Under the pieces are notes generated by a model that saw only the letters and a program-made list of their open reading frames with translations, was not told the origin of the DNA and ran no database searches. The position numbers were made by a program, and so were the translations under genes. Shown piece by piece: positions 1 to 53,807 of a DNA stretch of 53,807 bases (positions within the stretch are counted from its first letter, which is position 1; each line of letters starts with the position of its first letter). The stretch comes from Burkholderiales bacterium (GTDB lineage Bacteria; Pseudomonadota; Gammaproteobacteria; Burkholderiales; Thiobacteraceae). The stretch covers positions 1-53,807 of the forward strand of contig JADMJT010000044.1 of the NCBI GenBank assembly GCA_018781585.1, given 5' to 3'.

Positions 1-4
1 CCAA

Positions 5-29
5 CCCCTCTCCCCGCTGGGGCGAGGGG
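5..29. repeat. GC-rich inverted repeat at the window edge
   Basis: Two arms, CCCCTC plus CCCC and GGGG plus GAGGGG, pair around a 3-base GCT loop with one internal mismatch, and A residues follow. It could be the terminator of a gene lying before the window or a dispersed palindrome. Bases 30-257 contain no convincing gene. Confidence 0.5.
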
Positions 30-257
30 AAAAATGCTTAACCGAGTGCCATGGCCCTGTGACCTGAGACACGCCTTGCTCGCCAGCGCCTATGGCCCGA
101 GGCACCATCGGGATATTGCATTTCAAAACCTGAATCTCATTCACCGATTCAGCCAACCCTGCGCTGCTACTTACCGCACGCCTACGTTAGGCGTATAAAG
201 ACTGATCCACCACGAAGGCCAGCTTCCTTCCTTAAGTTCTGATTTCGAAAGCAGCCC

Positions 258-602
258 ATGATGCAATTCACAACCGCTTTAAACGCATGGGGAACACCCG
301 CGTTTGAAGCAATGCTCAAGCATGAGATTGAGCAAATGGATGTCGAGTTGCTTCCCTTGCAGCAAAGCTTAGCGCAAAGTAGCTATACCGATGGTGCTAA
401 CCGCAGCGTGATGATTATCAGCGTGACAGACGAGGCAGCGTTTATCCGTGCTAAAACCGGGATTATTTATTCGGGGATTATTCCCGGTTGTAGCTGTGCT
501 GACGATCCCACGCCCATGAGCGAGATCACTGAATACTGTGAAGTGCAGTTTGATATCGACAAAATAACGGCGGAAACGACGGTAACGCTTCTGACGGAAT
601 GA
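258..602 (+). CDS. conserved hypothetical protein, CSCADDP motif
   Basis: A 114-residue soluble protein with no signal peptide or membrane segment. The family is not recognised. Its centre holds a compact motif (PGCSCADDPTP, about residues 76-86) with two cysteines and two aspartates, then an acidic beta-strand-like tail. The start is the first of two adjacent ATG codons; the ribosome site is weak. It lies 40 bases upstream of the DUF3617 gene on the same strand, so the two may share a transcript. The C-x-C could bind metal or form a disulfide, but that is a guess. The gene looks real because its composition is protein-like and the opposite-strand reading frame is basic and implausible. Confidence 0.65.
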   Translation: MMQFTTALNAWGTPAFEAMLKHEIEQMDVELLPLQQSLAQSSYTDGANRSVMIISVTDEAAFIRAKTGIIYSGIIPGCSCADDPTPMSEITEYCEVQFDIDKITAETTVTLLTE

Positions 603-642
603 GTTTGATAGCGAATTAAATTCTTTTTTCAAAGGGAACGCC

Positions 643-1167
643 ATGCAAAACTACCTTTATGCCGTGCTGATCAGCCTATTCATTTCATCCGCTTGGGCGG
701 ATACCCCCCAAGATATGCCTAAGCGCAAATCCGGTTTATGGGAGCTGAGCATGAAAATGGATGCCGGCCCCGCGCCCATGCGCATGACGCAATGCGTCGA
801 TGAGAAATCGGATGACCTGATGCAACAGCAGGGCGAGAAGCAGAGCAAGGCCAACTGTTCTAAAAATACCTTCAGCAAAGCCGGCAATCGCGTCACCTCC
901 GAATCGGTGTGTAAATTAGGGGAAACCACCGCAACTACCCAGGCGGTGTTTACGGGGGATTTTTCCAGCGCTTATCGCGGCGAAATACACAGCACCTATA
1001 GCCCGCCCCTGCATGGGATGAAAGCATCAAACCAAACCATCGAAGCCAAGTGGCTTGGGCCGTGCAAGCCGGGACAAAAGCCGGGCGATGTGATGATGCC
1101 AGGCATGGGCACGATGAACCCGGCGGAAATGATGAAGAATCTGCCCAAGGGCGCTGGCGGGCGCTAA
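643..1167 (+). CDS. DUF3617 family exported protein
   Basis: A 174-residue protein with a cleavable signal peptide (about residues 1-19, ending at SAWA). The mature part has the DUF3617 pattern: an early KSGLWELSMKM strand, a following CVDE, and further conserved cysteines (NCSK, VCK). The tail is Met/Pro/Gly rich. DUF3617 proteins are small periplasmic proteins of unknown function, common in proteobacteria. A ribosome site (AAGGGAA) precedes the ATG. The next gene follows after 39 bases and is also exported, so co-transcription is likely. The family call rests on recalled motif resemblance. Confidence 0.8.
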   Translation: MQNYLYAVLISLFISSAWADTPQDMPKRKSGLWELSMKMDAGPAPMRMTQCVDEKSDDLMQQQGEKQSKANCSKNTFSKAGNRVTSESVCKLGETTATTQAVFTGDFSSAYRGEIHSTYSPPLHGMKASNQTIEAKWLGPCKPGQKPGDVMMPGMGTMNPAEMMKNLPKGAGGR

Positions 1168-1206
1168 CGCCACCTTTCCTTATTTCAAGCCAGACAGGTG
1201 CACACC

Positions 1207-2601
1207 ATGAAAAAACTTCATCCCCCATTCGCCATGTTTCTACTGAATTTACTGCTGAGCGGTGCAGTGCTAGCCCAAAGTGATAAGCCAGCTAAGACCG
1301 ATAATGCGCCGGCGGTGATAGCGGCCGAACCGGCCATCGACGCCCCCGTGCTGAGTGCAGCCGCAAAGGCAGCGCTGAGTAAAGTGAATAAGCGCATCAC
1401 CCCTATCAACACCGATGAATTAAAAGCCTTGCTCAAAGCAAAGCCTGAAACTGTGGTGATTGATGTTCGCAACCCCGAGGAGTTGACGTTGCAAGGCGGT
1501 TATATCAGCGCAACGACCTTTTTTAATATCACGCGCGGTTTGTTGGAATTTCAAATTGACACGTTTGCCCCCAACAAGAAAACGCCGATCGTGGTGTATA
1601 GCAGCTTTAATCGGCGCAGCCCATTGGCGGCAGATACGCTGATGCAGCTCGGCTATACCAACGTCAAAAACTACGCGGATGGTTTTTTTAAATGGAAGCG
1701 CGCGGGCTTGCCGGTTAAATACAGTGATAAGGCTCTGGATTCTTTTCTCTACAGCAAACCACAGGAAGTGATTCCCGGCGTGTGGTCGGCGATTGGTGCA
1801 ACCGCTCCCCAGACCTACGAAAACTCCGGGCATAACAATAACCTTTCTTTTGTGATTACCGAGGAGGGCGTGCTGGTCATGAACGCGGGCGCGAATTATC
1901 TGCTCGCGCAATCACTGCATGAAGAAATCAAAAAACTGACCAAGCTACCGGTCAAGTATGTCGTATTGGAAAACGCACAGTCGCATGCCATGCTGGGCGC
2001 CAGCTACTGGAAGGCGCAAGGCGCCACCATCATCGCGCACAAAGACGCCGCGCATGAGATCCAACAAGATGGCCACAATATTCTTGCAAGCACGCGCAGC
2101 CGTTTGCGCGACAAAGCCTTTAAAACCGAGCTGGCCACACCCGACAAAATATTTGAGGACAAACTCGAATTGAAAATGGGGTCGTGGAAAATAGAAGTGC
2201 TCTACCTTGGCCCAGCGCATAGTCCGGGTGACATCATGGTCTGGATACCCGAGAAAAAATTGGTGATCTCGGGGGATACGGCTTTTCATGAACGTCTGCT
2301 CCCGCTGTTTGACAACACCAATACGGCCGCATGGATTAAAACCTGGGATAAGTTTGAAGCCTTGGGCGCGCAAACCATCATCCCCGGTCATGGGCGCCCG
2401 ACCCATATCGCAGAGGTCACCAAGTACACAAAAGATTATCTGGTTTACCTGCGCGCGAAGATTGCCGAGGTGATTAAGAAAGGCGGGTCTTTGCAAGACG
2501 CTTATAAAGTGGATCAGTCGCCTTATGCCCACCTGGACACTTACGATGAATTGGCGCGCGTGAATGCCGGGATGGTCTTCCGCGCGATGGAGTTCGAGTA
2601 A
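1207..2601 (+). CDS. exported rhodanese-like plus metallo-beta-lactamase-fold protein with degenerate active sites
   Basis: A 464-residue protein: signal peptide (1-23), rhodanese-like domain (about 65-172) and metallo-beta-lactamase (MBL) fold (about 185-464). The ATG at 1207 is preferred over an in-frame GTG at 1198 because AGG sits 8 bases upstream. The rhodanese loop reads IVVYSSFNRRS, so the usual catalytic cysteine is serine (Ser132). In the MBL part the first zinc motif HxHxDH is replaced by a segment ending QSHAMLG, where only His260 remains. The later ligands are kept: GPAHSPGD (His338), SGDTAFHE (Asp357) and IPGHG (His395). Related proteins occur in sulfur-oxidising bacteria, but the substrate is unknown. 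Sulfur handling in the periplasm is inferred; normal sulfurtransfer is unlikely without the cysteine. Confidence 0.85.
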   Translation: MKKLHPPFAMFLLNLLLSGAVLAQSDKPAKTDNAPAVIAAEPAIDAPVLSAAAKAALSKVNKRITPINTDELKALLKAKPETVVIDVRNPEELTLQGGYISATTFFNITRGLLEFQIDTFAPNKKTPIVVYSSFNRRSPLAADTLMQLGYTNVKNYADGFFKWKRAGLPVKYSDKALDSFLYSKPQEVIPGVWSAIGATAPQTYENSGHNNNLSFVITEEGVLVMNAGANYLLAQSLHEEIKKLTKLPVKYVVLENAQSHAMLGASYWKAQGATIIAHKDAAHEIQQDGHNILASTRSRLRDKAFKTELATPDKIFEDKLELKMGSWKIEVLYLGPAHSPGDIMVWIPEKKLVISGDTAFHERLLPLFDNTNTAAWIKTWDKFEALGAQTIIPGHGRPTHIAEVTKYTKDYLVYLRAKIAEVIKKGGSLQDAYKVDQSPYAHLDTYDELARVNAGMVFRAMEFE

Positions 2602-2865
2602 AACGCTCATCAAACAGAAAGTTTGGGGTTCGACTGAGCGCGCCGTCAAGCGTACGTAGTCGTAATCTGTCTTAGCGCGCGCTGTGCTTTGATGGGTGGG
2701 GTGGGTTTGAAGCGTCGCCCCTCAGCTTGACCCTGAATTTCATCCCTATATCATATTTAGCAAACAGCGCCACGAATCCTCCATAATAAGCATTCAACTA
2801 GGGCGATGCCCCGCCCGCTTTTGGCGAACATGCGGGGGGCTGTTGTGCATACCGCAGGAGCACTA

Positions 2866-3573
2866 ATGAACGAACCCACAAACGAGTCTGCCACTGAGGT
2901 CGCCGCCGCCGAGGCTGCGGAGGTCATCGAGCTGCCGCGTACCCACCGTAATAGTGCATCGCGTGCTTCGCGTCGGCACGCCGAGCCTAGCAGTCAAGGT
3001 ATCCGCAGTAAGAAAAGCCAGCGCCTGATGCTGGCTGTGGCGCTGGCTTTTTCGCTCTTGCTGCTGCTCGTGGTCGGCGTTATCTCGGGAATCCGCATCG
3101 ATGCCCTCACGAGCGATCTTCAAACCGCGCAAGCGGAGTTGTTTCAAGCAAAACAGGATTTGAAAAAAACCATGCCGGAGTTGCAACAGGCGCGGAAGGA
3201 GCTAAGCAATCTGATCAAGGGGCAATTTCCCCATTTGCAGGCGCTGGTGCCGGATAAAGTCATCAAGCTGGATGCTGGATACGTGAAAAATATCGTGTTC
3301 ACCTTGCTCCAGCGAAATGGAAAATCCGTCTATGAATACCGGCTAATTATGGAGAATACGAGTGACGGTATGGTGCGCGCGGACGCGCGCGTGTTCGTGT
3401 TTGATCATCGTGGCGCTCAGATCGGCATGGGCGAGATCGCCGACCGAGTGGATATGGTTCCTGGCGAAAGTCGCTCCTATTCATCCATCGTCGAGCGATT
3501 CATTGATGAGGAGCCGCGGTATTTCTACGTGTGGACGCGCGGGAAACCAACATCAGGAATCCCCTCGAAATAA
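2866..3573 (+). CDS. single-pass membrane protein with coiled coil, unknown function
   Basis: A 235-residue protein. The start at 2866 is chosen because AGGAG lies 5 bases upstream; an in-frame ATG at 2806 lacks such a site. The N-terminal ~60 residues are hydrophilic and basic, followed by one transmembrane helix (about 66-85, Leu/Val rich), a coiled coil (about 90-125, heptad-like QTAQAELFQAKQDLKK) and a C-terminal beta-rich domain of ~110 residues. The layout suggests a cytoplasmic tail and a periplasmic coiled-coil/globular part. The family is not recognised. The 264 bases before it hold no visible gene. Confidence 0.75.
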   Translation: MNEPTNESATEVAAAEAAEVIELPRTHRNSASRASRRHAEPSSQGIRSKKSQRLMLAVALAFSLLLLLVVGVISGIRIDALTSDLQTAQAELFQAKQDLKKTMPELQQARKELSNLIKGQFPHLQALVPDKVIKLDAGYVKNIVFTLLQRNGKSVYEYRLIMENTSDGMVRADARVFVFDHRGAQIGMGEIADRVDMVPGESRSYSSIVERFIDEEPRYFYVWTRGKPTSGIPSK

Positions 3574-3693
3574 ATTTTACGGATTAAACCACCCCATCAG
3601 GGATCTGGATTTGTAGTAACGGTGTACTCAGGTTTGGATATTGGTATGAATGGCTGTACGAACAACCTTGCGCCTCCTCGCCCCTAAGCCCCC

Positions 3694-4962
3694 ATGAATG
3701 CCTCAAATACACCTCCGGTACGCTTGGTCGCCGTCGTGGGCGGCGGCCCGGCTGGGTTGATGGCGGCCGAGGTGTTAATGCAGGGGGGCGTGGCAGTTGA
3801 TGTTTACGACGCCATGCCTTCGGTTGGCCGCAAGTTTTTGATGGCGGGCAAGGGCGGCATGAACATCACGCACGCCGAACCCGCGGAACGATTCCTCTCA
3901 CGCTATGGCGCACGCGGTGCGCAGATTCAACCGTTGCTGGAGACGTTTGGTCCCGATGCTTTGCGGCAATGGATACATACGCTCGGTATCGATACGTTTG
4001 TGGGGAGTTCGGGCCGTGTGTTCCCTACCGACATGAAAGCGGCGCCGCTGTTGCGCGCTTGGCTGCATCGATTGCGCGCAGGCGGTGTGCATTTCCATGT
4101 GCGCCATCGCTGGCAAGGATGGGATGAGCAAGATGCGCTGCGCTTTAGCACGCCAACGGGTGAACGTTGCATTACGGCCGATGCAGTGGTGCTGGCACTC
4201 GGTGGCGGCAGCTGGGCGCGCCTCGGTTCCGATGGTGCATGGGTGCCCCTACTGGCGCAGCGTGGCATCGCGGTCGCTGCGTTGCGGCCTGCCAATTGCG
4301 GTTTCGATGTCGGGTGGAGTGCGCATTTCGCTACGCGATTTGCCGGCCATCCCCTAAAGTCAGTGGTACTCAGCTTCACGGATCGCGCGGGTGTGCGCCA
4401 TCGCAAGCAGGGTGAATTCATCGTCACGGCGAGCGGGGTGGAGGGAAGTTTGATCTACGCTTTTTCCGCTGCGCTACGCGATGAAATTGCCGCAAGCGGC
4501 AGCGCACTCATTCATCTGGATTTACTTCCCGGCAAAGTATTACCATTCGTCATTGACGAAGTGGCGCGGCCAAGGGGCTCACGTTCGCAATCCAGCCACC
4601 TGCAAAGCCGGCTCGGCATTAAGGGCGTCAAAGCCGGGTTGCTGCGCGAATTGCTTCCGGCGCAAGACTACGTTCAACCTGCCCGCCTCGGTGCAGCGAT
4701 CAAGGCGCTGCCAGTGCGTCTGGTCGCCCCCCGCCCGCTGGATGAAGCCATCAGCACGGCGGGGGGCGTGGGCTTCGAGGCGCTCGACGCACAATTGATG
4801 CTGCGTGCCTTGCCCAGCGTGTTTTGTGCGGGTGAGATGCTGGACTGGGAAGCCCCCACTGGCGGCTACCTACTCACCGCCTGTTTCGCCAGCGGACGCG
4901 CGGCAGGCATCGGTGTATTGTCTTGGCTGAAATCCACTCACCCACCTGACACGCGCCGATAA
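3694..4962 (+). CDS. HI0933-like FAD-dependent flavoprotein (TIGR03862 type)
   Basis: A 422-residue FAD protein. It has the dinucleotide-binding GGGPAGLMAAE (about 16-26), a GRKFLMAGKGGMNITH segment characteristic of the HI0933/YhiN group in its TIGR03862 variant, a central GGGSWARLGSDG, and a C-terminal FAD contact AGEMLDWEAPTGGY followed by a Gly/Ala-rich helix. The reaction catalysed by this family is not established. It overlaps the next gene by one base (TAATG), so the two are probably translated together. Length and motifs are complete. Confidence 0.9.
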   Translation: MNASNTPPVRLVAVVGGGPAGLMAAEVLMQGGVAVDVYDAMPSVGRKFLMAGKGGMNITHAEPAERFLSRYGARGAQIQPLLETFGPDALRQWIHTLGIDTFVGSSGRVFPTDMKAAPLLRAWLHRLRAGGVHFHVRHRWQGWDEQDALRFSTPTGERCITADAVVLALGGGSWARLGSDGAWVPLLAQRGIAVAALRPANCGFDVGWSAHFATRFAGHPLKSVVLSFTDRAGVRHRKQGEFIVTASGVEGSLIYAFSAALRDEIAASGSALIHLDLLPGKVLPFVIDEVARPRGSRSQSSHLQSRLGIKGVKAGLLRELLPAQDYVQPARLGAAIKALPVRLVAPRPLDEAISTAGGVGFEALDAQLMLRALPSVFCAGEMLDWEAPTGGYLLTACFASGRAAGIGVLSWLKSTHPPDTRR

Positions 4963-5597
4963 TGGAACTCCTCCAGATCCTTTTGCATTTCGACCACTAC
5001 CTCGATAGGGTGATCGCAAATTACGGCACGATGATTTATCTGCTGCTATTCGCGATCGTGTTTTGCGAGACGGCGCTGGTGCCGCTGTTTTTTCTGCCGG
5101 GCAACCCGCTGATCTTTATCAGCGGCGCATTTTGCGCCACGGGTCAGATGAATATTTGGCTTTTGATGGCGATTCTGTTTAGCGCTGCGCTAACCGGCAG
5201 CGTGGTTAACTACCGCATCGGCCGCGTCATCGGCCAACAAATATTCAGCCGCAATGATAAATGGCTGGATCAGGAGTCGCTGCGCAAAACGCATGCATTC
5301 TATGAAAACTACGGCGGCATGACTTTTTTGCTCTCGCTGTTTATCCCCGTGGTGCGCACCTTTGCGCCGTTGGTTGCCGGCGTAGCAGAGATGACGTTCG
5401 CGAAATATCTGCTGTTTGTTGCCGCTGGCGCTGCTGTATGGGTGGTGACGTTAGTGTCAGGCGGTTACTTCTTCGGCAATATCCCGCTCATTCACGATCA
5501 CTTGAACAGCATCATGCTGCTGGGCATTGGCGGCGGCGTGGGTGCGCTGGTGGTGAGTGGATTGTGGCGCTCATATCGTAAGAGGAATCCTGGTTAG
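4962..5597 (+). CDS. DedA/SNARE-associated family membrane protein
   Basis: A 211-residue inner-membrane protein with about four to five hydrophobic segments. It shows the DedA signature: an early glutamate in a membrane helix (FCETALVPLFFLPG), then PGNPLIFISGAF, and a second half-repeat FLSLFIPVVRTFAPLVAGVAEM with the conserved arginine. DedA proteins are linked to polyprenyl-phosphate or phospholipid flipping and membrane homeostasis. The ATG overlaps the stop of the flavoprotein gene by one base, indicating an operon. Which lipid this member handles cannot be read from the sequence. Confidence 0.9.
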   Translation: MELLQILLHFDHYLDRVIANYGTMIYLLLFAIVFCETALVPLFFLPGNPLIFISGAFCATGQMNIWLLMAILFSAALTGSVVNYRIGRVIGQQIFSRNDKWLDQESLRKTHAFYENYGGMTFLLSLFIPVVRTFAPLVAGVAEMTFAKYLLFVAAGAAVWVVTLVSGGYFFGNIPLIHDHLNSIMLLGIGGGVGALVVSGLWRSYRKRNPG

Positions 5598-5853
5598 GCA
5601 ATTGACCCACTGAAAATGCAGTGAGCCGTTATCAGGGCTGAACAGGCCCACGCTAGGCCATTTCGTGCGCTGCATTAGAGCCCAGTGACCAGTAACGGCA
5701 TTACGATACATTTCGTCACAGACTGTTACGCTTTGTTACACCCCATTTAGTCAACAGCACCCATGCCGAGTCGTTATTTGGCTCAAGCTGATCATCGTCT
5801 TTAAATGTGATTGGCGGGTGAGCGTAAACAAATCCACATAGGAGTAGTGAAAA

Positions 5854-6177
5854 ATGTTAAAGAAAACTTTAATCGCCTTGGCTGCATTGAGCAGTGTTGC
5901 TGTCATGTTCCCGGCGCAGGCGCAAGACTGGGAGAATCGTCATCGAGAAGGTCACCAAAGCCAATCGCCACAGATACGCTTCGTGGTTTATCAACATGCA
6001 GAGCGCAATCATTATCGCCATCACGGCCATCAACAATATCGCCAATATCGCCACTATGATCATCGTCAAGGCTATGGGCAAGACCATCGTCAAGGCCACG
6101 GACAAGGCCGTGGACGAGACCATGGACAAGATCATCGTCAAGACCGTGGACAAGACCATCGCGGTAATCATCGCTAG
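5854..6177 (+). CDS. exported His/Arg/Gln/Gly-rich low-complexity protein
   Basis: A 107-residue protein with a clear signal peptide (MLKKTLIALAALSSVAVMF, cleavage near AQAQ, residue 24) and a GGAG site before the ATG. From about residue 48 the mature chain is built of degenerate short repeats such as HRQGYGQDH, GHGQGRGRD and HGQDHRQDRG, very rich in His, Arg, Gln, Gly and Asp. No known domain is visible. A His/Asp-rich periplasmic tail would suit metal binding, but nothing nearby (no metal transporter or regulator) supports a specific metal. The DNA repeats keep several frames open on both strands; only this frame has a signal peptide and ribosome site. Confidence 0.7.
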   Translation: MLKKTLIALAALSSVAVMFPAQAQDWENRHREGHQSQSPQIRFVVYQHAERNHYRHHGHQQYRQYRHYDHRQGYGQDHRQGHGQGRGRDHGQDHRQDRGQDHRGNHR

Positions 6178-6187
6178 GCATCAGCAC

Positions 6188-6210
6188 TTTTGCCGGCTAG
6201 AAGCCAGCGC
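6188..6210. repeat. GCCGGC palindrome family, copy 1 (degenerate)
   Basis: TTGCCGGCTAGAAGCCAGCG matches the reverse complement of the copy at 26415-26438 with one mismatch in the palindrome. A third member is at 22196-22220. The core is GCCGGC-N5/6-GCCGGC followed by GCTA in the better copies. Confidence 0.55.
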
Positions 6211-6244
6211 GACGGCGGACGTGGAGCATCACGCCCGCCGTCGC
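6209..6244 (+). terminator. stem-loop after the His-rich gene, possible terminator
   Basis: GCGACGGCGG pairs perfectly with CCGCCGTCGC, and after one mismatch four more inner pairs close a small loop. It starts 32 bases after the stop of the His/Arg-rich gene. Only a weak T stretch (ATTTGT) follows, so its role as an intrinsic terminator is uncertain. Confidence 0.45.
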
Positions 6245-6435
6245 ATTTGTGCAACAGACTTCCTTTATTCTGAGCGGCATTTTCGAGTGTTGCTGCGGCC
6301 AAAAAATAAACCCAGCGCCCACTGCGATCTATCGGACTGATCCTTTTTCAAATAAGCGGGTTAACGCCCAGTCAGTAGCATTCGTACGTGCGTCGATGCG
6401 ACAATGGGCTATTCACGAAAAATATAGGTAGTGTC

Positions 6436-7371
6436 ATGAAAGGTTCATGGAAGGAAAGTATTTATTTGCAACGGGAAGAGCTGGCGCGCAAGCTGCACGA
6501 ACCCTTGGCGCAATTGGCCGAGCGCTGCAGGCCAGCATGGGGTGACCGCGACCAACTGAATGCGATTCTGACAGAGGGTTTTGCCAGCATTCCGCATTGC
6601 TCCTTCCTGTACTGCGTGAACACCGACGGCATCCAAATCTGCGATAACGTAGGTAAAGCGGGGTTGGCGCCTGAACACTTCGGGCGTGACCGCTCGCAGC
6701 GCCCTTACATGATGGAAGCAGTTCCGGCCTGGGGATTTCTCCTTTCCGACGCCTACATCAGCCTGATGGAACACCGGCCTTCGCTCACCGCGCTGCAAAT
6801 CGTGCGCGCGGATTCCTATCCCCTGGGCTATCTCGGCGCCGATTTTGATTTGCGCAATCTGCCGGTCACCTCGGAGCTTTATGAAGAGCCGGGTAATTGG
6901 CGCCAGGTAAAAGGCGATCCATCGATCCGCAGCAATGTGTTTCAACAATGCCGCGTCGACAGCCCGATGGACGGCAATATGCAGCAGGCGCTCTCGATTC
7001 TGGAGGAGCTATTGACCCAGCGCGGCGTGTTTCAATGTCAGATCCATTTTTCCAGTAGCCAAGCCACGATCTGGACGGTGGATGATCCCTTCCGCTACCG
7101 CATTCTGGATCACGAGGCCTTGAACGATCCGGACATTTGCTTGGTGTTTCCACCGCGCGCTTACCCAGCCAATGCGGCAATCCCGCAGACCGATATCAAG
7201 CGCATTTTGCAAACGTTGCAAGCATTGCGCCTGACCGACCCCACCTTTTATCTGCGTACGGCCTCAATCAATATTTTTAACGGCATGGTCAGCCTGACCT
7301 TTTCCTGCGATGGGTCGCACTACATGCCTTACGACGAGTTTCTACTGAAAGACACGTCATTTTGGTTCTGA
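6436..7371 (+). CDS. PDC/Cache sensor-domain protein without membrane segments
   Basis: A 311-residue protein. The start at 6436 is chosen because AGGT lies about 7 bases upstream; a longer frame from 6388 lacks a good site. Residues ~25-150 resemble a PDC (Cache-like) sensor domain: FASIPHCSFLYCVNTDGIQICDNV, then GRDRSQRPYMMEA and WGFLLSDAYIS, the strand and ligand-loop pattern of these domains. Such domains usually sit outside the membrane in receptors, yet no signal peptide, transmembrane helix or output domain is visible here. The C-terminal ~150 residues are not recognised. A small gene of unknown function follows after 46 bases. Confidence 0.75.
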   Translation: MKGSWKESIYLQREELARKLHEPLAQLAERCRPAWGDRDQLNAILTEGFASIPHCSFLYCVNTDGIQICDNVGKAGLAPEHFGRDRSQRPYMMEAVPAWGFLLSDAYISLMEHRPSLTALQIVRADSYPLGYLGADFDLRNLPVTSELYEEPGNWRQVKGDPSIRSNVFQQCRVDSPMDGNMQQALSILEELLTQRGVFQCQIHFSSSQATIWTVDDPFRYRILDHEALNDPDICLVFPPRAYPANAAIPQTDIKRILQTLQALRLTDPTFYLRTASINIFNGMVSLTFSCDGSHYMPYDEFLLKDTSFWF

Positions 7372-7417
7372 GCGTAGACTTGGAACCCACGACGGGAATA
7401 ACTGAATCGAGGCGCTG

Positions 7418-7684
7418 ATGAATGACGAGAAAATCAAGGTTCGCATTACCGAAACTGGCCAAACGCTAGACGTCGTCGTGCTGAGCAAGCGCGCCGACCG
7501 GATAGAGGTGGTGCTGGGTGAAGGTATCCACAGCGTCCGGTGCGAGCTGACCCTGACGCGCTTGGGCTTGTCTTACGCAGGGAGCGTGATGGGCCGCGAG
7601 CTTGTGCACGAGCGAAGCCGCGAGCAAGTTCAAGCGGATATCGATAGATTGAATCCAAACGTGCGCCCTACCAAACGGTATTGA
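7418..7684 (+). CDS. small conserved hypothetical protein
   Basis: An 88-residue soluble protein starting with strand-rich sequence (KIKVRITETGQTLDVVVLSKRADRIEVVLG) and ending in a charged helix with a basic tail. No family is recognised. It follows the Cache-domain gene on the same strand and may be co-transcribed. The ribosome site is poor. Composition is protein-like, with a small beta-barrel or PilZ-like look, but key PilZ residues are absent, so no function is assigned. Confidence 0.6.
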   Translation: MNDEKIKVRITETGQTLDVVVLSKRADRIEVVLGEGIHSVRCELTLTRLGLSYAGSVMGRELVHERSREQVQADIDRLNPNVRPTKRY

Positions 7685-7888
7685 TTCTTAAAACTGTTTT
7701 TAACCACGGGGAGGCACGGGGTTCACGGGAAAAGGGTTTCGCAGGGATGGGCGGCTTGGCGCCCAACTCGCAAAATCAATCCGTTGTTTGTCTGGACCAT
7801 TGCAACCATCGAGTGATCGAGTGCAGGAATTCAAGCACAATAATCCTTTGCTTTCCCCGTGGTGAGTAGCTTATATCGGAAAGACAAC

Positions 7889-8860
7889 ATGCAGCCCAGC
7901 TCCCTTAGTCTGGTTTACCGCGCCGGACAAACGCCGCGCGAAATTCCTTTAGCTCAGATCAGCGATTTCATCGATGACCCGGATAACTTCATCTGGCTGG
8001 ATATTCAAGCGCCCGACGGCAAGTTGCTGGGGATGTTGGGGGAGGAGTTGGGACTGCATGAGCTTTCCTTGGAAGACGCGCTGACCACGCACCAGCGGCC
8101 TAAGCTCGACGAATACGGTGATCATCTTTTCATCAGCAGCAAGGTAGTTGCGCTCGCGGATGGCCAAACTGTGCTGGGCGAGTTGCATCTCTTCATCGGT
8201 TCAAATTTTATCGTGGTTATCCGCCATGGCCCCAGCCTTGATTTCGCGCGCTCGTGCGATCGTTTGGCCCGTCAGCATAATGGCTTCAAACCGGAACGTT
8301 CTACCGCGCTTTATTTCATGCTAGATGAGATTGTCGATCACTATCAGCCTGTGATCACGGCTTTATTTGATCGTTTCCGCGGCTTGGAAGCGCGCTTGTT
8401 GAGCGGCGGCCTAGCACAACAGGATTTAAAAAAGCTCTATGCGATCAAACATGAGCTAAACGCGCTGCGCGATGCAATCGACCCCTTGCAGGGAGTGGTG
8501 CTCGACCTGATCCGGGTGCATCCTGAGATCGTCAACAAAGAATTGAAAGTGTATTACCGCGATGTGCACGATCATGCGCTGCGGGCGGTGGGGACGATCG
8601 ACCTGCTTCGTGGCTCCGCTTCCGATGCGATGCAATTCCATATGGCGACCCTTACCTTACGTCAAAACGAAGCCGTGCAGAAACTCGCGGGCTGGGGTGC
8701 GATTCTGGCGATCCCGACCGTCATCTTTTCGCTGTACGGCATGAATTTCAAATCGATGCCGGAGCTGGACTGGGTTGGGGCTTACCCTGCCGTGGTGCTT
8801 GGCACTTTCATCGGCGCGTTTTGGCTTTATCGCCGGTTTAAGAAGCGCGGTTGGATTTGA
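7889..8860 (+). CDS. corA: CorA family Mg2+/Co2+ channel
   Basis: A 323-residue protein with the CorA layout: a large N-terminal cytoplasmic domain, a long helix (about 170-260), and two C-terminal transmembrane helices. The first helix ends with the selectivity motif YGMN (YGMNFKSMPELDW), and the protein ends with a basic tail after the second helix (RRFKKRGWI). CorA forms pentameric channels that import Mg2+ and sometimes Co2+ or Ni2+. The ATG at 7889 is preceded by GGAAAG; an in-frame GTG at 7859 is less likely. It faces the convergent MFS gene 41 bases away. Metal preference is not readable. Confidence 0.92.
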   Translation: MQPSSLSLVYRAGQTPREIPLAQISDFIDDPDNFIWLDIQAPDGKLLGMLGEELGLHELSLEDALTTHQRPKLDEYGDHLFISSKVVALADGQTVLGELHLFIGSNFIVVIRHGPSLDFARSCDRLARQHNGFKPERSTALYFMLDEIVDHYQPVITALFDRFRGLEARLLSGGLAQQDLKKLYAIKHELNALRDAIDPLQGVVLDLIRVHPEIVNKELKVYYRDVHDHALRAVGTIDLLRGSASDAMQFHMATLTLRQNEAVQKLAGWGAILAIPTVIFSLYGMNFKSMPELDWVGAYPAVVLGTFIGAFWLYRRFKKRGWI

Positions 8861-8901
8861 GTGAATTTGCGTACCAGACCAACCAACGCTTGTTACAGTG
8901 C

Positions 8902-10080
8902 TTACCCGGGTTGCTCGCCACTTTTCCCCTTGAACATCACCCCCAACAGCAGCGCTGCAGCCAACAAAATTGCCGCCAGCAAAGTGAAGGCGCGGCCATA
9001 CCCGGCGTAGCCGACCATCCAGCCGGTCAGCACCGGCCCGATGGATTGGCCGACATCCATCACGGTGCGCAACACGCCCATCGATGAACCATAGTGGTTG
9101 TCTTGGGTGAGGTCGGCGACGAGCGCGGCGGTGGAGGAAGTCACGGTGGCAAAGCCTAAGCCGAACACCAAGCTCAACCCGGTGAGGCCGATGAAGTTCG
9201 GCGCATGGGGCAGCAGCACGATGCTGGCCGCGCCGATCAATAAGCCAGGGATGATGACCTGCTTGCGCCCCACCCGATCGGACACCTTGCCCATGAGCGG
9301 CTTGGTGAACACGATGCTCACCAATTGCACACCCAGGATCACGCCGATCTGCCACGCGGGCAGGCCGAGCGAGGCCGCAAATAGTGCGAGAAACGCTTCA
9401 ATCGCGCCAAACACCAAATACTGCGCCGCTTCGATCAGGCTCACCAGCATGATACGCCGATCGCGCAGCACAGTTTTCAAGCTCAGCCAAAAGTGCGGTA
9501 GTTCTAACTTGGCGGCGGCTGACGGCGCATCGTCGCGCAACAACAATCCGGCGGCCAGCGCCAACACGCCGCTGATGGCGCAGGCGATAAATACGGCGTC
9601 GAAACTCGCCAGCGAAATTAGCAACCCACCCAGAAACGGCGCGAGGGAGCGTCCCACAATGGTGATCGAAGAATAAGTGGATAGTTTAGCCGCGCGGTCT
9701 TCCGTATAACGCGCAGCGATCGCGGCACTCACGACGGTGCCGAATATCGCAGTGGCGAAGCCGTGATAAAAGCGTACCGCCATGAGTTGCCAGGCATTGC
9801 TCACCCAAAGGTAGAGAAAGGGTGCCGTGGCGAACACGACCAATGCCGCGAGTAGCAAGCGCCGCCTGCCCAAAAAATCAGATAAGGCCCCGGCGGGAAA
9901 GCTGATGAGAATACCGGGGAGGGTTGACGCCATCACGATCCAGCCGATTTCTGATGGGGTGGCGTGCAACGCTAGCGCAAAGAGTGGAAGTACCGGGGTT
10001 TTGGATAGGGTCGAACTGAAAATCGCCAGTCCGCCGATGAAAGCGATCAGGATAAAAAAAGCGGGATGGGAAAGTTTCAA
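8902..10080 (-). CDS. MFS transporter
   Basis: A 392-residue major facilitator protein with twelve predicted hydrophobic segments. The loop between helices 2 and 3 carries GALSDFLGRRRLLL, the MFS motif A, and a half-repeat (MGKVSDRVGRKQVII) follows in the second half between helices 8 and 9, as expected for the family. The substrate is unknown; the general form suits drug or metabolite export. It lies downstream of infA on the same strand with a 106-base gap and may be separately expressed. Confidence 0.88.
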   Translation of the reverse strand: MKLSHPAFFILIAFIGGLAIFSSTLSKTPVLPLFALALHATPSEIGWIVMASTLPGILISFPAGALSDFLGRRRLLLAALVVFATAPFLYLWVSNAWQLMAVRFYHGFATAIFGTVVSAAIAARYTEDRAAKLSTYSSITIVGRSLAPFLGGLLISLASFDAVFIACAISGVLALAAGLLLRDDAPSAAAKLELPHFWLSLKTVLRDRRIMLVSLIEAAQYLVFGAIEAFLALFAASLGLPAWQIGVILGVQLVSIVFTKPLMGKVSDRVGRKQVIIPGLLIGAASIVLLPHAPNFIGLTGLSLVFGLGFATVTSSTAALVADLTQDNHYGSSMGVLRTVMDVGQSIGPVLTGWMVGYAGYGRAFTLLAAILLAAALLLGVMFKGKSGEQPG

Positions 10081-10186
10081 GCGGGTGGCATCCTGTTCGC
10101 AAACCCCTAAGTGACTTGCAGGATTGTATCAACGGGCATGACGAACAGCACAGTGATCTATGCTGTCTCGCGTGTCGAGTACTCGA

Positions 10187-10462
10187 TCAGCGTCGCCGAA
10201 ACTGCGCGGGGCGTGCGGCCGACGGGGCGCCTGCAGGGCGCTCGTCTTTGTGACGAAAGCTGATGCGCGCTTTGGTCAGGTCATAGGGGGACATTTCGAG
10301 GCTGACTTTGTCGCCGGCCAAGATGCGAATGCGGTGTTTCCGGATTTTGCCTGAGGCATAGGCGATCACTTCAAAGCCGTTTTCCAGTGTCACGCGAAAG
10401 CGCGTGTCGGGCAGCACTTCGGTGACAGCGCCTTCCATTTCGATCAATTCTTCTTTTGCCAT
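10187..10462 (-). CDS. infA: translation initiation factor IF-1
   Basis: A 91-residue S1/OB-fold protein: [37 protein letters not shown], then [30 protein letters not shown]-1 binds the ribosomal A site during initiation. The usual length is about 72 residues; this copy has a ~19-residue basic, Ala/Pro-rich tail (ending QFRRR). Tails like this are seen in betaproteobacterial IF-1 copies that lie outside the ribosomal protein operons. No ribosomal protein gene is adjacent, so a second infA elsewhere is possible. RBS CAGGAGAAT-like sequence precedes the start. Confidence 0.93.
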
Positions 10463-10522
10463 GAGGGCATTCTCCTGTTGCGCGGTGGCCAGTGACGCAG
10501 GCGCGGCGCGCTATTCAGCGAA

Positions 10523-10552
10523 TAAAAAAGCCCGGCGAACCGGGCTTTTTTT
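10523..10552. terminator. intrinsic terminator after the cold-shock gene (bidirectional)
   Basis: AAAAAAGCCCGG and CCGGGCTTTTTTT form a strong hairpin with a short CGAA loop and T-runs on both sides. It lies 19 bases after the end of the minus-strand cold-shock gene and before infA, so it separates the two transcripts. Confidence 0.9.
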
Positions 10553-10571
10553 GTGAGCTTAAACGTGCGCC

Positions 10572-10778
10572 TTATTCTGCGGGGCGAATGTTCGAAGCTT
10601 GCTTGCCTTTCGGGCCTTCGGTCACGTCGAACGCGACTTTCTGGTTTTCCGTCAGGGTTTTGAAGCCGCTGCTCTGAATTGCGGAGAAGTGTGCGAAAAG
10701 ATCGTCGCCGCCGCCATCCGGGGTAATGAAGCCGAAGCCTTTAGAATCGTTGAACCATTTAACAGTACCGGTTGCCAT
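10572..10778 (-). CDS. CspA family cold-shock protein
   Basis: A 68-residue single cold-shock domain with both RNA-binding motifs: KGFGFITPD (RNP1, about 14-22) and DLFAHFSAI (RNP2-like, about 27-35). These proteins bind single-stranded RNA and act as chaperones or antiterminators. RBS AAGGAAA lies 7 bases before the ATG. The long leader region (10779 to about 10950) is typical of temperature-sensing 5' untranslated regions of csp genes and contains a small hairpin GGGCA-TT-TGCCC. Whether it is cold-induced cannot be told from the sequence alone. Confidence 0.95.
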
Positions 10779-11142
10779 GTCTGGATTTCCTTAATAAAAA
10801 AAATTGAATTCGGGCAAATGCCCAGGTTAACGAGAAATCAAGACGGAGGAGCTTGGGAACTGGAGTACCGATAGGATGAGGCACAGCGTAACGCGCTAAT
10901 ACAATACTTGAAAAGTCTCGCTGGCGGCAGTATGGACTAATGGGGCCATAAAGCAATCATTATTATTAGGGGAATGCTAAAAAAACCGGCAGGTGCATCT
11001 GTGTTGAAGTCGCTTAGGATGGAAATCTCCCTATGGCTATAGGGGAAACACCCCATCCAGGGTTATCTCCACCCCTCCAGAAACCTAAAAAATGGGCGTT
11101 ATAGCTGGGTAGACACAACATTCGGACTGACAAGGAAGCGCC
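10779..11142. other. divergent intergenic region between the cold-shock and HDOD genes
   Basis: This 364-base stretch has no gene. It holds the leader of the cold-shock gene (minus) with a GGGCA/TGCCC hairpin near 10812-10825, a possible minus-strand promoter (TTGCTT, 16 bases, CATACT) around 10930-10960, and near the HDOD side a short inverted repeat CCCTAT-GGCT-ATAGGG at 11029-11044. The promoter assignments are weak. Confidence 0.5.
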
Positions 11143-11994
11143 ATGCCTGTTTCACTTGAGGAATTTACCCAGGATATCGACCATCTGGTTTCGCTGCCGG
11201 GTGTCAGTTTGCGCGTGAACGAAATGGTAAACGACCCCTCCAGCACCGCTGCCGATCTCAGTAAAGTTATCTGCCAAGATCCAGCGCTCGCTGCACGCTT
11301 GTTGCGCATTGCCAATAGCCCGGCGTATGGGCTTTCCACTCAGGTCAACACGGTGACGCGCGCGGTTTCGATTATTGGTACCAAGCGTATTCGCGACTTG
11401 GTACTCGCCACGTCCACCATGAGTGCGTTCGACGGTATCCCGAACGAGCTGGTAAGTATGGAAGACTTCTGGAGCCATAGCCTGTATTGCGGCGCGGCGG
11501 CGCACCTGCTTGCCGAACAACGCAATATGAAACATGCCGAGACGATGTTTCTGGGCGGGTTGCTGCATGACATCGGTCAACTGGTGATCTTCCACAAGGA
11601 GCCGCAAAAGGCCAAGCAAGCATTGCTGCTGTCGATCGAAGAGCACGATGACCTCGCGCTGCACAAGGCCGAACAGGAAATTTTCGGTTTCGATCATGCC
11701 CAGGTGGGCGCGGCGCTGTTGCGCCACTGGCATTTTCCAGCGTTGCTGATCGAGAGCGTGGCATTTCATCACGCACCGGAGCAAGCGCAGAATTATCCAA
11801 TCGAAACGGCGCTGGTTCACATTGCCAACAGCATCGCCACCTTGGCCGAAATTGACAGCGTGTCGGAACAGGACGCGGTGCAAATAGAAGCAGCTGCGTG
11901 GCGCGTGACCGGTCTCGACAAGGCAACTATTGAGCGTACCGTGCGCTTTACGCAGGCGCAGTTCTCAGATATGCGCAACCTACTGCTCGGCTAA
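11143..11994 (+). CDS. HDOD-domain signalling protein
   Basis: A 283-residue protein spanned by one HDOD domain (about 10-205), with LPGVSLRVNEMV, QDPALAARLLRIANSPAYG and GGLLHDIGQLVIF. HDOD domains resemble HD phosphohydrolases but often lack catalysis and serve as signalling scaffolds for motility, c-di-GMP or stress. This copy keeps LLHDIG but the full metal set is not obvious. RBS AAGGA lies 7 bases before the ATG. It converges with the DUF3301 gene. No GGDEF, EAL or receiver domain is attached. Confidence 0.9.
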   Translation: MPVSLEEFTQDIDHLVSLPGVSLRVNEMVNDPSSTAADLSKVICQDPALAARLLRIANSPAYGLSTQVNTVTRAVSIIGTKRIRDLVLATSTMSAFDGIPNELVSMEDFWSHSLYCGAAAHLLAEQRNMKHAETMFLGGLLHDIGQLVIFHKEPQKAKQALLLSIEEHDDLALHKAEQEIFGFDHAQVGAALLRHWHFPALLIESVAFHHAPEQAQNYPIETALVHIANSIATLAEIDSVSEQDAVQIEAAAWRVTGLDKATIERTVRFTQAQFSDMRNLLLG

Positions 11995-12019
11995 TAGCAC
12001 AAGACCGTGCATGGCTGTT

Positions 12020-12328
12020 TCAAGATAAACCATAGCGCGGCAAATGCATCGTCTCCAGCGTATGACCAAGCATCATGATCGTGCCCTTGAGCCGGTTATC
12101 GCCAGTATCGGTAAATTCGAACTGGTAGTTGCGCGCGATCACTAGGCGGCCACGTCGATCGCGTTTAAGCCGGACGCTGACCGCCGCGACCGCGCCATCT
12201 AAAAATTGCACATTCTCTTTGGCGCAAAAATCCTTGGCCAAGGCGATCGCGATTTCACGCACGCGCAAACTGTCTTGCCAAAACCAAGCGATGCCCAGCA
12301 GGGCAAACATTACCGCGAATTCGGCCAT
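12020..12328 (-). CDS. DUF3301 family protein
   Basis: A 102-residue protein with an N-terminal hydrophobic helix (AEFAVMFALLGIAWFWQDSL) followed by a conserved soluble part beginning REIAIALAKDFC and containing QFLDGAVAAVSVRLKRD, typical of DUF3301, a betaproteobacterial/gammaproteobacterial family of unknown role. The ATG at 12328 is chosen because TAAGGA lies about 8 bases upstream; a TTG at 12334 is possible. That ribosome site overlaps the stop codon of the RES toxin gene, so the two are probably co-translated. Confidence 0.85.
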   Translation of the reverse strand: MAEFAVMFALLGIAWFWQDSLRVREIAIALAKDFCAKENVQFLDGAVAAVSVRLKRDRRGRLVIARNYQFEFTDTGDNRLKGTIMMLGHTLETMHLPRYGLS

Positions 12329-12340
12329 TTGCAATTTTCC

Positions 12341-13027
12341 TTATTTCTGCCAAGCAAATACTAACGTCTCATTCATCTCATGGCTCCAAATCACTTGTGA
12401 GCGATTGACCGTGAGATACCAAGTTTCGAGCTGGGGCACTTGGCCTTTGGCAAAGGCTGCGGGTGTCAGCACGGCGGCGGCCGGGCCATGCGCCGGGTCG
12501 CGTACCGAAGCATAGAGGATCGCGCCGATATTCTTTGCACGCGCCTGCCGGGCGAAATCCTGGGTGTAGGTGTAGTCCGCCGGATCCATCCAGTGTTTTT
12601 TTAGCCGGGCAAACGGCGGCTTGCGCAAATCTACGCCGGGGGTGGCGATCTTAGATTGGAATAAGGTCATCGGGTGGGCATCGAGCTGTTTGAGGCCTTC
12701 ACTATCGAGGATAAAGCGCCAGCGCCAATAGCCCGCTTCGGCGCATGCGGTACGGCGCTCGATCGTGCCGTAAAACACGCCAGGGTCGTTGTAAGCGCGG
12801 AAACGGCTGCCACGCTTGCCGGGGCGATAACGAAACGGGGTGGCGATCAACCAGTGCAAGCCTTGTGTGTCTGCCGGGAAGGGCGGTTTCACGCTATCGA
12901 TCAGGCGTTCCAGAATCGCCTGCGCCGCGAGGTCATTGTTCACTAGGCGCATGGTGGAGACCTTGTGCTGCGCCTCCACCGCGCGCCAAATCTGCGCGTT
13001 GAGCGGATGGATGTCAGACGCGGCCAC
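12341..13027 (-). CDS. RES domain toxin (NAD+ phosphorylase family)
   Basis: A 228-residue RES domain protein. The family's conserved residues are visible: the arginine in GSRFRAYNDPGVFYG, a glutamate in TACAEAGYWRW and the serine in ILYASVRDP. RES toxins of Xre-RES modules degrade or phosphorolyse NAD+, depleting it. Translation starts with GTG at 13027, inside the antitoxin gene (14-base overlap), which couples toxin output to antitoxin translation. No truncation is seen, so the toxin is probably active. Confidence 0.9.
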   Translation of the reverse strand: MAASDIHPLNAQIWRAVEAQHKVSTMRLVNNDLAAQAILERLIDSVKPPFPADTQGLHWLIATPFRYRPGKRGSRFRAYNDPGVFYGTIERRTACAEAGYWRWRFILDSEGLKQLDAHPMTLFQSKIATPGVDLRKPPFARLKKHWMDPADYTYTQDFARQARAKNIGAILYASVRDPAHGPAAAVLTPAAFAKGQVPQLETWYLTVNRSQVIWSHEMNETLVFAWQK

Positions 13028-13409
13028 GAACCGAATCGAGATAATCGACGACGCTGACCAGGCCCAGCACGTTCACCAACATCTCGGCGGGGTAGCCAGC
13101 AAGGCTGTGGTTATGGCTAAACAGCCACGCTTTGGCATCCTCGGCGCGGCCGGCGGTAATCGAGTCCAGGGCGCGAAAAAGGCGCACAAACAGCAGTGCC
13201 AGTTCCCATTCTTTGCGCGCGTGATCGAGCAGATAAGCTGCCTTGCTCATGCGCGAAACGGTCGCGGGGCTGACGCCGATAATCTTGGCCAGATTGGCAT
13301 GGGTGATACCGAGCAAGTCGGCGGCCTTGAGCGTGGCGCTTGTCAGCACCTTGCGTTCGATATGCGCATCCGCCTGTGGCAAGCTGGCTTTAACAGTCGT
13401 CATGCCCAT
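13014..13409 (-). CDS. Xre/MbcA/ParS family antitoxin
   Basis: A 131-residue antitoxin partner of the RES toxin. An N-terminal DNA-binding domain with a helix-turn-helix (AAELLGITHANLAKIIGVS-like, about 31-52) is followed by the C-terminal Xre/MbcA/ParS toxin-binding domain (DAKAWLFSHNHSLAGYPAEMLV). In family members the C-terminal part blocks the toxin and the N-terminal part represses the operon. It is the first gene of the operon, with a perfect TATAAT box and direct repeats upstream that may be its operator. Confidence 0.9.
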   Translation of the reverse strand: MGMTTVKASLPQADAHIERKVLTSATLKAADLLGITHANLAKIIGVSPATVSRMSKAAYLLDHARKEWELALLFVRLFRALDSITAGRAEDAKAWLFSHNHSLAGYPAEMLVNVLGLVSVVDYLDSVRGRV

Positions 13410-13425
13410 CCCCTCAATAAACTAT

Positions 13426-13462
13426 CTGTAGAAATTATAGTACACAAAAATTACTGTAGAAA
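13426..13462 (-). promoter_or_regulatory. promoter and candidate operator of the Xre-RES operon
   Basis: On the minus strand a perfect TATAAT lies at 13439-13434. CTGTAGAAA occurs twice on the plus strand, at 13426-13434 and 13454-13462, 28 bases apart; one copy abuts the -10 box and the other overlaps the -35 position (TTTCTA). Direct repeats bracketing a promoter before an Xre antitoxin suggest autorepression. This is inferred from position. Confidence 0.55.
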
Positions 13463-13684
13463 CAATCGACGACCCCGCTATTTTGTCTTGGGGCACGGCG
13501 ACTAGGCGCGCCTTGTGGCATGGCTTGGTGCGACAGTGTTAACGCCACAAGGGCTGATCGACAAGCAGTAAATAAGCCCTGCATCGGCCAATTCACCTGC
13601 TATAAATAAACCACACCCATGCCGCGACGCCGAACCCTGTTTGCGTTGGCCTCGACTTAACCCGTAACAATAGGAGGTTTCCCC

Positions 13685-13999
13685 ATGTATCTCACACCCC
13701 GTAAATCAGGCCCGGATGAACTCAGTATGGAATCGCTCAACTGGCGTGCGGCCGATAATCTGCCGCGTGATCGCGATCAAAGCCACCGGCTACACGAACC
13801 GAACCTCATGATCAGCAGTATTGACCCGATGACGGGCGTGGAGATTGATGATCTATCCGGCCATCCCTATATCGTCGATGGCAATATGGTTATCTATTTC
13901 GAAACCATTGAGACGCGACAAGCATTTCAGGACATGCCGATTGATCATCCATTTCACTTGATAGATAACCCGTATGAGGAAGGTGAAGCGGAAGGCTAA
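13685..13999 (+). CDS. conserved hypothetical acidic protein
   Basis: A 104-residue acidic protein with no signal peptide or membrane segment. A near-perfect ribosome site AGGAGG (13672-13677) lies 7 bases before the ATG, which implies strong expression. The N-terminal half is disordered-looking; the C-terminal half contains PMTGVEIDDLSGHPYIVDGNM and ends in GEAEG. No family or catalytic motif is recognised. It stands alone: the upstream TA operon is divergent and the downstream gene is on the other strand. Good translation signals argue for a real gene. Confidence 0.7.
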   Translation: MYLTPRKSGPDELSMESLNWRAADNLPRDRDQSHRLHEPNLMISSIDPMTGVEIDDLSGHPYIVDGNMVIYFETIETRQAFQDMPIDHPFHLIDNPYEEGEAEG

Positions 14000-14062
14000 T
14001 TGTCTTTTCAATCGGCTACAAAAAGGGTCTCGAAACGTGAACAGTTCCGAGCCCCGGTTGTA

Positions 14063-14629
14063 TCAAGCAAACGCGCCCTGGGATTCCACTTTGAAAGTGC
14101 GCAACACATAACTGAATGCGCGGTTGCTGGCTGCTTGCGCCACCACATCGAAGATATCCCGATCAGTCCACCCTTGCGCCGTTGCCGCTTGGATATCTTG
14201 ATCATTGACGCTCTCTGGGTTGTTTACCGATTTAAGCGCGAGCATGAGCAAGGGTTTTTCTTTCGCGGGTATGGGCGCGGCCGCCGGGTTGTTGCGTGCC
14301 GCACGAATCGCATCCAGATCTAAACCCATATTCGTGAGAAACCCCTCATTCATATCGATGCAGAAATGGCACTTGGATTCCCACGACACGAGATAGCGGA
14401 TCATGGCCATCAAAGAAGGTGTTAAGCGTTCGCCACTATTGAAATAGGACACATTGCCGACAAAAGATTCCAGCAGGGGCGGGCTGAAGCTGTAGAGGCG
14501 CAGGCCATCGGGGATGAATCCGATGTGCTGTTTAATTGCTCCGAATACGGCATCGACGCGGCCTTCTTCTCCAGCGGGTGCTTGCGGAATCAGCAAAGGT
14601 TTGTCGTTTTGTCTCACTTGCGTTTGCAT
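14063..14629 (-). CDS. carboxymuconolactone decarboxylase/AhpD-like protein
   Basis: A 188-residue helical protein with the AhpD-type redox motif ECKCHFCIDMNEG-like (WESKCHFCIDMNEG, about residues 75-88) including C-x-x-C and a following acidic/His environment. Members act as peroxidase-linked reductases or have decarboxylase activity; many are under TetR or redox control. A TetR-type palindrome lies in its upstream region (14665-14688). The TetR gene is transcribed in the same direction, upstream. The substrate is unknown; a stress role is inferred. Confidence 0.85.
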   Translation of the reverse strand: MQTQVRQNDKPLLIPQAPAGEEGRVDAVFGAIKQHIGFIPDGLRLYSFSPPLLESFVGNVSYFNSGERLTPSLMAMIRYLVSWESKCHFCIDMNEGFLTNMGLDLDAIRAARNNPAAAPIPAKEKPLLMLALKSVNNPESVNDQDIQAATAQGWTDRDIFDVVAQAASNRAFSYVLRTFKVESQGAFA

Positions 14630-14664
14630 GGTTTGTTTCTCCTTGATTGGTGGTCTTGCAGGAA

Positions 14665-14688
14665 TTAGTCGACCGGTCGGTCAACTAA
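14665..14688. promoter_or_regulatory. TetR-type operator upstream of the AhpD-like gene
   Basis: TTAGT at the left and AACTAA at the right flank a GACCGGTCGGTC core, an imperfect palindrome. The core GACYGGTCGGTC is shared with a second site at 15344-15364, next to the TetR start. The two sites flank the TetR gene. Confidence 0.75.
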
Positions 14689-14730
14689 TGGAAAAATAAA
14701 AGAAACTGTCTCGGCACATCACGCGGATTC

Positions 14731-15330
14731 CTAGCGGGGGCTGATGCGAATTTGGGCCATAGCAGGAAACAATTGGCCCATTATTTCAACGTCGTTGTTG
14801 CTTTTAGCCAGCAACATCACGCCTTCAAAATAGGCCAACATCGCTTGAGCGGTGGCTTCGACATCAATGTCTTGTACTTCACCTGCAGCCATCGCTTCAC
14901 GCAACACCAGACGGATGCCGCCTTGCAGGTTGGAGAAAATCTGTTCGACTTTTGCACGAATCGGCTCATCTTGCGTGGCCATTTCGCTGGCCAGGTTACC
15001 AAAGGGGCAACCCAACACACGCCCCGTATCTTTTAGCGCCTGCTTCTGGAACATATAGGCCAGTTGGCCGAAACGATTTAGGCGCGCTAGGGGAGGAATA
15101 TCTTTGGCGAAGGCTTGCGCCACTAGATTTGTTTTAATCTCCAAATAGTAGGCATCGAGCACCGCCAGCGTCAGGTCGCGCTTGCTGGGGAAAAAATGAT
15201 AAAAACTGCCTTTTTTCACTCCAGCGTGCTCGCAAATATCCGCTACCCCCACATCCGCATAACTGCGGGAGTAGATGAGTTCTCGGGCTGAATCGAGAAT
15301 GCGTTGCTGGGTGTCTACGTTAGGATGCAT
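14731..15330 (-). CDS. TetR/AcrR family transcriptional regulator
   Basis: A 199-residue repressor. The N-terminal domain has TQQRILDSARELIYS and the helix-turn-helix VADICEHAGVKKGSFYHFFPSKRDL (about 28-52). The C-terminal ligand domain is long and helical; GCPFGNLASEM resembles the C-terminal domain found in regulators of electrophile or quinone stress. It is likely to repress itself and the adjacent AhpD-like gene through the two GACYGGTCGGTC sites that flank it. The inducer is unknown. Confidence 0.9.
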   Translation of the reverse strand: MHPNVDTQQRILDSARELIYSRSYADVGVADICEHAGVKKGSFYHFFPSKRDLTLAVLDAYYLEIKTNLVAQAFAKDIPPLARLNRFGQLAYMFQKQALKDTGRVLGCPFGNLASEMATQDEPIRAKVEQIFSNLQGGIRLVLREAMAAGEVQDIDVEATAQAMLAYFEGVMLLAKSNNDVEIMGQLFPAMAQIRISPR

Positions 15331-15343
15331 GGCGTGATTATAG

Positions 15344-15364
15344 TTGACTGGTCGGTCTAGTCAA
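15344..15364. promoter_or_regulatory. TetR-type operator upstream of the TetR gene
   Basis: TTGACTGGTCGGTCTAGTCAA is an imperfect palindrome 14 bases before the TetR start codon and shares GACYGGTCGGTC with the site at 14665-14688. It fits autoregulation. Confidence 0.75.
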
Positions 15365-15492
15365 GGCCATTGTTGTAAAATACAAAACCTACCAAAAAAC
15401 CAGCATATGCAGTGCAAAGATGGGTTAATAGCGCAAGTGAGCACTTGCATGGTAGGCTCTGCGGGCTTTCATTTTTTTGGAGATAACCTTAT

Positions 15493-16059
15493 ATGAAACA
15501 GAAATTTTTTGCCGCCATCCTGGGGCTGTGCTTTGCATTTTCCGCCCAGGCTGCCAACCCAATGGTGGAGATGAAAACCAATCTGGGCAGTATGACCTTG
15601 GAGTTGTATGCGGATAAAGCGCCGAAGACGGTCGCGAATTTCCTGAGCTACGTTAAAAGTGGTTTTTACCAGGGCACGATTTTCCACCGCGTGATCGACA
15701 ACTTCATGATCCAGGGTGGCGGATTTGATACGAATCTGCGCGAGAAAGAAACATCTGCGCCGATTCAAAACGAAGCAAACAATGGGTTAAAGAATGAAAT
15801 CTATTCCCTCGCGATGGCGAGAACATCAGCCCCGCATTCCGCCACGGCACAATTTTTCATCAACGCACAAGACAATGATTTCCTCAACCACAGCGCACCC
15901 AATATGCAGGGCTGGGGTTATGCCGTATTCGGCAAAGTGGTGAAAGGACAAGAAGTCGCGATGAAAATCGCCAAGGTGCGCGTCGGTGCGAAAGGTCCCT
16001 TTCCTACCCATGTGCCGCAGCAAACGGTGGTGATCGAGGAAATGAAGCTACTGCCCTAA
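15493..16059 (+). CDS. ppiA: periplasmic peptidyl-prolyl cis-trans isomerase (cyclophilin)
   Basis: A 188-residue cyclophilin with a signal peptide (1-20, SAQA end). The catalytic core is visible: [13 protein letters not shown] (Arg of FHRV), [17 protein letters not shown] and [11 protein letters not shown]. It catalyses proline isomerisation in exported proteins. The short insert ([21 protein letters not shown]) matches bacterial PpiA/B types. The next gene starts after 4 bases and is a membrane zincin-like protein, so the two are coupled. Gene symbol is by family resemblance. Confidence 0.92.
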
Positions 16060-16063
16060 TAGG

Positions 16064-16828
16064 ATGTCCTTCCGCAAAACGCGCATCGTCTTTCTACTGC
16101 TGATTCTGCTTGGGGTGGCGAGCGTGACTTATTGGGAAAGCATGCTGGTACGCAGCTGGCTACGCCCATTAGAAGTGGCAATCTACGCGGTAAATGGAGA
16201 TGGATCCGACGTCAGCGCATCTTACATCGCGCAATTACCGGCTGCATCCTTCGAGGAAATCGCGACCTTTTTTGACCAGCAAGCGGCGCGCCATCGGCTG
16301 AAAATACTACCGCGTGCAAATATCAAACTGGCGGGCGAGATTCGCCAAGCGCCGCCCGCGCCCCCGAGCGGGGAACGTGGCGTACTGGCCTCACTGATGT
16401 GGAGCTTGAAAATGCGCTACTACGCTTTTCATACGACGCCGTTTTGGGAAAATCTGGGGCGCATTCGGCTATTCGTGGTGTACCACGAGGGCGAATTGGG
16501 CAAGCCGCTGCAACATTCGCTGGGCTTGCGTAAAGGTTTGGTCGGCGTGGTGCATGTCTTCGCCAAAAAAGAACAAAGCGCGCAGAACAATATCGTGATC
16601 ACGCATGAGTTGTTGCATACGCTCGGCGCTAGCGATAAATACGATACCCACGGCCAGCCGGTTTACCCCGATGGGTTCGCCTATCCCGACGAGGGAGAAC
16701 GTTACCCGCAGTACGCCGCAGAGATCATGGCGGGCCGCATTGCGGTGCGGCCAGACCGAGCGATTATTCCTACAAATCTCGACGCCTGTGTAGTGGGTTC
16801 GAAGACGGCCTATGAGATTGGTTGGTAA
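16064..16828 (+). CDS. membrane-anchored zincin-like protein (HExxHxxGxxD)
   Basis: A 254-residue protein with an N-terminal membrane anchor (about 7-22). The motif HELLHTLGASDKYD near residue 184 contains HExxH followed by G and D at the third-ligand position, the HExxHxxGxxD form known from snapalysin-type metzincins. No family name is recalled for the whole protein. It likely sits outside the membrane, near the periplasmic isomerase gene that ends 4 bases upstream. Proteolytic activity is inferred from one motif only. Confidence 0.7.
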   Translation: MSFRKTRIVFLLLILLGVASVTYWESMLVRSWLRPLEVAIYAVNGDGSDVSASYIAQLPAASFEEIATFFDQQAARHRLKILPRANIKLAGEIRQAPPAPPSGERGVLASLMWSLKMRYYAFHTTPFWENLGRIRLFVVYHEGELGKPLQHSLGLRKGLVGVVHVFAKKEQSAQNNIVITHELLHTLGASDKYDTHGQPVYPDGFAYPDEGERYPQYAAEIMAGRIAVRPDRAIIPTNLDACVVGSKTAYEIGW

Positions 16829-17018
16829 TATCAGTCAGCTTTGCGCAATACAGCCCCTGCCCCGATCATCGGCATCTATCCCCCAGTGACTAAGCTGTTA
16901 TCCGCTTCCCGCAGATCAAGAACACCGCGCAAGCAAATGCCAAATCGAAATTAGACCGTAGGCAGTAATGAAACAGCGTTCGACCAAACTATCTCATCAG
17001 CCTTGAAACCACCTGGTT

Positions 17019-17198
17019 TCAATAGCCGCTCTGCTGCGGGCTTTCCTCGCGCGGTTCTGCCGCTTTGGTGGGCGCGCGTGCCTTATCGGCGGTGGGTGCG
17101 GCGTCGATCTTGGGCGTGGGGGGAATGGCTGGTTTCGAATCGCAACCTAAAACCAAAACAGTGGCAAGCAAAGCAGGTAAGAAGAGCAGGGTGCGCAT
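17019..17198 (-). CDS. small lipoprotein
   Basis: A 59-residue protein with a lipoprotein signal: basic N-terminus, hydrophobic stretch and lipobox LVLGC (Cys19). The mature part is Pro/Ala/Lys rich and disordered. The start at 17198 is fixed by CAGGAG 7 bases upstream; a longer in-frame extension to 17456 is a shadow of ubiD. It is divergent from ubiD. It resembles LptM in size, but the mature GLYLP-like motif is absent. Confidence 0.75.
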   Translation of the reverse strand: MRTLLFLPALLATVLVLGCDSKPAIPPTPKIDAAPTADKARAPTKAAEPREESPQQSGY

Positions 17199-17298
17199 GA
17201 CGGTCTCCTGGCAAAGCGATAAGTTATCATAGCACCCGGCTAAGGCGAGAAGGATGCGACCGCGCTGCGCGAGCGCCACGCTAACGTGAGGAAAAAAT

Positions 17299-18762
17299 AT
17301 GAAATACACCGATTTGCGCGATTTCATCAGCCAGCTTGAAGCGCGCGGAGAGTTAAAACGCATCGCGGTCGAAATCGATCCGCATCTCGAAATGACCGAA
17401 GTGTGCGACCGCGTGCTACGCACCGGTGGTCCGGCGATCTTGTTCGAAAAGCCCAAAGGTCACAACATGCCCGTGCTGGGCAATTTGTTCGGTACGCCAA
17501 AGCGCGTGGCGATGGGCATGGGGGAAGAGGATGTCGCCAGCTTGCGCGAGGTGGGCAAGCTGCTCGCCTTTCTGAAAGAGCCGGAACCCCCCAAGGGGCT
17601 GAAAGACGCCTGGGAAAAACTGCCGCTGTACAAGCAAGTGCTCAATATGGCGCCGAAAGTGGTGTCGGAGGCAAAGTGCCAGGAAATTGTTTGGCAAGGC
17701 GATGAAGTCGATCTGGCAAAATTGCCGATTCAAACCTGCTGGCCAGGCGATGTCGCGCCCTTAATCACGTGGGGCTTGGTCGTGACCCAAGGCCCGCATA
17801 AGCCGCGGCAAAATCTGGGCATCTATCGTCAGCAGGTTATCGCTAAAAATAAAGTCATCATGCGCTGGTTGGCGCATCGCGGCGGCGCGCTGGATTTTCG
17901 CGAGTTTCAGGCCGCGCATCCCGGCGAAAACTTTCCCGTGGCAGTGGCGCTCGGCGCCGACCCGGCCACCATCTTGGGTGCGGTGACCCCGGTGCCGGAT
18001 TCCTTATCCGAATACCAATTCGCGGGCCTCTTGCGCGGCGCAAAAACCGAAGTCGTGAAATGCGTGAGTTGCGATTTGCAAGTACCCGCCTCGGCCGAGA
18101 TCGTGCTGGAAGGGTATATCGCTCCCTTTGATACCGCACTCGAAGGGCCTTATGGCGACCACACCGGCTACTACAACGAGCAGGACACTTTCCCCGTATT
18201 CACCCTCACTCATATCACGATGCGGCGCGATCCGATTTATCACAGCACCTACACCGGCAAACCACCAGACGAACCGGCGGTATTGGGCGTGGCGCTGAAC
18301 GAAGTATTCGTGCCGCTGCTGCAAAAACAATTTCCCGAGATCAGTGACTTTTATTTGCCGCCCGAAGGCTGCTCCTACCGCATGGCCGTGGTGAGCATGA
18401 AGAAGCAATACCCCGGCCACGCCAAGCGCGTGATGTTCGGCGTGTGGAGTTTCCTGCGCCAATTTATGTACACCAAATTCATTATCGTGGTGGACGACGA
18501 CGTGAACATCCGCGATTGGAAAGAAGTGATCTGGGCCCTCACCACCCGCGTCGATGCCGCACGCGACACCCTGATCGTGGAAAACACCCCCATCGACTAT
18601 CTGGATTTCGCTAGCCCGGTATCGGGACTCGGCAGCAAAATGGGCATCGACGCCACGAATAAATGGGCGGGCGAAACCACGCGCGAGTGGGGCACGCCGA
18701 TCACACGCGATGTGGAGGTGGTGGCAAGGATTGATGCGATTTGGAAGGATTTTGGGTTGTAG
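17299..18762 (+). CDS. ubiD: UbiD family decarboxylase (4-hydroxy-3-polyprenylbenzoate decarboxylase)
   Basis: A 487-residue UbiD. It decarboxylates the polyprenyl-hydroxybenzoate intermediate of ubiquinone synthesis using prenylated FMN made by UbiX. Landmarks: [22 protein letters not shown], the central [18 protein letters not shown], the E-x-P-type catalytic region ([13 protein letters not shown]) and the long C-terminal [17 protein letters not shown]. The length matches the family. GAGG precedes the start. No ubiX is in the window. Confidence 0.94.
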
Positions 18763-18998
18763 CGCGGTGCTATACGAAAGCAATAGACAGAATTTACTGA
18801 TAAGCAATGCATGTGATGGCTTAATTAAGAAGCTGACTTGGTCAAGGACGCCAGTGCCAAAAATATGTCGACAATTCTTACACTTAATTGCGTGATGCGT
18901 ACGGAAAAAGTTATTATTTTAAATAAATTCATGTGCTTGTAGCGGTGGTATAAAAAGTGCTAAACCCTTAAGGCAACTTTAACTAAGGGAGTAAGAAA

Positions 18999-19514
18999 AT
19001 GAAATTATCTACCAAGATCGCAGCTTTGCTGTTCGCCGCATGGGTGGTTCCGGCATATGCGACGGTGATCGGTAGCGCTGTTTATAGCGGCCATACCTAT
19101 TATTTGTTAGACGGCAAGACATGGTTAAACCAAGAGGCCGAAGCGGTGACTCTTGGCGGACATTTAGTCACGATCAATGATGCGGCAGAGAACACGTGGG
19201 TCTGGGATACGTTCGGCACAGTGAGAACTGGATTATTTATCGGCCTTAACGATGCCGCTACCGAGGGCGCTTTTGTGTGGCTCAGCGGGGAATCCGTCAC
19301 CTTTACGAACTGGCGAGGTGGCGAGCCAAATAACTGCTGCGGTGGCGAGGACTTTGGTGAGCTGGCTTCGGATTACATGTGGAATGACGTTGGCCCAAAC
19401 CATACATGGCAGGCTGTAGTCGAGGTAGCGCCTGTCTCAGTCCCCGAGCCTTCTAGTATGTTCCTCATGCTTGCTGCGATGGGAAGCTTGGCCGCACTCA
19501 AAAAACGGCTTTAG
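18999..19514 (+). CDS. PEP-CTERM protein with C-type lectin domain
   Basis: A 171-residue exported protein: signal peptide (1-22), C-type lectin fold (about 28-147) and a PEP-CTERM anchor. Lectin landmarks: HTYYLLDGKTWLNQEAEAV, GHLVTIND, GLNDAATEG, NWRGGEPNN (EPN-like) and WNDV. The C-terminus has VPEPSS, a hydrophobic helix and KKRL, the signal processed by exosortase. Such proteins reach the outer surface or exopolysaccharide matrix. The upstream 236 bases are AT-rich with TATAAA but no clear sigma-54 site. RBS GGGAG. No exosortase is in the window. Confidence 0.9.
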   Translation: MKLSTKIAALLFAAWVVPAYATVIGSAVYSGHTYYLLDGKTWLNQEAEAVTLGGHLVTINDAAENTWVWDTFGTVRTGLFIGLNDAATEGAFVWLSGESVTFTNWRGGEPNNCCGGEDFGELASDYMWNDVGPNHTWQAVVEVAPVSVPEPSSMFLMLAAMGSLAALKKRL

Positions 19515-19712
19515 CATCGCGTTACGTCATGACTTCCGCCTATTTGGCCTGTGCTCGGCACCAGCTCTACAGAGAGTGCACAAGTAGCCGCCGCGAGCGG
19601 TTACATGGATTGAATAGGCGGGGGAGACGCGCTTTCCAATTTTGACGCGGGATGCCAGGCGTTATCAAACCTATTTTCCGAGCGTTTCCTTAATCGTTCC
19701 TTGAGTGCTCAC

Positions 19713-21158
19713 CTAAGGCCGACTAAACACCCACTCCAGCAACGCATCCTGCACCGGACGCCCCAGTTCGGCATTCGGATGATTGATTAAACATACCACC
19801 GCCATACGCCGGCCTTGCGCATCGAATACGTAACCCGCGATAGCGCGCACTTCCTTGAGTGAGCCGGTCTTGATATGCGCGTGGCCCGAGACGTTGCCCA
19901 GGGTGAGGCGTTTTTTCATGGTGCCGTCCACCGCCACGATGGGTAGCGACGATTCGAGTTCGGCAAAGACATTTGATTGATAGGCGGCGCGCAGTAGCCA
20001 GCCCAGATGCTGGGCGCTGATGCGTTCGTTGCGCGATAGTCCTGAGCCGTTATCCAACACCAATTCCAAAAACCGCTGGCCGCGCACGCCGAGCCAATCA
20101 TTGATGGCCGCCGCGCTTTTCATCGGGGTGGCGGGTGCGCCGCGCACTTCCACGCCGAGCGTCAGAAACAAATGCCGCGCCATCACGTTGTTACTGAATT
20201 TGTTGATGTCGCGAATGACTTCAGCCAGCGCTGGCGAGTCATATTTGCCGATGCGTCGGGCCATGTCGGGGAGTGCACCTTCCACGACTACGCCTTTCCA
20301 TGAGCCGCCTAACTGTTCCCACAGTTGTTTGAACAAGGCGCCGAAGTAGGCGTTGTTGTCTTGCAGGATAAGATTCATGGCGCGGTCTTCACAGGTGCTG
20401 GAAAAGCTGCCGCTGAAAACGTAGGTGGGGGGCGTGCTGTCACGGCTGATTTGATATTGCAATTTTTCGCGCCAGTCACCGCAGTTGCCATTTGACCCGC
20501 GCACCTGGTTCACGATGCGCGCACCATTGATCTCTGGATCGAGCACGATACGCGGCGGTTTGCCTTCTGCGTCAGGCAGGAAACGCACACGATGCGCGCG
20601 GAAATTTACCAACAGCGCATCCGGCGCGGCGTTATAGGGTTTGTAGGGCTCGTTATCAAAGGCGCCGGGGTCTTCCTTGGGCACGTCGAAATAAGTGCGA
20701 TCTAAAATCAGATTGCCCTTGATCTCCTTCAACCCCTTTTGCCGCAGATCGCGCAGCAGGAGCCAGAACGCTTCCAGCGTGATCTTTGGGTCGCCATAGC
20801 CCTTGAAAATCAAGTCGCCCTTGAGCCGCTCGCCCTTGCTCGCGCCGTTGGTGTATACCTCGGTTTTCCATTGATAAGCGGGGCCGAGCACTTCGAGCGC
20901 GGCATAGGTGGTGAGGAGTTTCATCACCGAAGCGGGGTTCATCGCACGCTGTTCGTTGAGCGTGAGCACGGGCATGGTTTGGCTCAGGTCTTGCACGTGG
21001 AGCGCGATGGCCGATTCGGGGATTTGGGCCTGCTTCAGCGCCTGGGCGATGGTAGCGGGAAGCTCTGCGGCGAGACCCATTGCGGCATACACATAGAACA
21101 GGATGAGCGCGCCGCAGCGCGTCAGAAGGCTAACGGTGTTGTGTGAGGTCTTGTACAT
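19713..21158 (-). CDS. dacB: D-alanyl-D-alanine carboxypeptidase/endopeptidase (class C PBP4)
   Basis: A 481-residue penicillin-binding protein with a signal peptide. Catalytic motifs: SVMK (Ser77, Lys80 in [11 protein letters not shown]), SNN in [10 protein letters not shown], and KTG in [10 protein letters not shown]. It trims peptidoglycan stem peptides and cross-links in the periplasm. The start at 21158 is preferred; the longer frame to 21260 reads antisense-like sequence inside the upstream gene. It overlaps the epimerase gene by 29 bases, so the three genes tviB-like, tviC-like and dacB form one operon. Confidence 0.92.
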
Positions 21159-22167
21159 ACCAATCCATCGCGACTTTGAGTCCTTCACGGATGGTATGCG
21201 TTGGCTGGTAATGCAGCAAGTTCTTGGCCTTGCTGATATCCGCGAGCGAGTGCAGCACATCGCCGGCGCGGAAATCCCGATACACCGGTTTGTAATCGGT
21301 CAAATAAGGAAAGCGCGGCGCCAACTCGGCACGGAGTGATTCGAATAACTGATTGAGCGAGGTGCGTTCGCCCACCGCGACGTTGTAGACCTGATTGCGT
21401 GCCGCAGGATCCGTACTTACAGCGGCGAGCAGATTCGCTTGTACGGTATTGTCGATATAGCAAAAGTCACGGCTGGTTTCGCCATCACCGTTGATATACA
21501 CCGGCTCGTGCTTGATCATGGAAGCGATCCATTTCGGAATCACCGCCGCGTAAGCACCGTCCGGATCTTGGCGCTGGCCGAAGATATTGAAGTAGCGCAG
21601 CCCGATGGTGGTGAAGCCATAGCAGCGCGCGAACACATCGCCATACAGTTCGTTTACATACTTGGTGACGGCATAGGGCGAGAGCGGGCCGCCGATTTGG
21701 TCTTCCACTTTCGGCAAGCCGGGATGATCGCCATACGTGGAACTGGAGGCCGCGTACACAAAGGCTTTCACGCCTGCATCGCGCGCCGCCACCAGCATGT
21801 GCAAAAAGCCAGTGATGTTGCTGCTGTTGGTGAGAATAGGGTCTTCGATCGAGCGCGGCACGGAACCCAGCGCGGCTTGGTGCAAGACATAGTCGACACC
21901 GGCGCAAGCTTGACGGCAGATATCGAGCCCGCAAATATCGCCACGGATCATTTGAAAGCGGCCCCATTGCGTGGGTGTGACGAGTTGCTGCACCTGATCC
22001 AGGTTATGCGGGTGGCCGGTGGAGAAATTATCCAAGCCTACGACGCGTTGATCGAGCTTGAGCAGTGTCTCCAATAAATTGGAGCCGATGAAACCGGCTA
22101 CGCCGGTGACTAGCCAAGTGCGCGGGGATGCGCTCAAAGTTTTTTGTAGTGACTGGTAAGTGCTCAA
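21130..22167 (-). CDS. UDP-N-acetylglucosamine 4-epimerase, TviC/WbpP type
   Basis: A 345-residue extended short-chain dehydrogenase/reductase. It has [11 protein letters not shown] (NAD binding), the catalytic YAVTKYV (Y-x3-K) and SVPRSIEDP, typical of WbpP/TviC. These interconvert UDP-GlcNAc/UDP-GalNAc or the uronic acid forms. With the adjacent 6-dehydrogenase it makes UDP-N-acetylgalactosaminuronic acid for a surface polysaccharide. The downstream dacB overlaps it by 29 bases. No glycosyltransferase or Wzx/Wzy is in the window. Confidence 0.9.
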
Positions 22168-22195
22168 ACGGCTCGCTCCAATAATTGCGTGGATT

Positions 22196-22220
22196 TGCCG
22201 GCAGGGATGCCGGCGCTACA
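22196..22220. repeat. GCCGGC palindrome family, copy 2
   Basis: GCCGGC (22197-22202), AGGGAT, GCCGGC (22209-22214) and GCTACA, between the dehydrogenase and the epimerase genes. The flanks TTGCCGGC and GCCGGCGCTA are shared with 6188-6210 and 26415-26438. Confidence 0.6.
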
Positions 22221-22222
22221 GA

Positions 22223-23503
22223 TTACAAGCGCCAAAGCGTAATGCCGGCCGCTGCAACGGTCTTCGGATCGAAGATCGCTTTCACATCGACCAATACGCC
22301 CTTGCCGGCGAATTTGCTTTGATATTCGGCGAGCGGTTTGGCGACAAATTCCTGGTGCGATACCGCGACCACGATCGCATCCGACTTTGGCAATTTATCC
22401 CACGGCTCAAGGGTGATGCCGTACTCGTGCAAGGCTTCTTGCTGATCTGGTACGGGATCGTGCACATGCACTTCGATGCCATAGCTGATCAGCTCGTGAA
22501 TTACGTCGATCACACGTGAGTTGCGCAAATCGGGGCAGTTTTCTTTGAAGGTGAGTCCCAGCACGCTGACTTTCGCGCCTTTGACTTGGTTGCCGGCGGC
22601 GATCATATTTTTGACCGTTTGCTCGGCAATGAATTTACCCATGCCATCATTGATGCGCCGACCGGCCAAAATCACTTGCGGGTGATAGCCCAGCATGTCG
22701 GCTTTATGCGTCAGATAATACGGATCAACACCGATGCAATGCCCCCCCACCAGACCGGGACGAAACGGCAAGAAGTTCCACTTGGTGCCGGCGGCTTGCA
22801 GCACTTCCAGCGTGTCGATGCCGATTTTGTGGAAAATCAGCGAGAGTTCGTTCATCAGTGCGATGTTCAAATCGCGCTGGGTGTTCTCGATCACTTTGGC
22901 GGCTTCCGCCACTTTAATATTGGATGCACGGTGCACGCCGGCAGTGATGATCGATTCATATAACTTGGCGACTTTGTCCAGCGTATCGGCGTCATCGCCC
23001 GAGACCACTTTGAGAATCTTGGTCAGGGTGTGCTCTTTGTCGCCCGGATTGATACGCTCGGGCGAGTAGCCGACGTGGAAATCTTGCTTCCACTTCAGGC
23101 CGGAATGTTTCTCCAGAATCGGGATGCAGACTTCTTCGGTCGCACCGGGGTAAACCGTGGATTCGTACACGACGATCGCGCCTTTTTTCAAATGCTTGCC
23201 GACGCTGGTGCTGGATCCGATCAGGGGGCCGAAATCCGGCTGATGTGCCTCGTCCACCGGGGTGGGGACGGCCACAATGATGTAATCGCAATTTTTGAGT
23301 TCAGCGGGGTCGGTGGTGACGGTGAGTTGGGTGGCCGCTTTCAGGTCTTCACTCGTCACCTCGCCGGTTGGGTCGCAAAAACGTTTATAGCTCTCGACTT
23401 TTTCGGCTGATAGGTCAAAGCCTATGGTTTGGCGTTTCTTGCCGAATTCCATCGCCAGCGGCAGACCCACATAGCCCAACCCTACTACTCCCACGATACT
23501 CAT
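22223..23503 (-). CDS. UDP-N-acetylglucosamine 6-dehydrogenase, TviB/WbpO type
   Basis: A 426-residue nucleotide-sugar dehydrogenase. Landmarks: GVVGLGYVGLPLAMEFGKK (NAD binding), the catalytic cysteine region PGLVGGHCIGVDPYY and LGLTFKENCPDLRNS. It oxidises UDP-GlcNAc or UDP-GalNAc to the uronic acid. It is first in the operon with the epimerase and dacB; RBS AGAGGA lies 8 bases upstream. The spacing to the epimerase is 55 bases and holds a palindromic repeat. Confidence 0.92.
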   Translation of the reverse strand: MSIVGVVGLGYVGLPLAMEFGKKRQTIGFDLSAEKVESYKRFCDPTGEVTSEDLKAATQLTVTTDPAELKNCDYIIVAVPTPVDEAHQPDFGPLIGSSTSVGKHLKKGAIVVYESTVYPGATEEVCIPILEKHSGLKWKQDFHVGYSPERINPGDKEHTLTKILKVVSGDDADTLDKVAKLYESIITAGVHRASNIKVAEAAKVIENTQRDLNIALMNELSLIFHKIGIDTLEVLQAAGTKWNFLPFRPGLVGGHCIGVDPYYLTHKADMLGYHPQVILAGRRINDGMGKFIAEQTVKNMIAAGNQVKGAKVSVLGLTFKENCPDLRNSRVIDVIHELISYGIEVHVHDPVPDQQEALHEYGITLEPWDKLPKSDAIVVAVSHQEFVAKPLAEYQSKFAGKGVLVDVKAIFDPKTVAAAGITLWRL

Positions 23504-23585
23504 GTTGAAAATTCCTCTTATTGATTGATTTTTTGGCGTATTTTACCGGATACCGGTGACGCCTGTAAGTGGCTACGGAGTTACG

Positions 23586-23591
23586 TATAAT
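23586..23591 (+). promoter_or_regulatory. candidate -10 box of the trypsin-like protease gene
   Basis: TATAAT lies 32 bases before the protease start. No clear -35 is at the expected spacing, so this is only a possible promoter. Confidence 0.35.
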
Positions 23592-23623
23592 GAATCATAC
23601 AGATGATGGAGGCATGACAAATC

Positions 23624-24397
23624 ATGATGATACGTAATCGTCTCATTTTTACCGCTGTTGTTAGCGTCCTAGTGTTTGCAGTTTCCGTGCCAGCCCGCGC
23701 CGATTTGCCTCAGACCTTAGTGAAGGTAAAGCCGTCCGTTGTCGGGGTGGGCAGCATCCAGCCGACACGCAACCCAGCACGTATATTTTATGGCACGGGG
23801 TTTGTGGTGGGGGATGGTTTGACGGTCGTGACTAACGTGCATGTACTGCCGCCGGTATTGGAAACGGAACAACTTGAACAATTGGTGGTGCTCTCAGGCG
23901 ATGCGCGCAATCCGGTGATGCGCGAGGCCAAAACCATCGCGATTGATCGGGAGCATGACGTTGCGGTGTTACGCATCAAAGGTGATCCTTTGCCCGCACT
24001 TACCTTGGGTGATTCGAATGCGATGCGTGAAGGTTCGACCGTGGCATTCACCGGATTCCCCCTGGGCATGCTGCTTGGCTTGTATCCTGCCACGCACCGC
24101 GGGGTGGTGGCGGCGATCACGCCTTATGTCGTTCCCACCGCCAATTCGCGCCAACTGGAAGTCAAAACCATTAAGCGTTTGGGGCGCCCGTTCAATGTGT
24201 TTCAACTTGATGCCATTGCCTATCCCGGCAACAGCGGCAGCCCGATGTACGATCCGGAAACGGGCGTGGTGTATGGCGTGCTCAATAGCGTGTTCGTGAA
24301 AGAGTCGAAAGAAAACCTGCTCAAGCAACCTTCCGGCATCAGTTATGTGATTCCCAGTAACCATATTCGGGAATTGCTCGCGCGCCCCCCGCAATAG
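23624..24397 (+). CDS. exported trypsin-like serine protease (S1C type)
   Basis: A 257-residue protein with a signal peptide (about 1-26). The catalytic triad is complete: His in TNVHV, Asp in EHDVAVLRI and Ser in YPGNSGSPMYD. It resembles the protease domain of HtrA/DegP but has no PDZ domain. It probably cleaves exported or damaged proteins. GGAGG lies upstream. It ends 4 bases before the convergent bioA stop. The ATG-ATG start leaves two choices (23624 or 23627). Confidence 0.87.
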   Translation: MMIRNRLIFTAVVSVLVFAVSVPARADLPQTLVKVKPSVVGVGSIQPTRNPARIFYGTGFVVGDGLTVVTNVHVLPPVLETEQLEQLVVLSGDARNPVMREAKTIAIDREHDVAVLRIKGDPLPALTLGDSNAMREGSTVAFTGFPLGMLLGLYPATHRGVVAAITPYVVPTANSRQLEVKTIKRLGRPFNVFQLDAIAYPGNSGSPMYDPETGVVYGVLNSVFVKESKENLLKQPSGISYVIPSNHIRELLARPPQ

Positions 24398-24401
24398 TCG
24401 T

Positions 24402-25712
24402 CTAGGTCGCGTCCAGGCACGCCAGTGTGCCTTGGATCAACAGCGCCATTTCTTCCATTTCCATTACATACGGCGGCATGAAGTACACCGTGTTGCCGAT
24501 TGGGCGCAATAGCAGGCCGCGCTGCAAGGCGGCTTGATAAAAATCTTGGCTGAAATTCGCCCCGGCGTCCGCTACATCGAATGCCCAAATCATGCCCAGA
24601 TGGCGGAAACGATGCACCCGGAGATGATCGCGCAGCGGCTGCATGGCTTGGGTAAATTGCGCGGCTTTGACGCAGTTGGTTGCGATCACGTCGTCTTGCG
24701 CGAAAATATCCAGCGTCGCCAAGGCCGCGCGGCAGGCCAGCGGATTACCGGTGTAGGAGTGCGAGTGTAGAAAACCGCGCGCCACCTCATCATGATAAAA
24801 GGCTTGGTAAATCGCATCGCTCGTCATCACGACTGAGAGCGGCAGATATCCCCCGGTTAGCCCTTTAGATAAGCATAGAAAATCGGGTGTGATGGCGGCC
24901 TGTTCACAGGCGAACATCGTGCCCGTCCGCCCAAAACCCACCGCGATTTCATCCGCGATTAAATGCACGCCGAACTGGTTGCACAATTCGCGCGCACGTT
25001 TCAAATAAATCGGGTGATGCAGCGCCATGCCCCCGGCGCATTGCACCAGCGGCTCGACGATCAGCGCGGCGGTGGTGGCGTGATGTTGTTCAAGGTATTG
25101 CGCTAAGGCTTCGGCACAGCGCAGCGCATAGGCCTCCGCAGATTCACCGGGTTCAGCCAGACGCGCATCGGGCGAGGGCGTTTGATAGGTCTGGCGCAGC
25201 AGCGGCGCGTAGGTGTCTTTGAACAGCGCCACATCCGTCACCGAGAGGGCGCCCAGAGTTTCGCCGTGATAGCCGTTGGCAATACTCACGAAGCCGATTT
25301 TGTGAGACTGCCCACTGTTGCGCCAAAAATGAAAGCTCATTTTTAATGCAATCTCAATCGCGGAAGCGCCGTCGGAGCCGTAGAAACAATGCCCTAAATT
25401 TCCCGGCGCGAGCTGGGCGAGCCGCTCCGATAGCTCGATCACCGGCGCGTGGGTGAAGCCGGCGAGCATGACGTGTTCGAGTTTTTCCAGTTGATCCTTG
25501 AGCGCCGCATTGATGCGCGGGTTAGCGTGGCCGAATAGATTCACCCACCACGAGCTGATCGCGTCGAGATAGCCCTGGCCTTCGAAGTCGTACAGCCACA
25601 CGCCTTGGCCATGACTGATCGGAATGAGCGGCAGCCGCTCGTGCTGTTTCATCTGGGTGCAGGGGTGCCAGACGGCTTTGCTACTGCGGTTTAAATAGTC
25701 GGTATTCTTCAT
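24402..25712 (-). CDS. bioA: adenosylmethionine-8-amino-7-oxononanoate aminotransferase
   Basis: A 436-residue class III, PLP-dependent aminotransferase for biotin synthesis. BioA motifs: VWHPCTQMKQHE at the N-terminus, SSWWVNLFGHANP, FYGSDGASAIEIALKM, DEIAVGFGRTGTMFA and the PLP lysine in LCLSKGLTGG. It converts KAPA to DAPA with S-adenosylmethionine as amino donor. No other bio gene is near, so it is a single-gene unit. Confidence 0.95.
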   Translation of the reverse strand: MKNTDYLNRSSKAVWHPCTQMKQHERLPLIPISHGQGVWLYDFEGQGYLDAISSWWVNLFGHANPRINAALKDQLEKLEHVMLAGFTHAPVIELSERLAQLAPGNLGHCFYGSDGASAIEIALKMSFHFWRNSGQSHKIGFVSIANGYHGETLGALSVTDVALFKDTYAPLLRQTYQTPSPDARLAEPGESAEAYALRCAEALAQYLEQHHATTAALIVEPLVQCAGGMALHHPIYLKRARELCNQFGVHLIADEIAVGFGRTGTMFACEQAAITPDFLCLSKGLTGGYLPLSVVMTSDAIYQAFYHDEVARGFLHSHSYTGNPLACRAALATLDIFAQDDVIATNCVKAAQFTQAMQPLRDHLRVHRFRHLGMIWAFDVADAGANFSQDFYQAALQRGLLLRPIGNTVYFMPPYVMEMEEMALLIQGTLACLDAT

Positions 25713-25837
25713 GAGAGCGCGCTATTCTAGCGGGAGACTGTTGAGCTTGGCGCGGGCCAAGGCTAATATCGCATTTTACGGGGTAAATCCCCTTTCCCGC
25801 TGCGGGTGGGCGCGGGTCAAGTAGAAGGATGAACGCA

Positions 25838-26431
25838 ATGCAACGACAAATTCTCGCGCTGGATATGGCCGGCACGCCGCGCAAGTGGGTGAGCGCGGAG
25901 AATGCCGTTGCCTATTACGCCAAGGGGGTGGTGGCGTATGAGTTTGGTGCGGCGGAGATGATTTTTCACGGCGGCTGGCAGCGCAACGGCGTGCGCTCCT
26001 GTATTCGTGTGAGCAATATTGTGGCGGTGCGCGGCCCGGAATTTATTACGCGCGACTATAGCCGCACGCCGCTCTTGTCCAGCGATAAGCTCTATACGCG
26101 TGATCGGCATTTGTGCGCTTATTGCGGCGAGCAATATCGCGAGCGCGATTTGTCGCGTGACCATGTGATTCCCGTAGCGCGCGGTGGCCGTGATACCTGG
26201 ATGAATCTGGTGACGGCCTGCCGTGCGTGCAATGTGCGCAAGGCCAATCGCACCCCCGAGCAAGCCCATATGCCGCTGCTCTATTTGCCCTATATCCCCT
26301 CACGCTGGGAAGATTTCATTTTGGTCAACCGCCACATCCTCGCCGACCAAATGGAGTATTTGCTGGCCAAAGTCCCCAGTACTAGCCGGCTGCGCGCCGA
26401 TCTGGCTATCAATGGTAGCGCCGGCTTCTAG
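25838..26431 (+). CDS. HNH endonuclease family protein
   Basis: A 197-residue standalone HNH protein. The nuclease core is at about 88-145: CAYCGEQYRERDLSRDHVIPVARGG, WMNLVTACRACNVRKANR (a C-x2-C pair on each side, HNH core DHVIP and NLV). Its role is unknown; chromosomal copies like this are not linked to mobile elements here. The start at 25838 is chosen because AGAAGG lies 9 bases upstream; 25829 is possible. The last residues and stop fall in a GCCGGC palindrome, so the C-terminus may have been altered by that repeat. Confidence 0.85.
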   Translation: MQRQILALDMAGTPRKWVSAENAVAYYAKGVVAYEFGAAEMIFHGGWQRNGVRSCIRVSNIVAVRGPEFITRDYSRTPLLSSDKLYTRDRHLCAYCGEQYRERDLSRDHVIPVARGGRDTWMNLVTACRACNVRKANRTPEQAHMPLLYLPYIPSRWEDFILVNRHILADQMEYLLAKVPSTSRLRADLAINGSAGF

Positions 26432-26438
26432 CCGGCAA
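26415..26438. repeat. GCCGGC palindrome family, copy 3, supplying the HNH stop codon
   Basis: GCCGGC (26420-26425), TTCTA, GCCGGC (26431-26436). The HNH stop TAG is at 26429-26431. It matches the other copies in reverse orientation. Confidence 0.65.
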
Positions 26439-26561
26439 GGATCCCCTGCTACAGGGCTCCGGCGCATGCCGTGCGCATGGAGAGAATGCCGCGCCAATAC
26501 TTCAACTTATTGTTTTGTAATATTTAATTAGTATAAGCCACGAACTATTTTTCGCTTATCC

Positions 26562-26591
26562 CTTGAAATCAACGTAGGAAGCCCCTATCAT
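26562..26591 (+). promoter_or_regulatory. overlapping heat-shock-type and sigma-70-type promoters of groESL
   Basis: CTTGAAA (26562-26568), 13 bases, then CCCCTATCA resembles the sigma-32 consensus. The same bases give TTGAAA (26563-26568), 17 bases, TATCAT (26586-26591), a sigma-70 form. The CIRCE operator starts at the end of the -10 element. Confidence 0.75.
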
Positions 26592-26617
26592 TAGCACTCA
26601 AGAAGCGCGAGTGCTAA
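26591..26617 (+). promoter_or_regulatory. CIRCE operator (HrcA site)
   Basis: TTAGCACTC, 9 bases, GAGTGCTAA: a perfect match to the CIRCE inverted repeat bound by the HrcA repressor. It overlaps the start of the groESL transcript. Confidence 0.97.
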
Positions 26618-26731
26618 CACACCGCGTTTTTCTTTTAAACCGGGTGAAATTCGGGGCTATCAGCCGCGACCATCCTTCCCATTTTTAAAACTGCTTTATT
26701 TCAATTAGAGCTAATCAGGAGATCAAAGAGA

Positions 26732-27022
26732 ATGAAAATTCGTCCCCTGCATGACCGCGTCATCGTCAAGCGTGTAGAAGAGGAGCGTAAGACTGCTTCC
26801 GGCATCGTTATCCCCGACAGTGCAACCGAAAAGCCGGATCAAGGCGAAGTCAAATCCGTCGGCCCGGGCAAAAAAGATGAAAACGGCAAAGTGATCGCGA
26901 TGGATCTGAAAGTCGGCGACCGCGTGTTGTTCGGCAAATATTCTGGCCAAACCGTCAAGGTAGACGGCGAAGAGCTGCTCGTGATGCGCGAAGAAGACAT
27001 CATGGGCGTAGTCGAAGCCTAA
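26732..27022 (+). CDS. groES: co-chaperonin GroES
   Basis: A 96-residue Gro[16 protein letters not shown], the mobile loop [15 protein letters not shown] and the C-terminal [14 protein letters not shown]. Seven copies cap GroEL during ATP-driven folding. RBS AGGAG precedes the start, and groEL follows 42 bases later. Controlled by CIRCE and the dual promoter. Confidence 0.98.
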
Positions 27023-27061
27023 GCCCCTTTTAAGAATCGCAACGTTAAAGATTAGGAGTAA

Positions 27062-28720
<1,659 letters not shown>

Positions 28721-28748
28721 GTCGTTTTACCCGCGTAACACCCCCGGC

Positions 28749-28780
28749 AAAAAGCCTCGCGTAAGCGGGGCTTTTTGCTT
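28749..28780 (+). terminator. intrinsic terminator after groEL
   Basis: AAAAAGCCTCGC and GCGGGGCTTTTT form a hairpin with a GTAA loop and a T-run, 28 bases after the groEL stop. Confidence 0.9.
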
Positions 28781-28868
28781 TTTGTAGGAATGTCCTTGCT
28801 CTCCTGACGTGGCACCTATTGGCGTTAGAGGCTAGGATGGGATTAGGCATTCCGATTCGCATGGACCC

Positions 28869-31238
28869 ATGAATCGCAAACACACGCTATTCGATCTAAA
28901 AGCACTGCACCGAAAGCTGATTGCAAGCAGCTCGGTGCTTTTTCTATTTGGGGCGTTTGCCTTGATCTGGTTGCTGATGGCCGGCTTGGGCTGGATGGGT
29001 TTGCACGTTTTGCAGGCTAATAACCAGCGCATGGAAAAAATCGTGCTGGAACACAATGTGAAGATCGCCTTGGTGCTGGATTTGCGTAGCATCAACCGTG
29101 AACGGGCATTGACGGTGCACAAGATGATTTTGTCTGGTGATCCGTTTGAACGCGATAACTTGATGCTGGTATTCCGCGAGTTGGCAACAAGCTATGTTCG
29201 GCAACGCGACCGGCTACTATCACTGCCCTTCGTGCCGGAAGAGCAAAAGGCGTTTGAAGCCGCGCAAGACAAGATCAAAGAGTCTACCCGCCTCATGGAA
29301 GAAGTCGTCGCCCTGACCTTGGATAACCGTAATAAAGAGGCGGAGTTGATGCTGACGAGTCAGGCCATTCCCGCGCAGAATTTGGTGCAGGTCGATTTTT
29401 CTACGTTTCTGGAATATCAAAATCGATCGAGTGAAGCGGCGGTGCGTCATGCGCAGGACGCCTATCAGCGCGCCTATTGGGGGAGTGTTTTTTTGGGCGG
29501 AGCAGCCTTGATTTTGGGATTGCTCGTATCGTTTGGCGTTATCCGGCGCACGGCCAACGTGGAGCGCGCGCTCGCGCGTGAGAAAGAGCGAGCCGAAGTC
29601 ACCCTGCACTCGATTGGCGAAGCGGTGATTACCACCGACGAATTAGGCTGTGTTGATCATCTTAACGAAATGGCAGAGCGCCTAACGGGTTGGACGAATG
29701 CCGAGGCGGTAGGCCTCAAAGTAGAAGATGTTTACCGGGTAGTGGATGAAAACCACCCGACCCAGGTCTTGAATCTGGCGGCGTACTGCTTAGGTGATGT
29801 CAGCTTGCCGTGTCCTGAATCGTCACTCATGATTTCGCGAGGTGGTCTGCAATACACGATCGAGCAGACGGTATCGCCTATTCGAGAGGCGGATGGCGTG
29901 GTGATCGGTATGGTGGTGGTGTTTCGGGATGTGACCACCGAGCGCTCCCTGGCGCACGAGTTGGCTTGGCAAGCCAGCCATGACGCCTTAACCAGTTTGG
30001 CAAACCGGCACGAATTTGAGCGCCGCTTGCAGGAGGTGGTGGAAAGCGCCCAGACCTCCCGCATCAGTCATGCCCTGCTCTATATCGATCTAGATCAATT
30101 TAAGCTGGTGAATGACACCTGCGGCCATGTGGCAGGGGATGAATTGCTGCGCCAGTTGTCGACCTTGTTAAACGCAAAGATTCGGACAGTGGACACGCTG
30201 GCGCGTTTGGGCGGCGATGAGTTTGGCTTGTTGCTGCCCGGTTGCGGCATAGAACAAGCGCAGGTAATTGCAGAAAAGCTGCGGCAGGAAATCAGCGAGT
30301 TTCGATTTATGTGGGAGGCCAAAACATTCATGGTCGGCGCTTCAATCGGTCTGGTGGAAATCACGCATGAGACCGGTACGGTCGCGAATCTGCTCTCCGC
30401 CGCGGATACCGCGTGCTACATGGCGAAAGATCGCGGGCGCAATCGTGTCTGTGTCCACCGCGCGCAAGATGCGGAGGTGCGGCGGCTACATGGCGAGGCC
30501 GAATGGGTGACCCGAATTACCCGGGCATTCGAGGAAAATCGCTTTCAACTTTATTATCAAAAAATCATCCCGCTACATCCCGACCGGCATCCCGAATATC
30601 GGGAGATTCTATTGCGCTTAATTGATGAAGCAGGGCGGCTGGTGCCGCCGATGGCCTTCATTCCGGCAGCGGAGCGTTATACCTTGATGCCGACGATTGA
30701 TCGTTGGGTGGTGCGCACCTTGTTTGCCTGGATGCGGGCGCATCAACACCAACTGCCGGAAAACATTTACTACTCGATTAATCTCTCTGGGCAATCGCTC
30801 GGAGATGATGCGTTTGCAAGTTTTGTCGAGGATCAATTTCGTATATCGGATGTCATGCCTAGCCGAATTTGTTTCGAAGTAACCGAAACCGCAGCGATCT
30901 CAAACTTGGCGCAGGCGATGCGCATGATGAAAAAATTGCAGGCCATGGGCTGCGGATTCTCGCTCGATGATTTTGGCAGCGGCATGTCTTCCTTCGCCTA
31001 TCTCAAGAATCTGCCGGTGGATAGTATTAAGGTCGATGGCGCATTTGTGCGCGACATGTTGACCGACCCCATCGACTTCGCGATGGTCGAAGCGATTATT
31101 CGCATCGGCCATGTAATGGGTTTGAAAACCATCGCCGAGTACGTCGAAAGCGACGCGATTATGCAGCGTCTAGCCAAGTTGGATGTGGATTATGTTCAGG
31201 GTTTCGGCATGCATCGACCGGAGCCTTTAGCCCCTTGA
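28869..31238 (+). CDS. membrane sensor diguanylate cyclase/phosphodiesterase (GGDEF-EIL)
   Basis: A 789-residue protein: transmembrane helix (about 22-45), periplasmic helical sensor (about 45-195), second helix (about 198-222), PAS domain (about 240-365), GGDEF domain with intact GGDEF at 448-452 and an EAL domain (about 545-785). In the EAL signature alanine is isoleucine (EIL, 579-581), while the metal-binding residues (the Glu, Asn of INLSG, EVTE, LDDFGSG, Lys of IKVDG) are kept. It would make and/or break c-di-GMP in response to an unknown signal. It stands after the groEL terminator. Confidence 0.93.
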   Translation: MNRKHTLFDLKALHRKLIASSSVLFLFGAFALIWLLMAGLGWMGLHVLQANNQRMEKIVLEHNVKIALVLDLRSINRERALTVHKMILSGDPFERDNLMLVFRELATSYVRQRDRLLSLPFVPEEQKAFEAAQDKIKESTRLMEEVVALTLDNRNKEAELMLTSQAIPAQNLVQVDFSTFLEYQNRSSEAAVRHAQDAYQRAYWGSVFLGGAALILGLLVSFGVIRRTANVERALAREKERAEVTLHSIGEAVITTDELGCVDHLNEMAERLTGWTNAEAVGLKVEDVYRVVDENHPTQVLNLAAYCLGDVSLPCPESSLMISRGGLQYTIEQTVSPIREADGVVIGMVVVFRDVTTERSLAHELAWQASHDALTSLANRHEFERRLQEVVESAQTSRISHALLYIDLDQFKLVNDTCGHVAGDELLRQLSTLLNAKIRTVDTLARLGGDEFGLLLPGCGIEQAQVIAEKLRQEISEFRFMWEAKTFMVGASIGLVEITHETGTVANLLSAADTACYMAKDRGRNRVCVHRAQDAEVRRLHGEAEWVTRITRAFEENRFQLYYQKIIPLHPDRHPEYREILLRLIDEAGRLVPPMAFIPAAERYTLMPTIDRWVVRTLFAWMRAHQHQLPENIYYSINLSGQSLGDDAFASFVEDQFRISDVMPSRICFEVTETAAISNLAQAMRMMKKLQAMGCGFSLDDFGSGMSSFAYLKNLPVDSIKVDGAFVRDMLTDPIDFAMVEAIIRIGHVMGLKTIAEYVESDAIMQRLAKLDVDYVQGFGMHRPEPLAP

Positions 31239-31277
31239 TGAGTTGCAGTGTGCGGGCAAAGCTCGTAAGTTAGCGCC

Positions 31278-33185
31278 ATGTCTGATTTTCACCCGTTACC
31301 GGCTGCCTTACTCAACGCTACGCTGGCGCACCTCACCCGATTTGCGCCTTTCAGTGAAATGGCGCGCGAGCATCTGGAATGGATGATTGCGCATTTATCG
31401 CTGGCGTATTTCCCCAAGGACGCAGTGTTGCTGGATCCGAGCCAGGGTCCAGTACCGTTCTTTTCCGTCATCAAGCAGGGCAGTGTCGTCGGCGAGCAAG
31501 TGGCGGGCCGGGCTGAAAATGAGGGTGCGAATTGGCAACTCACCGAAGGGGAGTGCTTTCCATTGGGTGCGCTATTAGCCAACCGGCCGGTGGCCAACGT
31601 TTATCGCGCAGCCGAAGATACTTTTTGTTATCAACTGCCCGCCGCGCAGTTCGCCGAGTTATTACAGCGTTCCGCGATATTCCACGATTTCTGCACCCGC
31701 CGCATCGCGCATTTGCTGGAGCGCTCTAAGCAGGCGATTCAGGCGCAATACACCCAAGCCGCAATCGCGCAGCAGCCTTTATCTACGCTCCTTTCTAGCG
31801 TGATCCGGCGCGAGCCGGTGACGTGTGCCAGCACCGAGGCAATCGCGACAGCGCTCGCGAAAATGCACGCGGAAAATGTTGGCTCGATGGTGATTGTGGC
31901 CGGCGCGCGGCCGATTGGCATTTTCACGCTGCATGATTTGTTGGCGCGGGTGGCGCTCGCCAAACAAGATTTAAGCGCGCCGATCGCTGCGGTGATGACG
32001 CGCGAACCAGTGATGCTGAGCGGGCACGCCAGCGCTTACGAAGCCGCCTTATTGATGGCGCGGCATGGCATCCGCCATGTATTGGTGGTGGAGGGCGAGC
32101 GATTCCTGGGGGTGGTATCGGAAAAGGATTTGTTCTCGGTGCAGCGTGTGGGGCTCACGCAGATCAGCATCAATATCCGCACCGCGAAAAGCATAGCGGA
32201 ATTAGCGCAGGCGAACCAGGAGATTCATGCGCTCGCGCATAGTATGCTGGCGCAGGGTGTCGGTGCGGAGCAGCTCACGCAAATCATTACCACACTGAAC
32301 GACTTGCTCACGCAGCGCTTAATCGATCTGACCGCGCCGAAATACGATCTCGCCGATATTCCCTATTGCTGGTTGGCCCTGGGATCGGAAGGCCGAATGG
32401 AGCAGACGCTCGCCACCGATCAGGATAACGGCATTATCTTCACCGCTGAAGCCGGAGCGCATGAAACAGCGCGCACCAAACTGCTGGCTTTCGCCCAGGC
32501 GGTGAATAATGCGCTCGATCAATGCGGCTTTCCCTTGTGCCAGGGCGGGGTGATGGCGAGCAATCCGAAGTGGTGTTTAACCAGTGAAGAGTGGCACAAC
32601 ACATTCTCCTTATGGATCGATCAGGGCGACCCCGAGGCACTGTTGAATAGCGCGATTTTTTTCGATTTTCGCGCATTGTACGGTGAGGAAAAGCTGGCCC
32701 AGGATTTACGCGCCTGGCTGGCCAGCAAAGCGGCAGCGAATCCGCGCTTCTTGCATCAGATGGCGGGAAACGCGTTGCGCAACCGGCCGCCCTTAGGCGT
32801 GGTGCGCGATTTCGTGCTTGCTGCCGGCGGCGAATATGATCACACCATCGACTTGAAGCTGAACGGCGCAACGCCCTTCGTGGATGCGGCGCGCATCTAT
32901 AGCCTGGCCGCTGGTGATACCCATACCAACACCCTGGCGCGGCTGCGCGCAGCGGGCGCGGCGTTAAAAATGTCGCCGGAGGAAATCGCCGCTTGGGCCG
33001 AGGCCTTGTTGTTCATCCAACTGCTGCGCTTGCGTAATCAGCATCTTAGTCACGCGGTAGGCCGTGACATGCACAATCATGTTAATCCGGATACGTTGAA
33101 TGAATTGGAACGGCGCATTCTGAAAGAGACTTTTCGCCAGGCGCGCAAGCTGCAAACGCGCTTGGCGTTGGATTACGGCTTGTGA
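31278..33185 (+). CDS. cNMP-binding/CBS/DUF294 nucleotidyltransferase-like signalling protein
   Basis: A 635-residue protein: a cyclic-nucleotide-binding-like domain (about 20-150), two CBS domains (about 170-295) and a DUF294 putative nucleotidyltransferase (about 340-500) with LGSEGRMEQTLATDQDNGIIF, followed by a C-terminal helical domain. The GSEGR...DQD pattern is the nucleotidyltransferase signature. The same set of genes (this, an exonuclease, DUF4212, symporter) recurs in gamma- and betaproteobacteria, suggesting control of the solute symporter. The 3' end overlaps the exonuclease by 4 bases. Confidence 0.9.
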   Translation: MSDFHPLPAALLNATLAHLTRFAPFSEMAREHLEWMIAHLSLAYFPKDAVLLDPSQGPVPFFSVIKQGSVVGEQVAGRAENEGANWQLTEGECFPLGALLANRPVANVYRAAEDTFCYQLPAAQFAELLQRSAIFHDFCTRRIAHLLERSKQAIQAQYTQAAIAQQPLSTLLSSVIRREPVTCASTEAIATALAKMHAENVGSMVIVAGARPIGIFTLHDLLARVALAKQDLSAPIAAVMTREPVMLSGHASAYEAALLMARHGIRHVLVVEGERFLGVVSEKDLFSVQRVGLTQISINIRTAKSIAELAQANQEIHALAHSMLAQGVGAEQLTQIITTLNDLLTQRLIDLTAPKYDLADIPYCWLALGSEGRMEQTLATDQDNGIIFTAEAGAHETARTKLLAFAQAVNNALDQCGFPLCQGGVMASNPKWCLTSEEWHNTFSLWIDQGDPEALLNSAIFFDFRALYGEEKLAQDLRAWLASKAAANPRFLHQMAGNALRNRPPLGVVRDFVLAAGGEYDHTIDLKLNGATPFVDAARIYSLAAGDTHTNTLARLRAAGAALKMSPEEIAAWAEALLFIQLLRLRNQHLSHAVGRDMHNHVNPDTLNELERRILKETFRQARKLQTRLALDYGL

Positions 33186-33892
33186 ATTGGCTCGCTGATT
33201 TGATTTTTCCGCGCCGGGCGGCGCTCGCGCCTAATTTGGCGCAATCGCTCAATGAATGGATAGCGCTACCCGAACCCGATGCGCATGAAGCACTGGCACA
33301 AGCACGCTGGGTCGTGGTGGATGTGGAATCGAGTGGACTCGACATGCGGCGCGATCGTTTGATTTCGATTGGGGCGGTCGCGGTGCAGGGGGAGACGATT
33401 TCCTTTGCCGATAGTTTCGATATCGTCTTGAAACAAGACGCAGTGAGCCCGACGGACAACATTTTGGTGCATGGCATCGGTAACGCGGCGCAACGGGAGG
33501 GGGCGCCACCGGCCGAGGCGCTGCTGCGTTTTTTGCACTATCTCGGCAAGTCGCGCTTAGTCGCGTATCACGCCGCGTTTGACGAAGCCATGATCGGACG
33601 CGCGATGCAAACGTATCTTGGTCTCAAGTTTAAGCGCCACGCACTGGATTTGGCTTATCTTGCTCCCGCACTCTTTCCATCTAAACAGCGAAGCCTGGAT
33701 GACTGGCTCACCCACTTCGGCATCCCTACTTTCGCGCGTCATAACGCCCTCTCCGACGCCTATTCCACCGCGCAACTATTTCAGGTTTCGCTCAAGCAGG
33801 CGAGCTTGCAAAGGCTCCAAACATGCGTTCAGTTGAATCACCTTGAACGTGCGTTTTATGAACTTTCAAGAATGGAATCAAGCGCTTCTTAA
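33182..33892 (+). CDS. DnaQ-like 3'-5' exonuclease of the symporter module
   Basis: A 236-residue DEDDh exonuclease. ExoI VVDVESSGLD, ExoII VAYHAAFDEAMI and ExoIII HNALSDAYSTAQLF are present. It begins with GTG inside the stop of the DUF294 gene (4-base overlap), so it is translated with it. It is not the polymerase III epsilon subunit, because the N-terminal leader and gene context differ; its nucleic acid target is unknown. Confidence 0.9.
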   Translation: MNWLADLIFPRRAALAPNLAQSLNEWIALPEPDAHEALAQARWVVVDVESSGLDMRRDRLISIGAVAVQGETISFADSFDIVLKQDAVSPTDNILVHGIGNAAQREGAPPAEALLRFLHYLGKSRLVAYHAAFDEAMIGRAMQTYLGLKFKRHALDLAYLAPALFPSKQRSLDDWLTHFGIPTFARHNALSDAYSTAQLFQVSLKQASLQRLQTCVQLNHLERAFYELSRMESSAS

Positions 33893-34071
33893 TTTCATAT
33901 AGTGAAACGCAAACTCACTTTACAAGCTTGCAACAAAGTTCCATACTCGCCGCGTTGTTAATAAAAAGCGCTTATGGCCGCATAAAAGCCTTAAAGCGCA
34001 TACCTCGTTAAATAATTTCTGGAAGCCCGCCTGGGCTGTCGCGAATTTAAATAATAACTGGAGGAGGTAGC

Positions 34072-34335
34072 ATGGAAATCACCGATAAGCACCGAGAATA
34101 CTGGCGCAAAAATCTCAGCATGACGGGCGTGTTGCTGGCTATTTGGTTCATCGCAACGTTTGTGGTCAGCTGGTACGCGCGCGAACTCAATGCATTCACG
34201 ATCGCCGGTTTCCCGTTTGCTTTTTATATGGCGGCCCAGGGTGCGCTGATTATCTATGTGATCGTGATTTGGTTTTACGCGCACCGCATGAATCAGCTCG
34301 ACAAAGAATACGGTGTGCACGAGGGGGAGGACTGA
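34072..34335 (+). CDS. DUF4212 symporter small subunit
   Basis: An 87-residue membrane protein with two hydrophobic helices and a charged C-terminus. It belongs to the TIGR03647/DUF4212 group, the small subunit found beside the VC_2705-type sodium/solute symporter. The strong site GGAGG precedes the ATG. The symporter gene starts one base after its stop. The preceding 179 bases contain no gene. Confidence 0.92.
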   Translation: MEITDKHREYWRKNLSMTGVLLAIWFIATFVVSWYARELNAFTIAGFPFAFYMAAQGALIIYVIVIWFYAHRMNQLDKEYGVHEGED

Positions 34336-34336
34336 C

Positions 34337-36409
34337 ATGACCACGCAAACTCAAGCGCAATTTTTCTCGTCGCTAAAGAAGTATTACACCTTCTACACCG
34401 GGGGCTTCATCCTCTTCGTGATCGCGCTGGCGATCTTGGAGCAGATGGGCCTGCCCAATAGGTGGATCGGCTACATATTCCTGTTTGCCACCATCGCGCT
34501 GTACGCCGGCATCGGCATCATGTCCAAGACTGCGGACGTGGCGGAGTATTATGTGGCGGGTCGGCGCGTACCGGCGTTTTTCAACGGCATGGCCACCGGC
34601 GCAGATTGGATGAGTGCCGCATCCTTCATTGGTATGGCGGGCACGCTGTATGCCGCCGGTTATGACGGGCTCGCGTTCGTCATGGGTTGGACCGGGGGTT
34701 ACTGTCTGGTCGCATTGTTCCTCGCGCCTTACCTCAGAAAATTCGGCCAATTCACGATTCCGGATTTTCTCGGCGCGCGTTATGGCGGCAATCTACCTCG
34801 TACCATTGGCGTGATTGCGGCGGTGGTCTGCTCATTTACCTACGTGATCGCGCAGATTTACGGCGTGGGTCTGATCACCAGCCGTTTCACCGGGATGGAG
34901 TTTGCCTACGGCGTATTTGCCGGTTTGGCAGGTATTTTGGTGTGTTCCTTCCTCGGCGGGATGCGCGCAGTGACTTGGACCCAGGTCGCACAGTACATCA
35001 TCCTCATCATTGCCTACATGATTCCGGTGGTGTGGTTGTCGGTACAACAGACTGGCAATCCAATTCCGCAAATCGCTTATGGTCAGCAACTGCAGAAGGT
35101 GGGGGATCTGGAGAAAAAACTCAACGCTGATCCGAAAGAACTCGAAGTGCGTGGGATCTTCAAAGAGAAGCAAAATGCAGCAGAAGCCCAGATCAAAGAA
35201 CTTGACACTGACGCGGCAGCTTTTTATGCCGCGGCCCAAGCGAAAGCTGAGGCTAAGCTGGCCGAGCTAAAGGCAGCGCCGACCCCGGATGCGAAGGCAA
35301 TCGAAGGCGCGGAAAAAGCACTGAAAGAATTTCCAGCCGATGCGGTTGCGCTTAAGACTAAGTTGAAAAAAGATGCCGATGGCGCCAAGGCCAGAGCTGC
35401 ACCGGTGAAGGCGCATGCCGAGCCATTCGCGGGCAAAGACGAGGCGGAGAGCAATAAGAAACGCAAAAATTTCCTAGCCCTCGTGTTGTGTCTGATGGTG
35501 GGTACCGCGGCTTTACCGCACATTTTGATGCGTTACTACACCACGCCCAATGTGCGTGACGCACGCCAGTCGGTATTTTGGTCCTTGTTCTTCATCTTCC
35601 TGCTCTACTTCACGGCGCCCGCGTTGGCGGTATTGGTGAAGTTCGACGTCTACAGCCATTTAGTCGGATCGAGTTTCGCCGATCTGCCCAAGTGGGTTAG
35701 CGCCTGGGCAGCCGTAGATAAGAGTTTGATGAGCATTACCGACATCAACAAGGACGGTATCGTGCAACTTGCCGAGATTGTAATAGGCACCGACTTGGTC
35801 GTGCTCGCCACGCCCGAGATCGCCGGTCTGCCCTATGTCATCTCCGGGCTGGTAGCGGCGGGTGGTTTGGCCGCGGCGCTGTCGACTGCCGATGGTTTGC
35901 TGCTCACCATCGCCAATGCCTTGTCGCACGATGTCTACTACAAAATGATCGATCCGCATGCACCGACCACGCGCCGCTTGGCGGTGTCCAAGGGTTTGCT
36001 CCTGGTAGTAGCAATTGTCGCGGCTTATGTGACCTCGTTGAAACCGGGCGACATTCTGTTCCTGGTGGGGGCGGCGTTCTCGCTGGCGGCTTCAGCTTTC
36101 TTCCCGGCCTTGGTGGCGGGCATCTTCTGGAAGCGGGCTAACCAGTTAGGCGCGGTGCTAGGGATGGTGGCAGGTTTGGGTGTGTGTGCTTATTACATGT
36201 ACATCACCTACCCATTCTTTGGCGTCCTCGCGCCGAAGTGGTGGGATATTGAACCCATCGCCGCCGGCATCTTCGGCATTCCGCTGGGTTTCGCTGGCGT
36301 CATTATTGGCAGCCTCATCAGCCCTGCGCCGTCGAAAGAAGTGCAGGACTTGGTGGACCACGTGCGTTATCCGAACCTGGAAGGGGATATCCAAACCCAA
36401 GCCGCTTAA
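34337..36409 (+). CDS. sodium:solute symporter, VC_2705 subfamily, with cytoplasmic insertion and EF-hand-like loop
   Basis: A 690-residue symporter of the SSS family (TIGR03648, close to ActP). The start at 34337 is preferred because GAGG precedes it and it follows the DUF4212 stop by one base. Membrane helices occupy the N-terminal ~245 and C-terminal ~315 residues. Between them lies a hydrophilic, Ala/Lys/Glu-rich helical insertion (about 245-375). A loop at 469-480 reads DINKDGIVQLAE, a perfect EF-hand spacing for Ca2+. Acetate or another small carboxylate is the likely substrate, but that is inferred from ActP. Confidence 0.92.
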   Translation: MTTQTQAQFFSSLKKYYTFYTGGFILFVIALAILEQMGLPNRWIGYIFLFATIALYAGIGIMSKTADVAEYYVAGRRVPAFFNGMATGADWMSAASFIGMAGTLYAAGYDGLAFVMGWTGGYCLVALFLAPYLRKFGQFTIPDFLGARYGGNLPRTIGVIAAVVCSFTYVIAQIYGVGLITSRFTGMEFAYGVFAGLAGILVCSFLGGMRAVTWTQVAQYIILIIAYMIPVVWLSVQQTGNPIPQIAYGQQLQKVGDLEKKLNADPKELEVRGIFKEKQNAAEAQIKELDTDAAAFYAAAQAKAEAKLAELKAAPTPDAKAIEGAEKALKEFPADAVALKTKLKKDADGAKARAAPVKAHAEPFAGKDEAESNKKRKNFLALVLCLMVGTAALPHILMRYYTTPNVRDARQSVFWSLFFIFLLYFTAPALAVLVKFDVYSHLVGSSFADLPKWVSAWAAVDKSLMSITDINKDGIVQLAEIVIGTDLVVLATPEIAGLPYVISGLVAAGGLAAALSTADGLLLTIANALSHDVYYKMIDPHAPTTRRLAVSKGLLLVVAIVAAYVTSLKPGDILFLVGAAFSLAASAFFPALVAGIFWKRANQLGAVLGMVAGLGVCAYYMYITYPFFGVLAPKWWDIEPIAAGIFGIPLGFAGVIIGSLISPAPSKEVQDLVDHVRYPNLEGDIQTQAA

Positions 36410-36430
36410 TCGCATTCTTGCGTTGGATTC

Positions 36431-36460
36431 AACCAGGCCCGCGTTTGCGGGCCTGGTTGT
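36431..36460. terminator. terminator between the symporter and the convergent TPR gene
   Basis: AACCAGGCCCGC and GCGGGCCTGGTT form a perfect 12-base stem with a GTTT loop, then GTTTA. It lies 22 bases after the symporter stop and serves either convergent gene. Confidence 0.85.
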
Positions 36461-36473
36461 TTATGGGCGGTGC

Positions 36474-37061
36474 TTAACGTAAATCGCGAATAAGATGGCT
36501 AAGATCGGCGCGCTCGGATTCCTGTACCAGCCGCCGCGTTAAGGCGGGGTCAAACCGCGACAGATGGAGTGCGACCTCTTTCACTTTCTCCGGCTGATGG
36601 TGGTGGTGATAGGCCATCCCCAAGGCGTACCAGGCGTGGCCATTCATGGGCTGTAATTCGGCGGCATGCTGCAAGGCGTCCGCGGCCTTTTCGTGTTGCC
36701 CCAGCGCGGCATGGGCGAGTCCCAAGCCATACCAGGCGCGGTCGTGCTTGGGGTTGTGCTTAATGGCTTCCTGAAACGCGTCGATCGCTTGCGCATGGCG
36801 CCCCGCGTGATCGCGGATGTAGCCTAGGTTGAACCAGGTGTCCACCTCCTGTGCGTGGATCCGCAGCACCAGCAGATAATAATCTTCCGCGTCCTGGTAC
36901 TCGTGACGCTGGGCGTGCAGATAACCCAGGCAGCGCGCCGCTTGAAGAAAACCAGGATTATGTTGTAGTGCGTCTCGATAGGCTTTGAGTGCTTGTTCGG
37001 GACGTTTAAAAAATTCGAAGAACAAGCCGCGTCCGTAATCGCGCCATTGATTAAAATTCAT
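36474..37061 (-). CDS. tetratricopeptide repeat protein
   Basis: A 195-residue soluble protein with five or so TPR units (for example DTWFNLGYIRDHAGRHAQAI and RAWYGLGLAHAALGQHEKAA). TPR arrays bind other proteins. The start at 37061 (MNFNQWRD) is likely; a longer version reaches 37082. No signal peptide. It converges with the symporter and is divergent from the small membrane protein. Partner unknown. Confidence 0.85.
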   Translation of the reverse strand: MNFNQWRDYGRGLFFEFFKRPEQALKAYRDALQHNPGFLQAARCLGYLHAQRHEYQDAEDYYLLVLRIHAQEVDTWFNLGYIRDHAGRHAQAIDAFQEAIKHNPKHDRAWYGLGLAHAALGQHEKAADALQHAAELQPMNGHAWYALGMAYHHHHQPEKVKEVALHLSRFDPALTRRLVQESERADLSHLIRDLR

Positions 37062-37147
37062 GTGGAATCCACTAAATGGCAAAAACGCATTGTCCCGGTA
37101 TGTTGGCTTGGTAACAAGCGCAACGCGTGTGAGTTAAACTGGCCAAT

Positions 37148-37456
37148 ATGGAAAACATCACATTACAAATCCAATTGATTGCCATTGTCCGGACTGTCGT
37201 TGAAGTGGCCGGCTGGGCCTTGATCGGGCAAGGCATCCTGGCCGTGTTCGCGGGCGCGGCGCGCCAGCAGAATGTGATCTATAAAGTATTTCAAATTATC
37301 ACCGCGCCCGTCGTCAAGGCCGTGCGTTTTATCACGCCCCGTTTCATCGTCGATGCGCATGTGCCGCTGATCACTTTTTTTCTGCTGTTCTGGATTTGGA
37401 TTGCGCTCGCGGCGTGGAAACACCGTTTATGCTTGCTTCACCATTTAGCCTGCTAG
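37148..37456 (+). CDS. small inner-membrane protein (YggT-like)
   Basis: A 102-residue protein with two hydrophobic segments: one near 8-35 and one near 73-92, with ITAPVVKAVRFITPRFIVDA between, a pattern like YggT (two helices around an amphipathic loop). The function of YggT proteins is unclear. It lies ahead of the glycine riboswitch and its own promoter, so it is not part of the gcv operon. Family call is tentative. Confidence 0.55.
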   Translation: MENITLQIQLIAIVRTVVEVAGWALIGQGILAVFAGAARQQNVIYKVFQIITAPVVKAVRFITPRFIVDAHVPLITFFLLFWIWIALAAWKHRLCLLHHLAC

Positions 37457-37483
37457 GAATTCGATCGCCTTTATATGGTTTGG

Positions 37484-37512
37484 TTGAGTGCTTGCTCACC
37501 CTCCGGTATAGT
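37484..37512 (+). promoter_or_regulatory. promoter of the glycine riboswitch/gcv operon
   Basis: TTGAGT, 17 bases, TATAGT. It fits sigma-70 and lies 19 bases before the riboswitch. Confidence 0.75.
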
Positions 37513-37530
37513 TACGGTTGCCCAAAGACA

Positions 37531-37707
37531 TGCGGGAGAGCGCACGCAAGACGTGCCGCCGAAGGCGTAATTACCCATAATCGCTCAGGCAAACGAACCG
37601 TGTGTTTAGGCAACTCTGGAGAGCGGCGCCAATTCAATTTTGGCGCCCACCGAAGGGGCACGCAGGCATTCTTCTGCAATCTCTCAGGTACCCGGACAGA
37701 GGGGTGA
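37531..37707 (+). promoter_or_regulatory. tandem glycine riboswitch
   Basis: Two glycine aptamers in series. The first runs from GCGGGAGAGC near 37532 through GCCGCCGAAGGC and TCAGGCAAAC to ACTCTGGAGAG near 37622. The second shares that end and continues through GCGCCCACCGAAGGGGC, CTCTCAGGTACC and GGACAGAGGGG. Both carry the family's conserved CCGAAGG and CTCAGG elements. It controls gcvT, which starts 94 bases downstream. Whether it works on transcription or translation is not clear because no strong terminator is visible. Confidence 0.95.
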
Positions 37708-37800
37708 AGCGCAACGAAATCGTGCATTCGTTCGGGCTACGCCTCGTCCGGGTGTCGATCTCATTTGATTCGATCAGCCGCATGACATTCTAGGAGCCGC

Positions 37801-38880
37801 ATGCTCAAGCAAACCGCATTAAATGCCGCGCACCGCGCTATGGGCGCGAAGATGGTGGATTTTTCCGGCTGGGATATGCCGCTGCATTATGGCTCGCAGA
37901 TCGAGGAGCATCACCAGGTGCGACGCGACGCCGGCATGTTCGATGTGTCGCACATGCTCGCGATCGATATCGAGGGCGCACTGGCGCGTGAGTTTTTACG
38001 CCGCTTGCTGGCGAATAATGTTGATCGGCTGCAAATTCCCGGTAAGGCCATGTATTCCTGTTTGCTGAATGAGCAGGGCGGGGTACTCGACGATCTGATT
38101 GTGTACTACCTGCGCGAAGACTGGTTCCGTATCGTGGTGAATGCCGCTACCTGCGATAAAGATTTGGCTTGGATGCAGGCGCGGCGTGATGAATCTGCAT
38201 CGAGCCTCACGCTGACGCCACGGCGCGAGATGGCCATTATCGCGGTGCAAGGCCCGCACGCCCGCGAAAAAGTCTGGCAGGCGGTGCCGGAAATGCGTGG
38301 GGTCACGGAATTATTGAAGCCGTTCCAAGCGGCCGATTGCGCGCCGTATTTCGTGGGCCGCACCGGCTACACCGGCGAAGATGGTTTCGAAATCATTTTG
38401 CCGGCAAATCAAGCTGAACAATTCTGGCAAGCATTGAGCAGCGTGGGCGTGAAGCCGATCGGCTTGGGTGCGCGCGATACCTTGCGCTTGGAGGCGGGCA
38501 TGAACCTCTATGGCCAGGATATGGATGAAACAGTGACGCCGCTCGAATCGGGTTTAGCCTGGACGGTGGATCTCATTGCCGATCGCTATTTTATTGGCAA
38601 AACGGTGCTGAAAGAACAAGTCGTCACGCGTGATTTATTCGGATTGGTGTTGATAGATAAAGGCGTCCTGCGCAGTCATCAACAGGTGCGCACCACGTTT
38701 GGCGACGGCGAAATCACCAGCGGCAGTTTTGCGCCTACCCTCGATAAATCGATCGCACTGGCACGATTGCCCAAAACCATACCCTTGGGCGAGCTGGTGC
38801 AAGTGGAAGTGCGCGACAAATTGCTCTCGGCGAAAGTGGTGAAATACCCCTTCGTGCGTAACGGAAAAAGTTTAATTTAA
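37801..38880 (+). CDS. gcvT: glycine cleavage system aminomethyltransferase T
   Basis: A 359-residue T protein. Landmarks: [32 protein letters not shown], the folate-site [15 protein letters not shown] and [16 protein letters not shown]. It transfers the methylene group of the lipoyl-bound intermediate to tetrahydrofolate, releasing ammonia. AGGAG lies 4 bases before the ATG, and gcvH follows 10 bases after. First gene of the riboswitch-controlled operon. Confidence 0.97.
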
Positions 38881-38890
38881 GGAGTGTGGC

Positions 38891-39280
38891 ATGACGATTC
38901 CAAATGATTTGAAATATACCAAGTCGCATGAATGGGTGCGTGCGGAAGCCGACGGCACAGTGACCATCGGCATCACGCACCACGCCCAAGAATTGCTGGG
39001 GGACATGGTGTATGTGGAAAGCCCGCAAGTTGGCCGTAAAGTCGCCGCGAGCGAAGAATGCGCTGTGGTCGAGTCGGTGAAAGCCGCCTCTGATGTGTAT
39101 GCGCCGATTGCAGGTGAAGTGGTGGCGGTGAACGAGGCCGTCGCCGATAAGCCTGAGATGATTAATCAAGACGCTTACGGTGCCTGGATGTTCCGTTTAA
39201 AACCGGATAACGCCAGCGACCTGAATGGCTTGCTGGATGCGGCCGGATACAAAGCCGTGGTCGATAGCGAAGCGCATTAA
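38891..39280 (+). CDS. gcvH: glycine cleavage system H protein
   Basis: A 129-residue lipoyl carrier. The lipoylated lysine is Lys64 in [13 protein letters not shown]. It shuttles the aminomethyl group between the P, T and L proteins. It starts 10 bases after gcvT. The region 39281-39358 before gcvPA holds an imperfect inverted repeat. Confidence 0.97.
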
Positions 39281-39358
39281 TTCGGTGAGGTGTGAGGAGC
39301 AAGGGGCGAGCGTAATAGCTCTGTTCCCTCTCACGCCTGACCCCTCACGAGATTCTAG
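39281..39358. repeat. imperfect inverted repeat between gcvH and gcvPA
   Basis: GGTGAGGTGTGAGGAGC near the left and CTCACGCCTGACCCCTCACG near the right can pair with several mismatches. The region is 78 bases and may be a remnant of a dispersed palindrome or an RNA hairpin in the operon. Confidence 0.5.
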
Positions 39359-40738
39359 ATGCCATTCATTCCCCATACCGAAGACGATGTACGCGAGATG
39401 CTAGCCAGCATCGGCGTTGCTTCGATCGATACCTTGTTCGACGAGATTCCGCAAGCGCTGCGCAGCGGTGGATTGACCCAAGTGCCGGAAGGCTTGAGCG
39501 AGATGGAGGTGACGCGGCTGATGCATGCGCGCGCTGAACGCGACGGGCACTATTCGAATTTCATCGGCGCCGGCGCGTACGAGCATCACATTCCCGCAGC
39601 CGTGTGGCAGCTCGTCAGCCGCGGCGAGTTTTATTCGGCCTATACGCCGTATCAAGCCGAGGCGAGCCAGGGCACGCTGCAATTGTTGTACGAATACCAA
39701 ACCATGATGGCCTCGCTCACCGGCATGGATGTGTCGAACGCAAGCCTATACGACGGCGCTTCGGGCCTGGCCGAAGCGGTGCTGATGGCGGTGCGTGCGC
39801 ATCGCCACTCGCGCCGTATCCTGATGCCGAAGACGGTACATCCGTATTATCGGCGCACGGTGCAGGCGATTGTGTCGGCGCAAAATATTGAGCTGGTGGA
39901 GTTGGATTACGATGCCGAAACCGGCATTACCACGACTTTGCCCGAGGGCGATTTCGCCGCGCTGGTTATTCCACAGCCGAATTTCTTCGGTTGTTTGGAG
40001 GATGCCGATACGCTCACCGATTGGGCGCATGATCATGGCGGCTTGGCGATTGGTTTGGTGAATCCGACTTCTTTGGCCTTGCTCAAACCGCCCGGACAAT
40101 GGGGTTCAAGTGGCGCCGACATCGCAACCGGCGAAGGTCAGCCCTTGGGTGCGCCGCTCGCCTCGGGCGGGCCATATTTCGGTTTCCTCGCGTGCAAGCA
40201 AGATTTTGTACGGCAAATGCCGGGGCGCATCATTGGCCGCACCGTCGACTTGGAGGGTAAGCCCGGCTTCACGCTGACGCTACAAGCACGCGAGCAACAT
40301 ATTCGCCGCGCTAAGGCCACCTCCAATATTTGTACCAATCAAGGCTTGCTGGTCACGGCGGCGACAATCTACCTCTCGCTGCTGGGGCCGGAGGGGCTAA
40401 AGCGCGTGGCGCTCGCTTCGCATGCAAACACGCAAGCACTCGTCGCTAAGCTCACGAACATTCCGGGTGTCACCCGGGCATTCGATCGGCCCCTGTTCCA
40501 TGAGGCGGTGCTGAAATTGGATACGCCGGCGGCAGGCGTGCTGCATGCGCTCGAAGCCCAAGGTATCTTAGGCGGCTTCGATTTAATGCCGACTTACCCT
40601 GAGCTTGGCAATGCACTCCTGATCTGCGCCACCGAGACCAAAACCGAAGCTGATTTGCAACAATTCGCCGACCATTTGGCGCGCATCATGGGGCGGCAAC
40701 AGAGTGCGCCGCCGTGCCCGATCAAACCCAAGATTTAA
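39359..40738 (+). CDS. gcvPA: glycine dehydrogenase (decarboxylating) subunit 1
   Basis: A 459-residue N-terminal half-homolog of the P protein: [58 protein letters not shown] and [10 protein letters not shown]-like [17 protein letters not shown]. With subunit 2 it decarboxylates glycine and passes the aminomethyl group to the H protein. The two-subunit form is typical of some betaproteobacteria and Gram-positives. Confidence 0.96.
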
Positions 40739-40766
40739 TGCCACGCAACACTGATATGGAGGTCTT

Positions 40767-41267
40767 ATGAGTACAGTCACTTTGGAAGGCAACCCGCTGC
40801 ATGTGGAAGGTCATTTTCCCCAACCGGGCGATAAGGCGCATAGCTTCATGCTGGTGGATAAAGATTTGAATGATGTGGCGCTGTCGCACTTCGCGGGCAA
40901 ACGCAAAGTGCTGTCCATCGTACCTAGCTTGGATACGCCGACTTGCGCGGCCTCCACGCGCGTGTTCAACGAGAAGGCGGCAAGCTTGGCCAATACCGTA
41001 GTGATCGTGATTTCATCCGACTTGCCGTTTGCTCAGTCGCGCTTCTGCGGTGCAGAGGGTATCGAGAATGTAATCACGCTCTCCACGCTACGTGGTAGAG
41101 ATTTTCACCGCGACTACGGCGTCTTGATCACCGAGCATCCGCTGACAGGTTTGACCGCGCGTGCCGTGATCGTGCTGGATGAAAACGATAAAGTGATTTA
41201 CTCGCAGCTGGTTCCCGAAATTGCCGACGAACCGGATTACGATGCAGCGCTGGCGGCGTTGAGTTAG
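40767..41267 (+). CDS. tpx: thiol peroxidase
   Basis: A 166-residue atypical 2-Cys peroxiredoxin. Peroxidatic Cys60 in [11 protein letters not shown], resolving Cys94 in SRFCGAEGI, and an active-site Thr (Thr57). It reduces peroxides with thioredoxin. It lies between gcvPA and gcvPB, 28 bases after gcvPA, in the same direction, so it is probably in the glycine operon. RBS GGAGG. Confidence 0.95.
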
Positions 41268-41278
41268 AAGAATTTAGT

Positions 41279-41345
41279 AACCACGGATGAACACGGATGC
41301 ACGCAGATAAAATCTGCATGGTCTTATCCGTGTGCATCCGTGGTT
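41279..41345. repeat. long palindromic repeat between tpx and gcvPB
   Basis: Arms AACCACGGATGAACACGGAT (41279-41298) and its near-complement (41326-41345) pair over 20 bases with one mismatch; an inner hairpin GCAGAT-AAA-ATCTGC (41303-41317) sits in the loop. It ends 18 bases before gcvPB and just before its ribosome site. It is not coding. Confidence 0.8.
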
Positions 41346-41363
41346 CCCAAAGAAGGTTCGTTT

Positions 41364-42815
41364 ATGCTGATTTTTGAATTATCGCGCCCTGGGCGCAAGA
41401 GCTACGCACAAATGCCCGCTACGGCTGCCTCATCCAGCGGGATACCCGATATGTTCTTGCGCCGAGACAAGCCGCTATTGCCCGAATGTTCCGAGATGGA
41501 TGTGGTGCGCCATTACACCCAGCTGTCACAGAAGAACTTTTCCATCGACACCCAGTTTTATCCGCTCGGCTCGTGCACCATGAAATACAATCCGCGCGCT
41601 TGCAACACACTGGCGATGCTGCCGCAATTTTTGGCGCGGCATCCGCATGCGGCTGCACCCACTGGGCAAGGTTTTCTGGCGTGCATGTTTGAACTGCAAG
41701 AGATGCTGAAAGACGTCACCGGCATGGCCGCCGTGAGTTTGACGCCGATGGCGGGTGCGCAAGGCGAGTTTGCCGGGGTGGCGATGATGCGCGCTTATCA
41801 TCTCGCGCGCGGTGACGCCGCGCGCCGGGAGATCCTGGTGCCGGACGCGGCGCATGGCACCAATCCGGCGACGGCGGTGATGTGCGGTTATACGGTGAAA
41901 GAGATTCCCACCAATCGCGATGGCGATGTGGATATCGAAGCCTTGCGCGCCGCCGTGGGCCCGCACACGGCTGGGCTGATGCTGACCAATCCGTCCACGC
42001 TCGGCGTGTTCGAACGCAATATCGCCGAGATTGCAAAAATTGTGCACGAAGCGGGCGGCTTGCTCTATTACGACGGCGCAAATTTGAATGCGATTCTCGG
42101 CCGGGTGAAGCCGGGCGATATGGGCTTCGATGTGATTCACATGAATTTGCACAAAACTTTTTCCACCCCGCATGGTGGCGGCGGGCCCGGTGCGGGTCCG
42201 GTCGGCGTGTCGGAGCGCTTAACGCCTTTCATGCCGATCCCGATTGTGCATGAAGAGCGTGGGACGTATCGCTGGCTCTCCGAACGCGATCGGCCGCAAT
42301 CCATCGGGCGGCTGTCCGCCCATATGGGTAACGCCGGCGTGTTGATGCGGGCCTATATCTACGCGCGCATGCTGGGGCGAGAGGGCATGCACCGGGTGGC
42401 GGAATACGCCACGCTCAATGCCAATTATTTGATGGCTGAATTACAGAAAGCGGGATTCGACATCGCCTACGCGAAACGGCGCGCCAGCCACGAATTTATC
42501 GTGAGCATGAAGCGCTTAAAAGATGAAACTGGTATCTCAGCGATGGATGTGGCGAAGCGGCTGTTGGACAAAGGCTTCCATGCGCCGACGACGTATTTTC
42601 CGCTGTTGGTGCCGGAGTGCTTGTTGATCGAACCGACCGAAACCGAATCCAAGCAGACCTTGGATGCCTTCATCGCGGCGTTGACGGAAATTGTGCAGGA
42701 AGCGCGCACTAACCCCGATCTGGTGAAAGGCGCGCCTTACACCACCCCCGTGCGACGCTTGGATGATGTTAAAGCAGCGCGCGAGTTGGATCTGACCTGG
42801 AAGCCCGCCGCATGA
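41364..42815 (+). CDS. gcvPB: glycine dehydrogenase (decarboxylating) subunit 2
   Basis: A 483-residue C-terminal half-homolog carrying the PLP lysine (Lys264 in [16 protein letters not shown]). Landmarks: [24 protein letters not shown], and [20 protein letters not shown]. The ATG at 41364 is preferred; AGAAGG lies 7 bases upstream. A GTG at 41340 would start inside the palindrome. It overlaps dgkA by 4 bases. Confidence 0.96.
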
Positions 42816-43201
42816 TGGAACCCACCACACACGAAGTCTCACCGCACAAGGGCAAGACCGGTCTCAAGCGTGTGTGGAACGCGTTCTTTTATTCGATGGC
42901 GGGGTTCAGTGCGGCGTATAAAAATGAAGATGCCTTCCGCCAGGAAGTGCTGCTGGCGCTGATCCTGATCCCGCTCGCATTTTTCTTGCCGGTATCAGGT
43001 ATCGGTCGCGCCATCATGATCGGTTCAATATTGTTGGTGCTGATGGTCGAGTTGCTCAACTCGGCGATTGAAGCCACCGTGGATCGAATATCGACTGAGC
43101 ACCACTTGCTGGCCAAGCGTGCCAAGGACATCGGCAGCGCAGCGGTCTTTGTCGCGCTCGCCAATGTCGCTATCGTGTGGGCGTTGGTGTTGCTGTCATA
43201 A
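42812..43201 (+). CDS. dgkA: diacylglycerol kinase
   Basis: A 129-residue integral membrane kinase. Landmarks: [26 protein letters not shown], the catalytic glutamate region [17 protein letters not shown] and [13 protein letters not shown]. It phosphorylates diacylglycerol at the inner membrane. Its start overlaps the gcvPB stop (ATGA), and its own stop lies in a strong hairpin shared with grxD. Membership of the glycine operon may be only transcriptional. Confidence 0.95.
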
Positions 43202-43231
43202 GATGAAACTCGCGTAGCGAGTTTCATCTTA
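43199..43231. terminator. perfect hairpin containing both stop codons of dgkA and grxD
   Basis: TAAGATGAAACTCGC and GCGAGTTTCATCTTA pair perfectly over 15 bases around a 3-base loop. The dgkA stop (TAA, 43199-43201) is in the left arm and the grxD stop (43229-43231, minus) in the right arm. No long T-run follows, so it may act as a shared barrier rather than a classical terminator. Confidence 0.75.
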
Positions 43232-43549
43232 AGCGGCTTGCGCTTCTTCCAGTAGTTTCTGCAATTCCCCTTTTTGATACATCTCGGTCATGATGTCCGA
43301 GCCGCCGACCAGCTCGCCCTTGACGTAGAGCTGGGGAAAAGTCGGCCAGTTGGCATAGGCAGGCAGGTTCTGAAAAATCTCCATATCGGCTAACACATTC
43401 ACCGCCAGGAAATTTTGCAGGCCACAGGCCTTGAGAATCTGCGCCGCATTGGAGGAGAAGCCGCATTGCGGAAATTGCGGTGTGCCTTTCATGTACAGCA
43501 CGACGGTGTTGTTGGTAACTTGTTCGCGGATGGTATCTAAAGCGCTCAT
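43229..43549 (-). CDS. grxD: monothiol glutaredoxin Grx4 type
   Basis: A 106-residue monothiol glutaredoxin with CGFS (Cys29) in QFPQCGFSSNA, WPTFPQLYVKGELVGG and GGSDIMTEMYQKGEL. Such proteins bind glutathione-coordinated [2Fe-2S] clusters and deliver them. In many betaproteobacteria it follows hemA-prfA-prmC; here a cassette lies between prmC and grxD. Confidence 0.95.
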   Translation of the reverse strand: MSALDTIREQVTNNTVVLYMKGTPQFPQCGFSSNAAQILKACGLQNFLAVNVLADMEIFQNLPAYANWPTFPQLYVKGELVGGSDIMTEMYQKGELQKLLEEAQAA

Positions 43550-43642
43550 TTGTTTATCTCAATCAATAAGTTAAGTAGAAGGTTAATACTTGATTAAATC
43601 TATCGGGAATTATAGGGGGCTGGGCTGGGCGCGTCAATATCC

Positions 43643-44740
43643 CTATCGGCTTAGTTTAGCCGCTTTGGCTTTTGGCGTAATAAACGCTTTATGAAATAGG
43701 TGGCGAACCAAAAGCCAAGGTGGCATGCGCAGCCAGTGGCCGCGCAGATAGAGGAGAAAATGGGCCAGCGGCGTAAGGGCGTCGGCGCAACTGGCGTGGT
43801 TGGGGCGGAAGCCTTGCGCCGCCAGCCAGTCCATCGAGAAGCGAATAGGGAGCATTGGTTTGCCGTGCTCAATCGCGTGTCGCGCCGATTCGGGTACCGG
43901 TGTGCCGAGCAACCGTGAAGCGTAGCGTAGACCATAGAACAAAGGGCGGCTGAGTTCGAGTATTTGCGCGCGTGGGAATAAAGTGTCCCAGAATGCTGGG
44001 TCGGTGCCGAAGTGCCGCAGCAGGCCGTCGAAATCGATCAGGTCGCGCAGCGAGCGATTGGTCTCGCCCTCATGGAACAGGTGCGTGGCGCAGTGCAGCA
44101 CCATATCCCAAGGCGCGAGCACGCGGGCGCGCGGATCCAAGGCGGATGGCCGTGAGCCTTCGAGCAGCAGCGCGGCATCCGGGTGATAGCGTGCCGTCAA
44201 CGGCAGGATGTTGTGGTGCACGTCAATCACACTTTGCCGCCGCACATGCTCCAGCGGCGGAATCTCATGCATCCACTGGCGATAATAGCGCTGGTCGTAA
44301 GCATTGATTTTCATCGGCGCCCAGCCATACTGCATCAGCGCGGCTTCGATAGCCTCGATCTTTTCTTTCGGCACCAGAATGTCCACGTCGCTGAAAATTC
44401 GGCCCGCGGCTACGGGAAGGCCGGCAGCGACATAGGCCGCGCCTTTGAGGAAGACGATGGGGGCGTCCACCGCTTCCACGGCTTCCAGTATTCGCGCGAT
44501 TTCCCAACGCAGTGCCTCATGATGGCGATTTGCGACGAACAGCGCGGTGTCCAGGTGACGTCGGATGGGTTCGGGCGTCCGCTCGATATAGCCGGCCTCA
44601 CCCAAGACATGACGTAGGCGCGGGGCCAGGCCGGCACGACGTGCCTGACGAATCAGCAGATCCCACTCGATTTCGTTGAGATGAGCGGTGTGCGCGGGGT
44701 CGCATAGCGACTGACGGAGAAGATGCGCGTCAGATGGCAT
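43643..44740 (-). CDS. nucleotidyltransferase of the HprK-related kinase A cassette
   Basis: A 365-residue protein with PF14907-type nucleotidyltransferase features: FLKGAAYVAAG (about 97-107) and the metal-binding SDVDILVP (Asp118, Asp120). The C-terminal part is helical. Homologs lie beside PqqD-like and HprK-like genes. It starts with ATG 11 bases inside the kinase gene, so the two are translationally coupled. The moiety transferred is not known. It is last in the cassette. Confidence 0.87.
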   Translation of the reverse strand: MPSDAHLLRQSLCDPAHTAHLNEIEWDLLIRQARRAGLAPRLRHVLGEAGYIERTPEPIRRHLDTALFVANRHHEALRWEIARILEAVEAVDAPIVFLKGAAYVAAGLPVAAGRIFSDVDILVPKEKIEAIEAALMQYGWAPMKINAYDQRYYRQWMHEIPPLEHVRRQSVIDVHHNILPLTARYHPDAALLLEGSRPSALDPRARVLAPWDMVLHCATHLFHEGETNRSLRDLIDFDGLLRHFGTDPAFWDTLFPRAQILELSRPLFYGLRYASRLLGTPVPESARHAIEHGKPMLPIRFSMDWLAAQGFRPNHASCADALTPLAHFLLYLRGHWLRMPPWLLVRHLFHKAFITPKAKAAKLSR

Positions 44741-45647
44741 GGGGAGCAGCCAAGTCAGCGAAGGTGGCGATGGCGTCGTCCAGTCGGCTGTAAGTGAAAT
44801 CGAAACAGTCGCTCTGTGCGATCAAGCGCGCCAGCGCATCGTATCCCAGTGTGCCGAGTACGCTGTAGTTGAAGGCGTTTTCAGCGAATTGAATGAGCGC
44901 GTGCCCCTTCGGGTGGGGCGTGAGCAACGGCGGTGAATCGGGCACGTATTTTGGAAAGATCACCCAGCGTGGCGTGGCGGGTTCATGTGCTCGGGCGACA
45001 CTGTCCGCGGAGGGCTTCATGTGCGCGACCGTGCCCTTGGCGGTGTCTTGGGCCAAAGGACCGAAGACGGCGTCTGGCGCGAAGCTGCGAATGATATCGA
45101 TGGAGGTATTTTTCAGGCTGACAGGCCGCGCCAGTGCGTCGATGCGGCCGCTGTGCGGATTGATCAAGGTCAGCTCATCGGACAGCAGTCGCCAGCCGCG
45201 ATTGACTAAGGCTGCGCACAGCGTGCTTTTGCCGGAACCGGGCGGGGCGGGCAAGATCGCCGCGAATCCATTTTTCTCTACCACTGCTGCATGCAGAATG
45301 AGATACCAGTGGGCGTGGCTCGTCACGCACCAGTTAAGCCCCCATTCCAGCATAGGAAAGGCGTGATCGTAGGGCAGAGGTTTAAACGGAATGAAATCGT
45401 CGAACGCGAACAAGACTTGGGGGTGATACCAGCGGCGCAACCCTGCCGGGCGCAGCAGGCGAACATGAAAATCGCTAAAGCTGCCTTCCGGCGCGAGAGG
45501 GTGATCGGCGTAAAGCGTGCCAATGCCTTCCACTGCAGCAGGGATGCGCGTCTGTATGCGCGTAGTGAATTGTCCGGTGCGCAAGGACAGGCCAGGTCCG
45601 GCCAGTGCTCGCGCAAGTTCGCTAGAAGAGAGGTGCGATAGATTCAA
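44730..45647 (-). CDS. HprK-related kinase A
   Basis: A 305-residue kinase-like protein related to HPr kinase. A P-loop PAPPGSGKSTLC (about 133-144) and a Walker B-like LLSDELTLI (154-162) are clear; the N-terminal ~110 residues are a separate domain. HprK enzymes phosphorylate serine; the kinase of the lasso peptide paeninodin, also HprK-like, phosphorylates a C-terminal serine. The start codon is TTG, overlapping the stop of the PqqD-like gene by 4 bases (TTGA), which implies translational coupling. It has no HPr partner gene nearby. Confidence 0.9.
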   Translation of the reverse strand: MNLSHLSSSELARALAGPGLSLRTGQFTTRIQTRIPAAVEGIGTLYADHPLAPEGSFSDFHVRLLRPAGLRRWYHPQVLFAFDDFIPFKPLPYDHAFPMLEWGLNWCVTSHAHWYLILHAAVVEKNGFAAILPAPPGSGKSTLCAALVNRGWRLLSDELTLINPHSGRIDALARPVSLKNTSIDIIRSFAPDAVFGPLAQDTAKGTVAHMKPSADSVARAHEPATPRWVIFPKYVPDSPPLLTPHPKGHALIQFAENAFNYSVLGTLGYDALARLIAQSDCFDFTYSRLDDAIATFADLAAPHAI

Positions 45648-45940
45648 GGATGAACGGGCTCGATCAATTGAACCCGTTGCAGGGAAGCGAGCGCATTTTC
45701 GAAGGCCTGTACGCTGTCGGAGTCCAATTCTGCGGACGCCTTCCCGGTAATGCTGCTGGTCAATTCTTCGAGACTTAAGGGCTGTCGAAGCAGACAGGAT
45801 AGGACTTCGCCGGTGAGGTGGTCAAGCAGGTGGGTGTCGCCGGTGCCGCTGTGGAATGCGGTGTATCCATCTTTCCAAGCGTGGCTACGGAGCACATAGC
45901 CCGTCGCCATTCGCCAGCGAACAGGTAACAAACTGCTCAC
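45644..45940 (-). CDS. PqqD family peptide-recognition protein, HPr-rel-A system
   Basis: A 98-residue PqqD-like protein: ATGYVLRSHAWKDGYTAFHSGTG, then DTHLLDHLTGEVLSCLLRQP and a C-terminal winged-helix-like part. PqqD proteins are RiPP recognition elements that bind precursor leader sequences. It starts with GTG 3 bases after the stop of the Cys-rich gene with no clear ribosome site, so it depends on upstream translation. The member type is HPr-rel-A. Confidence 0.87.
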   Translation of the reverse strand: MSSLLPVRWRMATGYVLRSHAWKDGYTAFHSGTGDTHLLDHLTGEVLSCLLRQPLSLEELTSSITGKASAELDSDSVQAFENALASLQRVQLIEPVHP

Positions 45941-45943
45941 GCG

Positions 45944-46624
45944 CTACGACTGGTAATTGCCGTGGGCGTCGTAGCCGCAATAGAGGGTGTTATATTTATC
46001 CAGGTCGGTTTTCAACTGATTAAAAGCCGAGGCGCAGTCCTTATAGGTCTTTGCGGCCGTGTAGGCATTCTGGTACGCCGTGATGATTTTTTCCGGCGTA
46101 TCGTAGTTGGGCAGGTAGCGCCACGCGAAGGTGGCGGCATTGCAGATCGCCGCAACCGCATGGAAGGAGCAAGTCTGCACCTTGGAGGTGAAGCCGGTGC
46201 CGGAGCTACTCCCAGAGCAGCACGCCGACGATTGAAGTACGGTGGCACTCTGATTTTGCATTACTGCAATATCGAGCAGGGTTGTGTTGCTGTTGAAAAC
46301 TGTGCAACCGAAGACCGTGTTGAACTTCATGGAGGGCAAAAAGCGATGGTCGGTCAGTTTGTCCCACACTTCAGGATGCTGGCCCCAGTACCCAGGGCTG
46401 CAACCGCACTGGACGTTGCTCTGATGGTTGGACAAATTGCCGGAGAGTAGGGCCGATTTTGTGCATTCGTTGGTACCGCCTGTGGCGAGCACCGGGTGGC
46501 TTTTTAGGGTCAGGATAACGCCGGAACCGACAGCCGCGCCGGCCAGCCGGCGACGCGTTTGATCGACACCATCGGCGGACTGTTCGCTCTTCAATTCCTT
46601 ATTGCCTTGCTCAATCTCGCTCAT
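45944..46624 (-). CDS. Cys-rich exported protein with Tat-like signal, candidate cassette substrate
   Basis: A 226-residue protein. The start at 46624 is set by AGGAG 8 bases upstream; a longer frame to 46687 begins near the promoter start. A hydrophilic N-terminus (about 1-22) leads to TRRRLAGAAVGSGVILTLKS, a Tat-like signal with cleavage likely near VLATGG. The mature part has 10 cysteines, including QCGCSPGYWGQHPEVWD (the SPGYW motif seen in exported proteins) and a CC pair. The last residue is serine (GNYQS). Composition (Asn, Ser, Thr, Cys) is unlike its neighbours. It is first in the cassette. Confidence 0.75.
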   Translation of the reverse strand: MSEIEQGNKELKSEQSADGVDQTRRRLAGAAVGSGVILTLKSHPVLATGGTNECTKSALLSGNLSNHQSNVQCGCSPGYWGQHPEVWDKLTDHRFLPSMKFNTVFGCTVFNSNTTLLDIAVMQNQSATVLQSSACCSGSSSGTGFTSKVQTCSFHAVAAICNAATFAWRYLPNYDTPEKIITAYQNAYTAAKTYKDCASAFNQLKTDLDKYNTLYCGYDAHGNYQS

Positions 46625-46692
46625 TCGATGTACTCCTGCTTCCTGCGGGTTGGGCTTCGGCCAGTACGTTGCGCCGGTATTAGCCATTGATT

Positions 46693-46722
46693 ATTATAAT
46701 TATAAAGCAAATTGCATTCCAA
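46693..46722 (-). promoter_or_regulatory. candidate promoter of the HPr-rel-A cassette
   Basis: On the minus strand TTGGAA (46722-46717), 18 bases, TATAAT (46698-46693). A second TATAAT overlaps at 46704-46699. The predicted start of transcription is about 60 bases before the Cys-rich gene, so the cassette may have its own promoter. Confidence 0.6.
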
Positions 46723-46830
46723 CTTGCACCGTACGTCCATGTTCATTAAATAACAATGCCTTATGATCGGATGGTAGGGTGGGGAAGGTGGAAATCTGCC
46801 AGCTTTGTAAAATTTTCCGACACCCCGGGA

Positions 46831-47703
46831 TCAGGGTTGGGTACCGACTAGGCGGCCTGCGGTCACCCGTTCGTGCCCGGCTAGGTCGCAATGGCTATAG
46901 ATCCCCTGAAAATCCTGTTCGGCGAGTATCTTGCGGCAGGCGGCGCCCTGCTCAAATCCGTGTTCCAACAAAAGCCATCCTGATGGCGTCATGTGTTGGG
47001 CCGCCTTGCTGGCGATGGCACGAATTGCGTCCAGTCCTTCCGCTCCGCTGGCTAAGGCGGCTTTTGGTTCGAAACGCAGGTCGCCTTGAAACAAGTGAGC
47101 GTCACCCTCGGCGATATAGGGCGGGTTGCCAACAATCACATCGAAGCGCGCGCCCATGCCCAGCGGGGCGAACCAGTCACCCTGCAGAAACTGGAGGTTC
47201 GTGGCGCCGTGCCGGTGAGCGTTATCCCTAGCGACAACCAAGGCCTCGCCAGATTGATCGATAGCGATAACGTGTGCCTTAGGGCGCTGCTTGGCGATGG
47301 CGATGGCTACCGCCCCGCTGCCGGTTCCAAGATCAAGCACCTCCCAGGTTGTTCCCTCTGGAATGAGGGTTAGCGCTAACGCTACCAAGAGTTCGGTGTC
47401 TGGCCGAGGGATCAATACCTCAGGGGTAACGCGGAGTGTGAGTCCGAAAAATTCACGTTCCCCAAGGATGTAAGCGATGGGTTCACCGTGTTCGCGGCGC
47501 GTGAGCAAGGTATCGAATTGGGCTTGGTCTGCATCGGTCAAGGCGGCTTCAGGATGCGCCAGCAGATAAGCGCGGGGCCGGGCCAGCACATGACCCAGTA
47601 GCATCTGCGCTTCCAATCCGGCAACACTCGGATCAAGCCCGAGCGCCTGTACCAAGCGACTACGTGCCGCGCGCAGCGCAGCGCCCAGCGAACCTGGAGT
47701 CAC
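46831..47703 (-). CDS. prmC: peptide chain release factor N5-glutamine methyltransferase
   Basis: A 290-residue SAM methyltransferase with [15 protein letters not shown] and the catalytic NPPYI ([13 protein letters not shown]). It methylates the GGQ glutamine of release factors. The start is GTG, overlapping the prfA stop by 4 bases (GTGA), so the two are coupled. Downstream the cassette begins after 107 bases with its own promoter. Confidence 0.95.
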
Positions 47704-48785
47704 GCCACAGGCTCGGCCAAGGCGGCGAGCAGATCAGCTTGATATTGATTGGAGAGTGCTTGAATTAACTCTTCCAGGTCGCCATCCATGATGAAGTCGA
47801 TCTTGTACAGGGTGAGATTGATGCGGTGGTCGGTCACGCGTCCCTGCGGAAAATTGTAAGTGCGGATGCGCTCCGAGCGGTCACCGCTGCCGACCAGCGA
47901 TTTGCGCGTGGCAGCTTCCTGCGCGTGTTGTGCCTGCATCTGCTGATCCTTGATGCGCGCCGCTAACACCGACATCGCCTGCGCTTTGTTGCGGTGTTGC
48001 GAACGGTCGTCCTGGCATTCCACCACAATCCCGGTAGGGAGGTGCGTGATGCGCACCGCCGAATCGGTTTTGTTAATGTGCTGGCCACCGGCCCCGGAAG
48101 CGCGATAGGTATCGATGCGCAAATCAGCCGGATTCAAATTCACGTCGGCGATTTCATCTGCTTCGGGCATGATCGCCACCGTACAGGCCGAGGTGTGAAT
48201 GCGACCCTGGGTTTCGGTATCCGGCACGCGCTGCACGCGATGACCGCCGGACTCGAATTTCAATTTGGAATACGCCCCGGCCCCCATGATTTTAGCGATG
48301 ATTTCCTTATAGCCGCCAACTTCGCCCTCGCTGTGCGAGACGACTTCGACTTTCCAGCCTTGACGCTCGGCATAGCGTGAATACATGCGAAACAAATTGC
48401 CGGCGAATAGAGCGGATTCGTCGCCGCCGGTGCCGGCGCGAATTTCGAGAAAAATATTCCGGTCGTCATTCGGATCTTTGGGCAGCAGGCGCTTTTGCAA
48501 CTCAATGTCCAGCGTGGCGAGCTTGGTTTGATTATCGAGCAATTCGGCTTCGGCGAATTCCTTCATCTCCGGATCGGCCAACATTTCCTTCGCCGTCGCA
48601 ATGTCTTGCTCGGTTTGCTGATAGGCATGGAAAAATTCCACCACCGGGCCGAGTTCGGCGTGTTCCCGCGTGAGCTTGCGGTAATGATCGAGATCGCGCG
48701 TGACATCCACTGCGCTCAACAAGTGATTCAGCTCTTCCAGGCGTTGACTTAACTGGAGGAGCTTGGTGCTGAGATTAGGTTTCAT
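47700..48785 (-). CDS. prfA: peptide chain release factor 1
   Basis: A 361-residue RF1. The hydrolysis motif is [14 protein letters not shown]. The codon-recognition PxT is PDT ([14 protein letters not shown]) where PAT or PVT is more usual; PET and related forms occur, so function is expected. The start at 48785 overlaps the hemA stop (ATGA); the longer frame to 48818 lies in hemA. Confidence 0.95.
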
Positions 48786-50032
48786 TCTTGGTGTAAGTGA
48801 TAAAGCCGGCGCAGCCAAACTTCGAGCGATTCACGTTCATCGTGGGTGGCATTGCTAAGCGCATGGGTGGGGCCATGCATGAGTTTGTTGGTCAGTGCGT
48901 GCGAGAGATGGTCTATCACCTTTTCCGGATCATCGCCGCGCGCGAGCTGCTTCAATGCGCGTTCCAATTCCAGGCGCCGTTGGCGTTCGGCATGGTCGCG
49001 CAAGGCGCGGATGGTGGGCACCGTTTCACGCGAGTGCATCCATTCCATGAAATTTTGCACGCGCGTTTCAATGATGGTCTCGGCTTGCATGGCGGCTACT
49101 TGGCGGCTATCCACCCCTTGTTTTACGACCTCGGCCAGATCATCCACCGAATACAGAAATACATCGCTCAACTCACGCACTTCAGGCTCGATATCCCGTG
49201 GCACGGCGAGATCGACCATGAACATCGGACGATGCTTGCGCGCCTTGATCGCGCGCTCGACCATGCCTTTGCCTAAAATCGGCAAGGGTGAAGCAGTACA
49301 ACTGATCACGATATCGTGCCGCGCCAGCACCTCGGGCAGCTCATTCAGGGTGACCGAGTTGGCGTTCACCCGGCGCGCCAACACATGGGCGCGTTCCAGC
49401 GTGCGGTTGGCGATGGTGATGTGCTTCGGGTGCTGTGCTGCGAAGTGATCCAGGCACAACTCGATCATCTCGCCCGCGCCGATGAACAACACCGACTGTT
49501 CACTGATGCTGGGAAAAATGCGCTGTGCCAAGCGTACCGCTGCCGCCGCCATCGACACCGAATTCGCGCCGATATCGGTGGTGGTGCGCACTTCCTTGGC
49601 GACTGAAAAAGTGCGCTGAAACAACTTGTGTAATAGCGTGCCGAGCGTACCGGCGGATTCCGCGGTTTTCACCGCCTGTTTCATTTGCCCCAGAATTTGC
49701 GGCTCGCCCAACACCATCGAATCCAAGCCGCTCGCCACCCGGAACGCATGCTTCACGGCTTGTTCATGCGGCAAAGCGTACAAATAGGGTTGAATCGCAT
49801 CGCGCGGCAAATGGTGAAAGCCTGCGAGCCAATCAATCGCCTGCGTCGGCTCATCCGTATTGCAATAAATCTCGGTGCGGTTGCAGGTAGAGAGAATCGC
49901 CACCTCGCGCACCGCTCGGTGCGCGGCCAAATCATGCAGCGCCGGTTCCAAGCGCTCAGCCGGAAACGCCACCTGCTCACGGATATCGAGCGGTGCGGTC
50001 TGATGATTGATGCCGAAGGCGAAGAGCTGCAT
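48782..50032 (-). CDS. hemA: glutamyl-tRNA reductase
   Basis: A 416-residue enzyme. The catalytic Cys50 is in STCNRTE, near [27 protein letters not shown] is the NADPH-domain motif. It makes glutamate-1-semialdehyde, the first committed step of heme synthesis. It starts the hemA-prfA-prmC operon, with overlapping stops and starts. No hemL is in the window. Confidence 0.97.
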
Positions 50033-50120
50033 GGCGGTCAGTTAGGGTAAAGATTCCTTGGAGTGCAATACTGCAATTTTACAGGGTTTTTCAGCGGGGT
50101 TTAGCCGGAGTAGGGCCTTG

Positions 50121-50159
50121 AAAAACGAAAGGCTTGCCGAAGATTCCTGGCAAGCCTTT
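50121..50159 (-). terminator. terminator of tRNA-Phe
   Basis: AAAGGCTTGCC and GGCAAGCCTTT form a perfect 11-base stem with a 10-base loop; on the minus strand CGTTTTT follows. It lies just after the tRNA 3' end. Confidence 0.88.
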
Positions 50160-50167
50160 ATACATTC

Positions 50168-50243
50168 TGGTGGCCAAGGGCGGAATCGAACCACCGACAC
50201 AAGGATTTTCAATCCTCTGCTCTACCGACTGAGCTACTTGGCC
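50168..50243 (-). tRNA. tRNA-Phe (GAA)
   Basis: A 76-base tRNA with the CCA end encoded. Acceptor GGCCAAG pairs with CTTGGCC; D arm GCTC...GAGC; the anticodon loop TGAAAAT holds GAA (Phe); T arm GGTTCGATTCC. The sequence is close to other betaproteobacterial tRNA-Phe. Terminator follows. Confidence 0.97.
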
Positions 50244-50318
50244 TTCTAAAGAAGCGCTAAAAAGCTGAGTTTAGCCGCTCGAGAAAGCGCGCCATTACAC
50301 CCGAAAAGGGCTTTAGCG

Positions 50319-51032
50319 TCAAGGCGAAGCCCGCTTTCGGAACACGATGTCCCACACGCCGTGCCCAAGTTTTAGGCCACGCTGCTCGAATTTGGTGTGT
50401 GGGCGGTAGTCGGGGCGGGGCGCATAGCTGTCTGCGGTATTTTCCAGTAATGGTTCTTGCGACAGGGTGGCGAGAATGTGTTCAGCGTAGGCTTCCCAAT
50501 CGGTCGCGGCATGCAAGTATCCACCCGGCTGCAGGCGGCTGGCGATCAGGTGCACAAAGTCGGGCTGAATCAAACGCCGCTTATGGTGGCGCAGTTTCGG
50601 CCAAGGGTCGGGAAAGAAAATATGCACGCCGGCAAGCGTATTTTCGCAAATCATGTGTTGCAGAACTTCCACCGCGTCGTGTTGAATCACGCGCACATTG
50701 GTCAGCCCCCTTTCCTCGATTTGCTTGAGCAGGCTGCCGACACCTGGGGTATGGACTTCAACCCCGATGAAATCCAGATCCGGGCGGCTCTGCGCGATTT
50801 GCGCGGTGCTCTCTCCCATGCCAAAGCCAATTTCCAGCACGGTGGGCGCGCTGCGTTCGAAGGCCAAGCGAGGATCGAATTTTGCCGCTTGATACGCGAT
50901 GCCAAAGCGCGGCAGCAGGCTGTCGTAAGCACGTTGCTGCGCATGGGATATACGGCCCTGCCGCAGTACATAACTTCGGATCGGCCGCGGAATAGGGGGG
51001 AGGGGCTGGTTCATGGTGCAAAAGGCGCTCAT
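50319..51032 (-). CDS. trmB: tRNA (guanine-N7-)-methyltransferase
   Basis: A 237-residue SAM methyltransferase: [25 protein letters not shown] and the signature [16 protein letters not shown]. It methylates G46 in tRNA. The start at 51032 or the ATG at 51014 (MNQPLPP) are both possible; relatives start near the latter. Confidence 0.95.
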
Positions 51033-51120
51033 TCTATCAAGAAAGCAGCAGGCTGAGGTTCGCTAAAGATAGCGCCAAAAGCGACGATAACATATTGAAC
51101 ATTATCCCATTTTGTATCCT

Positions 51121-53778
51121 ATGCTATTCAAAACCCAAGAAGAGAAGCGCATCAGTCTAATCAGCGGTGCGATTCTCTTGGCCTTAATCTTGGTTGCCGG
51201 ATTATCAGTGTACGGCGTGATGCAAAAGCAGGCTGAAACCCAAGTAAGCCGTAGTTTGCAACAGAACGTGGAGTCGCGTGCACGCATGGTCGAGCGCGAG
51301 ATTCATCAACACCTGACCAATGCGGCCGCCGTGGCCAATCGCACATCCTTGCAAGAACAAATGGCTGTGATCGCTAAGCGACCCGGCGATGAGACGGTGG
51401 CGCGCGACTTGGAATTGTCCTTGCGTTCGTTTTTGCCCATAGGCTTCAATGCGCTGGCTTTGTACGACCACGCCGGGCGCGAAGTGGCGCGCGCCGGCCC
51501 AATCGAAATGCGGCCAGAGTTGAGCGTGCCGCTGAATGTGCCCTATCGAAGCCATCTCGAATGGAATGGCGGCTTGTTAGTGACGACCAAGGTAGATATT
51601 TATAAAACCGGACAGCCGCTGGGGGCGCTGGTAGCGGTGCGGCGTTTGCCGGAGTTGATGGGGCTCATCACTGATCTGAAAAACCTAGGCGAATCCGCGG
51701 TACTGCATTTGTGCGGGGCGGAAAGCAGCCAATATGCGCAGTGCTTTCCCACCAAAAATGCACCGCGCATCGCCATTCATCTCCCGCGTCTGGAGGGCGA
51801 ATCTTCGACACCCATGAGCCAAGCTTTAGCAGGGGGCAGTGGCTTTATCGCGAGTCGTGATAGCCGGGGTGAGCTTGGTGCAGCGGCTTATCTTCCGGTT
51901 GGCAGCTTGGGCTTGGGCATGGTGTTGCGAATTGATGCCGCCGAGCTGTATCAGCCCATCCGCGACCAAGCACGCTATGTGCTGCCGATGCTGTTGCTGC
52001 TGTTGGCCTGTGGTACCTTGCTGATGCGCTGGCAAGTGCTGCCGCTGCTGCGCCAAGTAGTCGCGTCGGAAGAACGCGCGCGTGAGCTGAATCAAAAATT
52101 ACGCCGCAACGAGGCACGCATTCGTGCCGTACTGGATCGGGTGGATGAAGGCATCATTTCCATGACGAACGAGGGTGTCATTCGCACCATCAACCCCGCC
52201 GCCGAACGCATGTTCGATTACAGCTCAGAGGAGCTAGTCGGCAACAATATTTCCATGTTGATGCCCGAGCCGTATCGCAGCCAGCATGATCATCATCTCA
52301 AGCATTACCTCGAAACAGGTCAAACAACCGTGATTGGCAGCCGGCGCGAAATAGTGGGACAACGGCGCGACGGCACCACGTTCCCGGCCGAATTGAGCGT
52401 GGGTGAGGTGAAGTTTGCAGGTGAGCACCTGTTCATCGGCGCAATGCGCGATATCGCCGAGCGCAAGGCGACCGAAGCACGTGTCAATCATCTCGCCAAT
52501 CATGACAGCTTGACCAACTTGCCCAACCGCAATTTGCTGCAAGATCGCGCGCGTCAGTCGTTGATGCAAGCCAGCCGCCAGCAGCAACGCGTCGGCATTG
52601 TGTTTATCGATCTGGATCATTTCAAAACCATTAACGATTCGCTCGGCCATCATGTCGGCGACCGCTTGCTGCAAACGGTCGCGGCGCGCATTCGCAGTTG
52701 CCTGCGCGACGAAGACACCGTGGCGCGCCAAGGCGGGGACGAATTTATCGTGGTACTGCCCAACATCAAGCGCTTCGAGGATATCGGCATCGTGGCGCAA
52801 AAGCTGATCGTCTCCTTGTCCGCGCCGTATTCGATCGATGGTGCGGAGTTGCATACCTCGGCCAGCATCGGCGTAGCGGTGTATCCGGACGACGGCCCAG
52901 ATGTGGAAACGCTGATGCGCAATGCAGACATCGCGATGTATTACGCCAAGGCCACCGGGCGCAATAATTTCCAATTCTTCACCCCGCAGATGAATCAGGC
53001 CGCCTCGGAACGGCTGCAGATAGAAAGCAGTTTGCGCCAAGCATTAACGCGGGACGAATTTACCTTGCATTTTCAGCCCATCGTGAATCTCGTTAGCGGC
53101 CAGATTGGTGCGGCCGAAGCTTTGCTGCGCTGGAATCCAAGCAGTGGGCCGATCGGTCCAGAACGCTTTATTCCCGTGGCGGAAGAAACCGGGCTCATCG
53201 TGCCGATCGGCGAGTGGGTGATTCGCCATGCCTGCCGCGAGCGGCAAAAATGGGAGGTGCTGGGAATTTCACAACCGCGCATGGTCATCAACATCTCGGC
53301 GCGCCAATTCGCACAGCGGAACTTGGTCGCTACAGTAGGGCGCATACTACAAGAAGTCGATTTATCACCCGAGCAAATCGGTATCGAGATCACCGAATCG
53401 TTGTTGATGGAGCGGCCGGAAGACACGATCCGCACCTTGACGACCTTCAGCAATATGGGGGTGCAGATTTCGGTAGACGACTTCGGTACCGGCTATTCGA
53501 GCTTGAGTTATCTCAAACGCTTCCCGCTGGATAAGCTGAAAGTGGATCGCAGCTTCGTGCGCGATATCGCCACCGACCCCGATGATGCCGCCATCGTCAC
53601 CGCGATCATCGCCATGGCGCACAGCCTCAATATCAAGGTCGTGGCGGAAGGCGTGGAGACGGAAGAGCAACTGAAATTCTTAAACAGTCGCGGCTGCGAC
53701 GAATATCAAGGCTACTACTTCAGCCGCCCGATGCCGAGCGCGGAATTTATTGCCAAACTATCCAGCGTTCCGAGTTGA
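51121..53778 (+). CDS. membrane sensor diguanylate cyclase/phosphodiesterase (GGDEF-EAL) with PAS
   Basis: An 885-residue protein: transmembrane helix (about 13-33), periplasmic sensor (about 35-280, Cache-like), second helix (about 285-305), coiled region, PAS domain (about 335-455), GGDEF (intact at 538-542) and EAL (EAL at 666-668, DDFGTG later). Both output motifs are complete, so it can in principle make and degrade c-di-GMP. The ATG at 51121 is chosen over a TTG at 51112. The signal sensed is unknown. Confidence 0.94.
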   Translation: MLFKTQEEKRISLISGAILLALILVAGLSVYGVMQKQAETQVSRSLQQNVESRARMVEREIHQHLTNAAAVANRTSLQEQMAVIAKRPGDETVARDLELSLRSFLPIGFNALALYDHAGREVARAGPIEMRPELSVPLNVPYRSHLEWNGGLLVTTKVDIYKTGQPLGALVAVRRLPELMGLITDLKNLGESAVLHLCGAESSQYAQCFPTKNAPRIAIHLPRLEGESSTPMSQALAGGSGFIASRDSRGELGAAAYLPVGSLGLGMVLRIDAAELYQPIRDQARYVLPMLLLLLACGTLLMRWQVLPLLRQVVASEERARELNQKLRRNEARIRAVLDRVDEGIISMTNEGVIRTINPAAERMFDYSSEELVGNNISMLMPEPYRSQHDHHLKHYLETGQTTVIGSRREIVGQRRDGTTFPAELSVGEVKFAGEHLFIGAMRDIAERKATEARVNHLANHDSLTNLPNRNLLQDRARQSLMQASRQQQRVGIVFIDLDHFKTINDSLGHHVGDRLLQTVAARIRSCLRDEDTVARQGGDEFIVVLPNIKRFEDIGIVAQKLIVSLSAPYSIDGAELHTSASIGVAVYPDDGPDVETLMRNADIAMYYAKATGRNNFQFFTPQMNQAASERLQIESSLRQALTRDEFTLHFQPIVNLVSGQIGAAEALLRWNPSSGPIGPERFIPVAEETGLIVPIGEWVIRHACRERQKWEVLGISQPRMVINISARQFAQRNLVATVGRILQEVDLSPEQIGIEITESLLMERPEDTIRTLTTFSNMGVQISVDDFGTGYSSLSYLKRFPLDKLKVDRSFVRDIATDPDDAAIVTAIIAMAHSLNIKVVAEGVETEEQLKFLNSRGCDEYQGYYFSRPMPSAEFIAKLSSVPS

Positions 53779-53807
53779 CCCGCAGCACCGGCTCCAACAA
53801 AATAGGC

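Follow-up and report, generated by a model that had tools for sequence, protein, structure and literature searches.

A kinase cassette of the HPr-rel-A type in a Burkholderiales bacterium and its likely full-size exported substrate

Gene organization and enzymes of the cassette

The window, which is the whole stretch of 53,807 nucleotides that was analysed, carries a co-transcribed four-gene cassette on its minus strand at 43643-46624. The first gene (45944..46624) encodes the candidate substrate, a class A (GYW domain) protein of 226 aa with ten cysteines and a twin-arginine leader. It is followed by the genes of a PqqD-like discrete RRE (TIGR04353; 45644..45940, GTG start), an HprK-related kinase A (TIGR04352; 44730..45647, TTG start) and a PF14907 nucleotidyltransferase (NTase; 43643..44740, ATG start). 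A gap of 3 bases separates the first two genes, the PqqD-like and kinase genes overlap by 4 bases, and the kinase and NTase genes overlap by 11; this arrangement had been described in an earlier note on this DNA, and its order, coordinates and spacing were all confirmed from the sequence. The substrate gene was read from the ATG at 46624, which has AGGAG 8 bases before it. An alternative in-frame ATG lies upstream at 46687 and would give 247 aa, but the start at 46624 was favoured because many relatives have the RR at residue 24, and all residue numbers below refer to the 226-residue protein. On either side the cassette is flanked by housekeeping genes (gcvP halves, DAGK and glutaredoxin; prmC, prfA and hemA), and therefore neither a cyclase nor a lasso protease adjoins the cassette, as the earlier note had said.

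All three enzyme-side proteins scored above the family cut-offs: 50.3 bits for the PqqD-like protein against TIGR04353 (cut-off 35), 399.8 bits for the kinase against TIGR04352 (cut-off 200), and 194.9 bits for the NTase against PF14907 (cut-off 31.2). By score, the kinase and PqqD-like genes are thus members of the HPr-rel-A system of NCBIfam (TIGR04352, HprK-related kinase A; TIGR04353, PqqD family peptide chaperone). The NCBIfam names specify no substrate for this system, and the RR-leader proteins described below (classes A, B and C) fall under no model of NCBIfam or Pfam. The AlphaFold model of the PqqD-like protein had a pLDDT of 91, and its best Foldseek matches were leader-bound lasso RREs (5v1v, E 6e-4; 5v1u; 6jx3), with TbiB1-leader complexes at the top, which predicts for this protein the fold of leader-binding lasso RREs. 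The kinase is a remote relative of HprK and has the catalytic residue H119, the P-loop G137-S-G-K-S-T142 and D157-E158; H119, K140, D157 and E158 were identical in 151/151 sequences. It has DE where HprK and the lasso kinases have DD, with E replacing the second Asp. In the NTase, K99, G100, R114, D118, D120 and D173 were invariant or nearly so.

Conservation of the cassette and its exported protein

A search for kinase relatives found 280, and 80 of their loci were fetched. The results showed the NTase in 80/80 of these partly redundant loci, the PqqD-like gene in 78/80 and an RR-leader protein directly upstream in 77/80, an arrangement far beyond chance. The earlier note had stated that homologous loci lacking the adjacent gene would refute its proposal, and on this check the proposal was not refuted. 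Among the three exceptions, L047 sits at the end of its contig, L056 has an interrupted reading frame, and the third is L011. At L011 the kinase and NTase are intact, and the PqqD-like and RR-leader genes were not found within 8 kb; it is possibly a decaying or trans-acting system. Taking all fetched flanks together, the RR gene was not seen at kinase loci L011, L119, L120, L126, L138 and L153. Across 300 genomes of the order, many of them draft assemblies, the leader-bearing protein was present in 35, all of them kinase-positive and with the kinase within ~2.5 kb, which corresponds to 35/50 kinase-positive genomes vs 0/250 kinase-negative ones (p 4e-34). The system of substrate, kinase, RRE and NTase is widespread, and these sequence comparisons strongly support the upstream gene as the probable substrate of the tailoring set.

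The most conserved part of the exported protein is its leader segment R24-A47 (RRRLAGAAVGSGVILTLKSHPVLA; 46484..46555, minus strand), in which the RR is invariant. The class A leader follows the pattern RR..[FL]...[GA]L......TLASRPV[LW][AG], with the RR in 100% of members. Conservation in class A fell from 2.75 bits per column in the leader (RR...RPVLA) to 1.77 in the mature protein and 1.13 ahead of the RR, and the corresponding values in class B were 3.10, 2.03 and 1.31. Such a profile looks like that of a recognised leader, here coinciding with a twin-arginine signal. The earlier note had proposed that the PqqD-like protein reads the hydrophilic N-terminal segment; that segment is variable and the least conserved part of the protein, and it was rejected as the recognition segment in favour of RR...RPVLA. 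When 41 relatives were searched with the leader only, strong matches (E < 1e-7) were exclusively to the cassette protein, and no convincing case of the leader on another protein in trans was found among them. As for Tat export, the RR is followed by a hydrophobic segment and a cleavage-like site, and tatC is present in the genome (234 bits); the Pfam TAT_signal model matched 1/74 members, weakly (E 0.06). The first 50 residues of the window substrate contain neither Y nor W, and this leader thus lacks the YxxP/WxxP motif of the lasso and LPP RREs.

The mature part of the protein, residues 77-226 (45947..46396, minus strand), is a predicted helical domain (SPGYW...AAxxN), and the AlphaFold model of the substrate likewise showed a helical domain after residue 77. 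Neither Pfam nor NCBIfam matched the window substrate, a fold comparison of its model with the PDB gave no match at E < 0.001 (best E 2.3), and a profile search against PDB sequences found nothing. A homologous SPGYWKNH...AAxLN domain was observed inside four large repeat-rich surface proteins with SdrD-like repeats or DUF11/DUF7507 (L162, L163, L164 and L165), and no Pfam family was reported for it in the L163 protein. These DUF11/SdrD-like proteins differ from the class A proteins in having no RR leader and in not lying beside the kinase.

In distant Pseudomonadota, where the kinase occurred in 61/398 sampled genomes, the RR leader was retained and the mature part was exchanged for unrelated cores. 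Class B proteins have ~110-130 residues and end in ...SCW[TSG]SF, class C proteins carry ...TC[FY]ASLQMPRG, and further smaller groups exist; neither Pfam nor NCBIfam matched the three representatives of classes B and C that were searched. At L166 and L167 the substrate gene is found downstream, and at L117 it is divergently oriented. At L174 (genome G014), the RRE and a class B-like substrate stand together ~2 kb from the kinase and NTase, so the four genes can be divided into two pairs. The kinase tree predicted the substrate class, with 3 class changes over 76 kinases vs a shuffled mean of 25.8, near-copies having been removed beforehand and shared ancestry contributing to the class clustering; class A formed one clade (97), as did class C (100). 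The earlier note's central proposal, that the enzymes have a full-size exported protein and not a lasso peptide as their substrate, was supported: the gene next to them is conserved, confined to kinase-positive genomes and co-inherited with the kinase clade, and an RRE fold is predicted for the PqqD-like protein.

A neighbour-gene survey, mostly yielding antisense artefacts, was nevertheless the source of the exopolysaccharide genes of the XrtA/PEP-CTERM system (EpsB_2, PrsK and PrsT), which adjoin ~20 class A loci. EpsB_2 was present in 47/50 kinase-positive vs 35/250 kinase-negative genomes of the order (p 1e-28, phylogeny not corrected for). In the sample of the phylum, an exosortase accompanied the kinase in 12/13 genomes of the class A lineage, 12/12 of the class C lineage and 7/36 of the class B lineage, where the lineages follow taxonomic grouping and the core of G024, one of the 13, is of another kind. 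For class B, the association with exosortase is weak. In the window genome, EpsB_2 and PrsK lie on another contig, and the exosortase-family match is weak (30.9 bits in a 204-aa frame; G000:C120:1782-2132, L190). LPP and paeninodin clusters have also been found in capsule loci (PMC13381572). A role of the protein at the surface together with exopolysaccharide is plausible from this gene content.

The same linkage would also fit a glycan role, in which a phosphorylated small molecule or a precursor of a glycan is the product of the kinase and the NTase, whose family PF14907 is uncharacterised, and the RR protein is not their substrate but an exported partner that the operon only co-expresses. 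We regard this reading as unlikely, since a discrete RRE, exchangeable cores and an N-terminal segment that is leader-like, exclusive and co-inherited together make up the architecture of a precursor, and RRE-associated relatives of HprK modify peptides (PMC10368454, PMC13381572).

Candidate acceptor serines

Between the leader and the helical domain, residues C54 to S65 (46430..46465, minus strand) form the segment C-x-x-S57-x-x-x-S61-G-N-x-S65, which is predicted to be disordered and contains the candidate phospho-acceptor serines. In class A, S57 and S61 were invariant and S65 was present at 93-98%, the three serines being spaced four residues apart directly after the predicted cleavage site. 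Residues 1-65 of the substrate model had a pLDDT of ~50, and the model places no secondary structure near the serines. Because invariant residues stand here in a predicted disordered segment, the cluster suggested a modification or binding site. The S65 codons of class A were TCN in 50 cases and AGY in 43, indicating that this serine was retained through codon-class changes; nearly all S57 and S61 codons are TCN. L006 has lost the conserved Cys and retains the serines, and the homologous domain of the four large kinase-unlinked DUF11/SdrD-like surface proteins has no such cluster. These patterns suggested that the conserved serines are probably phosphorylated before export, although they could alternatively serve structure or export.

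The latter roles would fit a PqqD-like protein that is chiefly a Tat proofreading chaperone masking the RR signal, with the serine cluster as a folding or docking site and modification as a minor matter. The conserved segment does coincide with the Tat motif, and Tat chaperones of such logic exist for redox enzymes. This explanation nevertheless appears quite improbable, as it accounts neither for the constant presence of a kinase and an NTase whose active sites are intact nor for the absence of the serine cluster from the kinase-unlinked relatives.

In the non-A classes, 43/44 proteins carried the motif [CA]-[WFYLI]-x-S-[FLIV] within the C-terminal 40 residues, its Ser being invariant and 1-16 residues from the end, compared with a mean of 0.7 and a maximum of 6 in a shuffle control, which shows enrichment and not independent confirmation, the motif having been defined from the same sequences. 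A near-C-terminal acceptor may thus hold in those classes, and not in class A. The earlier note had proposed that the C-terminal Ser226 (GNYQS; 45947..45949, minus strand) is the modified residue of the window protein; paeninodin-type kinases do act on a C-terminal Ser (PMC9266682) and classes B and C have their invariant Ser near the end, but such phosphorylation is highly improbable in the window protein and Ser226 was rejected as its acceptor, for even the nearest relatives, with kinases 67-70% identical, lack it and end in GNHR and GNPIP, and only 13/105 class A proteins end in Ser. S57, S61 and S65 are likelier candidate acceptors than the C-terminal Ser.

Proposed mechanism and relation to known systems

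The closest known systems are the LPP and the phosphorylated lasso RiPPs. BsfK phosphorylates Ser3 of a lasso precursor, requires the leader and is accelerated by the RRE BsfB1 (PMC10368454); LPP RiPPs combine an HprK-like kinase (LppK), an RRE (LppB) and an NTP transferase (LppN), and their core Ser3 is phosphorylated (PMC13381572); and PsmN, a nucleotidyltransferase homologue, adds a hexose to phospho-Ser (PMC9266682). Since the same three activities are present by family, the cassette probably works in a similar way to these systems.

With LPP (Popov et al. 2026, PMC13381572), the cassette shares the HprK-like kinase, the discrete RRE, the NTP transferase and the absence of a cyclase, as well as a conserved N-terminus with a variable C-terminus, a phospho-Ser (here a candidate) near the leader and frequent occurrence in polysaccharide loci. 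Only LPP has its own SipW-like leader peptidase, an MsbA-like exporter, a YxxP leader and an origin in Bacillota, whereas the present system has an RR leader without Y or W, presumable Tat-type export, mature proteins of ~100-230 residues and an origin in Pseudomonadota. Neither an SpI-like leader peptidase nor an MsbA-like transporter was found in the cluster, whose neighbours are of the housekeeping kind. With the phosphorylated lasso peptides (paeninodin, pseudomycoidin and BsfA), it shares the HprK-like kinase, the RRE and the nucleotidyltransferase, and it differs from them in having no macrolactam cyclase or B2 protease, no conserved C-terminal acceptor Ser and a full-size protein as its putative substrate. 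On peptidase, transporter, cyclase and leader motif, the cassette falls outside both the LPP and the lasso groups.

We therefore propose, as the likely reading, that the cassette performs a RiPP-like tailoring of a full-size exported protein, comprising leader-guided Ser phosphorylation, an addition by the NTase, Tat export and a surface role. The PqqD-like RRE would bind the twin-arginine leader of the precursor and recruit the HprK-related kinase, which would phosphorylate one or more serines, in class A S57, S61 and/or S65 in the flexible segment just past the leader. The PF14907 enzyme would then extend the phosphoserine by a nucleotidyl or sugar group. Once modified, the protein would exit via Tat, a signal peptidase would cut off the leader, and the product would act at the cell surface, where the XrtA/PEP-CTERM exopolysaccharide system is its most likely partner. 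A further extension of this model, which we offer tentatively and consider doubtful as a whole, is that the Tat signal doubles as a RiPP leader: the RRE would hold the Tat signal until a phospho-sugar has been built on serines of the folded protein, making export conditional on modification, and once outside the phosphoglycoprotein would anchor or prime XrtA-linked exopolysaccharide, with one toolkit serving several unrelated protein families.

The enzymes have already been named as a system in NCBIfam, and no report of a substrate was found in the open-access literature searched, which yielded no paper on HPr-rel-A, on HprK-related kinase, on the combination of HprK, PqqD and nucleotidyltransferase, or on PEP-CTERM with HPr kinase; the RRE-mining literature examined does not mention HPr kinases. 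A likely substrate has now been identified in more than 100 loci, in at least 3 unrelated mature-domain classes and with specific candidate serines. If the proposal holds, leader-guided tailoring in the RiPP style reaches beyond peptides to whole Tat-bound proteins, and the exported protein might be a missing protein partner for the XrtA/PEP-CTERM exopolysaccharide system.
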